Shown: piece by piece, positions 1-40,915 of the stretch
Layout: every line of letters starts with the position of its first letter
How positions within the stretch are numbered: the stretch's first letter is position 1
From: an uncultured Owenweeksia sp.
GTDB taxonomy: Bacteria > Bacteroidota > Bacteroidia > Flavobacteriales > Schleiferiaceae
Length of the DNA: 40,915 nt
Assembly: GCA_937146805.1 (NCBI GenBank)
Contig: CAKZRR010000050.1
Span: 1 to 40,915, forward strand
Direction: 5' to 3'
Notes under the pieces: generated by a model
What the model was told of the DNA's origin: nothing
What the model saw: the letters and a program-made list of their open reading frames with translations, nothing else
Databases searched by the model: none
Made by a program: the position numbers and the translations under genes

Positions 1-226
1 AAACATTTCTTATGTCTGAATCGGATAACTCATAGACCAAATTACTCGTCCTCTTGAAAATCGTTAACCATCAAATCTCACAAAATGAATTTCAAGATAA
101 CATCCTAGGCAACACATAGAAATTAGAAGGCCAAGCACGAAAATCGTTACTCGATTTTGCCGTCAAAGTACTCTGCTAGCTCGCCTCTCACGAGTGCCAT
201 CAATTCATAAACGTGAGATTAAAACG
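1..226. other. Non-coding leader of the island fragment, with a small hairpin
   Basis: I see no convincing gene here. A perfect 7-bp inverted repeat, AAAATCG at 140-146 and CGATTTT at 152-158, encloses a 5-nt loop. The half-site GAAAATCGTTA also occurs near 57-67. The hairpin is followed by GCCGTC rather than a T run, so it does not look like an intrinsic terminator and could be an operator. A GTG-started extension of the next reading frame begins at 194, but the ATG at 227 is the better start. The left edge is simply the window boundary. Confidence 0.35.
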
Positions 227-727
227 ATGGCTAACAACGAACTATTCAAATGTACTGAGATAGAAGGATTCTATTCCGTTTCAGAGTCAGTATCAGAACA
301 AGACATTATTGCTTTCGCCCGAAAGATTATCGCATCACGATTCATACGAGGTACCGCAATAACTTCACCGCAAGCTTCTGTAGAGCTTTTAAACGCTAAA
401 ATTGGGCACTATGAACATGAGGTATTTGCAACATTATTTCTTGATAGCAAGCATAGAGTCATCGCATTTGAAGAGCTGTTTACAGGCACTATTGATCAAG
501 CATCTGTTTACCCGAGAGAAGTTGCTAAACGGGCTCTCCATCACAATGCAGCGGCAGTCATCTTTGCTCATAACCATCCATCAGGGATAACAGACCCTAG
601 CAATGCAGATATCGCTTTAACTGAAACTCTTGTTTCAGCAATGAACCTTCTAGGGATTCGTGCTTTAGATCATATCGTAGTTGCAAATAATGAGAGTCAA
701 AGCTTGGCCGAGTTAGGGCATATTTGA
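227..727 (+). CDS. RadC-family JAB/MPN domain protein of mobile-element type
   Basis: This protein of about 166 residues consists almost entirely of a JAB1/MPN-like metalloprotease fold. The HNHPSG sequence in the C-terminal half, followed by an acidic D-x-x-N-A-D stretch, forms the zinc-binding HxHx(7)D-type motif of the family. The chromosomal RadC usually has an N-terminal helix-hairpin-helix region that is absent here. Such short RadC proteins are commonly encoded in prophages, integrative elements and defence islands, and their function is unsettled. The ATG at 227 is preferred over the GTG at 194, which adds eleven poorly conserved-looking residues. It lies upstream of an excisionase-like gene and a helicase, which supports an island origin. 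The sequence style differs from the Bacteroidota part to the right. Confidence 0.85.
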   Translation: MANNELFKCTEIEGFYSVSESVSEQDIIAFARKIIASRFIRGTAITSPQASVELLNAKIGHYEHEVFATLFLDSKHRVIAFEELFTGTIDQASVYPREVAKRALHHNAAAVIFAHNHPSGITDPSNADIALTETLVSAMNLLGIRALDHIVVANNESQSLAELGHI

Positions 728-790
728 TACTCAGTAAAATTCCTTAAATTCCCTCTATTTTCTCATGCGATGATTAGATACTATGTTTGG

Positions 791-982
791 ATGAACGATG
801 AAATCCTGACCTTAAAAGAAGTTGCTGAGTACTTAAAGCTAGCTGAAAAGACAGCATACAGGTTAGCGGCTGAAGGAAAAATTCCTGGCTTTAAGGTCGG
901 CGGGAGTTGGCGTTTTCAAAAGGCAGACATCCAAAAATGGATTCACAAACAAACAAAGGGCGTTAGCTGTCATGAAGCATAG
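791..982 (+). CDS. Excisionase-like helix-turn-helix DNA-binding protein
   Basis: A 63-residue protein containing a complete MerR/excisionase-type winged HTH (HTH_17): LTLKEVAEYLKLAEKTAYRL is the helix-turn-helix, and the G-x-x-P-G-F-K-V-G-G-S-W-R-F run is the wing. It is probably a small DNA-binding regulator, or a recombination directionality factor if the island carries an integrase outside the window. The ATG at 791 fits the family start better than the ATG at 770, which adds seven residues. Its end overlaps the helicase start by 11 nt, so the two are translationally coupled. In other genomes I recall this HTH type as the first gene of SNF2-helicase/DNA-methyltransferase modules, so a regulatory role in such a module is an inference. 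Confidence 0.75.
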   Translation: MNDEILTLKEVAEYLKLAEKTAYRLAAEGKIPGFKVGGSWRFQKADIQKWIHKQTKGVSCHEA

Positions 983-3542
983 TATTACCGCATATCAAGC
1001 CCAATATTTTGCACATGAGCTAACTAAACAATGCCCGTCATCCAGCTTAGAGAAATTAACTGGAGCATTATTCGATGCGCAGGTTGACCTCAATCCGCAC
1101 CAAATTGAAGCTGCTCTATTTGCATTTAAATCTCCACTTTCTAGTGGTGCAATACTCGCAGATGAAGTCGGCTTAGGAAAAACTATCGAAGCTGGGCTCG
1201 TGCTTTCACAAAAATGGGCAGAAGGGAAAAGAAAAATATTAATCATTTCGCCAACAAGCTTAAGAAAGCAATGGAACCAAGAACTTCTTGATAAATTCTT
1301 TCTTCCCTCGATAATCCTTGAGGCAAAACCGTTCAACGCGGCTAAGAAGGCAGGAGCATCCAATCCATTTGAACAAGACGAAATTGTAATTGCCTCTCTG
1401 CATTTTGCAGCTAATAAGGCTGAAGAGATAATGTTAGTGCCTTGGGACTTGGTAATCATTGACGAAGCTCATCGGCTGCGAAACGTCTATAAAAAATCGA
1501 ATAAAATTGCTAAGAAAATTCGTACAGCATTAAGTAATTCACCAAAGGTACTACTAACAGCAACGCCTCTCCAAAATTCACTGATGGAACTCTACGGATT
1601 GGTTAGTTTTATTGATGAATATGCATTTAGTGACGCTAAAAGTTTTAGAGCGCAATACGCACGAATAACCACACCAGCCGTATATGCTCAACTCCGCGAA
1701 CGCCTAAAGCCGATTGCGCATAGAACACTGCGAAGACAAGTTCTTGAATACATAAAATACACAAATCGTATACCAATCACACAGGAGTTTTATCCGACCT
1801 CAGACGAGCAATTACTTTACGACAACGTATCAGACTACCTACAAAGCCCAAACCTTCAAGCGCTTCCGACCGCACAAAGAAAACTAATGACGCTAGTTTT
1901 AAGAAAGCTACTGGCATCGTCTACATTCGCAATTGCCGGGGCACTAGAGACATTAACTAAAAAGCTTGAGCGGATGCTCACCAAAAATGATCGCCTCGAA
2001 GACTATTACGCTGATTTCAACAGTGAAGAAGGTGAATTTATTGCAGAGTTGAGAGACGAGTATGGCCTTGATGACGATGAAGAATTACCAGAACCACTAA
2101 CTTCAGATGATATTGACGCAATCAAAGATGAAATCCTGCAGCTTACATCTTTTCGAGACCTAGCCACTTCAATAACAGAGAATGCAAAAGGTCTTTCGCT
2201 GCTAGAGGCTCTCAGGGTTGGTTTCAAAAAAACAACAGAACTAGGTGCTGCAAACAAAGCTCTGATTTTCACTGAGTCACGAAGGACTCAAGATTATCTA
2301 GTTAAATTGCTTCAAGCCAATGGTTACAACGATCAACTAGTACTCTTTAATGGATCGAATAATGATGAAAAGTCACGTCTAATTTATGCTGCGTGGAAAG
2401 AAAAGCATGTTGGCACTAATAAATTCTCAGGATCTCGCACAGCGGATATGCGTTCTGCGCTCATCGATTACTTCAGGAATGAAGCCAAAATAATGATTGC
2501 AACTGAGGCGGCGGCTGAAGGTGTTAACATGCAATTTTGCTCCTTAGTAGTGAACTACGATCTGCCGTGGAATCCCCAACGCATAGAGCAGCGCATTGGC
2601 CGGTGTCATCGGTACGGCCCACTAGATGAGGTAGTAGCGGTCAATTTGCTAAGCGAGACAGATGCAGCCGACCAAAGAGTCTATGAGCTGCTTTCACAAA
2701 AATTCTCACTGTTCGATGGCGTCTTTGGTGCAAGCGATGAGGTGTTAGGCTCTATTGAAAGCGGTGTCGATTTTGAACAGCGAATTATGGGCATCTACCA
2801 GGCCTGTCGAACGACTGACGAAATCAATACTCAGTTTGATCTCTTACAAACGGAGATGGAGGATCAAATTACAACGGCGATGGATGAAACTCGACAAAAG
2901 CTCTTAGAAAACTTTGATGCAGAAGTGCATGACAAATTACGCGTCAACCTTGAGAAAAGTAAAGCCTACCTAAATAAGCACGAAGAGATGCTATATAAAG
3001 TCACACAACGACACCTGCAGGACTTTGCTAACTTTAACAATGATAATTTTGATTTCAATTTAGACAGTCTTCCGTTTAGTGGGTCTGCCCATGAGAAAAG
3101 CATTCCATTAGGCCACTACCGAATGGGGTCACCAGATAATCGACCAGTAGAAGATGCTCACATATACCGACCAAACCACCCTTTAGCGAGATCCATAATC
3201 GAGGCAAGTAAATCAACTAGCCTTCCTTACGCTAAAATTGATTTTGATTACAACAATCATCCTGCAACAGCAGCTATGGTCGAACCACTCGTTGGCAGAA
3301 CAGGTTATTTGCAACTAACAAAACTTTCTGTAAAAAGTGCAGAAACCGAAGAACATCTGATCTTTTCTGCGTTTGACGAAGCGAACGAATCTATTAGCAG
3401 CGATAAGATAACGAGAATGTTTTCACTTCCCGCTACTGTGGTTGATAACCCAGAGCAAATTACGGAACAGATACAGGAGAGAGTGTTGATTATCCTGATT
3501 TTGCCCATCCGGTGGCAACCGATGTTAAAGAAGGAAAAGTAG
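972..3542 (+). CDS. SNF2-type DEAD/DEAH helicase, 3' end lost at a junction
   Basis: The sequence shows a SNF2/RapA-like superfamily 2 ATPase. DEVGLGKT (about residues 64-71) is motif I, SPTSLRKQW is motif Ia, DEAH (164-167) is motif II and LLTATPLQN is motif III. A C-terminal helicase domain carries TEAAAEGVNMQ and the arginine-rich motif VI (QRIEQRIGRCHRYG). An acidic, helical insertion separates the two lobes. The reading frame matches a helicase up to about residue 835 (...EQITEQIQER). The last ~20 residues are an out-of-frame translation of rpiB, so the true C-terminus is missing and the protein is truncated or fused. Relatives in proteobacterial islands often precede DNA methyltransferase and restriction genes. 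That neighbourhood would lie beyond the junction and is not visible, so a defence role is inference. Confidence 0.85.
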   Translation: MKHSITAYQAQYFAHELTKQCPSSSLEKLTGALFDAQVDLNPHQIEAALFAFKSPLSSGAILADEVGLGKTIEAGLVLSQKWAEGKRKILIISPTSLRKQWNQELLDKFFLPSIILEAKPFNAAKKAGASNPFEQDEIVIASLHFAANKAEEIMLVPWDLVIIDEAHRLRNVYKKSNKIAKKIRTALSNSPKVLLTATPLQNSLMELYGLVSFIDEYAFSDAKSFRAQYARITTPAVYAQLRERLKPIAHRTLRRQVLEYIKYTNRIPITQEFYPTSDEQLLYDNVSDYLQSPNLQALPTAQRKLMTLVLRKLLASSTFAIAGALETLTKKLERMLTKNDRLEDYYADFNSEEGEFIAELRDEYGLDDDEELPEPLTSDDIDAIKDEILQLTSFRDLATSITENAKGLSLLEALRVGFKKTTELGAANKALIFTESRRTQDYLVKLLQANGYNDQLVLFNGSNNDEKSRLIYAAWKEKHVGTNKFSGSRTADMRSALIDYFRNEAKIMIATEAAAEGVNMQFCSLVVNYDLPWNPQRIEQRIGRCHRYGPLDEVVAVNLLSETDAADQRVYELLSQKFSLFDGVFGASDEVLGSIESGVDFEQRIMGIYQACRTTDEINTQFDLLQTEMEDQITTAMDETRQKLLENFDAEVHDKLRVNLEKSKAYLNKHEEMLYKVTQRHLQDFANFNNDNFDFNLDSLPFSGSAHEKSIPLGHYRMGSPDNRPVEDAHIYRPNHPLARSIIEASKSTSLPYAKIDFDYNNHPATAAMVEPLVGRTGYLQLTKLSVKSAETEEHLIFSAFDEANESISSDKITRMFSLPATVVDNPEQITEQIQERVLIILILPIRWQPMLKKEK
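3476..3487. other. Junction between island fragment and Bacteroidota chromosome
   Basis: Up to about 3,480 the helicase frame is intact. From 3,482 the frame two register reads S-V-D-Y-P-D-F, the middle of RpiB. The join sequence GGAGAGAGTGTT contains a short GAGAGA purine repeat that could serve as microhomology. There is no insertion-sequence end, tRNA or att-like repeat at the join, and neither gene is complete across it. It is either an illegitimate recombination product or an assembly chimera. Confidence 0.8.
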
Positions 3543-3799
3543 ATATGGGTATTGTTATTTGCGGAAGTGGTAATGGTATTAATATGACCGTTAATAAACA
3601 CCAAGGGGTGCGCTCTGCTTTATGCTGGAAAACTGAAATAGCCTCTTTAGCACGCCTGCATAATAATGCTAATGTACTGGCAATACCAGCAAGGTTTTTG
3701 TCAGAAGAGGAAGCCTTGGAAATTGTGAATACTTTTTGTGATACAGAGTTTGAAGGAGGACGTCATCAAAGAAGAGTGGAAAAAATTAACGCTTGTTAA
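3482..3799 (+). pseudogene. rpiB: Ribose-5-phosphate isomerase B, 5'-truncated
   Basis: RpiB interconverts ribose-5-phosphate and ribulose-5-phosphate in the pentose phosphate pathway. The visible 105 codons run from S-V-D-Y-P-D-F-A-H-P-V-A through the very characteristic CGSGNGINMTVNK loop, with the conserved catalytic-type Cys and GxGxG phosphate-binding loop. They continue through the LARLHNNANVLAIPARF segment to a natural TAA. Family members are usually about 143-150 residues, so roughly the first 40 residues (the start and the DHAG active-site motif) are missing and replaced by helicase DNA. No credible start precedes the remaining sequence. The first possible one, a GTG at 3512, would omit part of the fold. 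The 3' end overlaps the convergent gene by 14 nt, which looks like native chromosome organisation. Confidence 0.9.
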
Positions 3800-4658
3800 G
3801 ATAGGGTACTATTTCGAGCAGTAATAATTGCTGTTCTGCTTTTTCATTAAAAGATCCATTTCCACGCATAGTGCTTTGATGTAACTCGGGGAATATTTTA
3901 AGGTAATTTCTAAAAAAGGCGTCACTTTCATCCGATTTTAACCAATAGTTTTCGCTTTGAATAAAGTGAATGGGCACGGCAATGTGGTTACCAACATCCG
4001 TGTATAAAGGATCATTAAAATAACTAAGCCAATACCTGTTATAAGCAGGAGTTAAAATTTGCCCATGAGGCTCATTTTTTAAGGTGGTTAAAAGCTGCTT
4101 AAACTCAGTGGGATTATGACACGCTTTTTGTCTAAATAAGTATTGATAATGAGTACTTAAAGTATCTGTTTTACTCATATTAATATACTCCTGCAAAGGA
4201 GAATAAGGACCACCATTAATAGCAAAAGATACCGTTGCTTGTGATTGTGTAGCCAGTTCAGGAACCAAATAAGCACCTTCGCCAAAACCTATAATAACCA
4301 ACTCCGTACTCCATTTATTTTTAAGGTGTTCCAATACATCCAATATATCATTAACTCTATTTTGCTTGGAGTCAAAGGCCTGTTGTTGAAACAAATTTTC
4401 GCCTGGTTTGGCAACAATTAAAATTTGATAGTGGTACTTATGTAATTGTTTACAAAGTGATAATTGCTTTAAAGAAAGACTGTCTTCAAAATCTTGTAAA
4501 AGCAAGACCATTTTATTGAGGTTCTTTTTACTTTTACTTAATTCATAGCTTAAATTATGATGATAACTACTAGTAAAATCATGAGAGTGCCATTTTTGAG
4601 CAGATAAAGAAATGGCGTTTACAAGAAGAAGAAAGAGTATAAATTGTTTGACTAACAT
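3786..4658 (-). CDS. Secreted protein with degenerate alpha/beta-hydrolase fold
   Basis: A 290-residue protein beginning with a clear Sec signal peptide (MLVKQFILFLLLVNAISLSA). The middle contains a strand-turn-helix resembling a nucleophile elbow, LVIIGFGEGAYLVPEL. The position normally taken by the catalytic serine in GxSxG is glycine (G-F-G-E-G). It may therefore be a non-catalytic alpha/beta-hydrolase relative, or the resemblance may be superficial. No other motif is recognised. Its start overlaps the stop of the upstream lipoprotein gene by 1 nt (TAATG), so the two are translationally coupled and probably work together in the envelope. Its 3' end overlaps the convergent rpiB remnant. Function unknown. 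Confidence 0.7.
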   Translation of the reverse strand: MLVKQFILFLLLVNAISLSAQKWHSHDFTSSYHHNLSYELSKSKKNLNKMVLLLQDFEDSLSLKQLSLCKQLHKYHYQILIVAKPGENLFQQQAFDSKQNRVNDILDVLEHLKNKWSTELVIIGFGEGAYLVPELATQSQATVSFAINGGPYSPLQEYINMSKTDTLSTHYQYLFRQKACHNPTEFKQLLTTLKNEPHGQILTPAYNRYWLSYFNDPLYTDVGNHIAVPIHFIQSENYWLKSDESDAFFRNYLKIFPELHQSTMRGNGSFNEKAEQQLLLLEIVPYLNKR

Positions 4659-5491
4659 TAAGGAGTGCTTTGTAAAAATAAAAAATCAGAATGCAGTAAA
4701 GGAGATAGGTCATCAATAGAAAAGGACAACTCAATAGCGCCTGTGGTATAAGGCGCCACCTCATATACTTGATAAACTAAACCGAGTTGATGCTTGTTTA
4801 TTTTAAAGTTTGCTGGCAGCCGGAAGGTATTGGAAGGAAACCAAAAATTGTTACTTTCTAAACTAGCGGTAGCGCTTAGCTCAAATTGTTTTCTAAACTG
4901 CTTTTCAGCGATTTTTAGAAAGGCCTTAAAACCTTCTTTAGTAAATAGTTGATGCAATTTATAAACGGCTCCTGTTTGCGGAGAAAAATTGAAATGACGC
5001 AAATAAACATTGGGGTGGTTACCACCGGTATAGGAGTTAGAGTGAAAAGTAACACCAAAAAGTTGCGGTGCGTTTTTATACACTTCAAAGCTGTGGTGGC
5101 AGTACCATTGTTGATCAAAGTCTGCTTCATCTATTTGTAGTTGCTGGTATTCCTCGGTCCACTCAGCAATAAATTCGTGTATGTTTTTTGGAGGCATGCT
5201 GTTGGGGTTATCCAACTCGGTAGCTTGCTTAAAAAGTACTCTATTAATTTTTCGTTGCGATTCACTATCTGTACCTGCGTTAATAGATAACAAGGAAACA
5301 CTAAGCTCTAAACAAGGGTTTTCTTTAACAGGTTCACAAGGCAGTTCTTTGCTTGTAAGTTCTATCGAGTAACTTAAACTATCTGTTGCTAAGCTCTTCT
5401 TGCTTACCGCGGAAGCGTTGCTACCAGAGTTGGTACAAGCCATAAAGAACACTGAAAAACTAGCTAACAAAGTAAAGTTAAGTCCTCGCAT
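4658..5491 (-). CDS. DUF3298/DUF4163-type (RsiV-like) lipoprotein
   Basis: A protein of about 277 residues with a lipoprotein signal, the hydrophobic segment ending F-F-M-A-C. The mature part fits the DUF4163 plus DUF3298 architecture. An N-terminal charged region leads to an aromatic-rich segment (VTFHSNSYTGGNHPN, about the middle) where NSYTGGNHPN is the hallmark of the family. The second half (LHQLFTKEGF...FWFPSNTFRLP...YQVYEVAPYTTGA) is the DUF3298 part. RsiV of Bacillus, which senses lysozyme, has a related domain, but binding to lysozyme here is only a possibility. The ATG at 5491 is chosen because it starts directly before the signal peptide. An in-frame ATG at 5515 adds eight residues. 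First gene of a two-gene unit transcribed leftward, divergent from the MBL gene. Confidence 0.8.
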   Translation of the reverse strand: MRGLNFTLLASFSVFFMACTNSGSNASAVSKKSLATDSLSYSIELTSKELPCEPVKENPCLELSVSLLSINAGTDSESQRKINRVLFKQATELDNPNSMPPKNIHEFIAEWTEEYQQLQIDEADFDQQWYCHHSFEVYKNAPQLFGVTFHSNSYTGGNHPNVYLRHFNFSPQTGAVYKLHQLFTKEGFKAFLKIAEKQFRKQFELSATASLESNNFWFPSNTFRLPANFKINKHQLGLVYQVYEVAPYTTGAIELSFSIDDLSPLLHSDFLFLQSTP

Positions 5492-5522
5492 AGAAAGATA
5501 AATTTTGATAATCAAATTACGT

Positions 5523-5530
5523 TAATTTTG
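5523..5530 (+). promoter_or_regulatory. Putative -7 element (TAATTTTG) for the MBL-glycan operon
   Basis: TAATTTTG matches the Bacteroidota sigma-A -7 consensus TAnnTTTG and lies 22 bp before the ATG of the MBL hydrolase. This is a suitable distance for a short AT-rich leader. A clear -33 TTTG partner is not evident. Confidence 0.5.
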
Positions 5531-5552
5531 AGCGTAACAACTAAAATTTAGA

Positions 5553-6410
5553 ATGAAGATACACACCATAGAAACAGGAAATTTTAAGTTAGATGGAGGC
5601 GCTATGTTTGGAGTTGTACCCAAATCGTTGTGGCAACGAACCAACCCGGCCGATGCCAATAATTTATGTGATTGGTCCATGCGCTGTATGCTTATAGAAG
5701 ACGGAGATAAACTAACCTTAATTGATACGGGAATAGGTAATAAACAAAGCGATAAATTTTTTAGTCATTACTATTTACATGGAAATGTAAGTTTAGAGAG
5801 CAGCTTGCACAAGGCGGGTTTTAGCAAAAATGATATTACGGATGTGTTTTTAACGCATCTACATTTTGATCATTGTGGAGGCGCTATAGAATGGAATGAC
5901 AAAAAAAAGATTTATGAACCCGCTTTTAAAAACGCCAAATTTTGGAGTAATAAACGTCATTGGAAATGGGCAACCGAACCCAATGCTAGGGAAAAAGCGT
6001 CCTTTTTAAAAGAGAATATTTTACCGATAGAAGAAAGCGGACAATTAAACTTTGTAGATGTGCCTGAAGAGGATGGCGTATTTAAAACTGAATTGGGTTT
6101 TGATGTACTTACCGTAAGTGGCCATACCGATGCGCAAATGTGCCCCATAATTAACTATCAAGGTAAAACAATGGTTTTTATGGCAGATTTACTTCCATCA
6201 ACCGGGCACATACCTTTAGCGTATGTAATGGGTTACGATACAAGACCACTGATAACACTTAGTGAAAAAGACCGTTTTTTAAAAGAGGCCGTGATAAAGG
6301 AGTATTTTCTTTTTTTAGAGCATGATGCTAATACTGAAATATGCACGTTACAACAAACCGAAAAAGGGGTAAGGTTAAAAGACACTTTTAGTTTTAATGA
6401 GGTGTTTTAG
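5553..6410 (+). CDS. MBL-fold metallo-hydrolase (lactonase-like)
   Basis: A 285-residue metallo-beta-lactamase-fold enzyme. The dinuclear metal site is complete: H102-x-H104-x-D106-H107 (THLHFDHCGG), then H191 in VSGHTD, D212 in MADLLP and a late H257 in FLEHD. This full HxHxDH set and the length are typical of soluble hydrolases related to N-acyl homoserine lactonases and similar ester or lactone hydrolases. Substrate cannot be read from sequence. There is no signal peptide, so it is cytoplasmic. It heads a rightward run of four genes with short spacers. The next three modify or transfer groups, but the MBL gene may simply be a neighbour (38-nt gap). Confidence 0.9.
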   Translation: MKIHTIETGNFKLDGGAMFGVVPKSLWQRTNPADANNLCDWSMRCMLIEDGDKLTLIDTGIGNKQSDKFFSHYYLHGNVSLESSLHKAGFSKNDITDVFLTHLHFDHCGGAIEWNDKKKIYEPAFKNAKFWSNKRHWKWATEPNAREKASFLKENILPIEESGQLNFVDVPEEDGVFKTELGFDVLTVSGHTDAQMCPIINYQGKTMVFMADLLPSTGHIPLAYVMGYDTRPLITLSEKDRFLKEAVIKEYFLFLEHDANTEICTLQQTEKGVRLKDTFSFNEVF

Positions 6411-6448
6411 AGGATTGTAAAAGATATTGATAAGACGAGAATAAAGGA

Positions 6449-7318
6449 ATGCTTAAAAAAATTAAAGAGTTTATTAAGCTTAAGTTAGGTATTGTAAGCT
6501 TAAATCAAAGGTTAGATTACCTAGCCGCATTAAATAATGTAACCGCAACCGAGGTACTAAGTATTGATAAGGTGATCCTGAAGAAAGCGATTGGAAAGCT
6601 GGAACAAGATGTTGGTAAGAGGGCAATAGACGTTAAAGTACCTATTCACAAAAACGATTTGATGTTTGCCTTTCATCTTTACCACCATAGCAATGATCCT
6701 GTAAGCGCTCTGTTAACCTATTTTCAGATAGGGTATAAAACAGCTCAAAATTTAAAGAAAATTGTTAAAAAACACCAATTAAAGCATCAAACGCTTTTAG
6801 ATTTTGGAAGTGGGTATGGTAGAGTCTCTAGGTTTTTTGATTCGTTTTTTGCAGAAACTAAGGTGGTAGTAACCGATGTGAAGGATGAAGCGATGAACTT
6901 TCAAGAAAAGAGCTTGAATTACCAAACCATAAAACACGGTACAAACCCGGAAAGTTTCCCGAACACTAAAGTTGATTTGATTTTGTGCCTATCGGTGTTT
7001 ACACATTTGCCTCAAAAAACGTTTGTGCCTTGGTTATTAAAGCTTGCAAATAGTTTAAACCCTTCCGGGGGATTGGTACTGACCTATAAAGAGGAAAACT
7101 CAAAAGAATCGGTTTTTAGGTATTACCAGCAATCAGAAGATGAAATGTTTTCGTTTGTTTCGGATAGTTTAAAGCTGGAAGACTACGGTGAAACCCATGT
7201 AAGCAGAAAGTTTTTTGAAGATGTTTTTAAAGGCCAGCCTTACAGCCTGCATTTTTTAGATAACCAATTGGCTGGTGTACAGAAAGCATTGCTAGTGGTT
7301 AACAATAAATTGTCTTGA
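6449..7318 (+). CDS. Class I SAM-dependent methyltransferase
   Basis: A 289-residue protein with a Rossmann-type SAM-binding domain: motif I DFGSGYGRVSRFF at about 118-130, an acidic end of strand 2 (VVVTDVKDEA), and motif IV LILCLSVFTHLP. The N-terminal ~100 residues are helical and basic and do not match a known domain to my eye. The gene stop overlaps the next start (TTGA), so it is coupled to a GT92-like glycosyltransferase and then a sulfotransferase. A sugar or polysaccharide methylation role is inferred from that context. Confidence 0.85.
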   Translation: MLKKIKEFIKLKLGIVSLNQRLDYLAALNNVTATEVLSIDKVILKKAIGKLEQDVGKRAIDVKVPIHKNDLMFAFHLYHHSNDPVSALLTYFQIGYKTAQNLKKIVKKHQLKHQTLLDFGSGYGRVSRFFDSFFAETKVVVTDVKDEAMNFQEKSLNYQTIKHGTNPESFPNTKVDLILCLSVFTHLPQKTFVPWLLKLANSLNPSGGLVLTYKEENSKESVFRYYQQSEDEMFSFVSDSLKLEDYGETHVSRKFFEDVFKGQPYSLHFLDNQLAGVQKALLVVNNKLS

Positions 7319-8220
7319 AAAAGTTTAGACCAGTAGTTGCAGTAAACTATAAGTTGCGGGTTTTACTAGGAAAATTAGCGCGCAGCCAACCAGTAGAAAG
7401 TAATAAGGCACCCCTGGTAATTTGCTCGGTATTCAAAAACGAAGCGGTCTACCTAAAGGAATGGTTGGATTTTCACGTTTCGCAAGGCGTAAAAAAGTTT
7501 TATCTCTATAATAACTTTAGCAGCGATAATTTTAAAGAAGTGCTTAACCCCTATATTAAGCAAGGGCTGGTAGTACTTAAAAATACAGCTTCAAAAGGGA
7601 TGAGTGTTTCCATTCAGTCTAAAGAGTTTAACAGAGGCATTGATCATATTAAAAAGGAATTAGGAGCACATTGTTGGGTAGCCTTTTTAGATATTGATGA
7701 GTATTTATTTGGTTTAGATAAGATAGACGTGCCTCGTATTTTAAGTGGCTTTACAGGTAAAAAGGTAGGGGCGGTGGTTGTAAACTGGCTCATGTTTGGC
7801 ACCTCTAATGTAAAGGAGCTGAGTAAACAAAAAACCATGATAGAGCAGCTTGTTTACAGGGCTCCAAAAGAGCACGTGGGAAGCACCATTTTTAAACCGA
7901 TAGTATATTTGGCCAACGTGTCTTGCTTTTTTAGAGGGCCGCATTTACCAGTAGTAAAAAGAGGTGCTAAGTTTTACTATTCAGATAAAACACCTCTTCC
8001 TATAAAACAAAGAAAGTGTGTACACGAACCCTTAAGGATAAATCATTATTGGTATCGTTCTGAAGAATATTATAAAACAGAGAAAAAGATAAAACGAGCG
8101 GCATTTGGATATAACAGGAGCGCAAGAGTGGAAGCGCATGACATTAAAGAAAGCAACAAGATATTGGATCGCACCATTTTGCAATCGATAGAACAGACAG
8201 ATTCAAAAGCAACAAAATAG
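7315..8220 (+). CDS. Glycosyltransferase family 92-like (DUF23-type)
   Basis: A 301-residue glycosyltransferase with the GT-A features of family 92 and relatives. The start ICSVFKNEAVYLKEWLDFH precedes a YNNFSSDN strand, the metal-binding region reads AFLDIDEYLF, and a C-terminal INHYWYRSEEYY segment typical of the family follows. It is cytoplasmic or peripheral, with no transmembrane segment. The start codon is TTG at 7315, overlapping the upstream TGA by 3 nt. No ATG occurs before the first conserved block, so the non-standard start is well supported. Family members transfer galactose and other hexoses in eukaryotes, and bacterial substrates are mostly unknown. The neighbouring methyltransferase and sulfotransferase suggest decoration of a surface glycan. 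Confidence 0.85.
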   Translation: MKKFRPVVAVNYKLRVLLGKLARSQPVESNKAPLVICSVFKNEAVYLKEWLDFHVSQGVKKFYLYNNFSSDNFKEVLNPYIKQGLVVLKNTASKGMSVSIQSKEFNRGIDHIKKELGAHCWVAFLDIDEYLFGLDKIDVPRILSGFTGKKVGAVVVNWLMFGTSNVKELSKQKTMIEQLVYRAPKEHVGSTIFKPIVYLANVSCFFRGPHLPVVKRGAKFYYSDKTPLPIKQRKCVHEPLRINHYWYRSEEYYKTEKKIKRAAFGYNRSARVEAHDIKESNKILDRTILQSIEQTDSKATK

Positions 8221-8229
8221 GAAATAACA

Positions 8230-8883
8230 ATGCTCAGCTTTACCTTAAAACCCGCGCTAATAGCAATACACATTCCCAAAACTGCGGGCAGCACAATTCA
8301 CGAAATACTGAAAAACAATTACGGCTATGGCTTAAAGCATATACACCGAGTTGAGGACCGTCACCAGTGGAACAATGGTTTAAAATATAGATGCAATAGA
8401 CCTTTTGTAAAGGCGGTATATGGCCATATCATGGCACATAAAAAATGGAAAGAGTACTATCCTGACGCTAAGATCATTACATGGACCAGAGATCCAGTAG
8501 AAAGAATAATTTCGACCTATTATTTTTGGAAAAGGGAGGGCCACCATATAGATAAGCGGCATGAGGCTTTTGAGGCCTTGCAGCCAAGCTTGTTAGAGTT
8601 TGCTGAGATGAAAGAGTTTCAGCCTACGGTAAGAACTTTTGAAAGAAGTTTGGAGGCATTGAGCCCAGATGAATACTTTTTTGCGGGCAGGCAAGAGTAT
8701 TTTGATGCAGACATTAAAAAAGTAGGAAGTCTTTTGGGCTGGAAAAATTACAGCTACGAAAAAAGAAATGTAAATAGCTTAAAGCCCGAAATAAACCCAA
8801 AAGAAAAACAACACCTCAAGGAACTATTAAAAGGAGAGTATAAAATTTACAACGATATTTTAGCGCATGCGGGCAGCAAGTGA
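8230..8883 (+). CDS. Sulfotransferase family 2-like (PAPS-dependent)
   Basis: A 217-residue protein with the two PAPS-binding signatures of cytosolic and Golgi sulfotransferases. The 5'-phosphosulfate loop is IPKTAGST (15-22). The 3'-phosphate motif is WTRDPVERIISTYYFW (85-100), with the key Arg87 and Ser95. It resembles the heparan-sulfate 2-O-sulfotransferase/Sulfotransfer_2 type. It likely transfers sulfate from PAPS to a carbohydrate hydroxyl. It starts nine nucleotides after the GT92 gene, so it completes a methylate-glycosylate-sulfate cassette. Sulfated surface polysaccharides fit a marine bacterium, though habitat is inferred. No PAPS synthesis genes are in the window. Confidence 0.85.
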   Translation: MLSFTLKPALIAIHIPKTAGSTIHEILKNNYGYGLKHIHRVEDRHQWNNGLKYRCNRPFVKAVYGHIMAHKKWKEYYPDAKIITWTRDPVERIISTYYFWKREGHHIDKRHEAFEALQPSLLEFAEMKEFQPTVRTFERSLEALSPDEYFFAGRQEYFDADIKKVGSLLGWKNYSYEKRNVNSLKPEINPKEKQHLKELLKGEYKIYNDILAHAGSK

Positions 8884-9038
8884 TTTGGCTATTCGGCTAG
8901 AGTGGTTTTAATGAAGGCGCACATGACGGCATCAACCGAAAGCCGTATTTTAAAAAGCACAATAAAATCAAAATTGTAAGCCAGCTATTTCTGCTGAAAG
9001 CAAAACCCTATTTTCGCCTAACGAAATCAATAAATCAA
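8884..9038. other. Intergenic region before the M1 peptidase
   Basis: The spacer is 155 bp with no ORF. TATTTTCG at 9009-9016 is a one-mismatch version of the -7 element TAnnTTTG and may be the promoter of the peptidase. The AT-rich leader CAATAAATCAA directly precedes the ATG, with no Shine-Dalgarno sequence. I see no clear terminator after the sulfotransferase gene. Confidence 0.4.
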
Positions 9039-10886
9039 ATGAAAAAATTAATACTGGCACTTTTGCCGATGAGCTTATTGGCTCAAAACCCAAGTGGATA
9101 CTGGCAACAGCAGGTAGATTATACCATGCAAATAGACTTTGATGTTAAAAAACATCAGTTTACGGGAGATCAAACTTTGGTATATACTAATAATTCGCCT
9201 GACACGCTGCATCAAGTTTTCTATCATTTGTACTTTAATGCTTTTCAGCCAGGAAGTATGATGGACGTGCGTTCTCAAAACGTACCCGACCCTGATAAAA
9301 GAGTAGGCAACCGTATAGCAGAATTGAAACCTAAAGAAATGGGTTACCATAAAATTTTAGCACTTACCTGCAATGGTCAAGGTACGCAGTATAAGGTGGA
9401 GCAAACTTTACTTCAGGTAAAATTAAACGAGCCTATTTTACCCGGTGCTACTGCTACTTTTAAAATGCAGTTTGAGAGCCAAGTGCCCAAACAAATTAGA
9501 AGAAGTGGCCGCGATAATGCCGAAGGGGTAGAATACACGATGACGCAGTGGTACCCAAAAATGGCGGCTTATGATAAAGATGGTTGGCACCCGGACCCAT
9601 ATGTTGCGCGTGAGTTTTTGGCCGACTTTGGAAAGTTTGATGTAAACATATCTATTGATTATCGTTACAAGCTTGGTGGTACAGGCACCATGCAGTATGA
9701 TGAGGCTAATTGGGTACAAACAAAAGAAGAGGGTGGTTTAAAGCACTTTGACTTACAAAAGAGCAAGAAAGGTTTGCGAGAGTGGCGATTTGTGGCCGAA
9801 AACGTGCACGACTTTGCTTGGGGCGCCAGTACCGAATACAAACGCGTACAAACAAAAGGCCCTAACGATTTAGAGTTAAATTTTTACTATTTACCAAAGT
9901 ACGATAGCACCTGGAGCCGCTTACCTGAGTTTACCAATCGGTTTTTTGAGCTGATGAATAGTAAATTTGGAACCTACCCTTATTCGCAATTTTCGGTTAT
10001 ACAAGGTGGCGATGGCGGCATGGAGTACCCCATGTGCACCATGCTAAAAGGCAGCGGAAAAATGGATGGCTTAATTGGCGTAATGGTTCATGAGGCAGCT
10101 CATAACTGGTTTTATGGTGTGTTGGCCAGCAACGAAAATCAATACCCTTGGATGGATGAAGGTTTTACCTCTTTTGCGGAGCATGAGGTATTAAATGAGA
10201 TGAAAGGAACCCCTGCACAGAACCCTCATTTGGGAGCTGCTAGAGGACATGCTTTTTTAGCCGCTAAAAAGGAAATGGAACCCTTATCCACACCGGCTGA
10301 TTATTTCTCTAGAAACCGTACCTACAGTATTTCGGCTTACTCCAGAGGAGAATTGTTTTTAGGCCAGCTTCGTTACATTTTAGGCACCAAAACGTTTAAT
10401 AAAGGTATGCTCACGTATTTTAATACTTGGAAGTTTAAACACCCAAACCCATGGGACTTTGTAAAAGTTATGGAGGATGTAAGCGGTGTGCAGCTGGATT
10501 GGTATCTTAACTTCTGGCTAAATACTGTTCAAACAATTGACTATGCTATAGCAGGTGTTGAAGGCTCAGGGCCGTCAGCTACTTTAATAAACTTAGAAAG
10601 AGTGGGTGAAATGCCCATGCCTGTGCGTGTAAAGGTGAGTTTAAAAAATGGTAGTGTACAGCAGTATTATGTTTCCTTAAGCAGCATGTTTGGAACGCCA
10701 AATGATGAAACAATACAACCAGTTGCTGCTTCGTGGCCATGGACGCACCCGAGCCACCAATTGGTTATTGAGATAAACTTTGATGAAATAGAAAAGGTTG
10801 AGTTGGATGTTTTAAACGAAACCACGGATTTAAACCGGAAGAACAATGTTTGGCCTCGTGTGGAAGAAGAAGAGGTTAAGGAGTAA
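9039..10886 (+). CDS. Secreted M1-family (gluzincin) metallopeptidase
   Basis: A 615-residue exported zinc peptidase. A signal peptide (MKKLILALLPMSLLAQ) is followed by the beta-rich N-terminal domain of M1 aminopeptidases. The substrate-recognition loop GGDGGMEYP is the family's GxMEN equivalent. The zinc motif is H351-E-A-A-H355, and the third ligand is E374 in WMDEGF, exactly 18 residues downstream. A helical C-terminal domain ends in a run of charged residues. All catalytic residues are present. The length agrees with the Bacteroidota M1 proteins that lack the large eukaryotic C-terminal region. It acts in the periplasm or at the surface, trimming peptides, and is monocistronic with a strong terminator after it. 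Confidence 0.92.
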   Translation: MKKLILALLPMSLLAQNPSGYWQQQVDYTMQIDFDVKKHQFTGDQTLVYTNNSPDTLHQVFYHLYFNAFQPGSMMDVRSQNVPDPDKRVGNRIAELKPKEMGYHKILALTCNGQGTQYKVEQTLLQVKLNEPILPGATATFKMQFESQVPKQIRRSGRDNAEGVEYTMTQWYPKMAAYDKDGWHPDPYVAREFLADFGKFDVNISIDYRYKLGGTGTMQYDEANWVQTKEEGGLKHFDLQKSKKGLREWRFVAENVHDFAWGASTEYKRVQTKGPNDLELNFYYLPKYDSTWSRLPEFTNRFFELMNSKFGTYPYSQFSVIQGGDGGMEYPMCTMLKGSGKMDGLIGVMVHEAAHNWFYGVLASNENQYPWMDEGFTSFAEHEVLNEMKGTPAQNPHLGAARGHAFLAAKKEMEPLSTPADYFSRNRTYSISAYSRGELFLGQLRYILGTKTFNKGMLTYFNTWKFKHPNPWDFVKVMEDVSGVQLDWYLNFWLNTVQTIDYAIAGVEGSGPSATLINLERVGEMPMPVRVKVSLKNGSVQQYYVSLSSMFGTPNDETIQPVAASWPWTHPSHQLVIEINFDEIEKVELDVLNETTDLNRKNNVWPRVEEEEVKE

Positions 10887-10911
10887 TAAAATGGATCCGT
10901 TCCAAAAAACT

Positions 10912-10950
10912 AAAAGCCGTCTCAAAAATTTATTTGAGACGGCTTTTATA
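10912..10950. terminator. Bidirectional intrinsic terminator
   Basis: A perfect 15-bp stem, AAAAGCCGTCTCAAA at 10912-10926 and its complement at 10933-10947, encloses a 6-nt loop. The A run on one side and T run on the other allow termination in both directions, as suits the convergent M1 peptidase and membrane coiled-coil genes. Confidence 0.9.
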
Positions 10951-10973
10951 TTTTATAAAGGGATTAATGTTTT

Positions 10974-11366
10974 TTAATCCTCCTTTGCTTGAGCACGTAA
11001 ATCGGATAATTCCTTCTCCAAACCTTTAATGCTTTGGGTGGCTGCTTTTAGGTCTTTATCATTTTTGTCTAATCGCCTGTTTTGATCGCCAATTTGTTTG
11101 TCTTTTTGTTCAATTGCCGTATTTTTTTCCTGAATATCGCCTTTTAAGGAATCGATATGCTTTTCCAAATTACGAATATCTTTATTCAAATTATTGGTAG
11201 CCATAATGGAATACAGCACATAAATTAAAAACCCACCCGAAATAATTAGGTTGGTTACAAATATGGAGCTCATGGTTTTAGGCTGAATAAAAATGAAAAA
11301 TATGGCCGTGCCAATTATCAATAAACCTAAAATGAGTACTAGCGTTTCTAAGGATTTTTTATTCAT
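10974..11366 (-). CDS. Small membrane protein with C-terminal coiled coil
   Basis: A 130-residue protein with two hydrophobic helices (about 7-28 and 34-54, the first LETLVLILGLLIIGTAIFFI) followed by a long, highly charged heptad region to the C-terminus (IRNLEKHIDSLKGDIQEK onwards). The coiled coil most likely faces the cytoplasm or periplasm as a scaffold or spacer. I do not recognise the family. It lies 48 nt downstream of the RNase R gene and may be co-transcribed with it. A role in RNA turnover is not implied by the sequence. Confidence 0.7.
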   Translation of the reverse strand: MNKKSLETLVLILGLLIIGTAIFFIFIQPKTMSSIFVTNLIISGGFLIYVLYSIMATNNLNKDIRNLEKHIDSLKGDIQEKNTAIEQKDKQIGDQNRRLDKNDKDLKAATQSIKGLEKELSDLRAQAKED

Positions 11367-11414
11367 AGCCCGTGTGTTGTTTTGGTAAAGCGTTTAGTGT
11401 AAAATTACAGTTTT

Positions 11415-13559
11415 TCAGGCAGGAACAAAATCCAATTGTTTTTTATCGATATCCGCATTTTTTACGGTTATCAAAATGGAGTCACCCAGCCTAAATGTTT
11501 TGCGGTTTCGTTCGCCCACAATGGCGTAGTTTTTTTCGTCAAAAATGTAGTAGTCGTCTTTAAAATCACGAATGCGAATCATGCCCTCACACTTATTATT
11601 GGTAAGCTCTACAAATACACCCCACTCAATTACGCCCGAAATTACGCCTTCAAAAGTTTCACCAATATGGTCCTCTAGAAAACGTACCTGCATGTATTTA
11701 ATAGAATCACGCTCTGCTTCGGTGGCTACTTTTTCTCTGTCTGAACAGTGTTCACAAAGTTCTTCGTAGCTAATTTGATTTACCGGTTTTCCACCATCTA
11801 AATAATGCTGTAATAACCTGTGTACCATCATATCGGGGTACCTACGTATGGGCGAAGTAAAGTGGCTGTAATAATCAAATGCCAATCCATAATGCCCAAT
11901 ATTTTGTGTGCTGTACACGGCTTTGGCCATCGACCTAATGGTGAGGGTTTCTATCATATTGGCCTCGCCTTTACCTTTTACTTGGCTCAATAAGTCATTT
12001 AAACTTTTGGTTAAGCCTTTACGGTTTTGTGTGTTTACATTGTAGCCAAATTGCTTTACAAAATTGCTTAAATCGCTAATTCTATCCGACTTTGGCTCAT
12101 CATGAATACGGTACACAAAAGTTTTATCGCTGGGGCTGCCATCCGTTTTACGACCAATAAACTGTGCTACACTTTTGTTGGCTAGCAGCATAAATTCTTC
12201 AATAAGATGGTTGGCTTCTTTACTTTGTTTAAAATACACCCCCGTTGGCTCCATTGCTTCGTTTAGCTCAAACTTCACTTCTACTTTGTCAAAAGCTAAA
12301 GCCCCATTTTTTAGTCGCTGCTTTCGCAGAATAAGGGCTAGGTTATTAAGGGTGTTTACTTCTTCGGCTAGGGTGCCTTCGCCTGTTTCTATTACAGTTT
12401 GCGCTTGTTCGTAGGTAAACCTATGATCCGAGTAAATTACCGTGCGTCCAAACCATTCGTTTACCACCTCTGCTTTTTCGGTAATTTCAAACACAGCCGA
12501 AAAGGTGAGTTTTTCTTCGTGAGGGCGTAGGGAGCAAACTTTATTAGATAGTTTTTCAGGCAGCATGGGCACCACCCTATCAACCAAATAAACGGAGGCA
12601 GCGCGTTTTAAGGCTTCCTCTTCTAGCAAACTATTTTCAGTTACATAATGGGTTACATCGGCAATATGAATACCTACCTCCCAATTACCATTGTCGAGTT
12701 TTTGAAGCGATAAAGCATCATCAAAATCTTTGGCATCATGCGGATCAATAGTAAAGGTGAGGGTTTTTCTAAAGTCTCTACGTTTGGCAATTTCACTTTC
12801 CGAAATAGTTTCAACAACCGCTTCGGCCTCGCCTTCTACGTCAGCCGTAAATTTACGCGGCAAGCCATACTCGGCCAATATAGAGTGTATTTCTACATCA
12901 TGCTCTCCGGGTTTACCTAATACTTCCAGCACCTCTCCAAAAGGGCTACTGGCATTTTCGGGCCAATCGTTAATTTGAACTAAGGCCTTTTCGCCATGTT
13001 TCACTCCTTTTAACTGCGATTCGGGTATAAAAATATCTACCGCCATTTTTTTGCTATCCGGAACTAAAAAAGCAAAGTTTTTATTCTTGGCAAATTCAAT
13101 GGTGCCCACAAATTCAGTTCGCGCGCGTTCTAGTATTTCTGCAATTTCACCTTCGGGCTTACGGTTTTTGCGCTGAGCGTATAAAAGCACATTTACTAAG
13201 TCACCATCAAGCGCATGGTTTATTCCGCTTGGCGCGATGTAAACATCTTCATCTAAACCTTCTACCAGCACGTATGCAGACCCTTTTTGGGTCATATCTA
13301 CACGGCCTTCTACGTAGTGCTCAAAGTGTTTGTAGCGGTATTTTCCACGCGCTACTTCGTCTATTTTGTCTTCTTGTTTTAATCTTTGTAAGCCCAGCAA
13401 CACCATGTTTTTTGCGTTGGCATCGTTGAGGTTTAGCCTAGCGGCTACTTGTTTATAGTTAAAGCTTTTTAGGGCATCTTTTTTTAGTGAGCGGAGTATG
13501 TCTTTTTGCACCTTGTTTAGGCGCATACCGCTGCTTTTTCTTTTTCGTGGTTTACTCAT
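11415..13559 (-). CDS. rnr: Ribonuclease R
   Basis: A 714-residue 3'-5' exoribonuclease of the RNase II/R family, which degrades structured RNA. In order it has an N-terminal winged HTH (LNKVQKDILRSL...YKQVAARL) and OB/cold-shock domains (EGRVDMTQKGSAYVL and EFVGTIEFAKNKNFAFLVPD). The RNB catalytic domain follows, with the acidic cluster D272-P-H-D275-A-K-D278-F-D280-D281. Further in is the HFTSPIRRYPDMMVHRLL block. The S1 domain at the end (FEGVISGVIEWGVFVEL) is followed by little else. The C-terminal lysine-rich tail of E. coli RNase R is missing, as is usual in Bacteroidota. The start MSKPRKRKSS is basic, and the gene is divergent from the first ECF sigma operon. Confidence 0.95.
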   Translation of the reverse strand: MSKPRKRKSSGMRLNKVQKDILRSLKKDALKSFNYKQVAARLNLNDANAKNMVLLGLQRLKQEDKIDEVARGKYRYKHFEHYVEGRVDMTQKGSAYVLVEGLDEDVYIAPSGINHALDGDLVNVLLYAQRKNRKPEGEIAEILERARTEFVGTIEFAKNKNFAFLVPDSKKMAVDIFIPESQLKGVKHGEKALVQINDWPENASSPFGEVLEVLGKPGEHDVEIHSILAEYGLPRKFTADVEGEAEAVVETISESEIAKRRDFRKTLTFTIDPHDAKDFDDALSLQKLDNGNWEVGIHIADVTHYVTENSLLEEEALKRAASVYLVDRVVPMLPEKLSNKVCSLRPHEEKLTFSAVFEITEKAEVVNEWFGRTVIYSDHRFTYEQAQTVIETGEGTLAEEVNTLNNLALILRKQRLKNGALAFDKVEVKFELNEAMEPTGVYFKQSKEANHLIEEFMLLANKSVAQFIGRKTDGSPSDKTFVYRIHDEPKSDRISDLSNFVKQFGYNVNTQNRKGLTKSLNDLLSQVKGKGEANMIETLTIRSMAKAVYSTQNIGHYGLAFDYYSHFTSPIRRYPDMMVHRLLQHYLDGGKPVNQISYEELCEHCSDREKVATEAERDSIKYMQVRFLEDHIGETFEGVISGVIEWGVFVELTNNKCEGMIRIRDFKDDYYIFDEKNYAIVGERNRKTFRLGDSILITVKNADIDKKQLDFVPA

Positions 13560-13716
13560 AAGTTGGCTAAGGTATAACGAAAAGCAACCGTTTGCTTATT
13601 AGCCCCTAATTTCTACAATAAGTATTTATTAATTAGCGGCTACAAAGTGAAATAATTTTCTTGCAATGCAGCGAATTGTATTTTTCACTTGTCTTACTAT
13701 ATGAACTCTGCCAAGA
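13560..13716. other. Divergent promoter region between rnr and sigma operon 1
   Basis: This 157-bp AT-rich region must hold the promoters for rnr (leftward) and the ECF operon (rightward). GTATTTTTCAC near 13679-13689 is a weak -7-like match (TATTTTTC) for the rightward genes. No operator repeat is obvious. An ATG at 13701 is out of frame with the sigma gene, which instead appears to use TTG. Confidence 0.35.
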
Positions 13717-14265
13717 TTGAACACTAAAGAAAAACCATATGTACAAGAACTGCTGAAAGGTTGTTTGCAAAGCGACCGAAAAGCACAGCGGTTGTTTTAC
13801 GAGCACTTTGGGCCAGTTATGAAAATGGTGTGCTTGCGGTATTTGTTTGAAAAACAGTTGGCCGAAGAGATACTTAACAAAGGTTTTTTAAAGGTTTTTA
13901 CCAAACTAGATACCTACAAGGATGAAGGGAGTTTGGAAGGCTGGATACGCAAAATAATGGTGAATGAGTGCCTTAACGAAAACCAGAAGAGGAAAATACA
14001 TTATGAACCAGACGAGGTAGCCGAAAGCCGTTTTAGGCAACAGGTGCCCGAAGTTGAAAGCAGCCATGAGCTAAAACACTTGATGGCAATAATAGAGGCC
14101 TTGCCCGATGGATATAGAATGGTATTTAATTTAATAGAAATTGAAGGCTACACCCACAAAGAAGCAAGTACAAAACTAGGAACAACAGAAAGCAATAGTA
14201 GAAGCCAATTGGCTAGAGCCAAAAAATTACTTCGCGAAAAGCTGAAAAACATAAATAACCTGTGA
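13717..14265 (+). CDS. ECF sigma-70 factor (operon 1)
   Basis: A 182-residue extracytoplasmic-function sigma factor. Region 2 is recognisable by YEHFGPVMKMVCLRYL...AEEILNKGFLKVFTKLD. Region 4, the -35-binding HTH, is VFNLIEIEGYTHKEASTKLG...SQLARAKKLLREKL. A TTG at 13717 is the only reasonable start: a stop lies just upstream at 13702 and the next in-frame Met falls inside region 2. It overlaps the next gene by 4 nt (GTGA), typical of a sigma factor coupled to its membrane regulator. Region 4 is clearly paralogous to the sigma gene at 21,013 (shared IEGYTHKE). It probably directs transcription of its own operon and cargo genes, and the signal is unknown. Confidence 0.88.
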   Translation: MNTKEKPYVQELLKGCLQSDRKAQRLFYEHFGPVMKMVCLRYLFEKQLAEEILNKGFLKVFTKLDTYKDEGSLEGWIRKIMVNECLNENQKRKIHYEPDEVAESRFRQQVPEVESSHELKHLMAIIEALPDGYRMVFNLIEIEGYTHKEASTKLGTTESNSRSQLARAKKLLREKLKNINNL

Positions 14266-15620
14266 AAGACTGGAAAAACATACAAGAGGAGATAAAGGGT
14301 GCGAAAGAACCCTTGAGCCCGGCCGCTTGGGAGCAGATGGACGCGATGCTAAACACCCAAAAAGGGGGAGGAAAGTGGAAGCGCGGCCTACTGCTATTGC
14401 TGCTTTTTATAGCAATAGGCTTAGGTTTTGGGTTGTGGAACCCAATGCAATTGGGTGTAAAAATGGAGGTAAACCAAGGCGGTATTGAAAATGCGAACCA
14501 CGAGAAGATGCCTAAGCAAGCACCTAAAAGACAACAGGAAAAACCGATAGGCAGCTCGGTGGTAGCGGAGACCAGCCATACGGAAAGCGAGAAGGAGATT
14601 TACAACGAAGAAAAAGGAAGTATTAATGAGTTTAAGGAAGAAACAACGAGCACAGAAAGCAGCAAACGTTTAACAGTAAACACAACTAACTACCCGCTAG
14701 GTGCGCAGAATGATTTGTTGGAAAACGGATTGAATGGTGAAGACGCGAATACATCCCGCGAAAGCGGAGAAACCCTTGGTAGTAAGCTTGATGCTTTAGA
14801 GTTGCTGTTATTGGCGAGTAAGGCCCCAAGCTTGGATAGTGTTTTACCACCTTGGGCTTTGCGCAACGCACTAGAAACAGGTTACACGGGAGACAGTACT
14901 ATTGAAAAACCCAGCCAAAAAGCTAAAGATGATGGACGGCTGGAACTGCGCTTTTACATGGGGAGTACCTACAACCTGCCCAACTTGGAGTATAAAAATA
15001 AAGCGGAGCAAACGCATAAGCAGTTTAATGAGGCTACTAATGATGCCTTAAAACCAGGCTGGGGAATTGATGCTGGTTTTGAGCTGAAATACAGAGTGTA
15101 TAAAAATTTAAGGCTAAGCGCAGGTTTTACTTATCGTGAATTGGTAACCACCAATAATTACAACTTTGAGTTTAGCGATATACCCGTAATTGACTCGGCA
15201 ACAGGTGGCATATTGGGTTATATACCCGCTAGCCAAGGTGAGTTAAGGCAAGAAAGTAGTAGCAATATGTACAGCTTTTTAACCCTGCCAATAAGCTTGT
15301 ACTACGAGCAACCCGTAGCGCCTAAATGGACGATAACCGGTGAGGCGATTAACAATATTAGTTTTTTAGTGCATCAATCGGGTTACGAAATAGACCCTAC
15401 TAGCCTAGAGCTGGAAAACACCGATAAGTTGGCCTTTAACAAAGTAAGCAACTCGTTGCAGTTGCGATTGGGTTTGAGGTACCAGCTGAGTTCTAATTTT
15501 TACTTGGCCTTAGAACCCGCTTACCGCAGAGCGTATCAAGATTTACTAAAAAACGAATCGATGGTTTGGAAACCAGCCGACTTTTCACTGAACCTATCGG
15601 CTATTGTAAAATTGAAATAA
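14262..15620 (+). CDS. Fused inner-membrane (anti-sigma-like) and outer-membrane beta-barrel protein
   Basis: A 452-residue protein with three parts. About 40 cytoplasmic residues contain the motif LSPAAWEQMDAML, a P-x-x-W-x-x-M/I pattern seen in Bacteroidota sigma-partner proteins. A transmembrane helix follows (GLLLLLLFIAIGLGFGLW, about 42-60). A hydrophilic, Glu/Thr/Ser-rich linker of about 165 residues then leads to a C-terminal outer-membrane beta-barrel of the PorT/OMP_b-brl type (from about residue 225, LELRFYMGSTYNLPNLEYK, to the aromatic terminal strand). If both ends are in their respective membranes the linker must cross the periplasm. The start is GTG, overlapping the sigma stop. 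By position and N-terminus it should act as the anti-sigma partner of the preceding gene. This is inference, not a recognised zinc-binding anti-sigma motif. Confidence 0.75.
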   Translation: MKDWKNIQEEIKGAKEPLSPAAWEQMDAMLNTQKGGGKWKRGLLLLLLFIAIGLGFGLWNPMQLGVKMEVNQGGIENANHEKMPKQAPKRQQEKPIGSSVVAETSHTESEKEIYNEEKGSINEFKEETTSTESSKRLTVNTTNYPLGAQNDLLENGLNGEDANTSRESGETLGSKLDALELLLLASKAPSLDSVLPPWALRNALETGYTGDSTIEKPSQKAKDDGRLELRFYMGSTYNLPNLEYKNKAEQTHKQFNEATNDALKPGWGIDAGFELKYRVYKNLRLSAGFTYRELVTTNNYNFEFSDIPVIDSATGGILGYIPASQGELRQESSSNMYSFLTLPISLYYEQPVAPKWTITGEAINNISFLVHQSGYEIDPTSLELENTDKLAFNKVSNSLQLRLGLRYQLSSNFYLALEPAYRRAYQDLLKNESMVWKPADFSLNLSAIVKLK

Positions 15621-15650
15621 AGAATAACCACCCTAAAAAAAACAAAAAAG

Positions 15651-17954
15651 ATGAAACGATTAGTAATGTTAACCCTGTTCGCCTTATCACTAACTACTTT
15701 AAGTGCCCAAACCTGGGTGCAATGGCGTAGCGCACCTCCGGGCACTAGAATTTCCTCAATAGAAGGGTCAGTTGGTTTGGAAGAAGGAAATAAACTTACA
15801 GTAGCTTACAAAACAAGCGCTGGAATAGAGTTTCGATACTATAATGGATTTAGCTGGACTACAATGCCATCTATATCTGATAATAATGGGCCCGTAAAAC
15901 TAATTCGTTATCAAGGAAGCTTGTATTATTTAAGCTTTAGAAAACTTTGGAGGCTTGATGGTAAAATTTGGACCATGGTGTGGAGCGCGACCGGAAGTGA
16001 TTTAATGGACATGGAAGTTTACAATGGGCTGTTACTTTTAGCGGGAGGACGGAATATCGGTGTGCAATCTTATAATGGTCAGGTTGTTGGGAGTTTTACG
16101 TCATTGCCTGCAGCTTCGGATGTGTTAGATCTATATGTGAAAGGGACGGACTTATATGTTGCAACCAAACATAGTTTGCCATTACAGACAAATAGACTGC
16201 CTGGTTTGATTAAGTACGATGGAAACAATTGGTCCGATGCGGCTCGTTACTTACCGGCAACTGTTCCCCCGCTTTATTCTGGAGGAACGAAAACGATCTT
16301 TGAGTTAAAAGGAAAAATGTACGTGGTGGACACCAATGGAGTTGGTGAACTGTTAAATGATTCTATTATTCCTGTGGCTACTTTTCCGTTGAGCTTGGAT
16401 TTTTTTAGGCATGTAAAGTATGAGGCATTTGTTAAAAATGACACCGCCTATTTTGGCGAAGGTTATAGATCTTACTCAACGAGTTCAACCAACATTAAAG
16501 CATTTGATGGTAACTCTATTATTGTTTTTGCGGGTTCTCCATCAAAAATAGTATCCTTTGTTGGTTATCAAAATAGGGTTTTGGCCATGGGGGATGGGCT
16601 AAGGTCTATTCATATGATTTGGACACGAGCAAGTAACTTAGGTTCGCTTGATTTAGACCTGTTTTGGGATAAAAATCAAGACTGCCAATTGGACTCAGGA
16701 GACACTTTGGTGAATCTATTTGTTAGTTTAAACAATGGACAAGTTGTACTTACCAGCTCCCCCAATCAAGTAATACAACTAAAAGCAGGAACTTATACTA
16801 TTGATTCAATCTATTCTTTTTCAGCTTGGGGGCGTCATTTATTTAGAACATGCAACGTGCTCAATAGTTTTACTATAACTGCTGGTGCGAAAACTCTTGT
16901 AGAAATTCCATTCTCTTTAAGGCAGGTAGACGACTTGTCTGTTTCGTTAGTAAGCCATATGGGTTGGCGCTCGCTTTATGGGTTTCATCAACCGTATCAG
17001 GTTGTTTTAGAAAATGTAGGAAGTACTACTCAGCAAAACGTTACCTTAAACTTTAACTACAATCCTAACATGAGCTTAATAAGGCTTTCGCCTTCAGCAA
17101 CTTCAAGTGTTGCGGGTACAGCCAGTTGGAATATTGGGCAAATAAAATCGGGCGAAAGAATGTATTTTAATATTTGGTTAAGAGCCTTTATACCGTTTTC
17201 TTTAGGAGATAGCTTGTGTTTTACCGCGCATGTAGACAGCATTAACGATGTATATCCTCAAGACAATGCAGACAAGCTAATTCAAACCGTTGTTGGTGCT
17301 TACGACCCCAACGATAAGCAAGTTAGCGCCACTCGAGTTTTACCCAGCACCAAGCGGGTAGATTATCAAATAAATTTTCAAAATATGGGCACCGATACCG
17401 CCCATAAGGTAACAGTGGTAGATACGCTGGACTGGAGTTTACCGGTAAACAAAATATTTATCAACTCGGCCAGTCACCCGTACAGTTTTTCGGTAAAAGG
17501 AAACATACTAATATGGGAGTTTGATAACATTATGCTGCCCGATAGCGGAGCTGATTATGCAGGTAGTCAGGGTTATGTACGGTTTTCGGCAGGCATTAAC
17601 CCCAGTGTGGCAATAGGCGATACTATTGAAAACGATGCGGATATTTATTTTGATTACCAACCACCGGTGCCAACGCCCAAAGCTAAAACAGCTGTGGTAC
17701 AATGGATATCGTTACCCGAGATTGAAAACTGGGATGTACACATTTATCCAAACCCCGCTAAAGAGGTATTGAATATTAGAAATGGAGAAGCGGCTGATTT
17801 ATATTTTCAATTGTTTAATAGCACAGGTTTGTTGGTACAAGAGTTTAGCGTAAAGCAAAACCGAAAAGCCCAAATTGATTTGAACAGCTTAAGTGCGGGT
17901 GTATATATTTTAAAAACGAATAAAGCGAGTTATAAGGTTATAGTAAGCAATTAA
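15651..17954 (+). CDS. T9SS cargo protein with DPNDK-type domain and type A sorting signal
   Basis: A 767-residue exported protein. The signal peptide (MKRLVMLTLFALSLTTLSAQ) precedes about 320 residues of short repeated beta strands resembling a propeller-like reporter of measured quantities (recurrent V-x-x-Y-N-G-x-L/I motifs). An Ig-like segment and a DUF7619-like domain follow, beginning YDPNDK at about 551 and ending ENDADIYFDYQPP. The last ~70 residues are a T9SS type A sorting domain (IYPNPAKEVLNI...LFNSTG...LSAGVYILKT). It will cross the outer membrane by the type IX system, probably anchored to the surface. It follows the sigma/barrel pair by 30 nt, so operon 1 may control it. A 767/781-residue paralogue follows. 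Confidence 0.88.
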   Translation: MKRLVMLTLFALSLTTLSAQTWVQWRSAPPGTRISSIEGSVGLEEGNKLTVAYKTSAGIEFRYYNGFSWTTMPSISDNNGPVKLIRYQGSLYYLSFRKLWRLDGKIWTMVWSATGSDLMDMEVYNGLLLLAGGRNIGVQSYNGQVVGSFTSLPAASDVLDLYVKGTDLYVATKHSLPLQTNRLPGLIKYDGNNWSDAARYLPATVPPLYSGGTKTIFELKGKMYVVDTNGVGELLNDSIIPVATFPLSLDFFRHVKYEAFVKNDTAYFGEGYRSYSTSSTNIKAFDGNSIIVFAGSPSKIVSFVGYQNRVLAMGDGLRSIHMIWTRASNLGSLDLDLFWDKNQDCQLDSGDTLVNLFVSLNNGQVVLTSSPNQVIQLKAGTYTIDSIYSFSAWGRHLFRTCNVLNSFTITAGAKTLVEIPFSLRQVDDLSVSLVSHMGWRSLYGFHQPYQVVLENVGSTTQQNVTLNFNYNPNMSLIRLSPSATSSVAGTASWNIGQIKSGERMYFNIWLRAFIPFSLGDSLCFTAHVDSINDVYPQDNADKLIQTVVGAYDPNDKQVSATRVLPSTKRVDYQINFQNMGTDTAHKVTVVDTLDWSLPVNKIFINSASHPYSFSVKGNILIWEFDNIMLPDSGADYAGSQGYVRFSAGINPSVAIGDTIENDADIYFDYQPPVPTPKAKTAVVQWISLPEIENWDVHIYPNPAKEVLNIRNGEAADLYFQLFNSTGLLVQEFSVKQNRKAQIDLNSLSAGVYILKTNKASYKVIVSN
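17745..17954 (+). repeat. T9SS sorting-domain module, copy 1 of a near-identical pair (copy 2 at 20410-20619)
   Basis: The final 210 nt of the cargo gene at 15,651 and of its paralogue (20410-20619) have the same length. By my manual count they differ at 15 positions (about 93% identical), while the rest of the two genes is much more diverged. This pattern suggests recent gene conversion or domain shuffling of the 70-residue sorting module. Confidence 0.85.
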
Positions 17955-17979
17955 AAATTTTTCCTCCTCAATTCAAAAT

Positions 17980-18010
17980 CCACTTGGGTAGTACCTGGGT
18001 GGTTTTTTTT
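17980..18010 (+). terminator. Intrinsic terminator after T9SS cargo gene 1
   Basis: CCACTTGGGT at 17980-17989 pairs (with three wobble pairs) with ACCTGGGTGG at 17993-18002 around a 3-nt AGT loop. It is followed by eight T residues at 18003-18010. It ends the first sigma operon and separates the second cargo gene. Confidence 0.8.
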
Positions 18011-18057
18011 GTGCCTATAAATTAGAAGAAAGGCGGAAAAACTATGAATTATGTCTT

Positions 18058-18195
18058 ATTGAGTTTACGGAGCCCAACGCAGAATCAAGTTTAGCAATAG
18101 GGCAGTTTTGAGGAAAGGAACTTCGTTATTTAAAAATCAATAAATCAACGTGTTAACGGTTGATAACGAATGGCTAGCCCCATTGAGTTTACGGA
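18058..18195. repeat. 14-bp direct repeat pair in spacer before the second cargo gene
   Basis: ATTGAGTTTACGGA occurs exactly at 18058-18071 and again at 18182-18195, 124 bp apart, in an otherwise gene-free 319-bp spacer. Copies of this length and AT/GC composition could be paired operator sites, or remnants of a small mobile element. AACGTGTT also recurs near 18146 and 18218. Confidence 0.5.
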
Positions 18196-18273
18196 AACTA
18201 ATTGCGTAGGAAATAACGTGTTTTTTAAAAATTAAAAGCCTAATTATGCTATTCAATCCTAAATAAATAAAAG

Positions 18274-20619
18274 ATGAAAACATCATTAAGAAAAAAAATG
18301 GGGGTCGTTATCATGGCGTCCATATTAAGCATCACTAGTTTTGGACAAGTATTTCAAAAAGTTGGAAATGGCCTAAGCACTTCTTCAAGTTACACATTTG
18401 GCGAAAAGGCCATAACAGTTAATGGGGAGGTTTACGTAGGCTACGAAAATAGCAGCACCAATAATAGCATAGTTGAACGTTGGGATGGCCTGGCTTGGCA
18501 TCAATATCCAAAGATTAAATACAGCACTATTTTGGATATTGAAGTGTATAACAATGATTTGTATGTAGCCGCTAGAAATTACATTACCGGAGCAAACGTA
18601 TATAAGTTTGATGGAACTAACTGGGTGCCTATATTTTCGAACCTATCGGGAGCAGTTAACAGCCTTGAAGTACACAACGGTGTATTGCTATGTGGAGGGT
18701 CGTTTACCGAAGGCACTTCCTTGGCAAAAAACTTAGTAGGTTACAATGGGAGCTCAATATCTACTTACCCGCCATTAGACCAAACGGATAGTATCCAAAA
18801 CATTAGTATTATAAATAATGAAATTTGGATTTCAGGGCAATTGGGGGGTTACTCTTCTAGCGATACGGTTCAGGTTAAAAAATTGGCCGGAGGAACCAAC
18901 TGGGTGCACCCTGCCATAGCACACAACCCACCTACGGCATGGTCTTATGGGCATTTAGTTTTTCAGTATAATAATAAGGTGTACAGCAGTGAATCTGGAG
19001 GCTTGTATGAAATAAGAAATGACACAGCTCATTTTATTTCAAGTGTTTCGGCAAACTCTGTTGCCGAGCAAAATGGCAATATCTATATGGCCCAACGCTG
19101 GGGAAACCAAAGTTTATATCTTTTTGACGGGACTTCAGTTGTACAAGTTTTAGGTGCCCCTAAACTGGTTCGAGCAGTCACTAATGCAAACAACCTATTG
19201 TACGGAGTTTTTTCTGACACAGGCAAAGTAAACGGCTTGGACTACAGGCATGTCTTTAAAGGCAGCCCCTCCTACGGAATGATGCATGGAAAAACGTTTG
19301 TGGACAACAATGGTAACTGTACTTATGAAGCGAGTGTGGATGAGCCGACACGCATGATGAGAATAAGTTGAACTTCAGGCGCTCCATTAAATTTTAGCTC
19401 AGATTTTTATGGAGACTACCAAGTGGGTTTAAGCCCGGGCACCTACACCTTTGCTCAAGGCAAATCGTATGTTGCTTTAAATAAATACTTAGTACCAGAT
19501 TGTATAGTAGCAGGTACCACTGTAATAGTCGCAAACCAATCAATCCAAAAAGATTTTGTGCTTAAGCATGATGGTACTTTAGACATTGAGTCGAGCATTA
19601 AGGCCTACCGAGGTAATAGGGCGCGACAAGGTTTTACAGAGTATTATAAGTTGAAAGTAAAAAACCCAGGAACAGATGTAAATGTTCCAGTTACACTCAC
19701 ACTTACCACTCCTTCAACCGTTACACTGGTAAACAGTATTCCTGTGGTATCTGGTGTTAGCGGTAATGTCTACACCTATTCTTTTCCTAGTATAGCAGAG
19801 CGCGAAGAGTTTGAGGTGACTTTACAGTTTAAGATAAACCGCAATCAAAACCCAATTGGAAGTTATATTGAGTATTATACTGCAGTTAGCGCAGGCATTA
19901 GCGATCAAAACATTACTAACAATTATGATACTTTAAGACTTAAGGTTGTTGCAGCTTGCGATCCAAATGATAAAACACCGAGTTTAGATTCTTCACTTAT
20001 AGGTTTGTCCTCATTAGACTATCATATACGTTTTCAAAATACAGGTACAGATACGGCATACACAGTGGTTATAGCAGATACCCTGGAAAGTTATTTAAAA
20101 GTAGAGGAGTTAAGTATTAATGATGCTAGCCATACTTATGATTTTAAGGTGGTGGATGGTAACATTTTGGTTTGGACTTTTAATAATATACTGCTACCCG
20201 ATAGCGGAGCTAACCAAATAGGAAGTCAGGGTTATGTTGACTTTACTATTGGCGTAGATAACACGCTTCCTGAAGGCGCGATTATAGATAATGATGCCGA
20301 GATTTATTTTGATTACCAGCCAGCTGTTCATACTAACCATGCTAAAACGGCTATTGTAAAGTGGTTATCAAATAAAGAAACCGCAACACCAAAGATAAAT
20401 TTACAAGTCTATCCAAACCCCGCTAAAGAGGTACTAAATATCAAAAATGGAGAAGCGGCTGATTTATATTTTCAATTGTTTAATAGCACAGGTTTTTTGG
20501 TACAAGAGTTTAGCGTAAAGCAAAATGAAGAAGCTCAAATTGATTTGAACAGCTTGAGTGCGGGTGTATATATTTTAAAAACGAATAAGGCGAGCTATAA
20601 AGTTATAGTAAGCGATTAA
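18274..20619 (+). pseudogene. T9SS cargo protein paralogue with an in-frame TGA
   Basis: Translation from the ATG at 18274 (signal peptide GVVIMASILSITSFGQ) stops at a TGA at 19369-19371. The same reading frame continues openly for another 415 codons to a natural TAA at 20619. Together they make a 781-codon protein with the architecture of the preceding gene. It has a propeller-like front (repeated VYxFDGTNW-type motifs), then a region around GSPSYGMMHGKTFVDNNGNC, the DPNDK domain with NDAEIYFDYQPA, and the type A sorting domain. TGG to TGA at codon 366 is the simplest explanation: a pseudogene, a phase-variable or conditional stop, or a sequencing error. If translated separately, the 3' half would lack a signal peptide. 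It is separated from gene 1 by a terminator and probably has its own promoter. Confidence 0.85.
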
Positions 20620-20643
20620 GGAATACTTTGCTCTTAGATTCAG

Positions 20644-20676
20644 AACCCACCCAAGGCACGCTTGGGCGGGTTTTTT
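20644..20676 (+). terminator. Intrinsic terminator after the second cargo gene
   Basis: AACCCACCCAAG at 20644-20655 pairs with CTTGGGCGGGTT starting at 20661 across the loop GCACG, with one A/C mismatch. It is followed by a T run (20671-20676). A strong terminator 25 nt after the stop codon. Confidence 0.88.
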
Positions 20677-20683
20677 GTTTAAA

Positions 20684-20871
20684 AAAGGCAACCATTTGGT
20701 TTTAAAACGTCTATTAGGCAAGTAGCAAAAGGACTTAAAACTAAAACATAAAAGTAAATACCTAGACGGGCTAGGTGTACCCCTAAGGTTTAGGTCCGGG
20801 TATTTTTGCTTTCTAAAAGTCCTCTTCTCAGAGATATTTGGAAAGTGTTTAGTGCTTATTTTATTGTTACT
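20684..20871 (+). other. Hairpin-rich spacer between two terminators (possible small RNA)
   Basis: This stretch contains ACCTAG/CTAGGT (20760-20765 and 20771-20776, 5-nt loop). A second foldback follows, TACCC at 20778-20782 with GGGTA at 20798-20802 plus inner CTAA/TTAG pairing, then TTTTT at 20803-20807. With terminators on both sides it could be a short transcript, an attenuator, or leader debris. I found no protein of interest in it. A 62-codon frame from 20806 crosses the next terminator and is not convincing. Confidence 0.4.
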
Positions 20872-20904
20872 ACCCGAGTTGTGCTAAGCAGCTCGGGTTT
20901 TTTT
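20872..20904 (+). terminator. Intrinsic terminator upstream of sigma operon 2
   Basis: ACCCGAGTTGT (20872-20882) pairs with GCAGCTCGGGT (20888-20898), mostly Watson-Crick with two G-T pairs, around GCTAA. A run of T residues follows to 20904. It lies 109 bp before the sigma start and ends no visible gene, so it would end an unannotated RNA, or attenuate a longer leader. Confidence 0.75.
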
Positions 20905-20963
20905 GTGTCTGAATATCAGTTAAATAAGAAAAAAATTAAAATAAATTTTAGCATCAGGCAACC

Positions 20964-20971
20964 TATCTTTG
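20964..20971 (+). promoter_or_regulatory. -7 element (TATCTTTG) for ECF operon 2
   Basis: TATCTTTG is a perfect TAnnTTTG match, 41 bp before the sigma ATG and downstream of the preceding terminator. The AT-rich sequence upstream has no clear TTTG at -33. Confidence 0.7.
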
Positions 20972-21012
20972 TGCGGTGCTTGTCATTAAGGTAACAAGCT
21001 ATTTATCAAACC

Positions 21013-21576
21013 ATGGCAAAACTGTTCCGCTTACCTACAACCGATCAACGCTTAGCCAAGCAGTGCCGTAAAGGCAATGCAGCAGCACAGCGTGAGTTGT
21101 ACGATAAGTATGCGGGGCAAATGTTGAGTGTAAGCAGGCGCTATGTGCGCAGTGTAGAGGATGGCGAAGAAGTAATTTCGAATGCATTTATTAAAGTGTT
21201 TGCCAAAATTGACCAATACAGCGGAGAGGGCGCTTTAGGCGGATGGATAAGAAGAATTGTGGTAAATGAATCATTAAACTTTATCCGTTATCAAAAAAAC
21301 CTTTTTGTGGAGGCAGACGAGGAAAACTTAAGCGAAATAAGCCATGCGGATGTAGATGAACAAAATGATGCCGAGCACCTAATGCAAATGGTAAGTGGTT
21401 TACCTACCGGCTACCGTACCGTTTTTAACCTTTATGGTATCGAGGGCTACACGCATAAGGAGATAGGAGAAATGCTGGGAATTTCAGAGAACACCTCTAA
21501 ATCACAGCTAAGCAAAGCACGCAAAATGTTGCAAAAGCAATTAGGCGAAAACGAACTTTTATACAAAGAACAATGA
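21013..21576 (+). CDS. ECF sigma-70 factor (operon 2)
   Basis: A 187-residue sigma factor. Region 2 spans YDKYAGQMLSVSRRYV through GEEVISNAFIKVFAKIDQY and GGWIRRIVVNESLNFIRY. Region 4 is VFNLYGIEGYTHKEIGEMLG with SKSQLSKARKMLQKQL. It is paralogous to the sigma factor at 13,717, which has a similar length and shares IEGYTHKE. The ATG follows a good -7 element. The stop overlaps the next gene's ATG by 4 nt (ATGA), coupling it to the membrane partner. Expected role: activation of its own operon in response to an envelope cue. The terminators upstream insulate it from the cargo genes. Confidence 0.9.
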   Translation: MAKLFRLPTTDQRLAKQCRKGNAAAQRELYDKYAGQMLSVSRRYVRSVEDGEEVISNAFIKVFAKIDQYSGEGALGGWIRRIVVNESLNFIRYQKNLFVEADEENLSEISHADVDEQNDAEHLMQMVSGLPTGYRTVFNLYGIEGYTHKEIGEMLGISENTSKSQLSKARKMLQKQLGENELLYKEQ

Positions 21577-22313
21577 GCAAGAAACACCCCATAGACGAGT
21601 ATTTTAAAAAAGGAGTTTCGGAGCACAGCACCAAGCCATCGGCAGCGGTGTGGGATAAAATTGAGGCCGCTAATAATGGTGGAAACTCCAAAAAAGCAGG
21701 TTGGTATTTATTGCGCGTAGCGGTACTCACGCTTTTTATGAGCCTTAGCAGTTTAACGTTTTTTAATACCAGTGGCCTGGATGAACTGAAGTTTGATGAA
21801 AATACGGTGTTGCGTACTGGGCCAGAAACTAAAAAGAAGAAAGAGGTAAAACCAGCTAGCAAAACTGAAAAAGGAAAAACTCAAAATAAAGAGGTAAAAC
21901 CTAAAACAAAGACAACAAAAAAACAAGTACCCATTTTGCGCCAGCAGTTGCCTAATAAAATGCCCATTTTGGTAAACAATGATGGGGCGGCTGTAAGCAA
22001 GGAGGTGCCAGTAGTAGATGAAAATAAGCTAGCAGAGCAAGAAGGAGACAACGATATAGCCACGGCAGATGTGGTATTAGAAAACGTACCAGATGATTTT
22101 GTGGTACGCTTAAAATTCAAGTTAAAAAACCCTAATACGGTAAGGGCTTTTGAGCAAGCACAACCAGAGGAAGAAAAGAAAGCCTTCAAAGAAAAACTAT
22201 ATGCTTATGCCAATAGTCAGATAAATAATGTGCGTAGCGGAAAACCTTTGGAGTTACCAAAAACAGGTAAGCCGCGCATAGAAATTTCGCCTAAAAAATT
22301 ATTCAACAACTAA
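21573..22313 (+). CDS. Single-pass membrane anti-sigma candidate
   Basis: A 246-residue protein with about 45 cytoplasmic residues carrying STKPSAAVWDKIEAA. This motif (P-x-x-x-W-x-x-I) closely parallels the N-terminus of the barrel protein at 14,262. One transmembrane helix follows (WYLLRVAVLTLFMSLSSLTF, about 49-68). The C-terminal region is Lys/Glu-rich then basic, with a conserved-looking segment (DDFVVRLKFKLKNPNTVRAFEQ) but no barrel. It starts inside the sigma stop codon. I infer it holds the sigma factor at the inner membrane. No zinc-binding or RseA-type motif is present, so this rests on context and the shared N-terminus. Signal transfer would be by the two exported partners encoded downstream. 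Confidence 0.75.
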   Translation: MSKKHPIDEYFKKGVSEHSTKPSAAVWDKIEAANNGGNSKKAGWYLLRVAVLTLFMSLSSLTFFNTSGLDELKFDENTVLRTGPETKKKKEVKPASKTEKGKTQNKEVKPKTKTTKKQVPILRQQLPNKMPILVNNDGAAVSKEVPVVDENKLAEQEGDNDIATADVVLENVPDDFVVRLKFKLKNPNTVRAFEQAQPEEEKKAFKEKLYAYANSQINNVRSGKPLELPKTGKPRIEISPKKLFNN

Positions 22314-22324
22314 AACCGATTAAA

Positions 22325-22774
22325 ATGAAAAAGATACTAATGAGCCTTTGCTTGGCCTTAATGTGTAGCGGTGCTGCTTTTGCGCAGCAATCGGATAGCG
22401 CAGCCACCAACAAACAGAAAATGGCAGAACTGGAAAAATCGCTGGATGAAATAACAGAATCTACGATGGAGCTATTGAATAAGCTTAAAAATAAAGTGGT
22501 AGAGACTACAGCCGAAAAGGAAGATTTAAGCGATGAAGAAGTAGCTGATTTACAGGAAAAAATTTCGCGCGAAAGCGAACAGTATGCCGCCAAAATGGAG
22601 GCTTGGGCAGAAAAGATGGAAGCTTGGGCAGAAGAAAAACAACCTGAAGCAGAGGCTACAGCCAAGGAGGTAGAGAAACACATGGAAGAATGGGCTGTAG
22701 AATTTGCTAAAACCATGGAGGAGTGGGCAGCTGATTTTGAAAAGAAGTACAACGAAGCGAAAGAAGAAAAGTAG
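22325..22774 (+). CDS. Exported coiled-coil protein with MEAW repeats
   Basis: A 149-residue protein with a Sec signal peptide (MKKILMSLCLALMCSGAAFA) and an entirely helical, highly charged mature part. A repeated octad-like motif containing M-E-A-W (KMEAWAEKMEAWAEEKQ, near 90-105, and later variants MEEWAVEF, MEEWAADF) dominates the second half. The same MEAW repeat recurs in the next protein. The tryptophan in each repeat gives a regular stripe suited to helix packing. No enzyme motif. Likely periplasmic spacer or partner of the coiled-coil/barrel protein. It starts 12 nt after the anti-sigma candidate stop, so same operon. Confidence 0.78.
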   Translation: MKKILMSLCLALMCSGAAFAQQSDSAATNKQKMAELEKSLDEITESTMELLNKLKNKVVETTAEKEDLSDEEVADLQEKISRESEQYAAKMEAWAEKMEAWAEEKQPEAEATAKEVEKHMEEWAVEFAKTMEEWAADFEKKYNEAKEEK

Positions 22775-22831
22775 CTTAATAAAACAGAAAGAGGTCAAAG
22801 AAATAAGTCTAAAAAATATTAAACAATAAGT

Positions 22832-24130
22832 ATGAAAAAGTTAGTAGCATCCGCAGTATTAGCGGCAGTTAGTTTAGCGGCTTGGGCACAGCCTACCACT
22901 AAAACAGAAGAAGTAGAGATTGTAATTGATGGCTCTAAAGTGGTGATTGAATCAGGAGATTTAGCGCAGTTATCGGAGTTAGATTTAAACGGAATGATTG
23001 AAGAAATTACACGCTATAGTGTAAAAATACAGACCGAAAGAAAAGCGCTACTTGCTAAAGTGGCCAAGGCCGAAACGGAAGGTGATATTAGTGCCGAGCA
23101 GGCTGAAGAAATGCGCGAAATGATTGAGGAGCGTACCGAAGAGAATGTAGAAATGCTGGCAGAGGTAATGGAAAGCTGGGGCGAGGCACAATCGGCCAGA
23201 ATGGAAGCTTGGGAAGAACAGTACGAAATGCAAATGGAAGCTTGGGAAGAGCAATACGAGGCGCAGGCCGAACAGGGAAACTTTAATGTGCCACCCTTAC
23301 CGCCATTACCCCCTTTACCTCCAGCACCAGCTAATGATGAAGATAGCACAGAGGCGGGATCTCGTATAATTATTAGCGATAAAGGAATTGAAATAAAAGA
23401 AGGTAAGGACGGGGACGAACCATTCGCCCTCCGCTTTAATACCGAAGAAGAGAACGACACTACTGAAAATGATGGGCCAAGTGATGAGAACAAAAAGATT
23501 AGCAGCCATGAGGGCTACACGGACTGGAGTTTAGGTTTTAATACCATGTTAGCTGGAGGGAGTGATTTTATAAATGATGGTCCGCAAGAGCTGAACTTTT
23601 TTCGCTCTAACGAATGGAACATTGGTTTTGGCGGTAAACAACGTATAGGATCACCGTATAGCAAGTTTTACTTTAGATATGGGGGTGAGTTTAGTTTTCA
23701 CGATTTTAAGTTAATTGATGAAAATGTAATGATGCCTACCGATAGTAACATAGTTTTTAGAGAAGATACCGTGAATAAAATAGGAAGTTCGAAATATAAA
23801 ATTGCCTATTTTAATATTCCCATTATGTTTCAATTAGATTTTAGCGAAGTAGGTGATATGGACGAATCTTTTACTGTTGGTGTTGGAGGATATGTAGGAG
23901 TACGTTTAAACGCTAAGCGCTTATTGGAGTATGAAACGGCTAACTTTAATCATGTAGAAGAAAAAGTAAAAGATGACTTTTTTACACAACAATTTCGCTA
24001 CGGTTTAATGGCGCAAGTAGGCTTTGATAGCTTTAAAATTACCGCCAAGTACGATTTAAACAATTACTTTAAGGAAGGCAAGGGGCCCGATTACCAAATG
24101 GCCTCAATCACCATTGGTTGGGTATTGTAA
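22832..24130 (+). CDS. Coiled-coil linked outer-membrane beta-barrel protein
   Basis: A 432-residue exported protein: a signal peptide (MKKLVASAVLAAVSLAAWAQ), then a helical region to about residue 150 that ends in MEAWEEQYEMQMEAWEEQYE. A proline hinge follows (VPPLPPLPPLPPAPA), then a charged linker and a C-terminal barrel of the PorT/OMP_b-brl type (from YTDWSLGFNTMLAGGSDF to the last strand ASITIGWVL). The helical part resembles that of the protein just before it. Arranged as sigma, anti-sigma, coiled coil, coiled-coil/barrel, it is the split counterpart of the fused barrel at 14,262. It likely spans the envelope and relays an outer-membrane or extracellular cue. A strong terminator follows. 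Confidence 0.82.
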   Translation: MKKLVASAVLAAVSLAAWAQPTTKTEEVEIVIDGSKVVIESGDLAQLSELDLNGMIEEITRYSVKIQTERKALLAKVAKAETEGDISAEQAEEMREMIEERTEENVEMLAEVMESWGEAQSARMEAWEEQYEMQMEAWEEQYEAQAEQGNFNVPPLPPLPPLPPAPANDEDSTEAGSRIIISDKGIEIKEGKDGDEPFALRFNTEEENDTTENDGPSDENKKISSHEGYTDWSLGFNTMLAGGSDFINDGPQELNFFRSNEWNIGFGGKQRIGSPYSKFYFRYGGEFSFHDFKLIDENVMMPTDSNIVFREDTVNKIGSSKYKIAYFNIPIMFQLDFSEVGDMDESFTVGVGGYVGVRLNAKRLLEYETANFNHVEEKVKDDFFTQQFRYGLMAQVGFDSFKITAKYDLNNYFKEGKGPDYQMASITIGWVL

Positions 24131-24155
24131 ACGAACCTCTTTTTTTAAATAGCGC

Positions 24156-24191
24156 AGTCCTCAGTAATTTAGTTTACTGGGGGCTTTTTTT
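24156..24191 (+). terminator. Intrinsic terminator of sigma operon 2
   Basis: AGTCCTCAGTAA (24156-24167) pairs with TTACTGGGGGCT (24174-24185) in a 12-bp stem including G-T pairs, followed by a run of T residues to 24191. Confidence 0.85.
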
Positions 24192-24239
24192 ATCAGTTAG
24201 TTATAATATTGCGGTAGGTTAAATAAGCATAAAGTATCC

Positions 24240-24680
24240 ATGAAATTAGAAACACAATCCTTTAGCGATTTATCGGCAACAGCGTTATATGAAATTTTAA
24301 AACTGCGCACCGATATTTTTGTGGTGGAGCAAGACTGCGCTTATGCGGAATGTGATGATTTTGATCAAGAAGCTTTGCATGTATTAGGTACTTTAAACGG
24401 CAAACTGGTGGCCTACGCCAGAATATTACCTGCAGGCACGGTATATGATTTACCCAGTATAGGCAGGGTGGCCGTGGTTAAAGACGAGCGAGGGAATAAC
24501 CTGGGAAACAAGCTGTTTGACTACACTTTACAAAAAGCGAAAGAGCAGCATAAAGGCCAAACCATTAAAGTGCAAGCTCAAACCTATCTTGAAGAGTTTT
24601 ACAAGAGTTTTGGTTTTAAAACTATTAGTGAGCCCTACCCCGATTTTGGAGTTTGGCATGTAGATATGGTGACTGATTAA
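24240..24680 (+). CDS. elaA: ElaA-like GNAT N-acetyltransferase
   Basis: A 146-residue GCN5-related acetyltransferase of the ElaA type. ElaA features visible are the N-terminal LYEILKLRTDIFVVEQDCAY segment, the block A/B region SIGRVAVVKDERGNNLGNKL (acetyl-CoA pyrophosphate loop R-x-x-G-x-G/N), and the C-terminal LEEFYKSFGFKTISEPYPDFGVWHVDM. The second half of the loop reads GNNLGNKL rather than the more common G-x-G-x-G/A, as in ElaA relatives. Substrate unknown. It is convergent with paaE, the two stops separated by nine bases, and its relation to the paa genes is likely accidental. Confidence 0.85.
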   Translation: MKLETQSFSDLSATALYEILKLRTDIFVVEQDCAYAECDDFDQEALHVLGTLNGKLVAYARILPAGTVYDLPSIGRVAVVKDERGNNLGNKLFDYTLQKAKEQHKGQTIKVQAQTYLEEFYKSFGFKTISEPYPDFGVWHVDMVTD

Positions 24681-24689
24681 ATTCGGAAA

Positions 24690-25835
24690 TTACTCGTCAA
24701 AGCTTACGATTACCTTTTCGCTTGTAGGGTGGCTTTGGCAAGTTAGTACAAACCCATCTTCTACCTCATCATCTTCTAAGGCATAGTTCATATCCATTTC
24801 AACCGAGCCTTCCAACACCTTAGCTCTACAAGTACAGCAAACAGCACCTTTACAAGCGTAAGGCACATCGGCACCGGCTTCTAAGGCGGCATCTAAAATG
24901 CTAAACCCGTTTGAGGCTACCTTAAAATGGGTTTCGTCTCCATCTAAAATTACGGTTACCTCACTTTGTAGTTTTTCCGAACTTTTATCAGCATTAACCG
25001 TGGTTTTATGCGCCATTTTTTGCGAAGGCGAGGTAAACAACTCATAGTGGATGGTTCCCTTATCAACACCAAGCTCTAGCAAGGTTTCGTTTACATTATT
25101 AATCATGCTTTCGGGGCCGCAAATAAAATAATCGGCCACTTCAGCGGGCTTAAAAAAGGTTTTAGAAAAATGCCTAATCTTTTCAGAGTTAATATGTCCC
25201 TTTAGCCAATCACTGCCTTGGTCTTCTCGACTTAAAACATGGTGAATCTCCAAACGGTTCATGTATTTATTTTTGAGTGCATCCAAGGCATCTCTAAAAA
25301 TAACCGACTGGGTAGTTTTATTACCATAAAACAAGGTAAAGGTGCTTTCGGTTTCTACCTCCAACAAAGATTTTAAAATAGAAAACACAGGAGTAATTCC
25401 AGAACCGGCTGCAAAACCTACATAGTTCTTTTTGTTAGCGACATTTGGGTTGGCAGTAAACTTTCCATCAGGTGTCATTACTTGCATTTCGGTACCTACC
25501 GTAAGGCTTTCGTTAGCAAAGCCAGAGAATTTTCCATCTTCTACGCGCTTAATAGCTACCCGTAACTCACCCTCTAATGGACTGGAGCACAAAGAGTAAG
25601 ACCGTCTTACTTTTTCGCCTTTAATTTCATGCTCTAATGTTAAATATTGACCAGGCGTAAATTTATAATCGTTGCTCAAGTTTTCGGGAACGGCAAAAGC
25701 TACCGAAACACTGTTGGCAGTTTCGCGCGTAATATCTTGTACACGTAGTGTATTAAAGCGGCTGCGCGTGCTGCTTTTTTCTTCTTTTAGCAAAGATGAT
25801 TTGGGCTCCTGTTTTTTCTTAAAAAAGTTAAGCAT
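24690..25835 (-). CDS. paaE: Phenylacetyl-CoA epoxidase reductase subunit PaaE
   Basis: A 381-residue reductase supplying electrons from NADPH to the PaaABC oxygenase. It has an N-terminal FAD-binding domain (RRSYSLCSSPLEGELR) and an NAD(P)-binding domain (GFAAGSGITPVFSILK...LFYGNKTTQSVIFRDAL, CGPESM). The C-terminal plant-type ferredoxin has C328-x4-C333-x2-C336 and C366. It matches E. coli PaaE in order and in length apart from a short N-terminal lead. The ATG at 25835 is the start. An in-frame ATG at 26066 would add 77 residues through the divergent promoter region and into paaA, which is implausible. Transcribed away from paaABC. The split orientation is unusual against the E. coli paaABCDE order. 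Confidence 0.92.
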   Translation of the reverse strand: MLNFFKKKQEPKSSLLKEEKSSTRSRFNTLRVQDITRETANSVSVAFAVPENLSNDYKFTPGQYLTLEHEIKGEKVRRSYSLCSSPLEGELRVAIKRVEDGKFSGFANESLTVGTEMQVMTPDGKFTANPNVANKKNYVGFAAGSGITPVFSILKSLLEVETESTFTLFYGNKTTQSVIFRDALDALKNKYMNRLEIHHVLSREDQGSDWLKGHINSEKIRHFSKTFFKPAEVADYFICGPESMINNVNETLLELGVDKGTIHYELFTSPSQKMAHKTTVNADKSSEKLQSEVTVILDGDETHFKVASNGFSILDAALEAGADVPYACKGAVCCTCRAKVLEGSVEMDMNYALEDDEVEDGFVLTCQSHPTSEKVIVSFDE

Positions 25836-25863
25836 GCGGCTTTCTGTTTTTGTAAAATTTATG

Positions 25864-25871
25864 CAAATATA
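25864..25871 (-). promoter_or_regulatory. -7 element (TATATTTG) for paaE
   Basis: On the minus strand TATATTTG fits TAnnTTTG, 28 bp upstream of the paaE ATG. It supports the start at 25835 rather than further upstream. Confidence 0.6.
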
Positions 25872-25957
25872 GCCGCCAAATCCCGAAGAAGTAGGGCAAA
25901 TCAATTCTAAATTAGAGGGAGGTTGATTTGGAGCGGTCAAGTGTAACATTAGCTCCT

Positions 25958-25965
25958 TATCTTTG
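25958..25965 (+). promoter_or_regulatory. -7 element (TATCTTTG) for the paaABC operon
   Basis: TATCTTTG fits TAnnTTTG and lies 26 bp before the paaA ATG. The gap to paaE is 156 bp and should hold both promoters. No convincing PaaR or PaaX operator palindrome was seen. Confidence 0.7.
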
Positions 25966-25991
25966 TAAGCTATAATAAATAGAAAAGGTAC

Positions 25992-26948
25992 ATGACAAAG
26001 GAACTTAGCTTTGAAGAAAGATTTCAGGCCTACGTTGATGGCGAAAACAAGGTAGAGCCTAAGCATTGGATGCCGGAGGCCTATCGCAAAACGTTAATTA
26101 GACAAATAAGTCAGCATGGCCATTCGGAGGTGGTTGGCATGTTGCCAGAGGCCAATTGGATAACGCGCGCGCCTTCTTTAAGACGTAAAGTAGCCTTATT
26201 GGCAAAGGTTCAGGATGAAGCAGGTCACGGATTATATCTTTATTCGGCTGCCGAAACGTTGGGAGCCGATCGCCAAAACTTGGTGGAAGACCTATTGAGT
26301 GGAAAAGCCAAATACAGCAGTATATTTAATTATCCTACCCCCACTTGGGCCGATATTGGCGCGATTGGTTGGTTGGTTGATGGCGCGGCTATTGCCAATC
26401 AGGTAATGTTATGCCGTACTTCTTATGGGCCTTATGCCCGCGCAATGGTTAAAATTTGCAAGGAAGAAAGCTTTCATCAACGCCAAGGTTATGAAATAAT
26501 GATGAGCCTGGCCAAAGGAACACCCGAGCAAAAGCAAATGGCGCAGGATGCATTAAACAGATGGTGGTGGCCTTCGTTAATGATGTTTGGCCCAACCGAT
26601 GATTTGTCGCCCAACTCGGCACAAAGCATGAAATGGAAAATAAAGCGAAAGTCTAATGACGAGTTACGACAAGAGTTTATTGATAAAACAATTCCGCAGG
26701 CCGATTACCTAAACTTAACCATTCCTGATAAAGACCTAAAGTGGAACGAAGAACGCGGACATCACGACCACGGAGAAATAAATTGGGAGGAATTTTACAA
26801 CGTGATTAAAGGCCGTGGTAAGTGTAATAAACAAAGGTTGGCTGCCCGAAACAAGGCACATGATGAAGGAGAGTGGGTTAGAGAAGCAGCTAATGCCTAT
26901 GCCCAAAAGCAAGCCGATAGAAAAAGGAAACAGAAAGGAGCCGCCTAA
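25992..26948 (+). CDS. paaA: 1,2-phenylacetyl-CoA epoxidase catalytic subunit PaaA
   Basis: A 318-residue diiron protein, the catalytic subunit of the ring-epoxidising multicomponent monooxygenase acting on phenylacetyl-CoA. The ferritin-like four-helix bundle carries two E-x-x-H motifs, E76-x-x-H79 ([15 protein letters not shown]) and E159-x-x-H162 ([14 protein letters not shown]). The conserved [11 protein letters not shown] and [10 protein letters not shown] blocks are present. Length agrees with known PaaA (about 310). paaB follows after 10 nt. A -7 element lies upstream. This is the first gene of the rightward paa run. Confidence 0.95.
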
Positions 26949-26958
26949 AAAAATAGAA

Positions 26959-27249
26959 ATGAGCAACAAAGACAACTGGAAAATTTGGGAAGTATTTATT
27001 CGTTCGCGTAACGGGCTGAGTCATAAGCACGTAGGCAGCTTACATGCCCCTGATGCCGAAATGGCCATTAAAAATGCCCGCGATGTATATACACGCAGAA
27101 GTGAAGGAATTAATATTTGGGTAGTACCATCAGATGAAATTACGGCATCTAACCCAGATGAAAGCGAGCCGCTATTTACGCCCGCTGATGACAAGGTGTA
27201 CCGCCACCCTACCTTTTACGATATACCAGACGAAATAGGCCATATGTAA
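26959..27249 (+). CDS. paaB: 1,2-phenylacetyl-CoA epoxidase subunit PaaB
   Basis: A 96-residue small subunit of the PaaABC(D)E complex that bridges PaaA/PaaC heterodimers. The signature runs WEVFIRSRNGLSHKHVGSLH, then DAEMAIKNARDVYTRR and GINIWVVPSDEIT, and the ending DKVYRHPTFYDIPDEIGHM is typical. The ATG at 26959 gives the normal length. The longer in-frame option from a GTG at 26815 would overlap paaA and has no family support. It is followed by a 91-nt spacer with two TTAAAAGTT copies (27261-27269 and 27275-27283). Confidence 0.95.
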   Translation: MSNKDNWKIWEVFIRSRNGLSHKHVGSLHAPDAEMAIKNARDVYTRRSEGINIWVVPSDEITASNPDESEPLFTPADDKVYRHPTFYDIPDEIGHM

Positions 27250-27340
27250 TGTAAGGGCGATTAAAAGTTTAATGTTAAAAGTTCATGGTTTGTGAAGTGT
27301 TGCTAGTTGACTTTTTCTCAAATCAAACAATAACTAAAAA

Positions 27341-28093
27341 ATGCAAAACGAATTAGTACAATATACCCTTAGGCTAGGCGATAACGCGTTAATTTTAGGT
27401 CAACGATTGACCGAATGGTGTGGCCATGGCCCTATTTTGGAGCAAGACATTGCCCTTTCTAATATGGCTTTAGATCAATTGGGTCAAGCCCGAATGTTGC
27501 TGCAATACGCAGCCCAACTAAAGGGAGAAGGCAGCACCGAAGATGCGTTGGCCTTTTTTAGACAAGAGGGTGAATTTAGAAATTTATTGTTGCTGGAGCT
27601 GGAAAATGGCGACTGGGGAAAGACCATAGCACGTCAGTTTTTGTTTGATACTTTCAACTACTTTCAATACACAGCTTTGCTTCAAAGTGAGGATGAAACC
27701 CTTCGCGCTATAGCGCAAAAAGCGATTAAAGAAGTTACTTACCACGCCCAGTGGAGTGCCGAGTGGGTAATACGCTTAGGCGATGGCACCGATGAAAGTC
27801 ATAAACGAATACAAGAGGCCGTGGACAGCCTTTGGGAATGGGCCAACGAAATGTTTGTGGCCGATGCCGTGGATGAGCTAATGTTGGAAAAGGGCATAGG
27901 GGTAAACCTAACCGAAATACATGCGCTTTGGGAAGAAAAAGTGGCGCAAGTATTGGCCATGGCTACTTTGCAAATGCCTGCCGAAACTTGGGCACAAACG
28001 GGAGGTAAACAAGGAGACCACACAGAGAGTTTGGGCTTTTTATTGGCTGAAATGCAATCGTTACCTAGAACGTATCCAGAAGCTAAGTGGTAA
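27341..28093 (+). CDS. paaC: 1,2-phenylacetyl-CoA epoxidase structural subunit PaaC
   Basis: A 250-residue ferritin-like partner of PaaA that stabilises the catalytic subunit but does not bind a functional diiron centre. Characteristic blocks: LRLGDNALILGQRLTEWCGH, LSNMALDQLGQARMLLQYAA, FLFDTFNYFQYTALL, KEVTYHAQWSAEWVIRLGDG and, at the end, GDHTESLGFLLAEMQSLPRTYP. Length agrees with PaaC of other bacteria (about 248). It overlaps the following leucine-rich-repeat gene by 7 nt, so that gene is translated in the same transcript. Confidence 0.95.
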   Translation: MQNELVQYTLRLGDNALILGQRLTEWCGHGPILEQDIALSNMALDQLGQARMLLQYAAQLKGEGSTEDALAFFRQEGEFRNLLLLELENGDWGKTIARQFLFDTFNYFQYTALLQSEDETLRAIAQKAIKEVTYHAQWSAEWVIRLGDGTDESHKRIQEAVDSLWEWANEMFVADAVDELMLEKGIGVNLTEIHALWEEKVAQVLAMATLQMPAETWAQTGGKQGDHTESLGFLLAEMQSLPRTYPEAKW

Positions 28094-28851
28094 AAAAGCA
28101 AGGTATAGCGACCATTGCAAGTGCCATTTTTTTGCTGTTAATGCTTAGTACCTGTGGTATAAAACACAAAAACTTTGAAAAGGCTTTATCCGAACCTTAC
28201 GGAGTAGAAAAGCTGAATTTGAGCAAACAAAAATTAGGGCAGTTGCCTCAAGGTTTGGCCCGCCTCACACAACTTAAAGAGCTTAAATTATTTAAGTGCA
28301 ACCTACAAGAACTGGACGCCCAAATTGGGGAACTGGACAGTTTAGAGTACCTCAGCGTAGGCGGCAATAATTTGCAGTATTTGCCCAAAGAGTTAACCAA
28401 ACTTACCAAGCTAAAGGTGCTGTTGTTACCTTACAACCAGTTGGATAGCTTACCCGGTTTTATTGGTGATATGCGAAATTTGGAAAGATTAGATTTGAGC
28501 CATAACAACTTAAAAACCATACCACAAGAGGTGTTTTCTTTGCCCAATTTAAAATTTTTACGTCTTTCCTATAATCAGTTAGAGGAGCTTCCTTTTGGGA
28601 TTGAGTTTTTGGATCAACTAGAGATTTTAGACCTATCAAGAAATCGCTTGAAAAAGCTACCCGAAGGGCTGGAAAGGTTACCCAAAATACTAAGCTTGAA
28701 CATAGCTTACTGCGGCACCGATGTAAATGTGCCGGAGGGTTTGTGTAACTCCTCTACGTTAGAACATTTGTCGGTGGGCGCGAATTCGGTGGTGCCCAGC
28801 TGTTTTGCCGTGCCGGGTAACAGGCAACTTCAAATAACCTTAGTTCCTTAA
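28087..28851 (+). CDS. Leucine-rich-repeat lipoprotein within the paa operon
   Basis: A 254-residue lipoprotein, with a signal ending LLLMLSTC that provides the lipidated cysteine. About eight 23-residue leucine-rich repeats follow, of the SDS22-like/bacterial type (LxxLxxLxLxxNxLxxLPxx), for example LERLDLSHNNLKTIPQEV. The start is GTG at 28087, overlapping the paaC stop by 7 nt. No catalytic motif. LRR lipoproteins usually bind proteins at the cell surface or in the periplasm. Why it sits between paaC and paaD is unexplained. Four bases separate it from the next lipoprotein gene, so the two look like a functional pair. Confidence 0.85.
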   Translation: MVKKQGIATIASAIFLLLMLSTCGIKHKNFEKALSEPYGVEKLNLSKQKLGQLPQGLARLTQLKELKLFKCNLQELDAQIGELDSLEYLSVGGNNLQYLPKELTKLTKLKVLLLPYNQLDSLPGFIGDMRNLERLDLSHNNLKTIPQEVFSLPNLKFLRLSYNQLEELPFGIEFLDQLEILDLSRNRLKKLPEGLERLPKILSLNIAYCGTDVNVPEGLCNSSTLEHLSVGANSVVPSCFAVPGNRQLQITLVP

Positions 28852-28855
28852 TAGT

Positions 28856-30040
28856 ATGAGAAATTTTTCAAGGGTAATTATGGTTTGTTTGACACTGGTA
28901 TTAGGTGCCTGTGGGCACAGTTACTTTGGCAAAGGATACTTGGAAAAGCCAGCCGAAAAAGTGGTAAGCGATAGTATTTGGATGGACGAGGGCTTGGTGT
29001 TTATTAGAGCCCGCGTAAACGGAGTAGAAGGCAATTTTTTGATAGACAATGGTTTTTCGTCAAGCGGAATGGACGCTGCGTTTATGAAGAAATGCCAGCT
29101 TAAGTTTAAGGGGCAAAGTGGAGCCACCGATGCCAACAACCAAAAGGTAAGTTTGGCCAAAGGAAAAGTAAGGGATATTGAAATTGCCGGATTTCATTTT
29201 AAAAAAACAAAGGCCTATCAAATAGATACCAAAGTGTTTTTTCCTTGCTATTCGGTAGATGGCGTTATTGGCGCTTCCATAATAAATAAAGCCAATTGGC
29301 ATTTCAATTTTAAGGCAAAAAAGCTGCGTATTTCTACCGAACCTTTTGAATTAGACGGGCAAAAAATTCCGGCTATTTATTACAGCAACAATAGAGCAGG
29401 ATTGCCTTTGCGTATAAAAGGCATCGAAGTAAATTGCAGAGTAGATTTAGGAATGAGTGCAGCTATGAAATTACGAATGCGCGATTTTAAAACCGCTCTA
29501 CAAGGCGAAGAGGCAAAGTTTATTTTGGGCTCTACCTCCATATCGGTGGGCGGTTTGGCCAAACCCGATACGGTAATTGAAACCAAAGAAGCTTTTCCAA
29601 TTTATAATGGAGATGAAAAGCTGGAAGAACCCACTCAAATACGTCTTCAAAAAAAAATAAAGTACCCCGCTACCGTGGGTATGGGTTACCTTAAACGGTA
29701 TGAGTTGGTGATAAACACGGATAATAGTGAGTACATTTTAAAACCACAAAGCAAGTCAGCGGCTGAGGTAAAAGGTTACAGTGCAGGCTTGTATCACAAA
29801 AAGGGACAGGTAGTATTGGTTGCCACCACGATGGGTAGTTCGTATTCGCTGCCGCTGGAAGTGGGCGATACTGTTAACAGCATTAATGGGCTTTCGGCAG
29901 ATTCTATTATGGACATTTGTGATTTAAAAAGTGCGCTGCAAAAACATAAAAAGCAAGAGGACAGCCTTAGCTTGGAAATAAAAGGAAAAGGCCGGATTAT
30001 TTTGCCTTTTGAAGAACCTATTTATTTGGCCATACCATGA
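28856..30040 (+). CDS. Retropepsin-like aspartic protease/PDZ lipoprotein
   Basis: A 394-residue lipoprotein (lipobox LVLGAC). Two tandem beta-lobes have the retropepsin layout. The first carries FLIDNGFSSSGMD at about residue 62-74, where D-N-G replaces the usual D-T/S-G. The second carries CRVDLGMSAAMKL, with D-L-G. A PDZ domain ends the protein (EVGDTVNSINGLSADSIMD). It could be a single-chain aspartic protease with altered motifs, or a catalytically weak binding protein. The stop overlaps the paaD ATG by 4 nt (ATGA), so it is locked into the paa transcript. Periplasmic or outer-membrane anchored, hence not an obvious partner of cytoplasmic PaaA-E. Confidence 0.78.
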   Translation: MRNFSRVIMVCLTLVLGACGHSYFGKGYLEKPAEKVVSDSIWMDEGLVFIRARVNGVEGNFLIDNGFSSSGMDAAFMKKCQLKFKGQSGATDANNQKVSLAKGKVRDIEIAGFHFKKTKAYQIDTKVFFPCYSVDGVIGASIINKANWHFNFKAKKLRISTEPFELDGQKIPAIYYSNNRAGLPLRIKGIEVNCRVDLGMSAAMKLRMRDFKTALQGEEAKFILGSTSISVGGLAKPDTVIETKEAFPIYNGDEKLEEPTQIRLQKKIKYPATVGMGYLKRYELVINTDNSEYILKPQSKSAAEVKGYSAGLYHKKGQVVLVATTMGSSYSLPLEVGDTVNSINGLSADSIMDICDLKSALQKHKKQEDSLSLEIKGKGRIILPFEEPIYLAIP

Positions 30041-30528
30041 AACAGTACAGCGAAAAGGAAATTTGGGAAATGTTAGTTTCCGTTCCCGATCCCGAAATTC
30101 CGGCCCTATCGGTATTGGATTTAGGCATAGTGCGCGAGGTAGTTTTAACGGGAGAACAAACGCTTATTAAAATTACGCCTACCTATAGTGGTTGCCCCGC
30201 GATGAAGGAAATTGAAGAAAATATTCTTAAAGAACTACAGGCCCAAGGAATTGACAACGCAGTAGTAGAGACGATTTTATCACCTCCTTGGACAACCGAT
30301 TGGATGACCGAAGAAGGCAAAGAAAAATTGCGAAAATTTGGTATCGCTCCACCTGAAGGAAGCTCGGCAGATAAATCCGTATTGTTTGGTGAAGCCAAAA
30401 AAGTAACCTGCCCGTATTGCCAATCGCGTAACACGCAAATGGTAAGCCAGTTTGGATCTACCGCCTGTAAATCGCTGTATAAGTGCGAAGACTGTTTAGA
30501 GCCTTTTGATTATTTTAAGTGTTTGTGA
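30037..30528 (+). CDS. paaD: Phenylacetyl-CoA epoxidase maturation/assembly protein PaaD
   Basis: A 163-residue MIP18-family protein with a C-terminal zinc-ribbon-like region. The N-terminal domain shows the DPEIPALSVLDLGIV and YSGCPAMKEIEENI blocks typical of this family, involved in Fe-S cluster assembly. C-terminal CPYC...CKSLYKCEDC (about 127-152) gives the Cys pattern seen in PaaD. Length agrees with E. coli PaaD (about 165). It overlaps the protease gene upstream by 4 nt. It is separated from paaABC only by the two lipoprotein genes, so its transcription depends on theirs. Confidence 0.92.
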   Translation: MKQYSEKEIWEMLVSVPDPEIPALSVLDLGIVREVVLTGEQTLIKITPTYSGCPAMKEIEENILKELQAQGIDNAVVETILSPPWTTDWMTEEGKEKLRKFGIAPPEGSSADKSVLFGEAKKVTCPYCQSRNTQMVSQFGSTACKSLYKCEDCLEPFDYFKCL

Positions 30529-30551
30529 GGGTTAGGGTTTTATAACAGCAG

Positions 30552-30573
30552 AGCCACTATATTGTGGCTTTAT
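30552..30573 (+). terminator. Weak terminator-like hairpin after paaD
   Basis: AGCCAC at 30552-30557 pairs with GTGGCT at 30564-30569 around TATATT, followed by a short interrupted T run (TTTATT). It is weak, so read-through into the helicase gene 33 nt later is possible. Confidence 0.45.
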
Positions 30574-30605
30574 TAGTTTAAGAAATAGAGCAACGCTAAA
30601 CTCAG

Positions 30606-33317
30606 ATGATCAATTTTCCAACAGATATAACTTTTAAGTACAATTGGAGAAAGTATCAAAAGCGTGTGCTAGATGAGCTGAATGAGCACCTTGCGGATAA
30701 TCACCTTCATATTATTGCACCTCCGGGTTCAGGAAAAACGATTTTGGGATTGGAAGTGGCTATTAGGCTCAATAAACCCACTCTAATTTTTGCGCCAACT
30801 CTATCTATCAGAAATCAATGGATACAGCGGTTTTGCGATCTTTTTTTACAAGTAGAAAAAAGACCAGATTGGATTTCGCGGGATATAAAAAACCCAAAAT
30901 TTTTAACAGTCGCAACTTATCAATCGTTGCATGCAGCTTGTACAGGGGTTAGTATAAATGAAGAGTTGGAGGAAGAGGATGAAGGAGAAATCAAAATTGA
31001 AGGTAGAACAAAAACTAAAGAAATTATTGAGCTGTTAAAAGCTCAAAATATTGGAACTATAGTAGTAGATGAAGCACATCACCTAAAAAATGCGTGGTGG
31101 CAGTCTTTAACGGAGGTAAAAGCGGCTTTAAATGCCACGGTAGTTGGGCTTACAGCCACTCCGCCTTATGATGTGTCATATGCAGAATGGCAACGCTATA
31201 TCGAATTAAATGGCCCAGTTGATGCGGAGATATCCGTGCCGGAACTTGTGGTAGAAGGAGATCTTTGTCCACATCAGGATTATGTTTATTTCTCTCGTCC
31301 AACCAAGGAAGAAGCGTGTAGGATTGAAACATACCGAGAGCGAATTCAAACCTTGTTTGATGATATCAAAAAGGATAAAGCTTTAATAGAAGCCCTCGAA
31401 AAACATCCAATTTTTTCAACTCCAAAGGAGCAGTTGGACTGGATTTACAACAATCTAGAATACTACTCGGCAACACTAGTTTTTTTGAAAGCAGCGGGTA
31501 AAGAAATTACTCAAGGGCATTTAGAAATAATAGGTGACAAAAACTTTTTGGTTCCTGAACTTAGTTTTGAATGGATTGAAATACTGTTAACTTTTTATTT
31601 GTATCTCGATCAGGAAAGTTTTGGAAAATATAAAGACCACCAGGAAAAACTCATAAATAAACTTAAGAGAAACGGAGCAATGGAGAGGCGCTCTGTAAAT
31701 TTTAGATACAATCGAAAAATCAACGCATTTTTAGGTTCAAGTATTAGTAAACTTAAAAGCATTAATCAGATTGTTGATTTTGAACGGAGTCAGTTAGGGA
31801 AGGATTTACGAATGGTAATACTTACCGATTATATTCGAAAAGAATATTTGGTAAACGGCCCTAAAAATGAACTGGAACTGGACAAAATAGGTGTGATGCC
31901 AATATTTGAAAAGTTACGCAGAACTAACAAAAAGCAATTAAAAATTGGGGTTTTAACAGGTTCTTTGACTATTATTCCTGTTTCGGCCTTATCGAATTTT
32001 AAAAGCATAGCGGCAACTTATGGGGTAGAAAAAATAGCGGCAACGGCTTTGTCTTTTGATAGCGAATTTTTGGAGGTAAGTATAAATAGTAAGCTGAAGC
32101 ACGACATTGTTCATATCATCACTCAAATTTTTGAAGGGGGCCATATAGAGGTACTTATTGGCACCAAATCCTTACTTGGTGAAGGGTGGGATGCCCCTTC
32201 AATAAACGCTCTTGTTCTTGCCAGCTTTGTGGGCTCCTATGTATTGTCTAACCAAATGAGGGGACGGGCTATTAGAGCCGACAGGCAAAATCTTGAAAAA
32301 ACAGGTAATATTTGGCATTTGGTGTGTATAGATCCAAAAACCGCTGATGGTGGAGATGATCTGCAGTTATTGCAAAGACGATTCAAGGCTTTTGTTGGTG
32401 TATCGTTTCACGATGAAGATAGTATTGAAAATGGGATAGGTCGTTTGAACCTCCGAGCTAGAATATCAACAGTTAGTGATGTTAGTAAGGTTAACGATAC
32501 TATGTTAAATGCTTCTGCGGAAAGGAGTAAGCTTAAAGAAATGTGGCAGAAAGCTTTAGAAAGTGGCGACACACTAATAGAAGAGATTAAAGTACCGTTT
32601 CCGGATAATAGAAATTATAAGGAAGTAAAGTCTTTTTATTACAATCGAACCATCAAGTATTTACTAGGAGCACTTGGTTCCGGTCTAATTAGTTATGCAC
32701 TTGAAGTTCTACAAGTTTTTGGTAGAGGAGCCCGTCATATCCGTAGCAAAGAGGATGTGCAGATCTGGTTTCTGGGTGCGGGCGCGGTGGGAGTATTGCT
32801 GTTTGGCCGCTTGGCGTTTAAAACATTTAGAGCTTATGTAAAATACAGAGATATATCAAAGGATATACACAATGTGGGAGAGTCACTATTGGTATCATTA
32901 GTAAAAGTGGGAGCCATTCATACAAGCCTCGAAGAACTTAAGGTCGATTCGGCTATAGATAAGAGCGGAGCTATTTACTGTCACCTAGAAGGCGGAACAA
33001 CCTACGAGAAATCGATTTTTATTAAGTCGTTGCAAGAGGTTGTTGGCCCTGTAGAAAGCCCAAGATATTTAATGGTTCGTAAAAGCTTTTTTCTGAATCT
33101 GCTCGCTCAAAAAGATTATCACTCAGTACCAGATATAATAGGGCGTAAAAAACAGCATGCAGAGTACTTTAAAAAACAATGGGGCAAGTTTGTTGGAGAT
33201 TGCGAACTTATATACACAAGAACCATAGAGGGAAGAAAATTACTTCTTAAATCAAGAATTCAATCGTTGGCGTCAGAGTTTCAAGGCAAAACGGAAAGGA
33301 TAAATAAATGGAGGTAA
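30606..33317 (+). CDS. SF2 DEAD/DEAH helicase with a C-terminal transmembrane pair
   Basis: A 903-residue superfamily 2 ATPase. Motif I is APPGSGKT (38-45), motif Ia LIFAPTLSIRNQW, motif II DEAH (155-158), motif III GLTATPP (181-187). The second lobe has GTKSLLGEGWDAPSINAL and motif VI QMRGRAIRAD (550-559). Unusually, the C-terminal region has two hydrophobic helices (about 685-706, LLGALGSGLISYALEVLQVF, and 718-738, WFLGAGAVGVLLFGRLAF). A further ~165-residue soluble domain follows. So the enzyme is predicted to be membrane-bound with its helicase lobes in the cytoplasm. It overlaps the next small membrane gene by 10 nt. The family is widespread and unnamed to me. A defence or nucleic-acid translocation role is inference. 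Confidence 0.85.
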   Translation: MINFPTDITFKYNWRKYQKRVLDELNEHLADNHLHIIAPPGSGKTILGLEVAIRLNKPTLIFAPTLSIRNQWIQRFCDLFLQVEKRPDWISRDIKNPKFLTVATYQSLHAACTGVSINEELEEEDEGEIKIEGRTKTKEIIELLKAQNIGTIVVDEAHHLKNAWWQSLTEVKAALNATVVGLTATPPYDVSYAEWQRYIELNGPVDAEISVPELVVEGDLCPHQDYVYFSRPTKEEACRIETYRERIQTLFDDIKKDKALIEALEKHPIFSTPKEQLDWIYNNLEYYSATLVFLKAAGKEITQGHLEIIGDKNFLVPELSFEWIEILLTFYLYLDQESFGKYKDHQEKLINKLKRNGAMERRSVNFRYNRKINAFLGSSISKLKSINQIVDFERSQLGKDLRMVILTDYIRKEYLVNGPKNELELDKIGVMPIFEKLRRTNKKQLKIGVLTGSLTIIPVSALSNFKSIAATYGVEKIAATALSFDSEFLEVSINSKLKHDIVHIITQIFEGGHIEVLIGTKSLLGEGWDAPSINALVLASFVGSYVLSNQMRGRAIRADRQNLEKTGNIWHLVCIDPKTADGGDDLQLLQRRFKAFVGVSFHDEDSIENGIGRLNLRARISTVSDVSKVNDTMLNASAERSKLKEMWQKALESGDTLIEEIKVPFPDNRNYKEVKSFYYNRTIKYLLGALGSGLISYALEVLQVFGRGARHIRSKEDVQIWFLGAGAVGVLLFGRLAFKTFRAYVKYRDISKDIHNVGESLLVSLVKVGAIHTSLEELKVDSAIDKSGAIYCHLEGGTTYEKSIFIKSLQEVVGPVESPRYLMVRKSFFLNLLAQKDYHSVPDIIGRKKQHAEYFKKQWGKFVGDCELIYTRTIEGRKLLLKSRIQSLASEFQGKTERINKWR

Positions 33318-33805
33318 TTAACATAAAACCAGGCCCTCCCGTTGAGGTAACTTTCAAAGTAAAAAAAGTACCCAAGTTTATTATAGCTTGTTTGGTGGTA
33401 GCGTTAACTGGGGTTGTAATTTTACCTTTAATTGGAGTTTTTTTTGGTTTGATATATGGTAATGGCCCACATATCGGCTTTGTATTTGGTTTGTTAGTTT
33501 TTGGTCTAATAGCGCGCTTTTTGGTGCGTACCATTTGCTGGAACCTTTTTGGTTTTGAAAAGTGGATTATTAGCGAAAAGGAAATATCCTATGAAGCTGA
33601 TTACAAATATTTCAGAGGTCGGTCGGTTAAGCTAGAGAGCCCATTTACCTTAGGCTTTATTTTTCAATATGAAAACGAAAAAGACCGTGTACAGCTAACC
33701 GCGGAATCCGAAGAAAATCAAATAACCTCCGTAATTAAGATAGCCAAAAAAGATGCGCAGCATTTGGCTACCCAGCTTCCGCTTAACGTTTTCTTTTTGG
33801 ATTAA
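33308..33805 (+). CDS. Small membrane protein coupled to the helicase, PH-like C-terminus
   Basis: A 165-residue protein with two predicted transmembrane helices (about 25-50 and 53-72; FIIACLVVALTGVVILPLIG and IGFVFGLLVFGLIARFLV). A C-terminal beta-rich region (WIISEKEISYEADYKYFRGR onward) has a layout compatible with a bacterial PH-like domain. Its ATG lies 10 nt inside the helicase gene, and the pair of membrane segments mirrors the two in the helicase, so the proteins likely form a membrane complex. No enzymatic motif. The spacer that follows has a GCCAC/GTGGC foldback (about 33809-33826) but no clear T run. Confidence 0.7.
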   Translation: MEVINIKPGPPVEVTFKVKKVPKFIIACLVVALTGVVILPLIGVFFGLIYGNGPHIGFVFGLLVFGLIARFLVRTICWNLFGFEKWIISEKEISYEADYKYFRGRSVKLESPFTLGFIFQYENEKDRVQLTAESEENQITSVIKIAKKDAQHLATQLPLNVFFLD

Positions 33806-33880
33806 CAGGCCACAAGCAAGGTGGCATTAATAATTTCTAATTGAGCATTTAGTTTAGCAGCTCTCCTCTTTTATTTTTAA

Positions 33881-33888
33881 TAAATTTG
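33881..33888 (+). promoter_or_regulatory. -7 element (TAAATTTG) for the TlpA-like gene
   Basis: TAAATTTG fits TAnnTTTG, 28 bp before the ATG at 33916. It argues for the start at 33916 and against the in-frame TTG at 33886, which lies inside the -7 element. Confidence 0.6.
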
Positions 33889-33915
33889 AGAAATGTATTA
33901 CGAAAAAGCAATTCC

Positions 33916-35196
33916 ATGAAAAAGCTCCTAATTTTTACAATTCTTGTTTCAGCATTTACACTTCAAGCACAAGAAGAAACCGTAAGAGTAAAAACTGAGT
34001 TGAAATCTGGAAGAGCAGGTTATCCGGGAGGCTGGGCCTTTGCCTTCTTTAAGCAACTAAACCCGAACTCATGGGAAACATCAACCACCAGGCTAATTGG
34101 AATTCCGGAAGATTGGAATGAGTATTACCGAAAAGAAGTCCTGTTTCAAAGAAATCAATTCGTATTTCAGAATTACAAACAAGGGAATATTACCGATTCA
34201 ACGTTTACATTTCTCCTTGAAAAAAGGGGTATTGACACAATAAACAATCAATATTCTGCGGATCCAATAGCTTGTTTTAGTACTTTAATTTACCGCGATA
34301 AAGGTAATGGCAAAGTGGAGTACATGGTGGACACAGACGCTGATGGTGACTTTGCCGATGAAAAAAAACACGAGCCTTTAAAGGGTGTTGTAATCAATCG
34401 TTTAGAATCCGTCATTAAGAAAGTGCCTTATATGCAGTATGAATTATTTGTAAATAATACGACTTTGAGAGATAGCGTTCCTTTTATGGTGTTCTGTAAT
34501 GAAACAGAAAAGCATGGAAAATATCTGGCTTACAATTTTCCCGTATATGCAGAAGGTGTTTTTGGAGGTGAGACTTTCATTGTATCAGCATCTAAGGTTG
34601 ACTTTAGTAGGTTTACGGTGAGTGGGTTAAACAATGAAACCAAAACTCGAGAAGAGGAAAAAGCTAAACGTGGCGATCGGGTAAACTACTTTGGAGACTG
34701 GTATGAAATCGATTATTTTGATAGAGCTAGTATGGAGCTTGTGCTAGAGAAGGTAGACCTTGCAAGGGATAGCATCAGTCCGACTGTTGGGTTTTATGCT
34801 CCCGATTTTGAGTTTGCGGTTATGGACTCAGGGAAGGAAATGAAGCTGATTGATTTTCAAGGGAAGTATGTAATACTAGATTTTTGGGGTACATGGTGCC
34901 GACCCTGTGTGGGTGGAATTCCAGACTTGGTAAAACTACATGAAGAATTAAAAGGAGAGCCCTTCGAAATAGTATCCATTGCGGTTAAATCAAAACGCGA
35001 AGCTTTTGACACTCTAGTTGAGGAGCATGGAATGGATTGGCTTCATGCATGGGAGGCCAACAGTAGCGGAGAAATGGTGCGGCTGTATAATGTAAATAGT
35101 TTCCCCACAATAGTTTTGATCGATCCAAATGGTAAAATAATATACAGAGACTGGCAGTTAGGAGAAGTAAAGAAATTGGTTCAGGAGCGGAGGTAA
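33916..35196 (+). CDS. TlpA-family periplasmic thioredoxin-like protein
   Basis: A 426-residue exported protein (signal MKKLLIFTILVSAFTLQAQ). The first ~290 residues are a beta-rich domain not recognised. It is followed by a thioredoxin fold of the TlpA/ResA type: ILDFWGTWCRPC (W327-C328-R-P-C331) with the later cis-proline NSFPTIVLIDP. The CxxC implies a disulfide reductase role in the periplasm, perhaps cytochrome maturation or thiol repair. The N-terminal part may carry substrate binding. It is convergent with a T9SS gene (30-nt gap) and seems unrelated to the paa pathway. Confidence 0.85.
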   Translation: MKKLLIFTILVSAFTLQAQEETVRVKTELKSGRAGYPGGWAFAFFKQLNPNSWETSTTRLIGIPEDWNEYYRKEVLFQRNQFVFQNYKQGNITDSTFTFLLEKRGIDTINNQYSADPIACFSTLIYRDKGNGKVEYMVDTDADGDFADEKKHEPLKGVVINRLESVIKKVPYMQYELFVNNTTLRDSVPFMVFCNETEKHGKYLAYNFPVYAEGVFGGETFIVSASKVDFSRFTVSGLNNETKTREEEKAKRGDRVNYFGDWYEIDYFDRASMELVLEKVDLARDSISPTVGFYAPDFEFAVMDSGKEMKLIDFQGKYVILDFWGTWCRPCVGGIPDLVKLHEELKGEPFEIVSIAVKSKREAFDTLVEEHGMDWLHAWEANSSGEMVRLYNVNSFPTIVLIDPNGKIIYRDWQLGEVKKLVQERR

Positions 35197-35226
35197 AGTT
35201 TTGCTGATCTCATTATTTTCATTCTA

Positions 35227-36234
35227 CTATTGCCTAATGATTTTTAGGGTTTGAATGCGGCTTTTTAAATTTAGCTTTAAAAAGTAGGAACCCTGTGGGA
35301 GCTCGAATAAGTCGATAACAGCAGCCTCTTCAGTAAGTTCACCTTGAAGGACAATAGCTCCAATAGAGTTTAGCAACGTAAAAGCCGTAGGTGATTCTAT
35401 ACCTTTAATATTTAAGTTATCTCTTGTAGGTATAGGGTAGGCTTCCACAAGGAGGTCATCATCAAAAAACTCATCAATACTTATATTGGTGTGCTGTATG
35501 TGTTGGATAACATATTTTCCGCTGGTTAGTTTTATGCCATTTTCGTGAGTTCTCCAAATCCGATATTGAAAGAGTGGCCAATTGTAATTTTTTGCATAAA
35601 ACTGATACGCGACAACCTCCCCTTTTACATTGGAGTTAGGGTAAAAATCAGTTACGGTTATTGTTTCTTTCAGCAATACATCGTTATATACACCTTTGGG
35701 GAGAACTAATTTACCGTAACCGATAATGGTACAGCTCAGGTGTTGTTTTTGCCCAATAGGGAGCCCGGATAAAGAGTTTATTATTAAGGAGTCAGAAAAG
35801 GTGTCACCGTATGTACTAGGAAATTGTAATATTTTTTGTGGATTAGAATAAACCTGGTAAGCGCCATTGAGGCCTCCCTTAGTTTTATCAAAGTTTCCAA
35901 GCGCTTTGAGAGAAGAAGGGCTGATTTTATAGTAGTACTCAACACCCAGCCTTACATTAACTATGTTTGAAGATGGAAAATTGCTTGCTGAGTTATATGA
36001 GGAAACATGAGGACTTGTAGTGGTTGTAAAGGAGCTTGAAGTTGTGAGGCCAGAGAAATCCCAAGTCATGTTAGCGCCTGAAGAAGGAGCTAAAACACCA
36101 GTGGTATCGCAATGAACTTCCTCGATGGAATCTCGTTTGTAAAACCTGAAGTCGGCAGCGGTAATAGTAATTTGGGCGGCCAAATAAAGTGGTCCCAGAA
36201 AGAAGACAGCTAATAGTGAAAGAAGGTTTCTCAT
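35227..36234 (-). CDS. T9SS type A sorting-domain protein (hypothetical)
   Basis: A 335-residue secreted protein: a signal peptide (MRNLLSLLAVFFLGPLYLAA), then a beta-strand-rich body (YYKISPSSLKALGNFDKTKG and GDTFSDSL are recognisable repeats). The ~80-residue C-terminal type A sorting domain runs VEAYPIPTRDNLNIKG ... LPQGSYFLKLNLKSR. The body matches no domain I can name. It will be exported by the type IX system and probably anchored at the surface. It is divergent from paaG, and the shared 133-bp promoter region has a good -7 element for paaG. Confidence 0.8.
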   Translation of the reverse strand: MRNLLSLLAVFFLGPLYLAAQITITAADFRFYKRDSIEEVHCDTTGVLAPSSGANMTWDFSGLTTSSSFTTTTSPHVSSYNSASNFPSSNIVNVRLGVEYYYKISPSSLKALGNFDKTKGGLNGAYQVYSNPQKILQFPSTYGDTFSDSLIINSLSGLPIGQKQHLSCTIIGYGKLVLPKGVYNDVLLKETITVTDFYPNSNVKGEVVAYQFYAKNYNWPLFQYRIWRTHENGIKLTSGKYVIQHIQHTNISIDEFFDDDLLVEAYPIPTRDNLNIKGIESPTAFTLLNSIGAIVLQGELTEEAAVIDLFELPQGSYFLKLNLKSRIQTLKIIRQ

Positions 36235-36344
36235 GGGTTGGTTTGTTAAGTAGATGGTTGAAGAAAAGAGATAGAAGTCAGTAATATTTTAAGAAACGGT
36301 TGCAAAGTCTTTTTTATTTGAAGAAGCACCCTCAACTTTCTTTT

Positions 36345-36352
36345 TACTTTTG
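36345..36352 (+). promoter_or_regulatory. -7 element (TACTTTTG) for paaG
   Basis: TACTTTTG fits TAnnTTTG, with a possible TTTG -33 at 36317-36320 (24-bp gap). The ATG at 36368 lies 15 bp after the element, so the leader is short. A longer in-frame TTG start at 36350 is excluded by its position inside the promoter. Confidence 0.7.
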
Positions 36353-36367
36353 GGGCAAAACGAAATC

Positions 36368-37147
36368 ATGTCTCAATATATAAGCAGCCAACAAGAAGGA
36401 GGTGTTTTAAAAATAACCCTTAACCGCCCCGATAAATACAACAGCTTTGTGCGCGAAATGGCCATGGCCCTGCAAGCCCAACTTAAGCAAGCCGATACGG
36501 ATTCGAGTATTCGTTGCGTGTACCTTACCGGAAACGGAAAGGCCTTTTGTGCGGGTCAGGATTTAGCAGAAGCCACCGACCCCAATGGCCCAGAGCTGAG
36601 CAAAATAGTAACCGAGCATTACAATCCTATTATAGAAGCTATTACAAATTTGAACAAACCAGTAGTAGCTGCGGTAAATGGCGTAGCAGCAGGTGCGGGA
36701 GCCAACATTGCTTTGGCAGCAGATATCTGTGTAGCCACCGAATCGGCTAGTTTTATACAGGCATTTTCTAAAATTGGTTTGATTCCTGATAGTGGCGGCA
36801 CCTATACTTTACCACGCTTAATTGGTTTCCAAAAAGCCTCGGCATTAATGATGCTAGGCGATAAAGTTTCAGCCACGGATGCGGAGCGTATGGGAATGAT
36901 TTATAAAGTTTTTGCAGATAACAGCTTTGCGGAAGAATCGATGAAGATTGCAAAGACCTTGGCCGTTATGCCTACGAAGGCTTTGGTAGACACTAAAAAG
37001 CTGCTGAAAGCATCTTCGTTAAACACCCTACAAGAACAACTGGCTTTAGAAGATAAATATCAAACCGAGTGCGGCAAAAGCTATGACTATGCGGAGGGCA
37101 CTAAGGCATTTTTGGAGAAACGTAGACCTGAATTTAAAGGGGAGTAA
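36368..37147 (+). CDS. paaG: 1,2-epoxyphenylacetyl-CoA isomerase-like enoyl-CoA hydratase PaaG
   Basis: A 259-residue crotonase-fold enzyme. The oxyanion-hole blocks read FCAGQDLAEATD and AVNGVAAGAGANIALAADI. The active-site stretch IGLIPDSGGTYTLPRLIG has Asp in place of the hydratase glutamate. This SGGT-LPR arrangement with Asp is characteristic of PaaG, which isomerises the ring-1,2-epoxide to the oxepin. The length agrees with PaaG (about 262). Together with the distant paaABCD and paaH it supports phenylacetate use. In this genome the gene is separated from paaD by three unrelated transcription units. Confidence 0.88.
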   Translation: MSQYISSQQEGGVLKITLNRPDKYNSFVREMAMALQAQLKQADTDSSIRCVYLTGNGKAFCAGQDLAEATDPNGPELSKIVTEHYNPIIEAITNLNKPVVAAVNGVAAGAGANIALAADICVATESASFIQAFSKIGLIPDSGGTYTLPRLIGFQKASALMMLGDKVSATDAERMGMIYKVFADNSFAEESMKIAKTLAVMPTKALVDTKKLLKASSLNTLQEQLALEDKYQTECGKSYDYAEGTKAFLEKRRPEFKGE

Positions 37148-37160
37148 ATTTGTTGAGAAG

Positions 37161-37248
37161 TGGATTAGTTAATTAGTAGAGTTTTTAATAGTGGGTTTAG
37201 TGATTCGTAGTAAGTCTTTCTTCACTAGTTAACCACCCAACCAATCCA
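37161..37248. repeat. Imperfect inverted repeat after paaG
   Basis: TGGATTAGTTAATTAGT (37161-37177) is complementary, with mismatches and a gap, to the segment starting ACTAGTTAAC at 37224 and ending CCAATCCA at 37248. A 46-nt non-coding loop lies between. It sits beside the repeat-flanked four-helix-bundle gene and is probably part of that insertion. Confidence 0.45.
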
Positions 37249-37255
37249 AGAGTTA

Positions 37256-37273
37256 ACCAATTAACTATTTAAC
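37256..37273 (+). repeat. Left flanking repeat of the four-helix-bundle insertion (copy at 37677-37694)
   Basis: ACCAATTAACTATTTAAC at 37256-37273 matches ACCAATTAACAATTTAAC at 37677-37694 at 17 of 18 bases. An additional exact ACCAATTAAC lies at 37661-37670, overlapping the stop codon of the enclosed gene. The copies bracket the gene at 37295-37669, as would be expected for an inserted element. Confidence 0.75.
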
Positions 37274-37294
37274 GAATTCACAAACCAGACATAG

Positions 37295-37669
37295 ATGAAA
37301 ACCTTTAAGGATTTAAACTGCTGGAAGGAGGCGCGCATTTTTAGACAGATGTGTTTTGAATTAGTGAAGAAGTTTCCGGCCGAGGAAAAGTATAGGTTAA
37401 TCGATCAACTCATTCGAAGTTCTAGAGGAATATGTGCTGCAATTGCTGAAGGCCACGGTAGGTTTCACTATCAAGAAAATATTCAGTATTGCCGAATTGC
37501 AAGAGGTTCGTTAGAAGAATCTTTGGATCATCTTATGGTTGCTTGGGAATGTGAGTATATCGAAAAGGATGAGTTTGAAAAGTATGGGAAGCAACATGAA
37601 ACAATATTGGCTTTATTAAATGGATATATTTCGTATCTCAAAAAACGGAAGAGTGGCGAAACCAATTAA
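37295..37669 (+). CDS. Four-helix-bundle (23S rRNA intervening-sequence-type) protein
   Basis: A 124-residue protein of the family found both in 23S rRNA intervening sequences and as stand-alone genes. Family signatures: DLNCWKEARIFRQMCFELVKKF at the start, RLIDQLIRSSRGICAAIAEG in the second helix, and ARGSLEESLDHLMVA in the third. It is related in fold to Avd of diversity-generating retroelements, which packs as a pentamer, but no reverse transcriptase is near. Flanking near-identical 18-bp repeats suggest it is a small mobile-like insert between paaG and paaH. Function of free-standing copies is unknown. The start at 37295 gives a normal family length. Confidence 0.9.
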   Translation: MKTFKDLNCWKEARIFRQMCFELVKKFPAEEKYRLIDQLIRSSRGICAAIAEGHGRFHYQENIQYCRIARGSLEESLDHLMVAWECEYIEKDEFEKYGKQHETILALLNGYISYLKKRKSGETN

Positions 37670-37699
37670 CAAATCCACCAATTAACAATTTAACTAATA

Positions 37700-38854
37700 A
37701 TGAAAGTATCAATTATAGGTTCGGGCTCAATGGGGTCGGGGATTGCTCAAGTGGCAGCTCAAAATGGAAATGAGGTTGTTTTAGTAGACACATCCCAACA
37801 AGCAGTAGATAATGCAAAGGCAGGTCATGTAAAAATATTGGCTCGATTAGTAGAAAAGCAAAGACTGCAAGAAGGAGAAGACAAGGAAATTCTAAACCGA
37901 ATTAGGTATTCCACTTCTATGGCAGATATCTCAGGAAGCGACTTGGTTATAGAAGCTATTATCGAAAATATGGACATCAAGAAAAAGGTGTTTGCTCAGA
38001 TGGAAGGGCTTTGCGGTGACAACACCATTCTCGCTTCCAACACCTCCTCACTTTCTATCGCCAGTATAGGAGCTTCTGTAAAAAAGGCGGACCGCGTTAT
38101 TGGTATTCACTTTTTCAACCCCGCACCTTTAATGCCTTTGGTAGAGATTATACCCGCAGTGAGCACTTCGGCAGAAACCACCCAAAAAGCCAAAGACATT
38201 ATTGATAGTTGGGGCAAAGTAACGGTGCAGACTAAAGACACTCCGGGTTTTATTGTAAACCGTGTGGCGCGCCCTTTTTATGGCGAAGCCGTGCGTATAT
38301 ATGAAGAAGGTTTAGCAGATTTCGCTACCATTGACTGGGCTATGACCGAACTCGGTGGCTTTCGCATGGGGCCATTTACCTTAATGGATTTTATAGGCCA
38401 TGACGTAAACTATGCCGTAACCGAAAGTGTGTTTACCGCCTTTTATTTTGATCCACGCTACCGACCCAACTTTACCCAAAAACGCTTGGTAGAAGCAGGT
38501 TGGTTAGGTCGCAAATCTGGGAAAGGTTTTTATGATTATGCGGAAGGTGCGGAAAAAGCCGAGCCGAATAAAGATGCCGCTTTAGGAGAAAAAATCAAGA
38601 ACCGTATTTTGATGATGTTGATCAACGAAGCGGCTGATGCTTTGTTTTTGAATATCGCTTCGGCTAAAGATATTGACTTGGCCATGACCAAAGGCGTGAA
38701 CTACCCAAAAGGTTTATTGGCTTGGGCCGATGAAATAGGCATTCAAAAGTGTGTGGATGCGCTGGATGGTATGTATAACGAATATCACGAGGACCGCTAC
38801 CGTTGTAGCCCACTGCTACGGAAAATGGCTGAGGAAGGGAGGAAGTTTTTTTAG
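37700..38854 (+). CDS. paaH: 3-hydroxyacyl-CoA dehydrogenase PaaH
   Basis: A 384-residue NAD-dependent dehydrogenase. The N-terminal Rossmann fold is IGSGSMGSGIAQVAAQNG, followed by SNTSSLSIA and IGIHFFNPAPLMPLVEIIP. The C-terminal dimerisation domains begin DTPGFIVNRVARPFYGEA and end with ESVFTAFYFDPRYRP...GRKSGKGFYDY. It oxidises the hydroxyacyl-CoA (in the paa pathway, 3-hydroxyadipyl-CoA) with NAD+. The length is typical of Bacteroidota homologues. The start follows the right-hand repeat by 6 nt. The last 19 codons recur at 39603-39659, see the finding. Confidence 0.9.
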   Translation: MKVSIIGSGSMGSGIAQVAAQNGNEVVLVDTSQQAVDNAKAGHVKILARLVEKQRLQEGEDKEILNRIRYSTSMADISGSDLVIEAIIENMDIKKKVFAQMEGLCGDNTILASNTSSLSIASIGASVKKADRVIGIHFFNPAPLMPLVEIIPAVSTSAETTQKAKDIIDSWGKVTVQTKDTPGFIVNRVARPFYGEAVRIYEEGLADFATIDWAMTELGGFRMGPFTLMDFIGHDVNYAVTESVFTAFYFDPRYRPNFTQKRLVEAGWLGRKSGKGFYDYAEGAEKAEPNKDAALGEKIKNRILMMLINEAADALFLNIASAKDIDLAMTKGVNYPKGLLAWADEIGIQKCVDALDGMYNEYHEDRYRCSPLLRKMAEEGRKFF

Positions 38855-38889
38855 AGGCACGTTAAGTGTAAAATGCGATTAATACATTT

Positions 38890-39501
38890 TCACACAGTTT
38901 TTGCAGCTGTTATTTCTTTATTTATTCTTAATTCAATGTTGTTGTCAAATAGCTCACCTTTTAACATTATGGTCGTCCAATCAGCACTTAATTCTATATT
39001 TTCAATTTTGGTAAGGGTTGGCGTTTTCCAAAGTGTTTGAAACGGATGTTTAGATTTTGAAAAACTAATAATTAAAGGTTCTTGAATTTCAGTATAGAAG
39101 TGATGCGGAGTCTTAGGTTTGTGCAAAGGAAAAATGATAAGGGCATCTTTCTCAATAATATACCCTTCATTCATTCCCAAATTAGGTTGAGTTTCGCCAT
39201 ATTTTTTGAATGTATTTAGAACTGATACCTTTTCTTTTATAATAGAAATAGCAATTCGCTTACCTAGTTCATTTTCTTCAATTCCTAATATATTTAAAAG
39301 GTGAATCCATTTTCGGTAATTGATAAAGTTCAAAACCGCTGTGAAAGGAAACATGAAAATATTCCAAAGGGCCTTATGAAAACCTTTCTGAGAGGCCCTA
39401 TCCTTCAATTCTCTTTTTATGTAGATTCCGTAGTTCACTCTATGGTTACCTGCATCTAAATAAAGCCAAACGTTACGGTTCCACAACCAGTTGCACGACA
39501 T
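38890..39501 (-). CDS. Hypothetical protein between paaH and a paaH 3'-end copy
   Basis: I do not recognise this protein. From the ATG at 39501 it is 203 residues. Two further in-frame ATGs (39561 and 39651) would extend it. The longest form runs antisense through the paaH remnant, so it is unlikely. The visible parts are a basic N-terminus (SCNWLWNRNVWLYLDAGNHR), a hydrophobic patch (LWNIFMFPFTAVLNFI), and a C-terminal segment with alternating hydrophobics that may be beta (FSKSKHPFQTLWKTPTLTKI). No signal peptide, no catalytic motif. It is convergent with paaH (35-nt gap) and looks like a later insertion relative to the duplicated paaH end. Confidence 0.55.
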   Translation of the reverse strand: MSCNWLWNRNVWLYLDAGNHRVNYGIYIKRELKDRASQKGFHKALWNIFMFPFTAVLNFINYRKWIHLLNILGIEENELGKRIAISIIKEKVSVLNTFKKYGETQPNLGMNEGYIIEKDALIIFPLHKPKTPHHFYTEIQEPLIISFSKSKHPFQTLWKTPTLTKIENIELSADWTTIMLKGELFDNNIELRINKEITAAKTV

Positions 39502-39596
39502 CCTTGCTTTCCATCTTCGCGATGAAGATACAAAAGATAAACACTTGGAGTAAATAAACATTTTAAGTTCAAAATATTGTTTTCCTAGAAAACGGA

Positions 39597-39659
39597 GATG
39601 GCTACCGTTGTAGCCCATTGTTGCGTACAATGAGGAAGGAGAAGAGGGCATTCTTTTAG
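39597..39659 (+). pseudogene. Duplicate fragment of the paaH 3' end
   Basis: Reading forward from 39603 gives Y-R-C-S-P-L-L-R-T-M then a charged stretch and F-F-stop, ending with TAG at 39657-39659. PaaH ends Y-R-C-S-P-L-L-R-K-M ... F-F-stop at 38798-38854. The distance from Tyr to the stop is 57 nt in both, and the first 15 nt are identical. No similarity extends upstream of 39603. It is too short to be functional and is antisense to the N-terminus of the longest form of the hypothetical gene. Confidence 0.8.
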
Positions 39660-39718
39660 TTAGATAGTTTATATGTGGTGCCTAGGGTGAGATAAGAAAG
39701 ATTGGACACTAAACACAG

Positions 39719-39751
39719 CTGCCTAAGGATTTTAAGAAAAGCCTTAGGCAG
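39719..39751. other. Perfect 10-bp stem-loop downstream of the LamG gene
   Basis: CTGCCTAAGG (39719-39728) is complementary to CCTTAGGCAG (39742-39751), with a 13-nt AT-rich loop. It has no T run on either strand, so it may be an RNA stabiliser or part of the insertion debris rather than an intrinsic terminator. Confidence 0.5.
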
Positions 39752-39784
39752 AAGCACTTATATCAGCAGTATAACAAAAAAGCC

Positions 39785-40735
39785 CTACTGCACCACTAGT
39801 TTTTGGGTAGCTTTAACAACCCCGTTAGAGGTAATACTAATAAGGTAAACTCCAGGCTTTAGCCCTGCATTTATTTGGGTTTCTTTGTTTGTGTGCAATA
39901 CATTTTGCCATACTAGTCGCCCTGTTAAATCAATAATTTCGATGGAGGAATTATTGAAAAGAACATCTGCGATAAGCGAAAAATGACCATTTGTGGAGGG
40001 GTTGGGGAAGATTGTGAAACTAGCTGATTGGTTTACGGGAGCATCCACTACGGACAGCGATTTTTGAAATAGGGTATCTATTTCGTTGGCTGTAAGTATA
40101 CGATTGTAAATCCTAATCTCGTTAATTGCGCCAGTAAACCCCCTAGTATTGAAGGTAGATGCGCCAACAAAAATTTTGTTGTCCGAGCCACCGCTTGCCG
40201 GAAACAAACTTTCAACAACGCTTCCATCGAAAAGGCCATCAACGTAAACACTGGTGGTACTGCCGTTAGATTGCGCTACAATATTATGCCAGTTGCCATC
40301 TGTAACCGCATTTGTAGTAATATGAGAACCTGCTGTTGAACCATCAAAAGAGGCAAAAAGCTTGCCTGTACTGGGATTTATGCCCATGCTAAACCCAATA
40401 TTGGCGCCTTGCAATATTAATTGGTCTACAGATGGTGTAATGGTGGAGGTTTTTATCCATACAGAAATAGCCATTTCGGTGAACGAGGAGGCGTCAAAAA
40501 CGGAAGTAGATGTAAGCCGATCAACGCCATTAAAAGTGAGTGCAGAATCGTTTTGGGAAACAAATTCATAAGGGCTTACACTACCATTTACAGCCAGGTG
40601 ATTGCCTGATGTGGTTATATCGTTGAGGTTATTATTAAAAGGGTAATGCGCTTTTAGGCCATTTTTAAGAGTTTGGGCATTAAGACCAGTTGTAAAAAGA
40701 GTAAAGGCAACAAGAGGGGTTATGATTTTATTCAT
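39785..40735 (-). CDS. LamG-domain T9SS-exported protein
   Basis: A 316-residue secreted protein. The signal peptide (MNKIITPLVAFTLFTTGLNA) is followed by a concanavalin-like LamG/laminin-G fold: HYPFNNNLNDITTSGNH, the LTFNGVD strand, ISVWIKT, and the DGNWHNIVAQSNG...VYVDG core, ending GAINEIRIYNRILTANEID. The T9SS type A sorting domain follows (IFPNPSTNGHFSLIADV...LKPGVYLISI). LamG domains often bind carbohydrates or proteins, but no ligand residue can be assigned. The stop codon is followed by a perfect stem-loop at 39719-39751, although that is not an obvious terminator. Confidence 0.85.
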   Translation of the reverse strand: MNKIITPLVAFTLFTTGLNAQTLKNGLKAHYPFNNNLNDITTSGNHLAVNGSVSPYEFVSQNDSALTFNGVDRLTSTSVFDASSFTEMAISVWIKTSTITPSVDQLILQGANIGFSMGINPSTGKLFASFDGSTAGSHITTNAVTDGNWHNIVAQSNGSTTSVYVDGLFDGSVVESLFPASGGSDNKIFVGASTFNTRGFTGAINEIRIYNRILTANEIDTLFQKSLSVVDAPVNQSASFTIFPNPSTNGHFSLIADVLFNNSSIEIIDLTGRLVWQNVLHTNKETQINAGLKPGVYLISITSNGVVKATQKLVVQ

Positions 40736-40846
40736 TTATCATGGATTTAAGAGCTTATTAAAAGTACAAAGCCTAATGTAAAACTACAAAACTAAATATG
40801 AACAAATCAATAGGCTTCACCTTTTCGCTATTACTAGCCTAAACAA

Positions 40847-40854
40847 TACCTTTG
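40847..40854 (+). promoter_or_regulatory. -7 element (TACCTTTG) next to the right edge
   Basis: TACCTTTG fits TAnnTTTG and ends 4 bp before the ATG at 40859, so transcription would start at or just inside the coding sequence. A TTTT stretch at 40822-40825 is a possible -33 region. Confidence 0.45.
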
Positions 40855-40858
40855 CCAA

Positions 40859-40915
40859 ATGAGACAAGCAAAAAGCGATTTTATTGCCGAGGCCATTGCC
40901 GATTATGAGGCCATG
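40859..40915 (+). CDS. Partial 5' end of an unidentified gene
   Basis: Only 19 codons are in the window (reading MRQAKSDFIAEAIADYEAM), running off the right edge. They form a charged amphipathic helix typical of many cytoplasmic protein starts. I do not recognise the family. The nearby -7 element suggests it begins its own transcription unit. The ATG is so close to that element that the mRNA would be leaderless or the true start would lie later. Confidence 0.4.
   Translation, partial: MRQAKSDFIAEAIADYEAM

What the first reader, a model, noticed from the sequence alone, without database searches (positions are those of the whole stretch)
30606..33805. Membrane-anchored SF2 helicase with a two-helix partner: candidate uncharacterised system
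A full SF2 helicase carries two transmembrane helices and a ~165-residue tail at the C-terminus, and overlaps by 10 nt a small protein with two transmembrane helices and a PH-like end. Helicases bound to the membrane are rare outside secretion or DNA uptake and defence. The pair lies amid paa genes, a place where cargo islands often insert. No nuclease or methyltransferase is beside it.
Basis: inference. Interest (0 to 1): 0.75.

Follow-up and report, generated by a model that had tools for sequence, protein, structure and literature searches.

The report
Solitary membrane-tethered helicase, no fixed partner
A rare helicase-like motor protein, probably tethered to the bacterial membrane, that comes and goes between species on its own; the small membrane protein next to it appears to be a neighbour by place rather than a partner.

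Summary
The open reading frames are as described: an SF2 helicase (HEL, 30606-33317, 903 aa) overlapping by 10 nt a 165-aa two-helix protein (SMALL, 33308-33805). Helicase motifs are intact. HEL's two hydrophobic segments are borderline in this protein alone, but lie in two long predicted helices and recur across the family; I put a real membrane hairpin at about 0.75. The C-terminal ~155 residues form a domain with no match found; in 296 genomes of the phylum its profile hits only the 10 that hold this helicase. The two-gene 'system' is not supported: no SMALL relative was found at 83 other HEL loci (78 with at least 600 nt downstream), and in a same-genus genome a SMALL relative follows paaD with no helicase. 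HEL is an accessory gene (36 of 118 and 29 of 68 species in two genera), under purifying selection, with varied neighbours and some broken copies. Its function was not established. Best guess: a double-strand translocase at the inner membrane acting against incoming DNA or phage (about 0.4), with accessory DNA repair as main rival; defence-gene neighbourhood is inconclusive. New variant of a known kind, moderate interest.

The parts
30606..33317 (+). HEL: SF2 helicase, 903 aa, predicted membrane hairpin and C-terminal domain
   Evidence: ORF; Pfam ResIII; XPB-like by sequence and fold
30606..31301 (+). RecA-like domain 1 (residues 1-232) with APPGSGKT, DEAH and TAT motifs
   Evidence: invariant columns in the 40-row alignment; motif names recalled; domain borders from the model
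31302..31739 (+). helical insert between the two RecA domains (residues 233-378)
   Evidence: AlphaFold secondary structure; mean pairwise identity 0.36
31740..32405 (+). RecA-like domain 2 (residues 379-600) with GEGWDAP and QMRGRxIR motifs
   Evidence: invariant columns
32616..32732 (+). long helix 1 (residues 671-709), hydrophobic core about 685-704: candidate transmembrane helix 1
32748..32843 (+). long helix 2 (residues 715-746), hydrophobic core about 718-740: candidate transmembrane helix 2
32844..33314 (+). C-terminal alpha/beta domain (residues 747-903)
   Evidence: predicted alone (from residue 745) at mean pLDDT 84; its profile hits the same 10 of 296 genomes as the helicase; no reliable fold match
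33308..33805 (+). SMALL: 165-aa protein, two strong hydrophobic segments; most likely a gene of the paa site, not a conserved partner
30550..30571 (+). terminator-like hairpin between paaD and HEL (8 pairs)
   Evidence: scan found 6 sites against 3.7 (sd 2.1) expected, so one site is weak evidence; fold z -2.25, 3 of 200 shuffles as good
30037..30528 (+). paaD, left neighbour of the site
   Evidence: TIGR02159 E 9.9e-60
33886..35196 (+). thioredoxin-domain protein; its relative directly follows paaD in same-genus genome G002
   Evidence: Pfam; L113

Best explanation
HEL is a solitary, apparently self-sufficient accessory gene. It encodes an XPB/Hef-like SF2 motor (two RecA domains, helical insert), a hydrophobic helix hairpin that holds it at the inner membrane with both ends in the cytosol, and a C-terminal domain seen only with this helicase. 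I propose that it binds and moves along double-stranded nucleic acid under the membrane, with the C-terminal domain recognising the substrate or passing on a signal, and that it serves against incoming mobile DNA or phage. Shown: conserved motifs, purifying selection, patchy presence, no fixed partner found. Predicted: membrane hairpin (about 0.75), double-strand translocation (about 0.7). Inferred only: defence (about 0.4). SMALL is a bystander of the paaD site (about 0.85).
For: Helicase-motif columns invariant in 40 of 40 aligned rows. dN/dS 0.05-0.14 in the core of 7 close pairs (an eighth was saturated), 0.05-0.13 in the tail and 0.05-0.26 in the hairpin of 8 pairs. Helices 671-709 and 715-746; both segments reach KD 1.3 in 64 of 77 homologues, KD 1.6 in 32 of 77; mean flank charges: N +1.8, loop +0.9, C +3.9; KD 2.62/2.27 in a faecal contig, 1.99/1.57 in Paenibacillus, 1.85/1.99 in a Desulfobacteraceae copy. 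Patchy: 3 of 99 relatives, own genome included (two hits of 61-69 residues dropped), 10 of 296 in the phylum, own included, 36 of 118 and 29 of 68 species of two genera. Mixed tree: the window copy is nearest by path to Algibacter (73% identity) and Fulvivirga, while the same-family copy L002 falls among Flavobacterium, Pontibacter and Pedobacter (quick tree). Same-strand upstream genes within 150 nt at 46 loci fall into 21 groups (one is a fragment of a split HEL); only two groups recur, each within one family of bacteria. Neighbour proteins match 27 PADLOC families against 6 in a control, 145 proteins each.
Against: The PADLOC excess is not clean: 13 of the 25 families shown are Argonaute-type models matched by one member each, probably one protein; others are generic (WYL, subtilase, TPR), the tally does not count distinct proteins, and the control holds redundant paa genes; of ten large neighbours scanned singly two had a hit, both generic. 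The 25 of 183 Pfam families listed for the neighbours are largely metabolic, regulatory or structural. No relative was confirmed in viral contigs. In two genera the gene keeps one site, which suits a physiological role too. HEL's own hydrophobicity is borderline; two RecA stretches are about as hydrophobic in the family, and in Paenibacillus one (KD 2.08) outscores both segments. Two Rhodobacterales plasmid copies lack the hairpin but keep the tail, so tethering is not essential to the family.
Confidence: 0.4

Rival explanations
1. HEL is an accessory DNA-repair or genome-maintenance helicase (RadD/XPB-like work) that happens to sit at the membrane.
For: Closest by sequence is XPB, by fold XPB and Hef/FANCM-type enzymes; in the genus of the Chryseobacterium soldanellicola copy it adjoins a uracil-DNA-glycosylase-family gene in 36 of 36 genomes that have HEL (35 upstream, 1 downstream, family); it forms one clade in Weeksellaceae (25 rows) and one of 21 Flavobacteriaceae rows.
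Against: The glycosylase gene is in 113 of 118 genomes, the helicase in 36, so adjacency may be one old insertion; other lineages show other neighbours; several copies are broken; repair gives no evident reason for a membrane hairpin (inference).
Confidence: 0.3
2. The hydrophobic segments are buried or surface helices of a soluble domain, and HEL is a cytosolic helicase.
For: KD only 1.48/1.84 in the window protein; 467 of 2000 shuffles give such a pair; two RecA stretches are about as hydrophobic; pLDDT of the pair is 56-73 by blocks of ten; Rhodobacterales copies do without it; the loop carries a mean charge of +0.9.
Against: Helices of 39 and 32 residues, hydrophobic moment 0.14-0.20, least conserved stretch (identity 0.26) that stays hydrophobic, stronger segments in some distant relatives.
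Confidence: 0.22
3. HEL works in natural DNA uptake at the membrane, like ComFA (recalled).
For: Membrane position and a double-strand motor would fit; inference only.
Against: No competence family among the 25 of 183 Pfam families listed for 145 neighbours; absent from 96 of 99 relatives.
Confidence: 0.06
4. HEL and SMALL are a true two-gene system, recent in this lineage.
For: The 10-nt overlap would allow translational coupling; a terminator-like hairpin precedes HEL; the three closest HEL relatives could not be checked properly for lack of downstream sequence.
Against: No SMALL relative at 83 other HEL loci, 78 of them with at least 600 nt downstream; a SMALL relative follows paaD without a helicase in G001.
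Confidence: 0.06

Closest known systems
XPB / Ssl2-like and Hef/FANCM-like SF2 translocases
   Same: two RecA domains and motifs; XPB in yeast TFIIH (7o4l) Z 19.0, rmsd 4.0 over 381 residues; Hef Z 16.9, rmsd 6.6 over 399
   Different: 44 bits against a cut-off of 610 for the XPB model; a hydrophobic helix pair and a C-terminal domain that these structures did not cover (matches mostly end near residue 640)
RIG-I-like receptors (LGP2, MDA5, RIG-I)
   Same: top Foldseek hits by E-value (LGP2 2.3e-15, 13% identity, TM-score 0.29 by query length); helical insert between the RecA domains (likeness of the insert recalled)
   Different: no CARD or receptor C-terminal family hit in Pfam; bacterial; probable membrane hairpin
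Defence helicases Hna, Hachiman HamAB and DdmDE
   Same: SF2-type helicases of accessory defence loci (start of abstract of PMC13381803 in the listing; passages of PMC12278908, and PMC12409362)
   Different: Hachiman and DdmDE act with a nuclease, Hna as helicase-nuclease (recalled); no nuclease family was hit here, though the tail's fold is unassigned
RadD
   Same: bacterial SF2 enzyme in genome maintenance (starts of abstracts in listing)
   Different: RadD has a zinc ribbon (PMC9049331, abstract start); HEL has seven cysteines and no CxxC or CxC

Membership tests
SF2 helicase | Walker A, DEAH, TAT, GEGWDAP and QMRGRxIR motifs | tested here: met
   invariant in 40 of 40 rows; motif names recalled
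XPB DNA repair helicase (NF045503) | score above the curated cut-off | tested here: not met
   44.2 bits against 610, residues 11-185 only
RIG-I-like receptors | helical insert plus RNA-binding C-terminal domain | tested here: inconclusive
   helicase part matches; the tail alone had no reliable match
Hna-type helicase-nuclease | nuclease domain on the same chain | tested here: inconclusive
   no nuclease family in Pfam at E up to 1, but the tail's fold is unassigned
Hachiman | adjacent HamA (DUF1837) gene | tested here: not met
   the neighbouring genes scanned hit other families or none
RadD | zinc ribbon | tested here: not met
   no CxxC or CxC in the 903 residues
Known defence gene family (PADLOC) | full-length match to a model | tested here: not met
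   best PbeA E 4.8e-10, 36.7 bits, HEL residues 11-264 of 903
Defence-island gene | enrichment of defence genes next to it | tested here: inconclusive
   27 against 6 PADLOC families, 145 proteins each; overlapping models and redundant control
Conserved HEL-SMALL operon | SMALL relative beside HEL elsewhere | tested here: not met
   0 of 83 other loci, 5 of them with under 600 nt downstream
Integral membrane protein | experimentally shown insertion | not testable with these tools
   prediction only

The most novel reading that the evidence does not exclude
A one-gene immune sensor: a membrane-anchored, XPB/RIG-I-like double-strand motor that surveys nucleic acid entering at the inner membrane and acts through its membrane hairpin and a new C-terminal domain (for example by membrane leakage or by stalling injection), without any nuclease or partner.
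Probability: 0.2. Interest if true: 0.85.

Novelty: new variant of a known kind. Interest (0 to 1): 0.45.

Why it matters
A helicase tied to the membrane by its own helices would be unusual. This family keeps its C-terminal domain in copies from Bacteroidota, a Paenibacillus plasmid and a Desulfobacteraceae genome, while within genera some species have it, some lack it and some hold broken copies. Finding out what it acts on would add either a partner-free defence protein or a membrane-bound repair motor to the catalogue. It also warns against reading an overlapping gene pair in one genome as a system: here the overlap may be an accident of the insertion site.

Tried and rejected
Two-gene system: not supported. 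BLASTP and a profile HMM (next best E 0.24) found no SMALL relative at 83 other HEL loci, and a same-genus genome has SMALL's relative after paaD without HEL. A same-strand gene of up to 250 aa with two or more hydrophobic segments lies within 200 nt downstream in 2 of 81 loci, window included; the other (L012, 104 aa) was not among the SMALL hits printed.

Upstream partner: a glycosylase-family gene precedes HEL in one group of 25 loci, but is in 113 of 118 genomes of that genus with or without HEL. Other close upstream genes tested hit unrelated families or none. In two Rhodobacterales plasmids a helical gene without Pfam hit overlaps HEL's start and is 60% identical between them; not followed further.

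Mobile element: no flanking repeats that point to one, no tRNA in the window, no integrase or transposase among the window genes scanned (not all ORFs were scanned). Phage origin: two 'Bacteriophage sp.' records matched; the one opened carries a NUDIX gene and transporter-like genes (by eye) and looks bacterial; the other was not opened. In viral contigs 62 pattern matches gave no confirmed relative.

Tail: in Pfam only single-member hits, best E 0.007; PDB sequences best E 0.15; Foldseek best E 0.16, VIA best Z 3.1 with 26 of 997 chains at Z 2 or more. RIG-I-like receptors, first by Foldseek E-value, are not among the 50 VIA entries shown, where XPB leads; that does not exclude them. The whole-model searches test the helicase part only.

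Literature: searches listed no paper that I recognised as describing a membrane-anchored helicase of this kind. I saw listings with starts of abstracts (20 of 902, 8 of 50, 6 of 9) and passages of three papers: PMC12409362, PMC12278908, PMC12458937 (the last has no 'transmembrane'). The library holds open-licence papers only, so this does not show that none exists. One search on paa clusters was not used.
Full report
What is there. HEL (30606-33317, 903 aa) and SMALL (33308-33805, 165 aa) are at the stated coordinates and share 10 nt. HEL matches ResIII (E 4.6e-22) and, below cut-off, Helicase_C, weakly the XPB model (44 bits, cut-off 610) and XPB structures. To the left lie paaC, an LRR protein, an aspartyl-protease-like protein and paaD; to the right a thioredoxin-domain protein, a secreted protein and a paaG-like gene.

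The membrane question. In HEL the two segments score KD 1.48 and 1.84, and 467 of 2000 shuffles of the protein contain such a pair, so the window protein alone does not decide it. Two RecA stretches are about as hydrophobic across the family. What favours a hairpin is the setting: AlphaFold (40 sequences, mean pLDDT 82) places the segments in helices of 39 and 32 residues, 671-709 and 715-746, at moderate confidence. Both segments reach KD 1.3 in 64 of 77 homologues and KD 1.6 in 32 of 77, although this is the least conserved stretch (mean identity 0.26 against 0.56-0.59 in the RecA domains and 0.43 in the tail). Hydrophobic moments are 0.14-0.20 and the C-flank is strongly positive. A human faecal contig has plainly stronger segments (2.62, 2.27); a Paenibacillus copy has 1.99 and 1.57, with one RecA stretch at 2.08 above both; a Desulfobacteraceae copy has 1.85 and 1.99. 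Against it, two Rhodobacterales plasmid copies lack the hairpin while keeping the tail, and the loop is slightly positive. I put a real membrane hairpin at about 0.75.

The tail. Predicted alone with 30 sequences it is an alpha/beta domain (mean pLDDT 84, last ten residues low) with eight invariant positions. No reliable family or fold match was found. In 296 genomes of the phylum its profile hits exactly the 10 genomes that the whole-protein profile hits.

The partner. SMALL has relatives in 11 of 98 other genomes near the window's, some of them weak. In the same-genus draft genome G001 the only match lies directly after paaD, on the same strand, 25-27% identical, and no HEL was found there. 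In G002 paaD is followed directly by the thioredoxin gene, and neither HEL nor SMALL was found in that genome. No SMALL relative was found at 83 other HEL loci (BLASTP; profile HMM). Five of these have under 600 nt downstream, among them the closest relatives L007, L009 and L023, and three loci are one gene. The simplest history is insertion of HEL between paaD and a SMALL gene already there; loss of HEL in G001 cannot be excluded. A terminator-like hairpin lies between paaD and HEL.

Spread. HEL is in 3 of 99 relatives, own genome included (two further hits of 61-69 residues dropped), 10 of 296 genomes of the phylum, and 1 of 247 genomes of the Desulfobacteraceae copy's phylum, that copy itself. 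One scan of species genomes found 149 coding relatives, 80 kept. In two genera, those of a Chryseobacterium and a Winogradskyella copy, it is in 36 of 118 sampled and 29 of 68 genomes; some copies are split or carry stops. The tree mixes families: the window copy is nearest by path to Algibacter (73% identity) and Fulvivirga, whereas a same-family copy falls among Flavobacterium, Pontibacter and Pedobacter (quick tree, several forks open, long branches flagged). dN/dS of 0.05-0.14 in the core of seven pairs shows purifying selection.

Context. Same-strand genes close upstream at 46 loci fall into 21 groups, one of them a fragment of a split HEL. In one genus HEL adjoins a glycosylase-family gene in 36 of 36 cases, but that gene is in 113 of 118 genomes. 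The 25 of 183 Pfam families listed for 145 neighbour proteins are largely metabolic, regulatory or structural. The neighbours match 27 PADLOC families against 6 for 145 control proteins. Thirteen of the 25 shown are Argonaute-type models with one member each, so at least one locus has an Argonaute neighbour, but the number of distinct defence proteins is unknown; the control contains redundant paa genes; and of ten large neighbours scanned singly two had hits, both generic. I treat this as inconclusive.

Reading. HEL looks like a self-sufficient accessory motor, probably at the membrane. Defence against incoming DNA or phage fits its solitary, patchy and sometimes broken state best in my judgement; repair fits the XPB kinship and the retention in two genera. 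Neither was tested. No model in the protein libraries searched covers the whole protein, and the literature searches listed no description that I recognised (open-licence papers, listings only in part).

Noticed in passing
window 28087-30040 and relatives L111-L117: The intervals between paaC, paaD and paaG differ in gene content from species to species (LRR protein, aspartyl-protease-like protein, SMALL, thioredoxin-domain protein and others), so this catabolic cluster is a variable site in the family.
   Followed up: partly
window 37295-37669: A 23S rRNA-intervening-sequence-type protein gene lies inside the paa cluster; a relative sits in the same place in same-genus genome G002.
   Followed up: no
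L132:7540-7977 and L130:7612-7977: In two Rhodobacterales plasmids a small helical gene without Pfam hit overlaps the start of a hairpin-less HEL relative by 4 nt and is 60% identical between them; a possible true partner in that lineage.
   Followed up: partly
L131 (MT836806.1): A record labelled 'Bacteriophage sp.' with a HEL relative looks like bacterial DNA (NUDIX gene, transporter-like genes by eye); it may be mislabelled.
   Followed up: partly
L003/L070 (Phaeocystidibacter luteus), L023, G651, G678, G784, G814: HEL copies split or interrupted by stops, pointing to repeated inactivation (some may be sequencing errors).
   Followed up: no
L033 6503-7273: In this Chryseobacterium locus a DUF4241 gene precedes the glycosylase-family gene upstream of HEL.
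   Followed up: no
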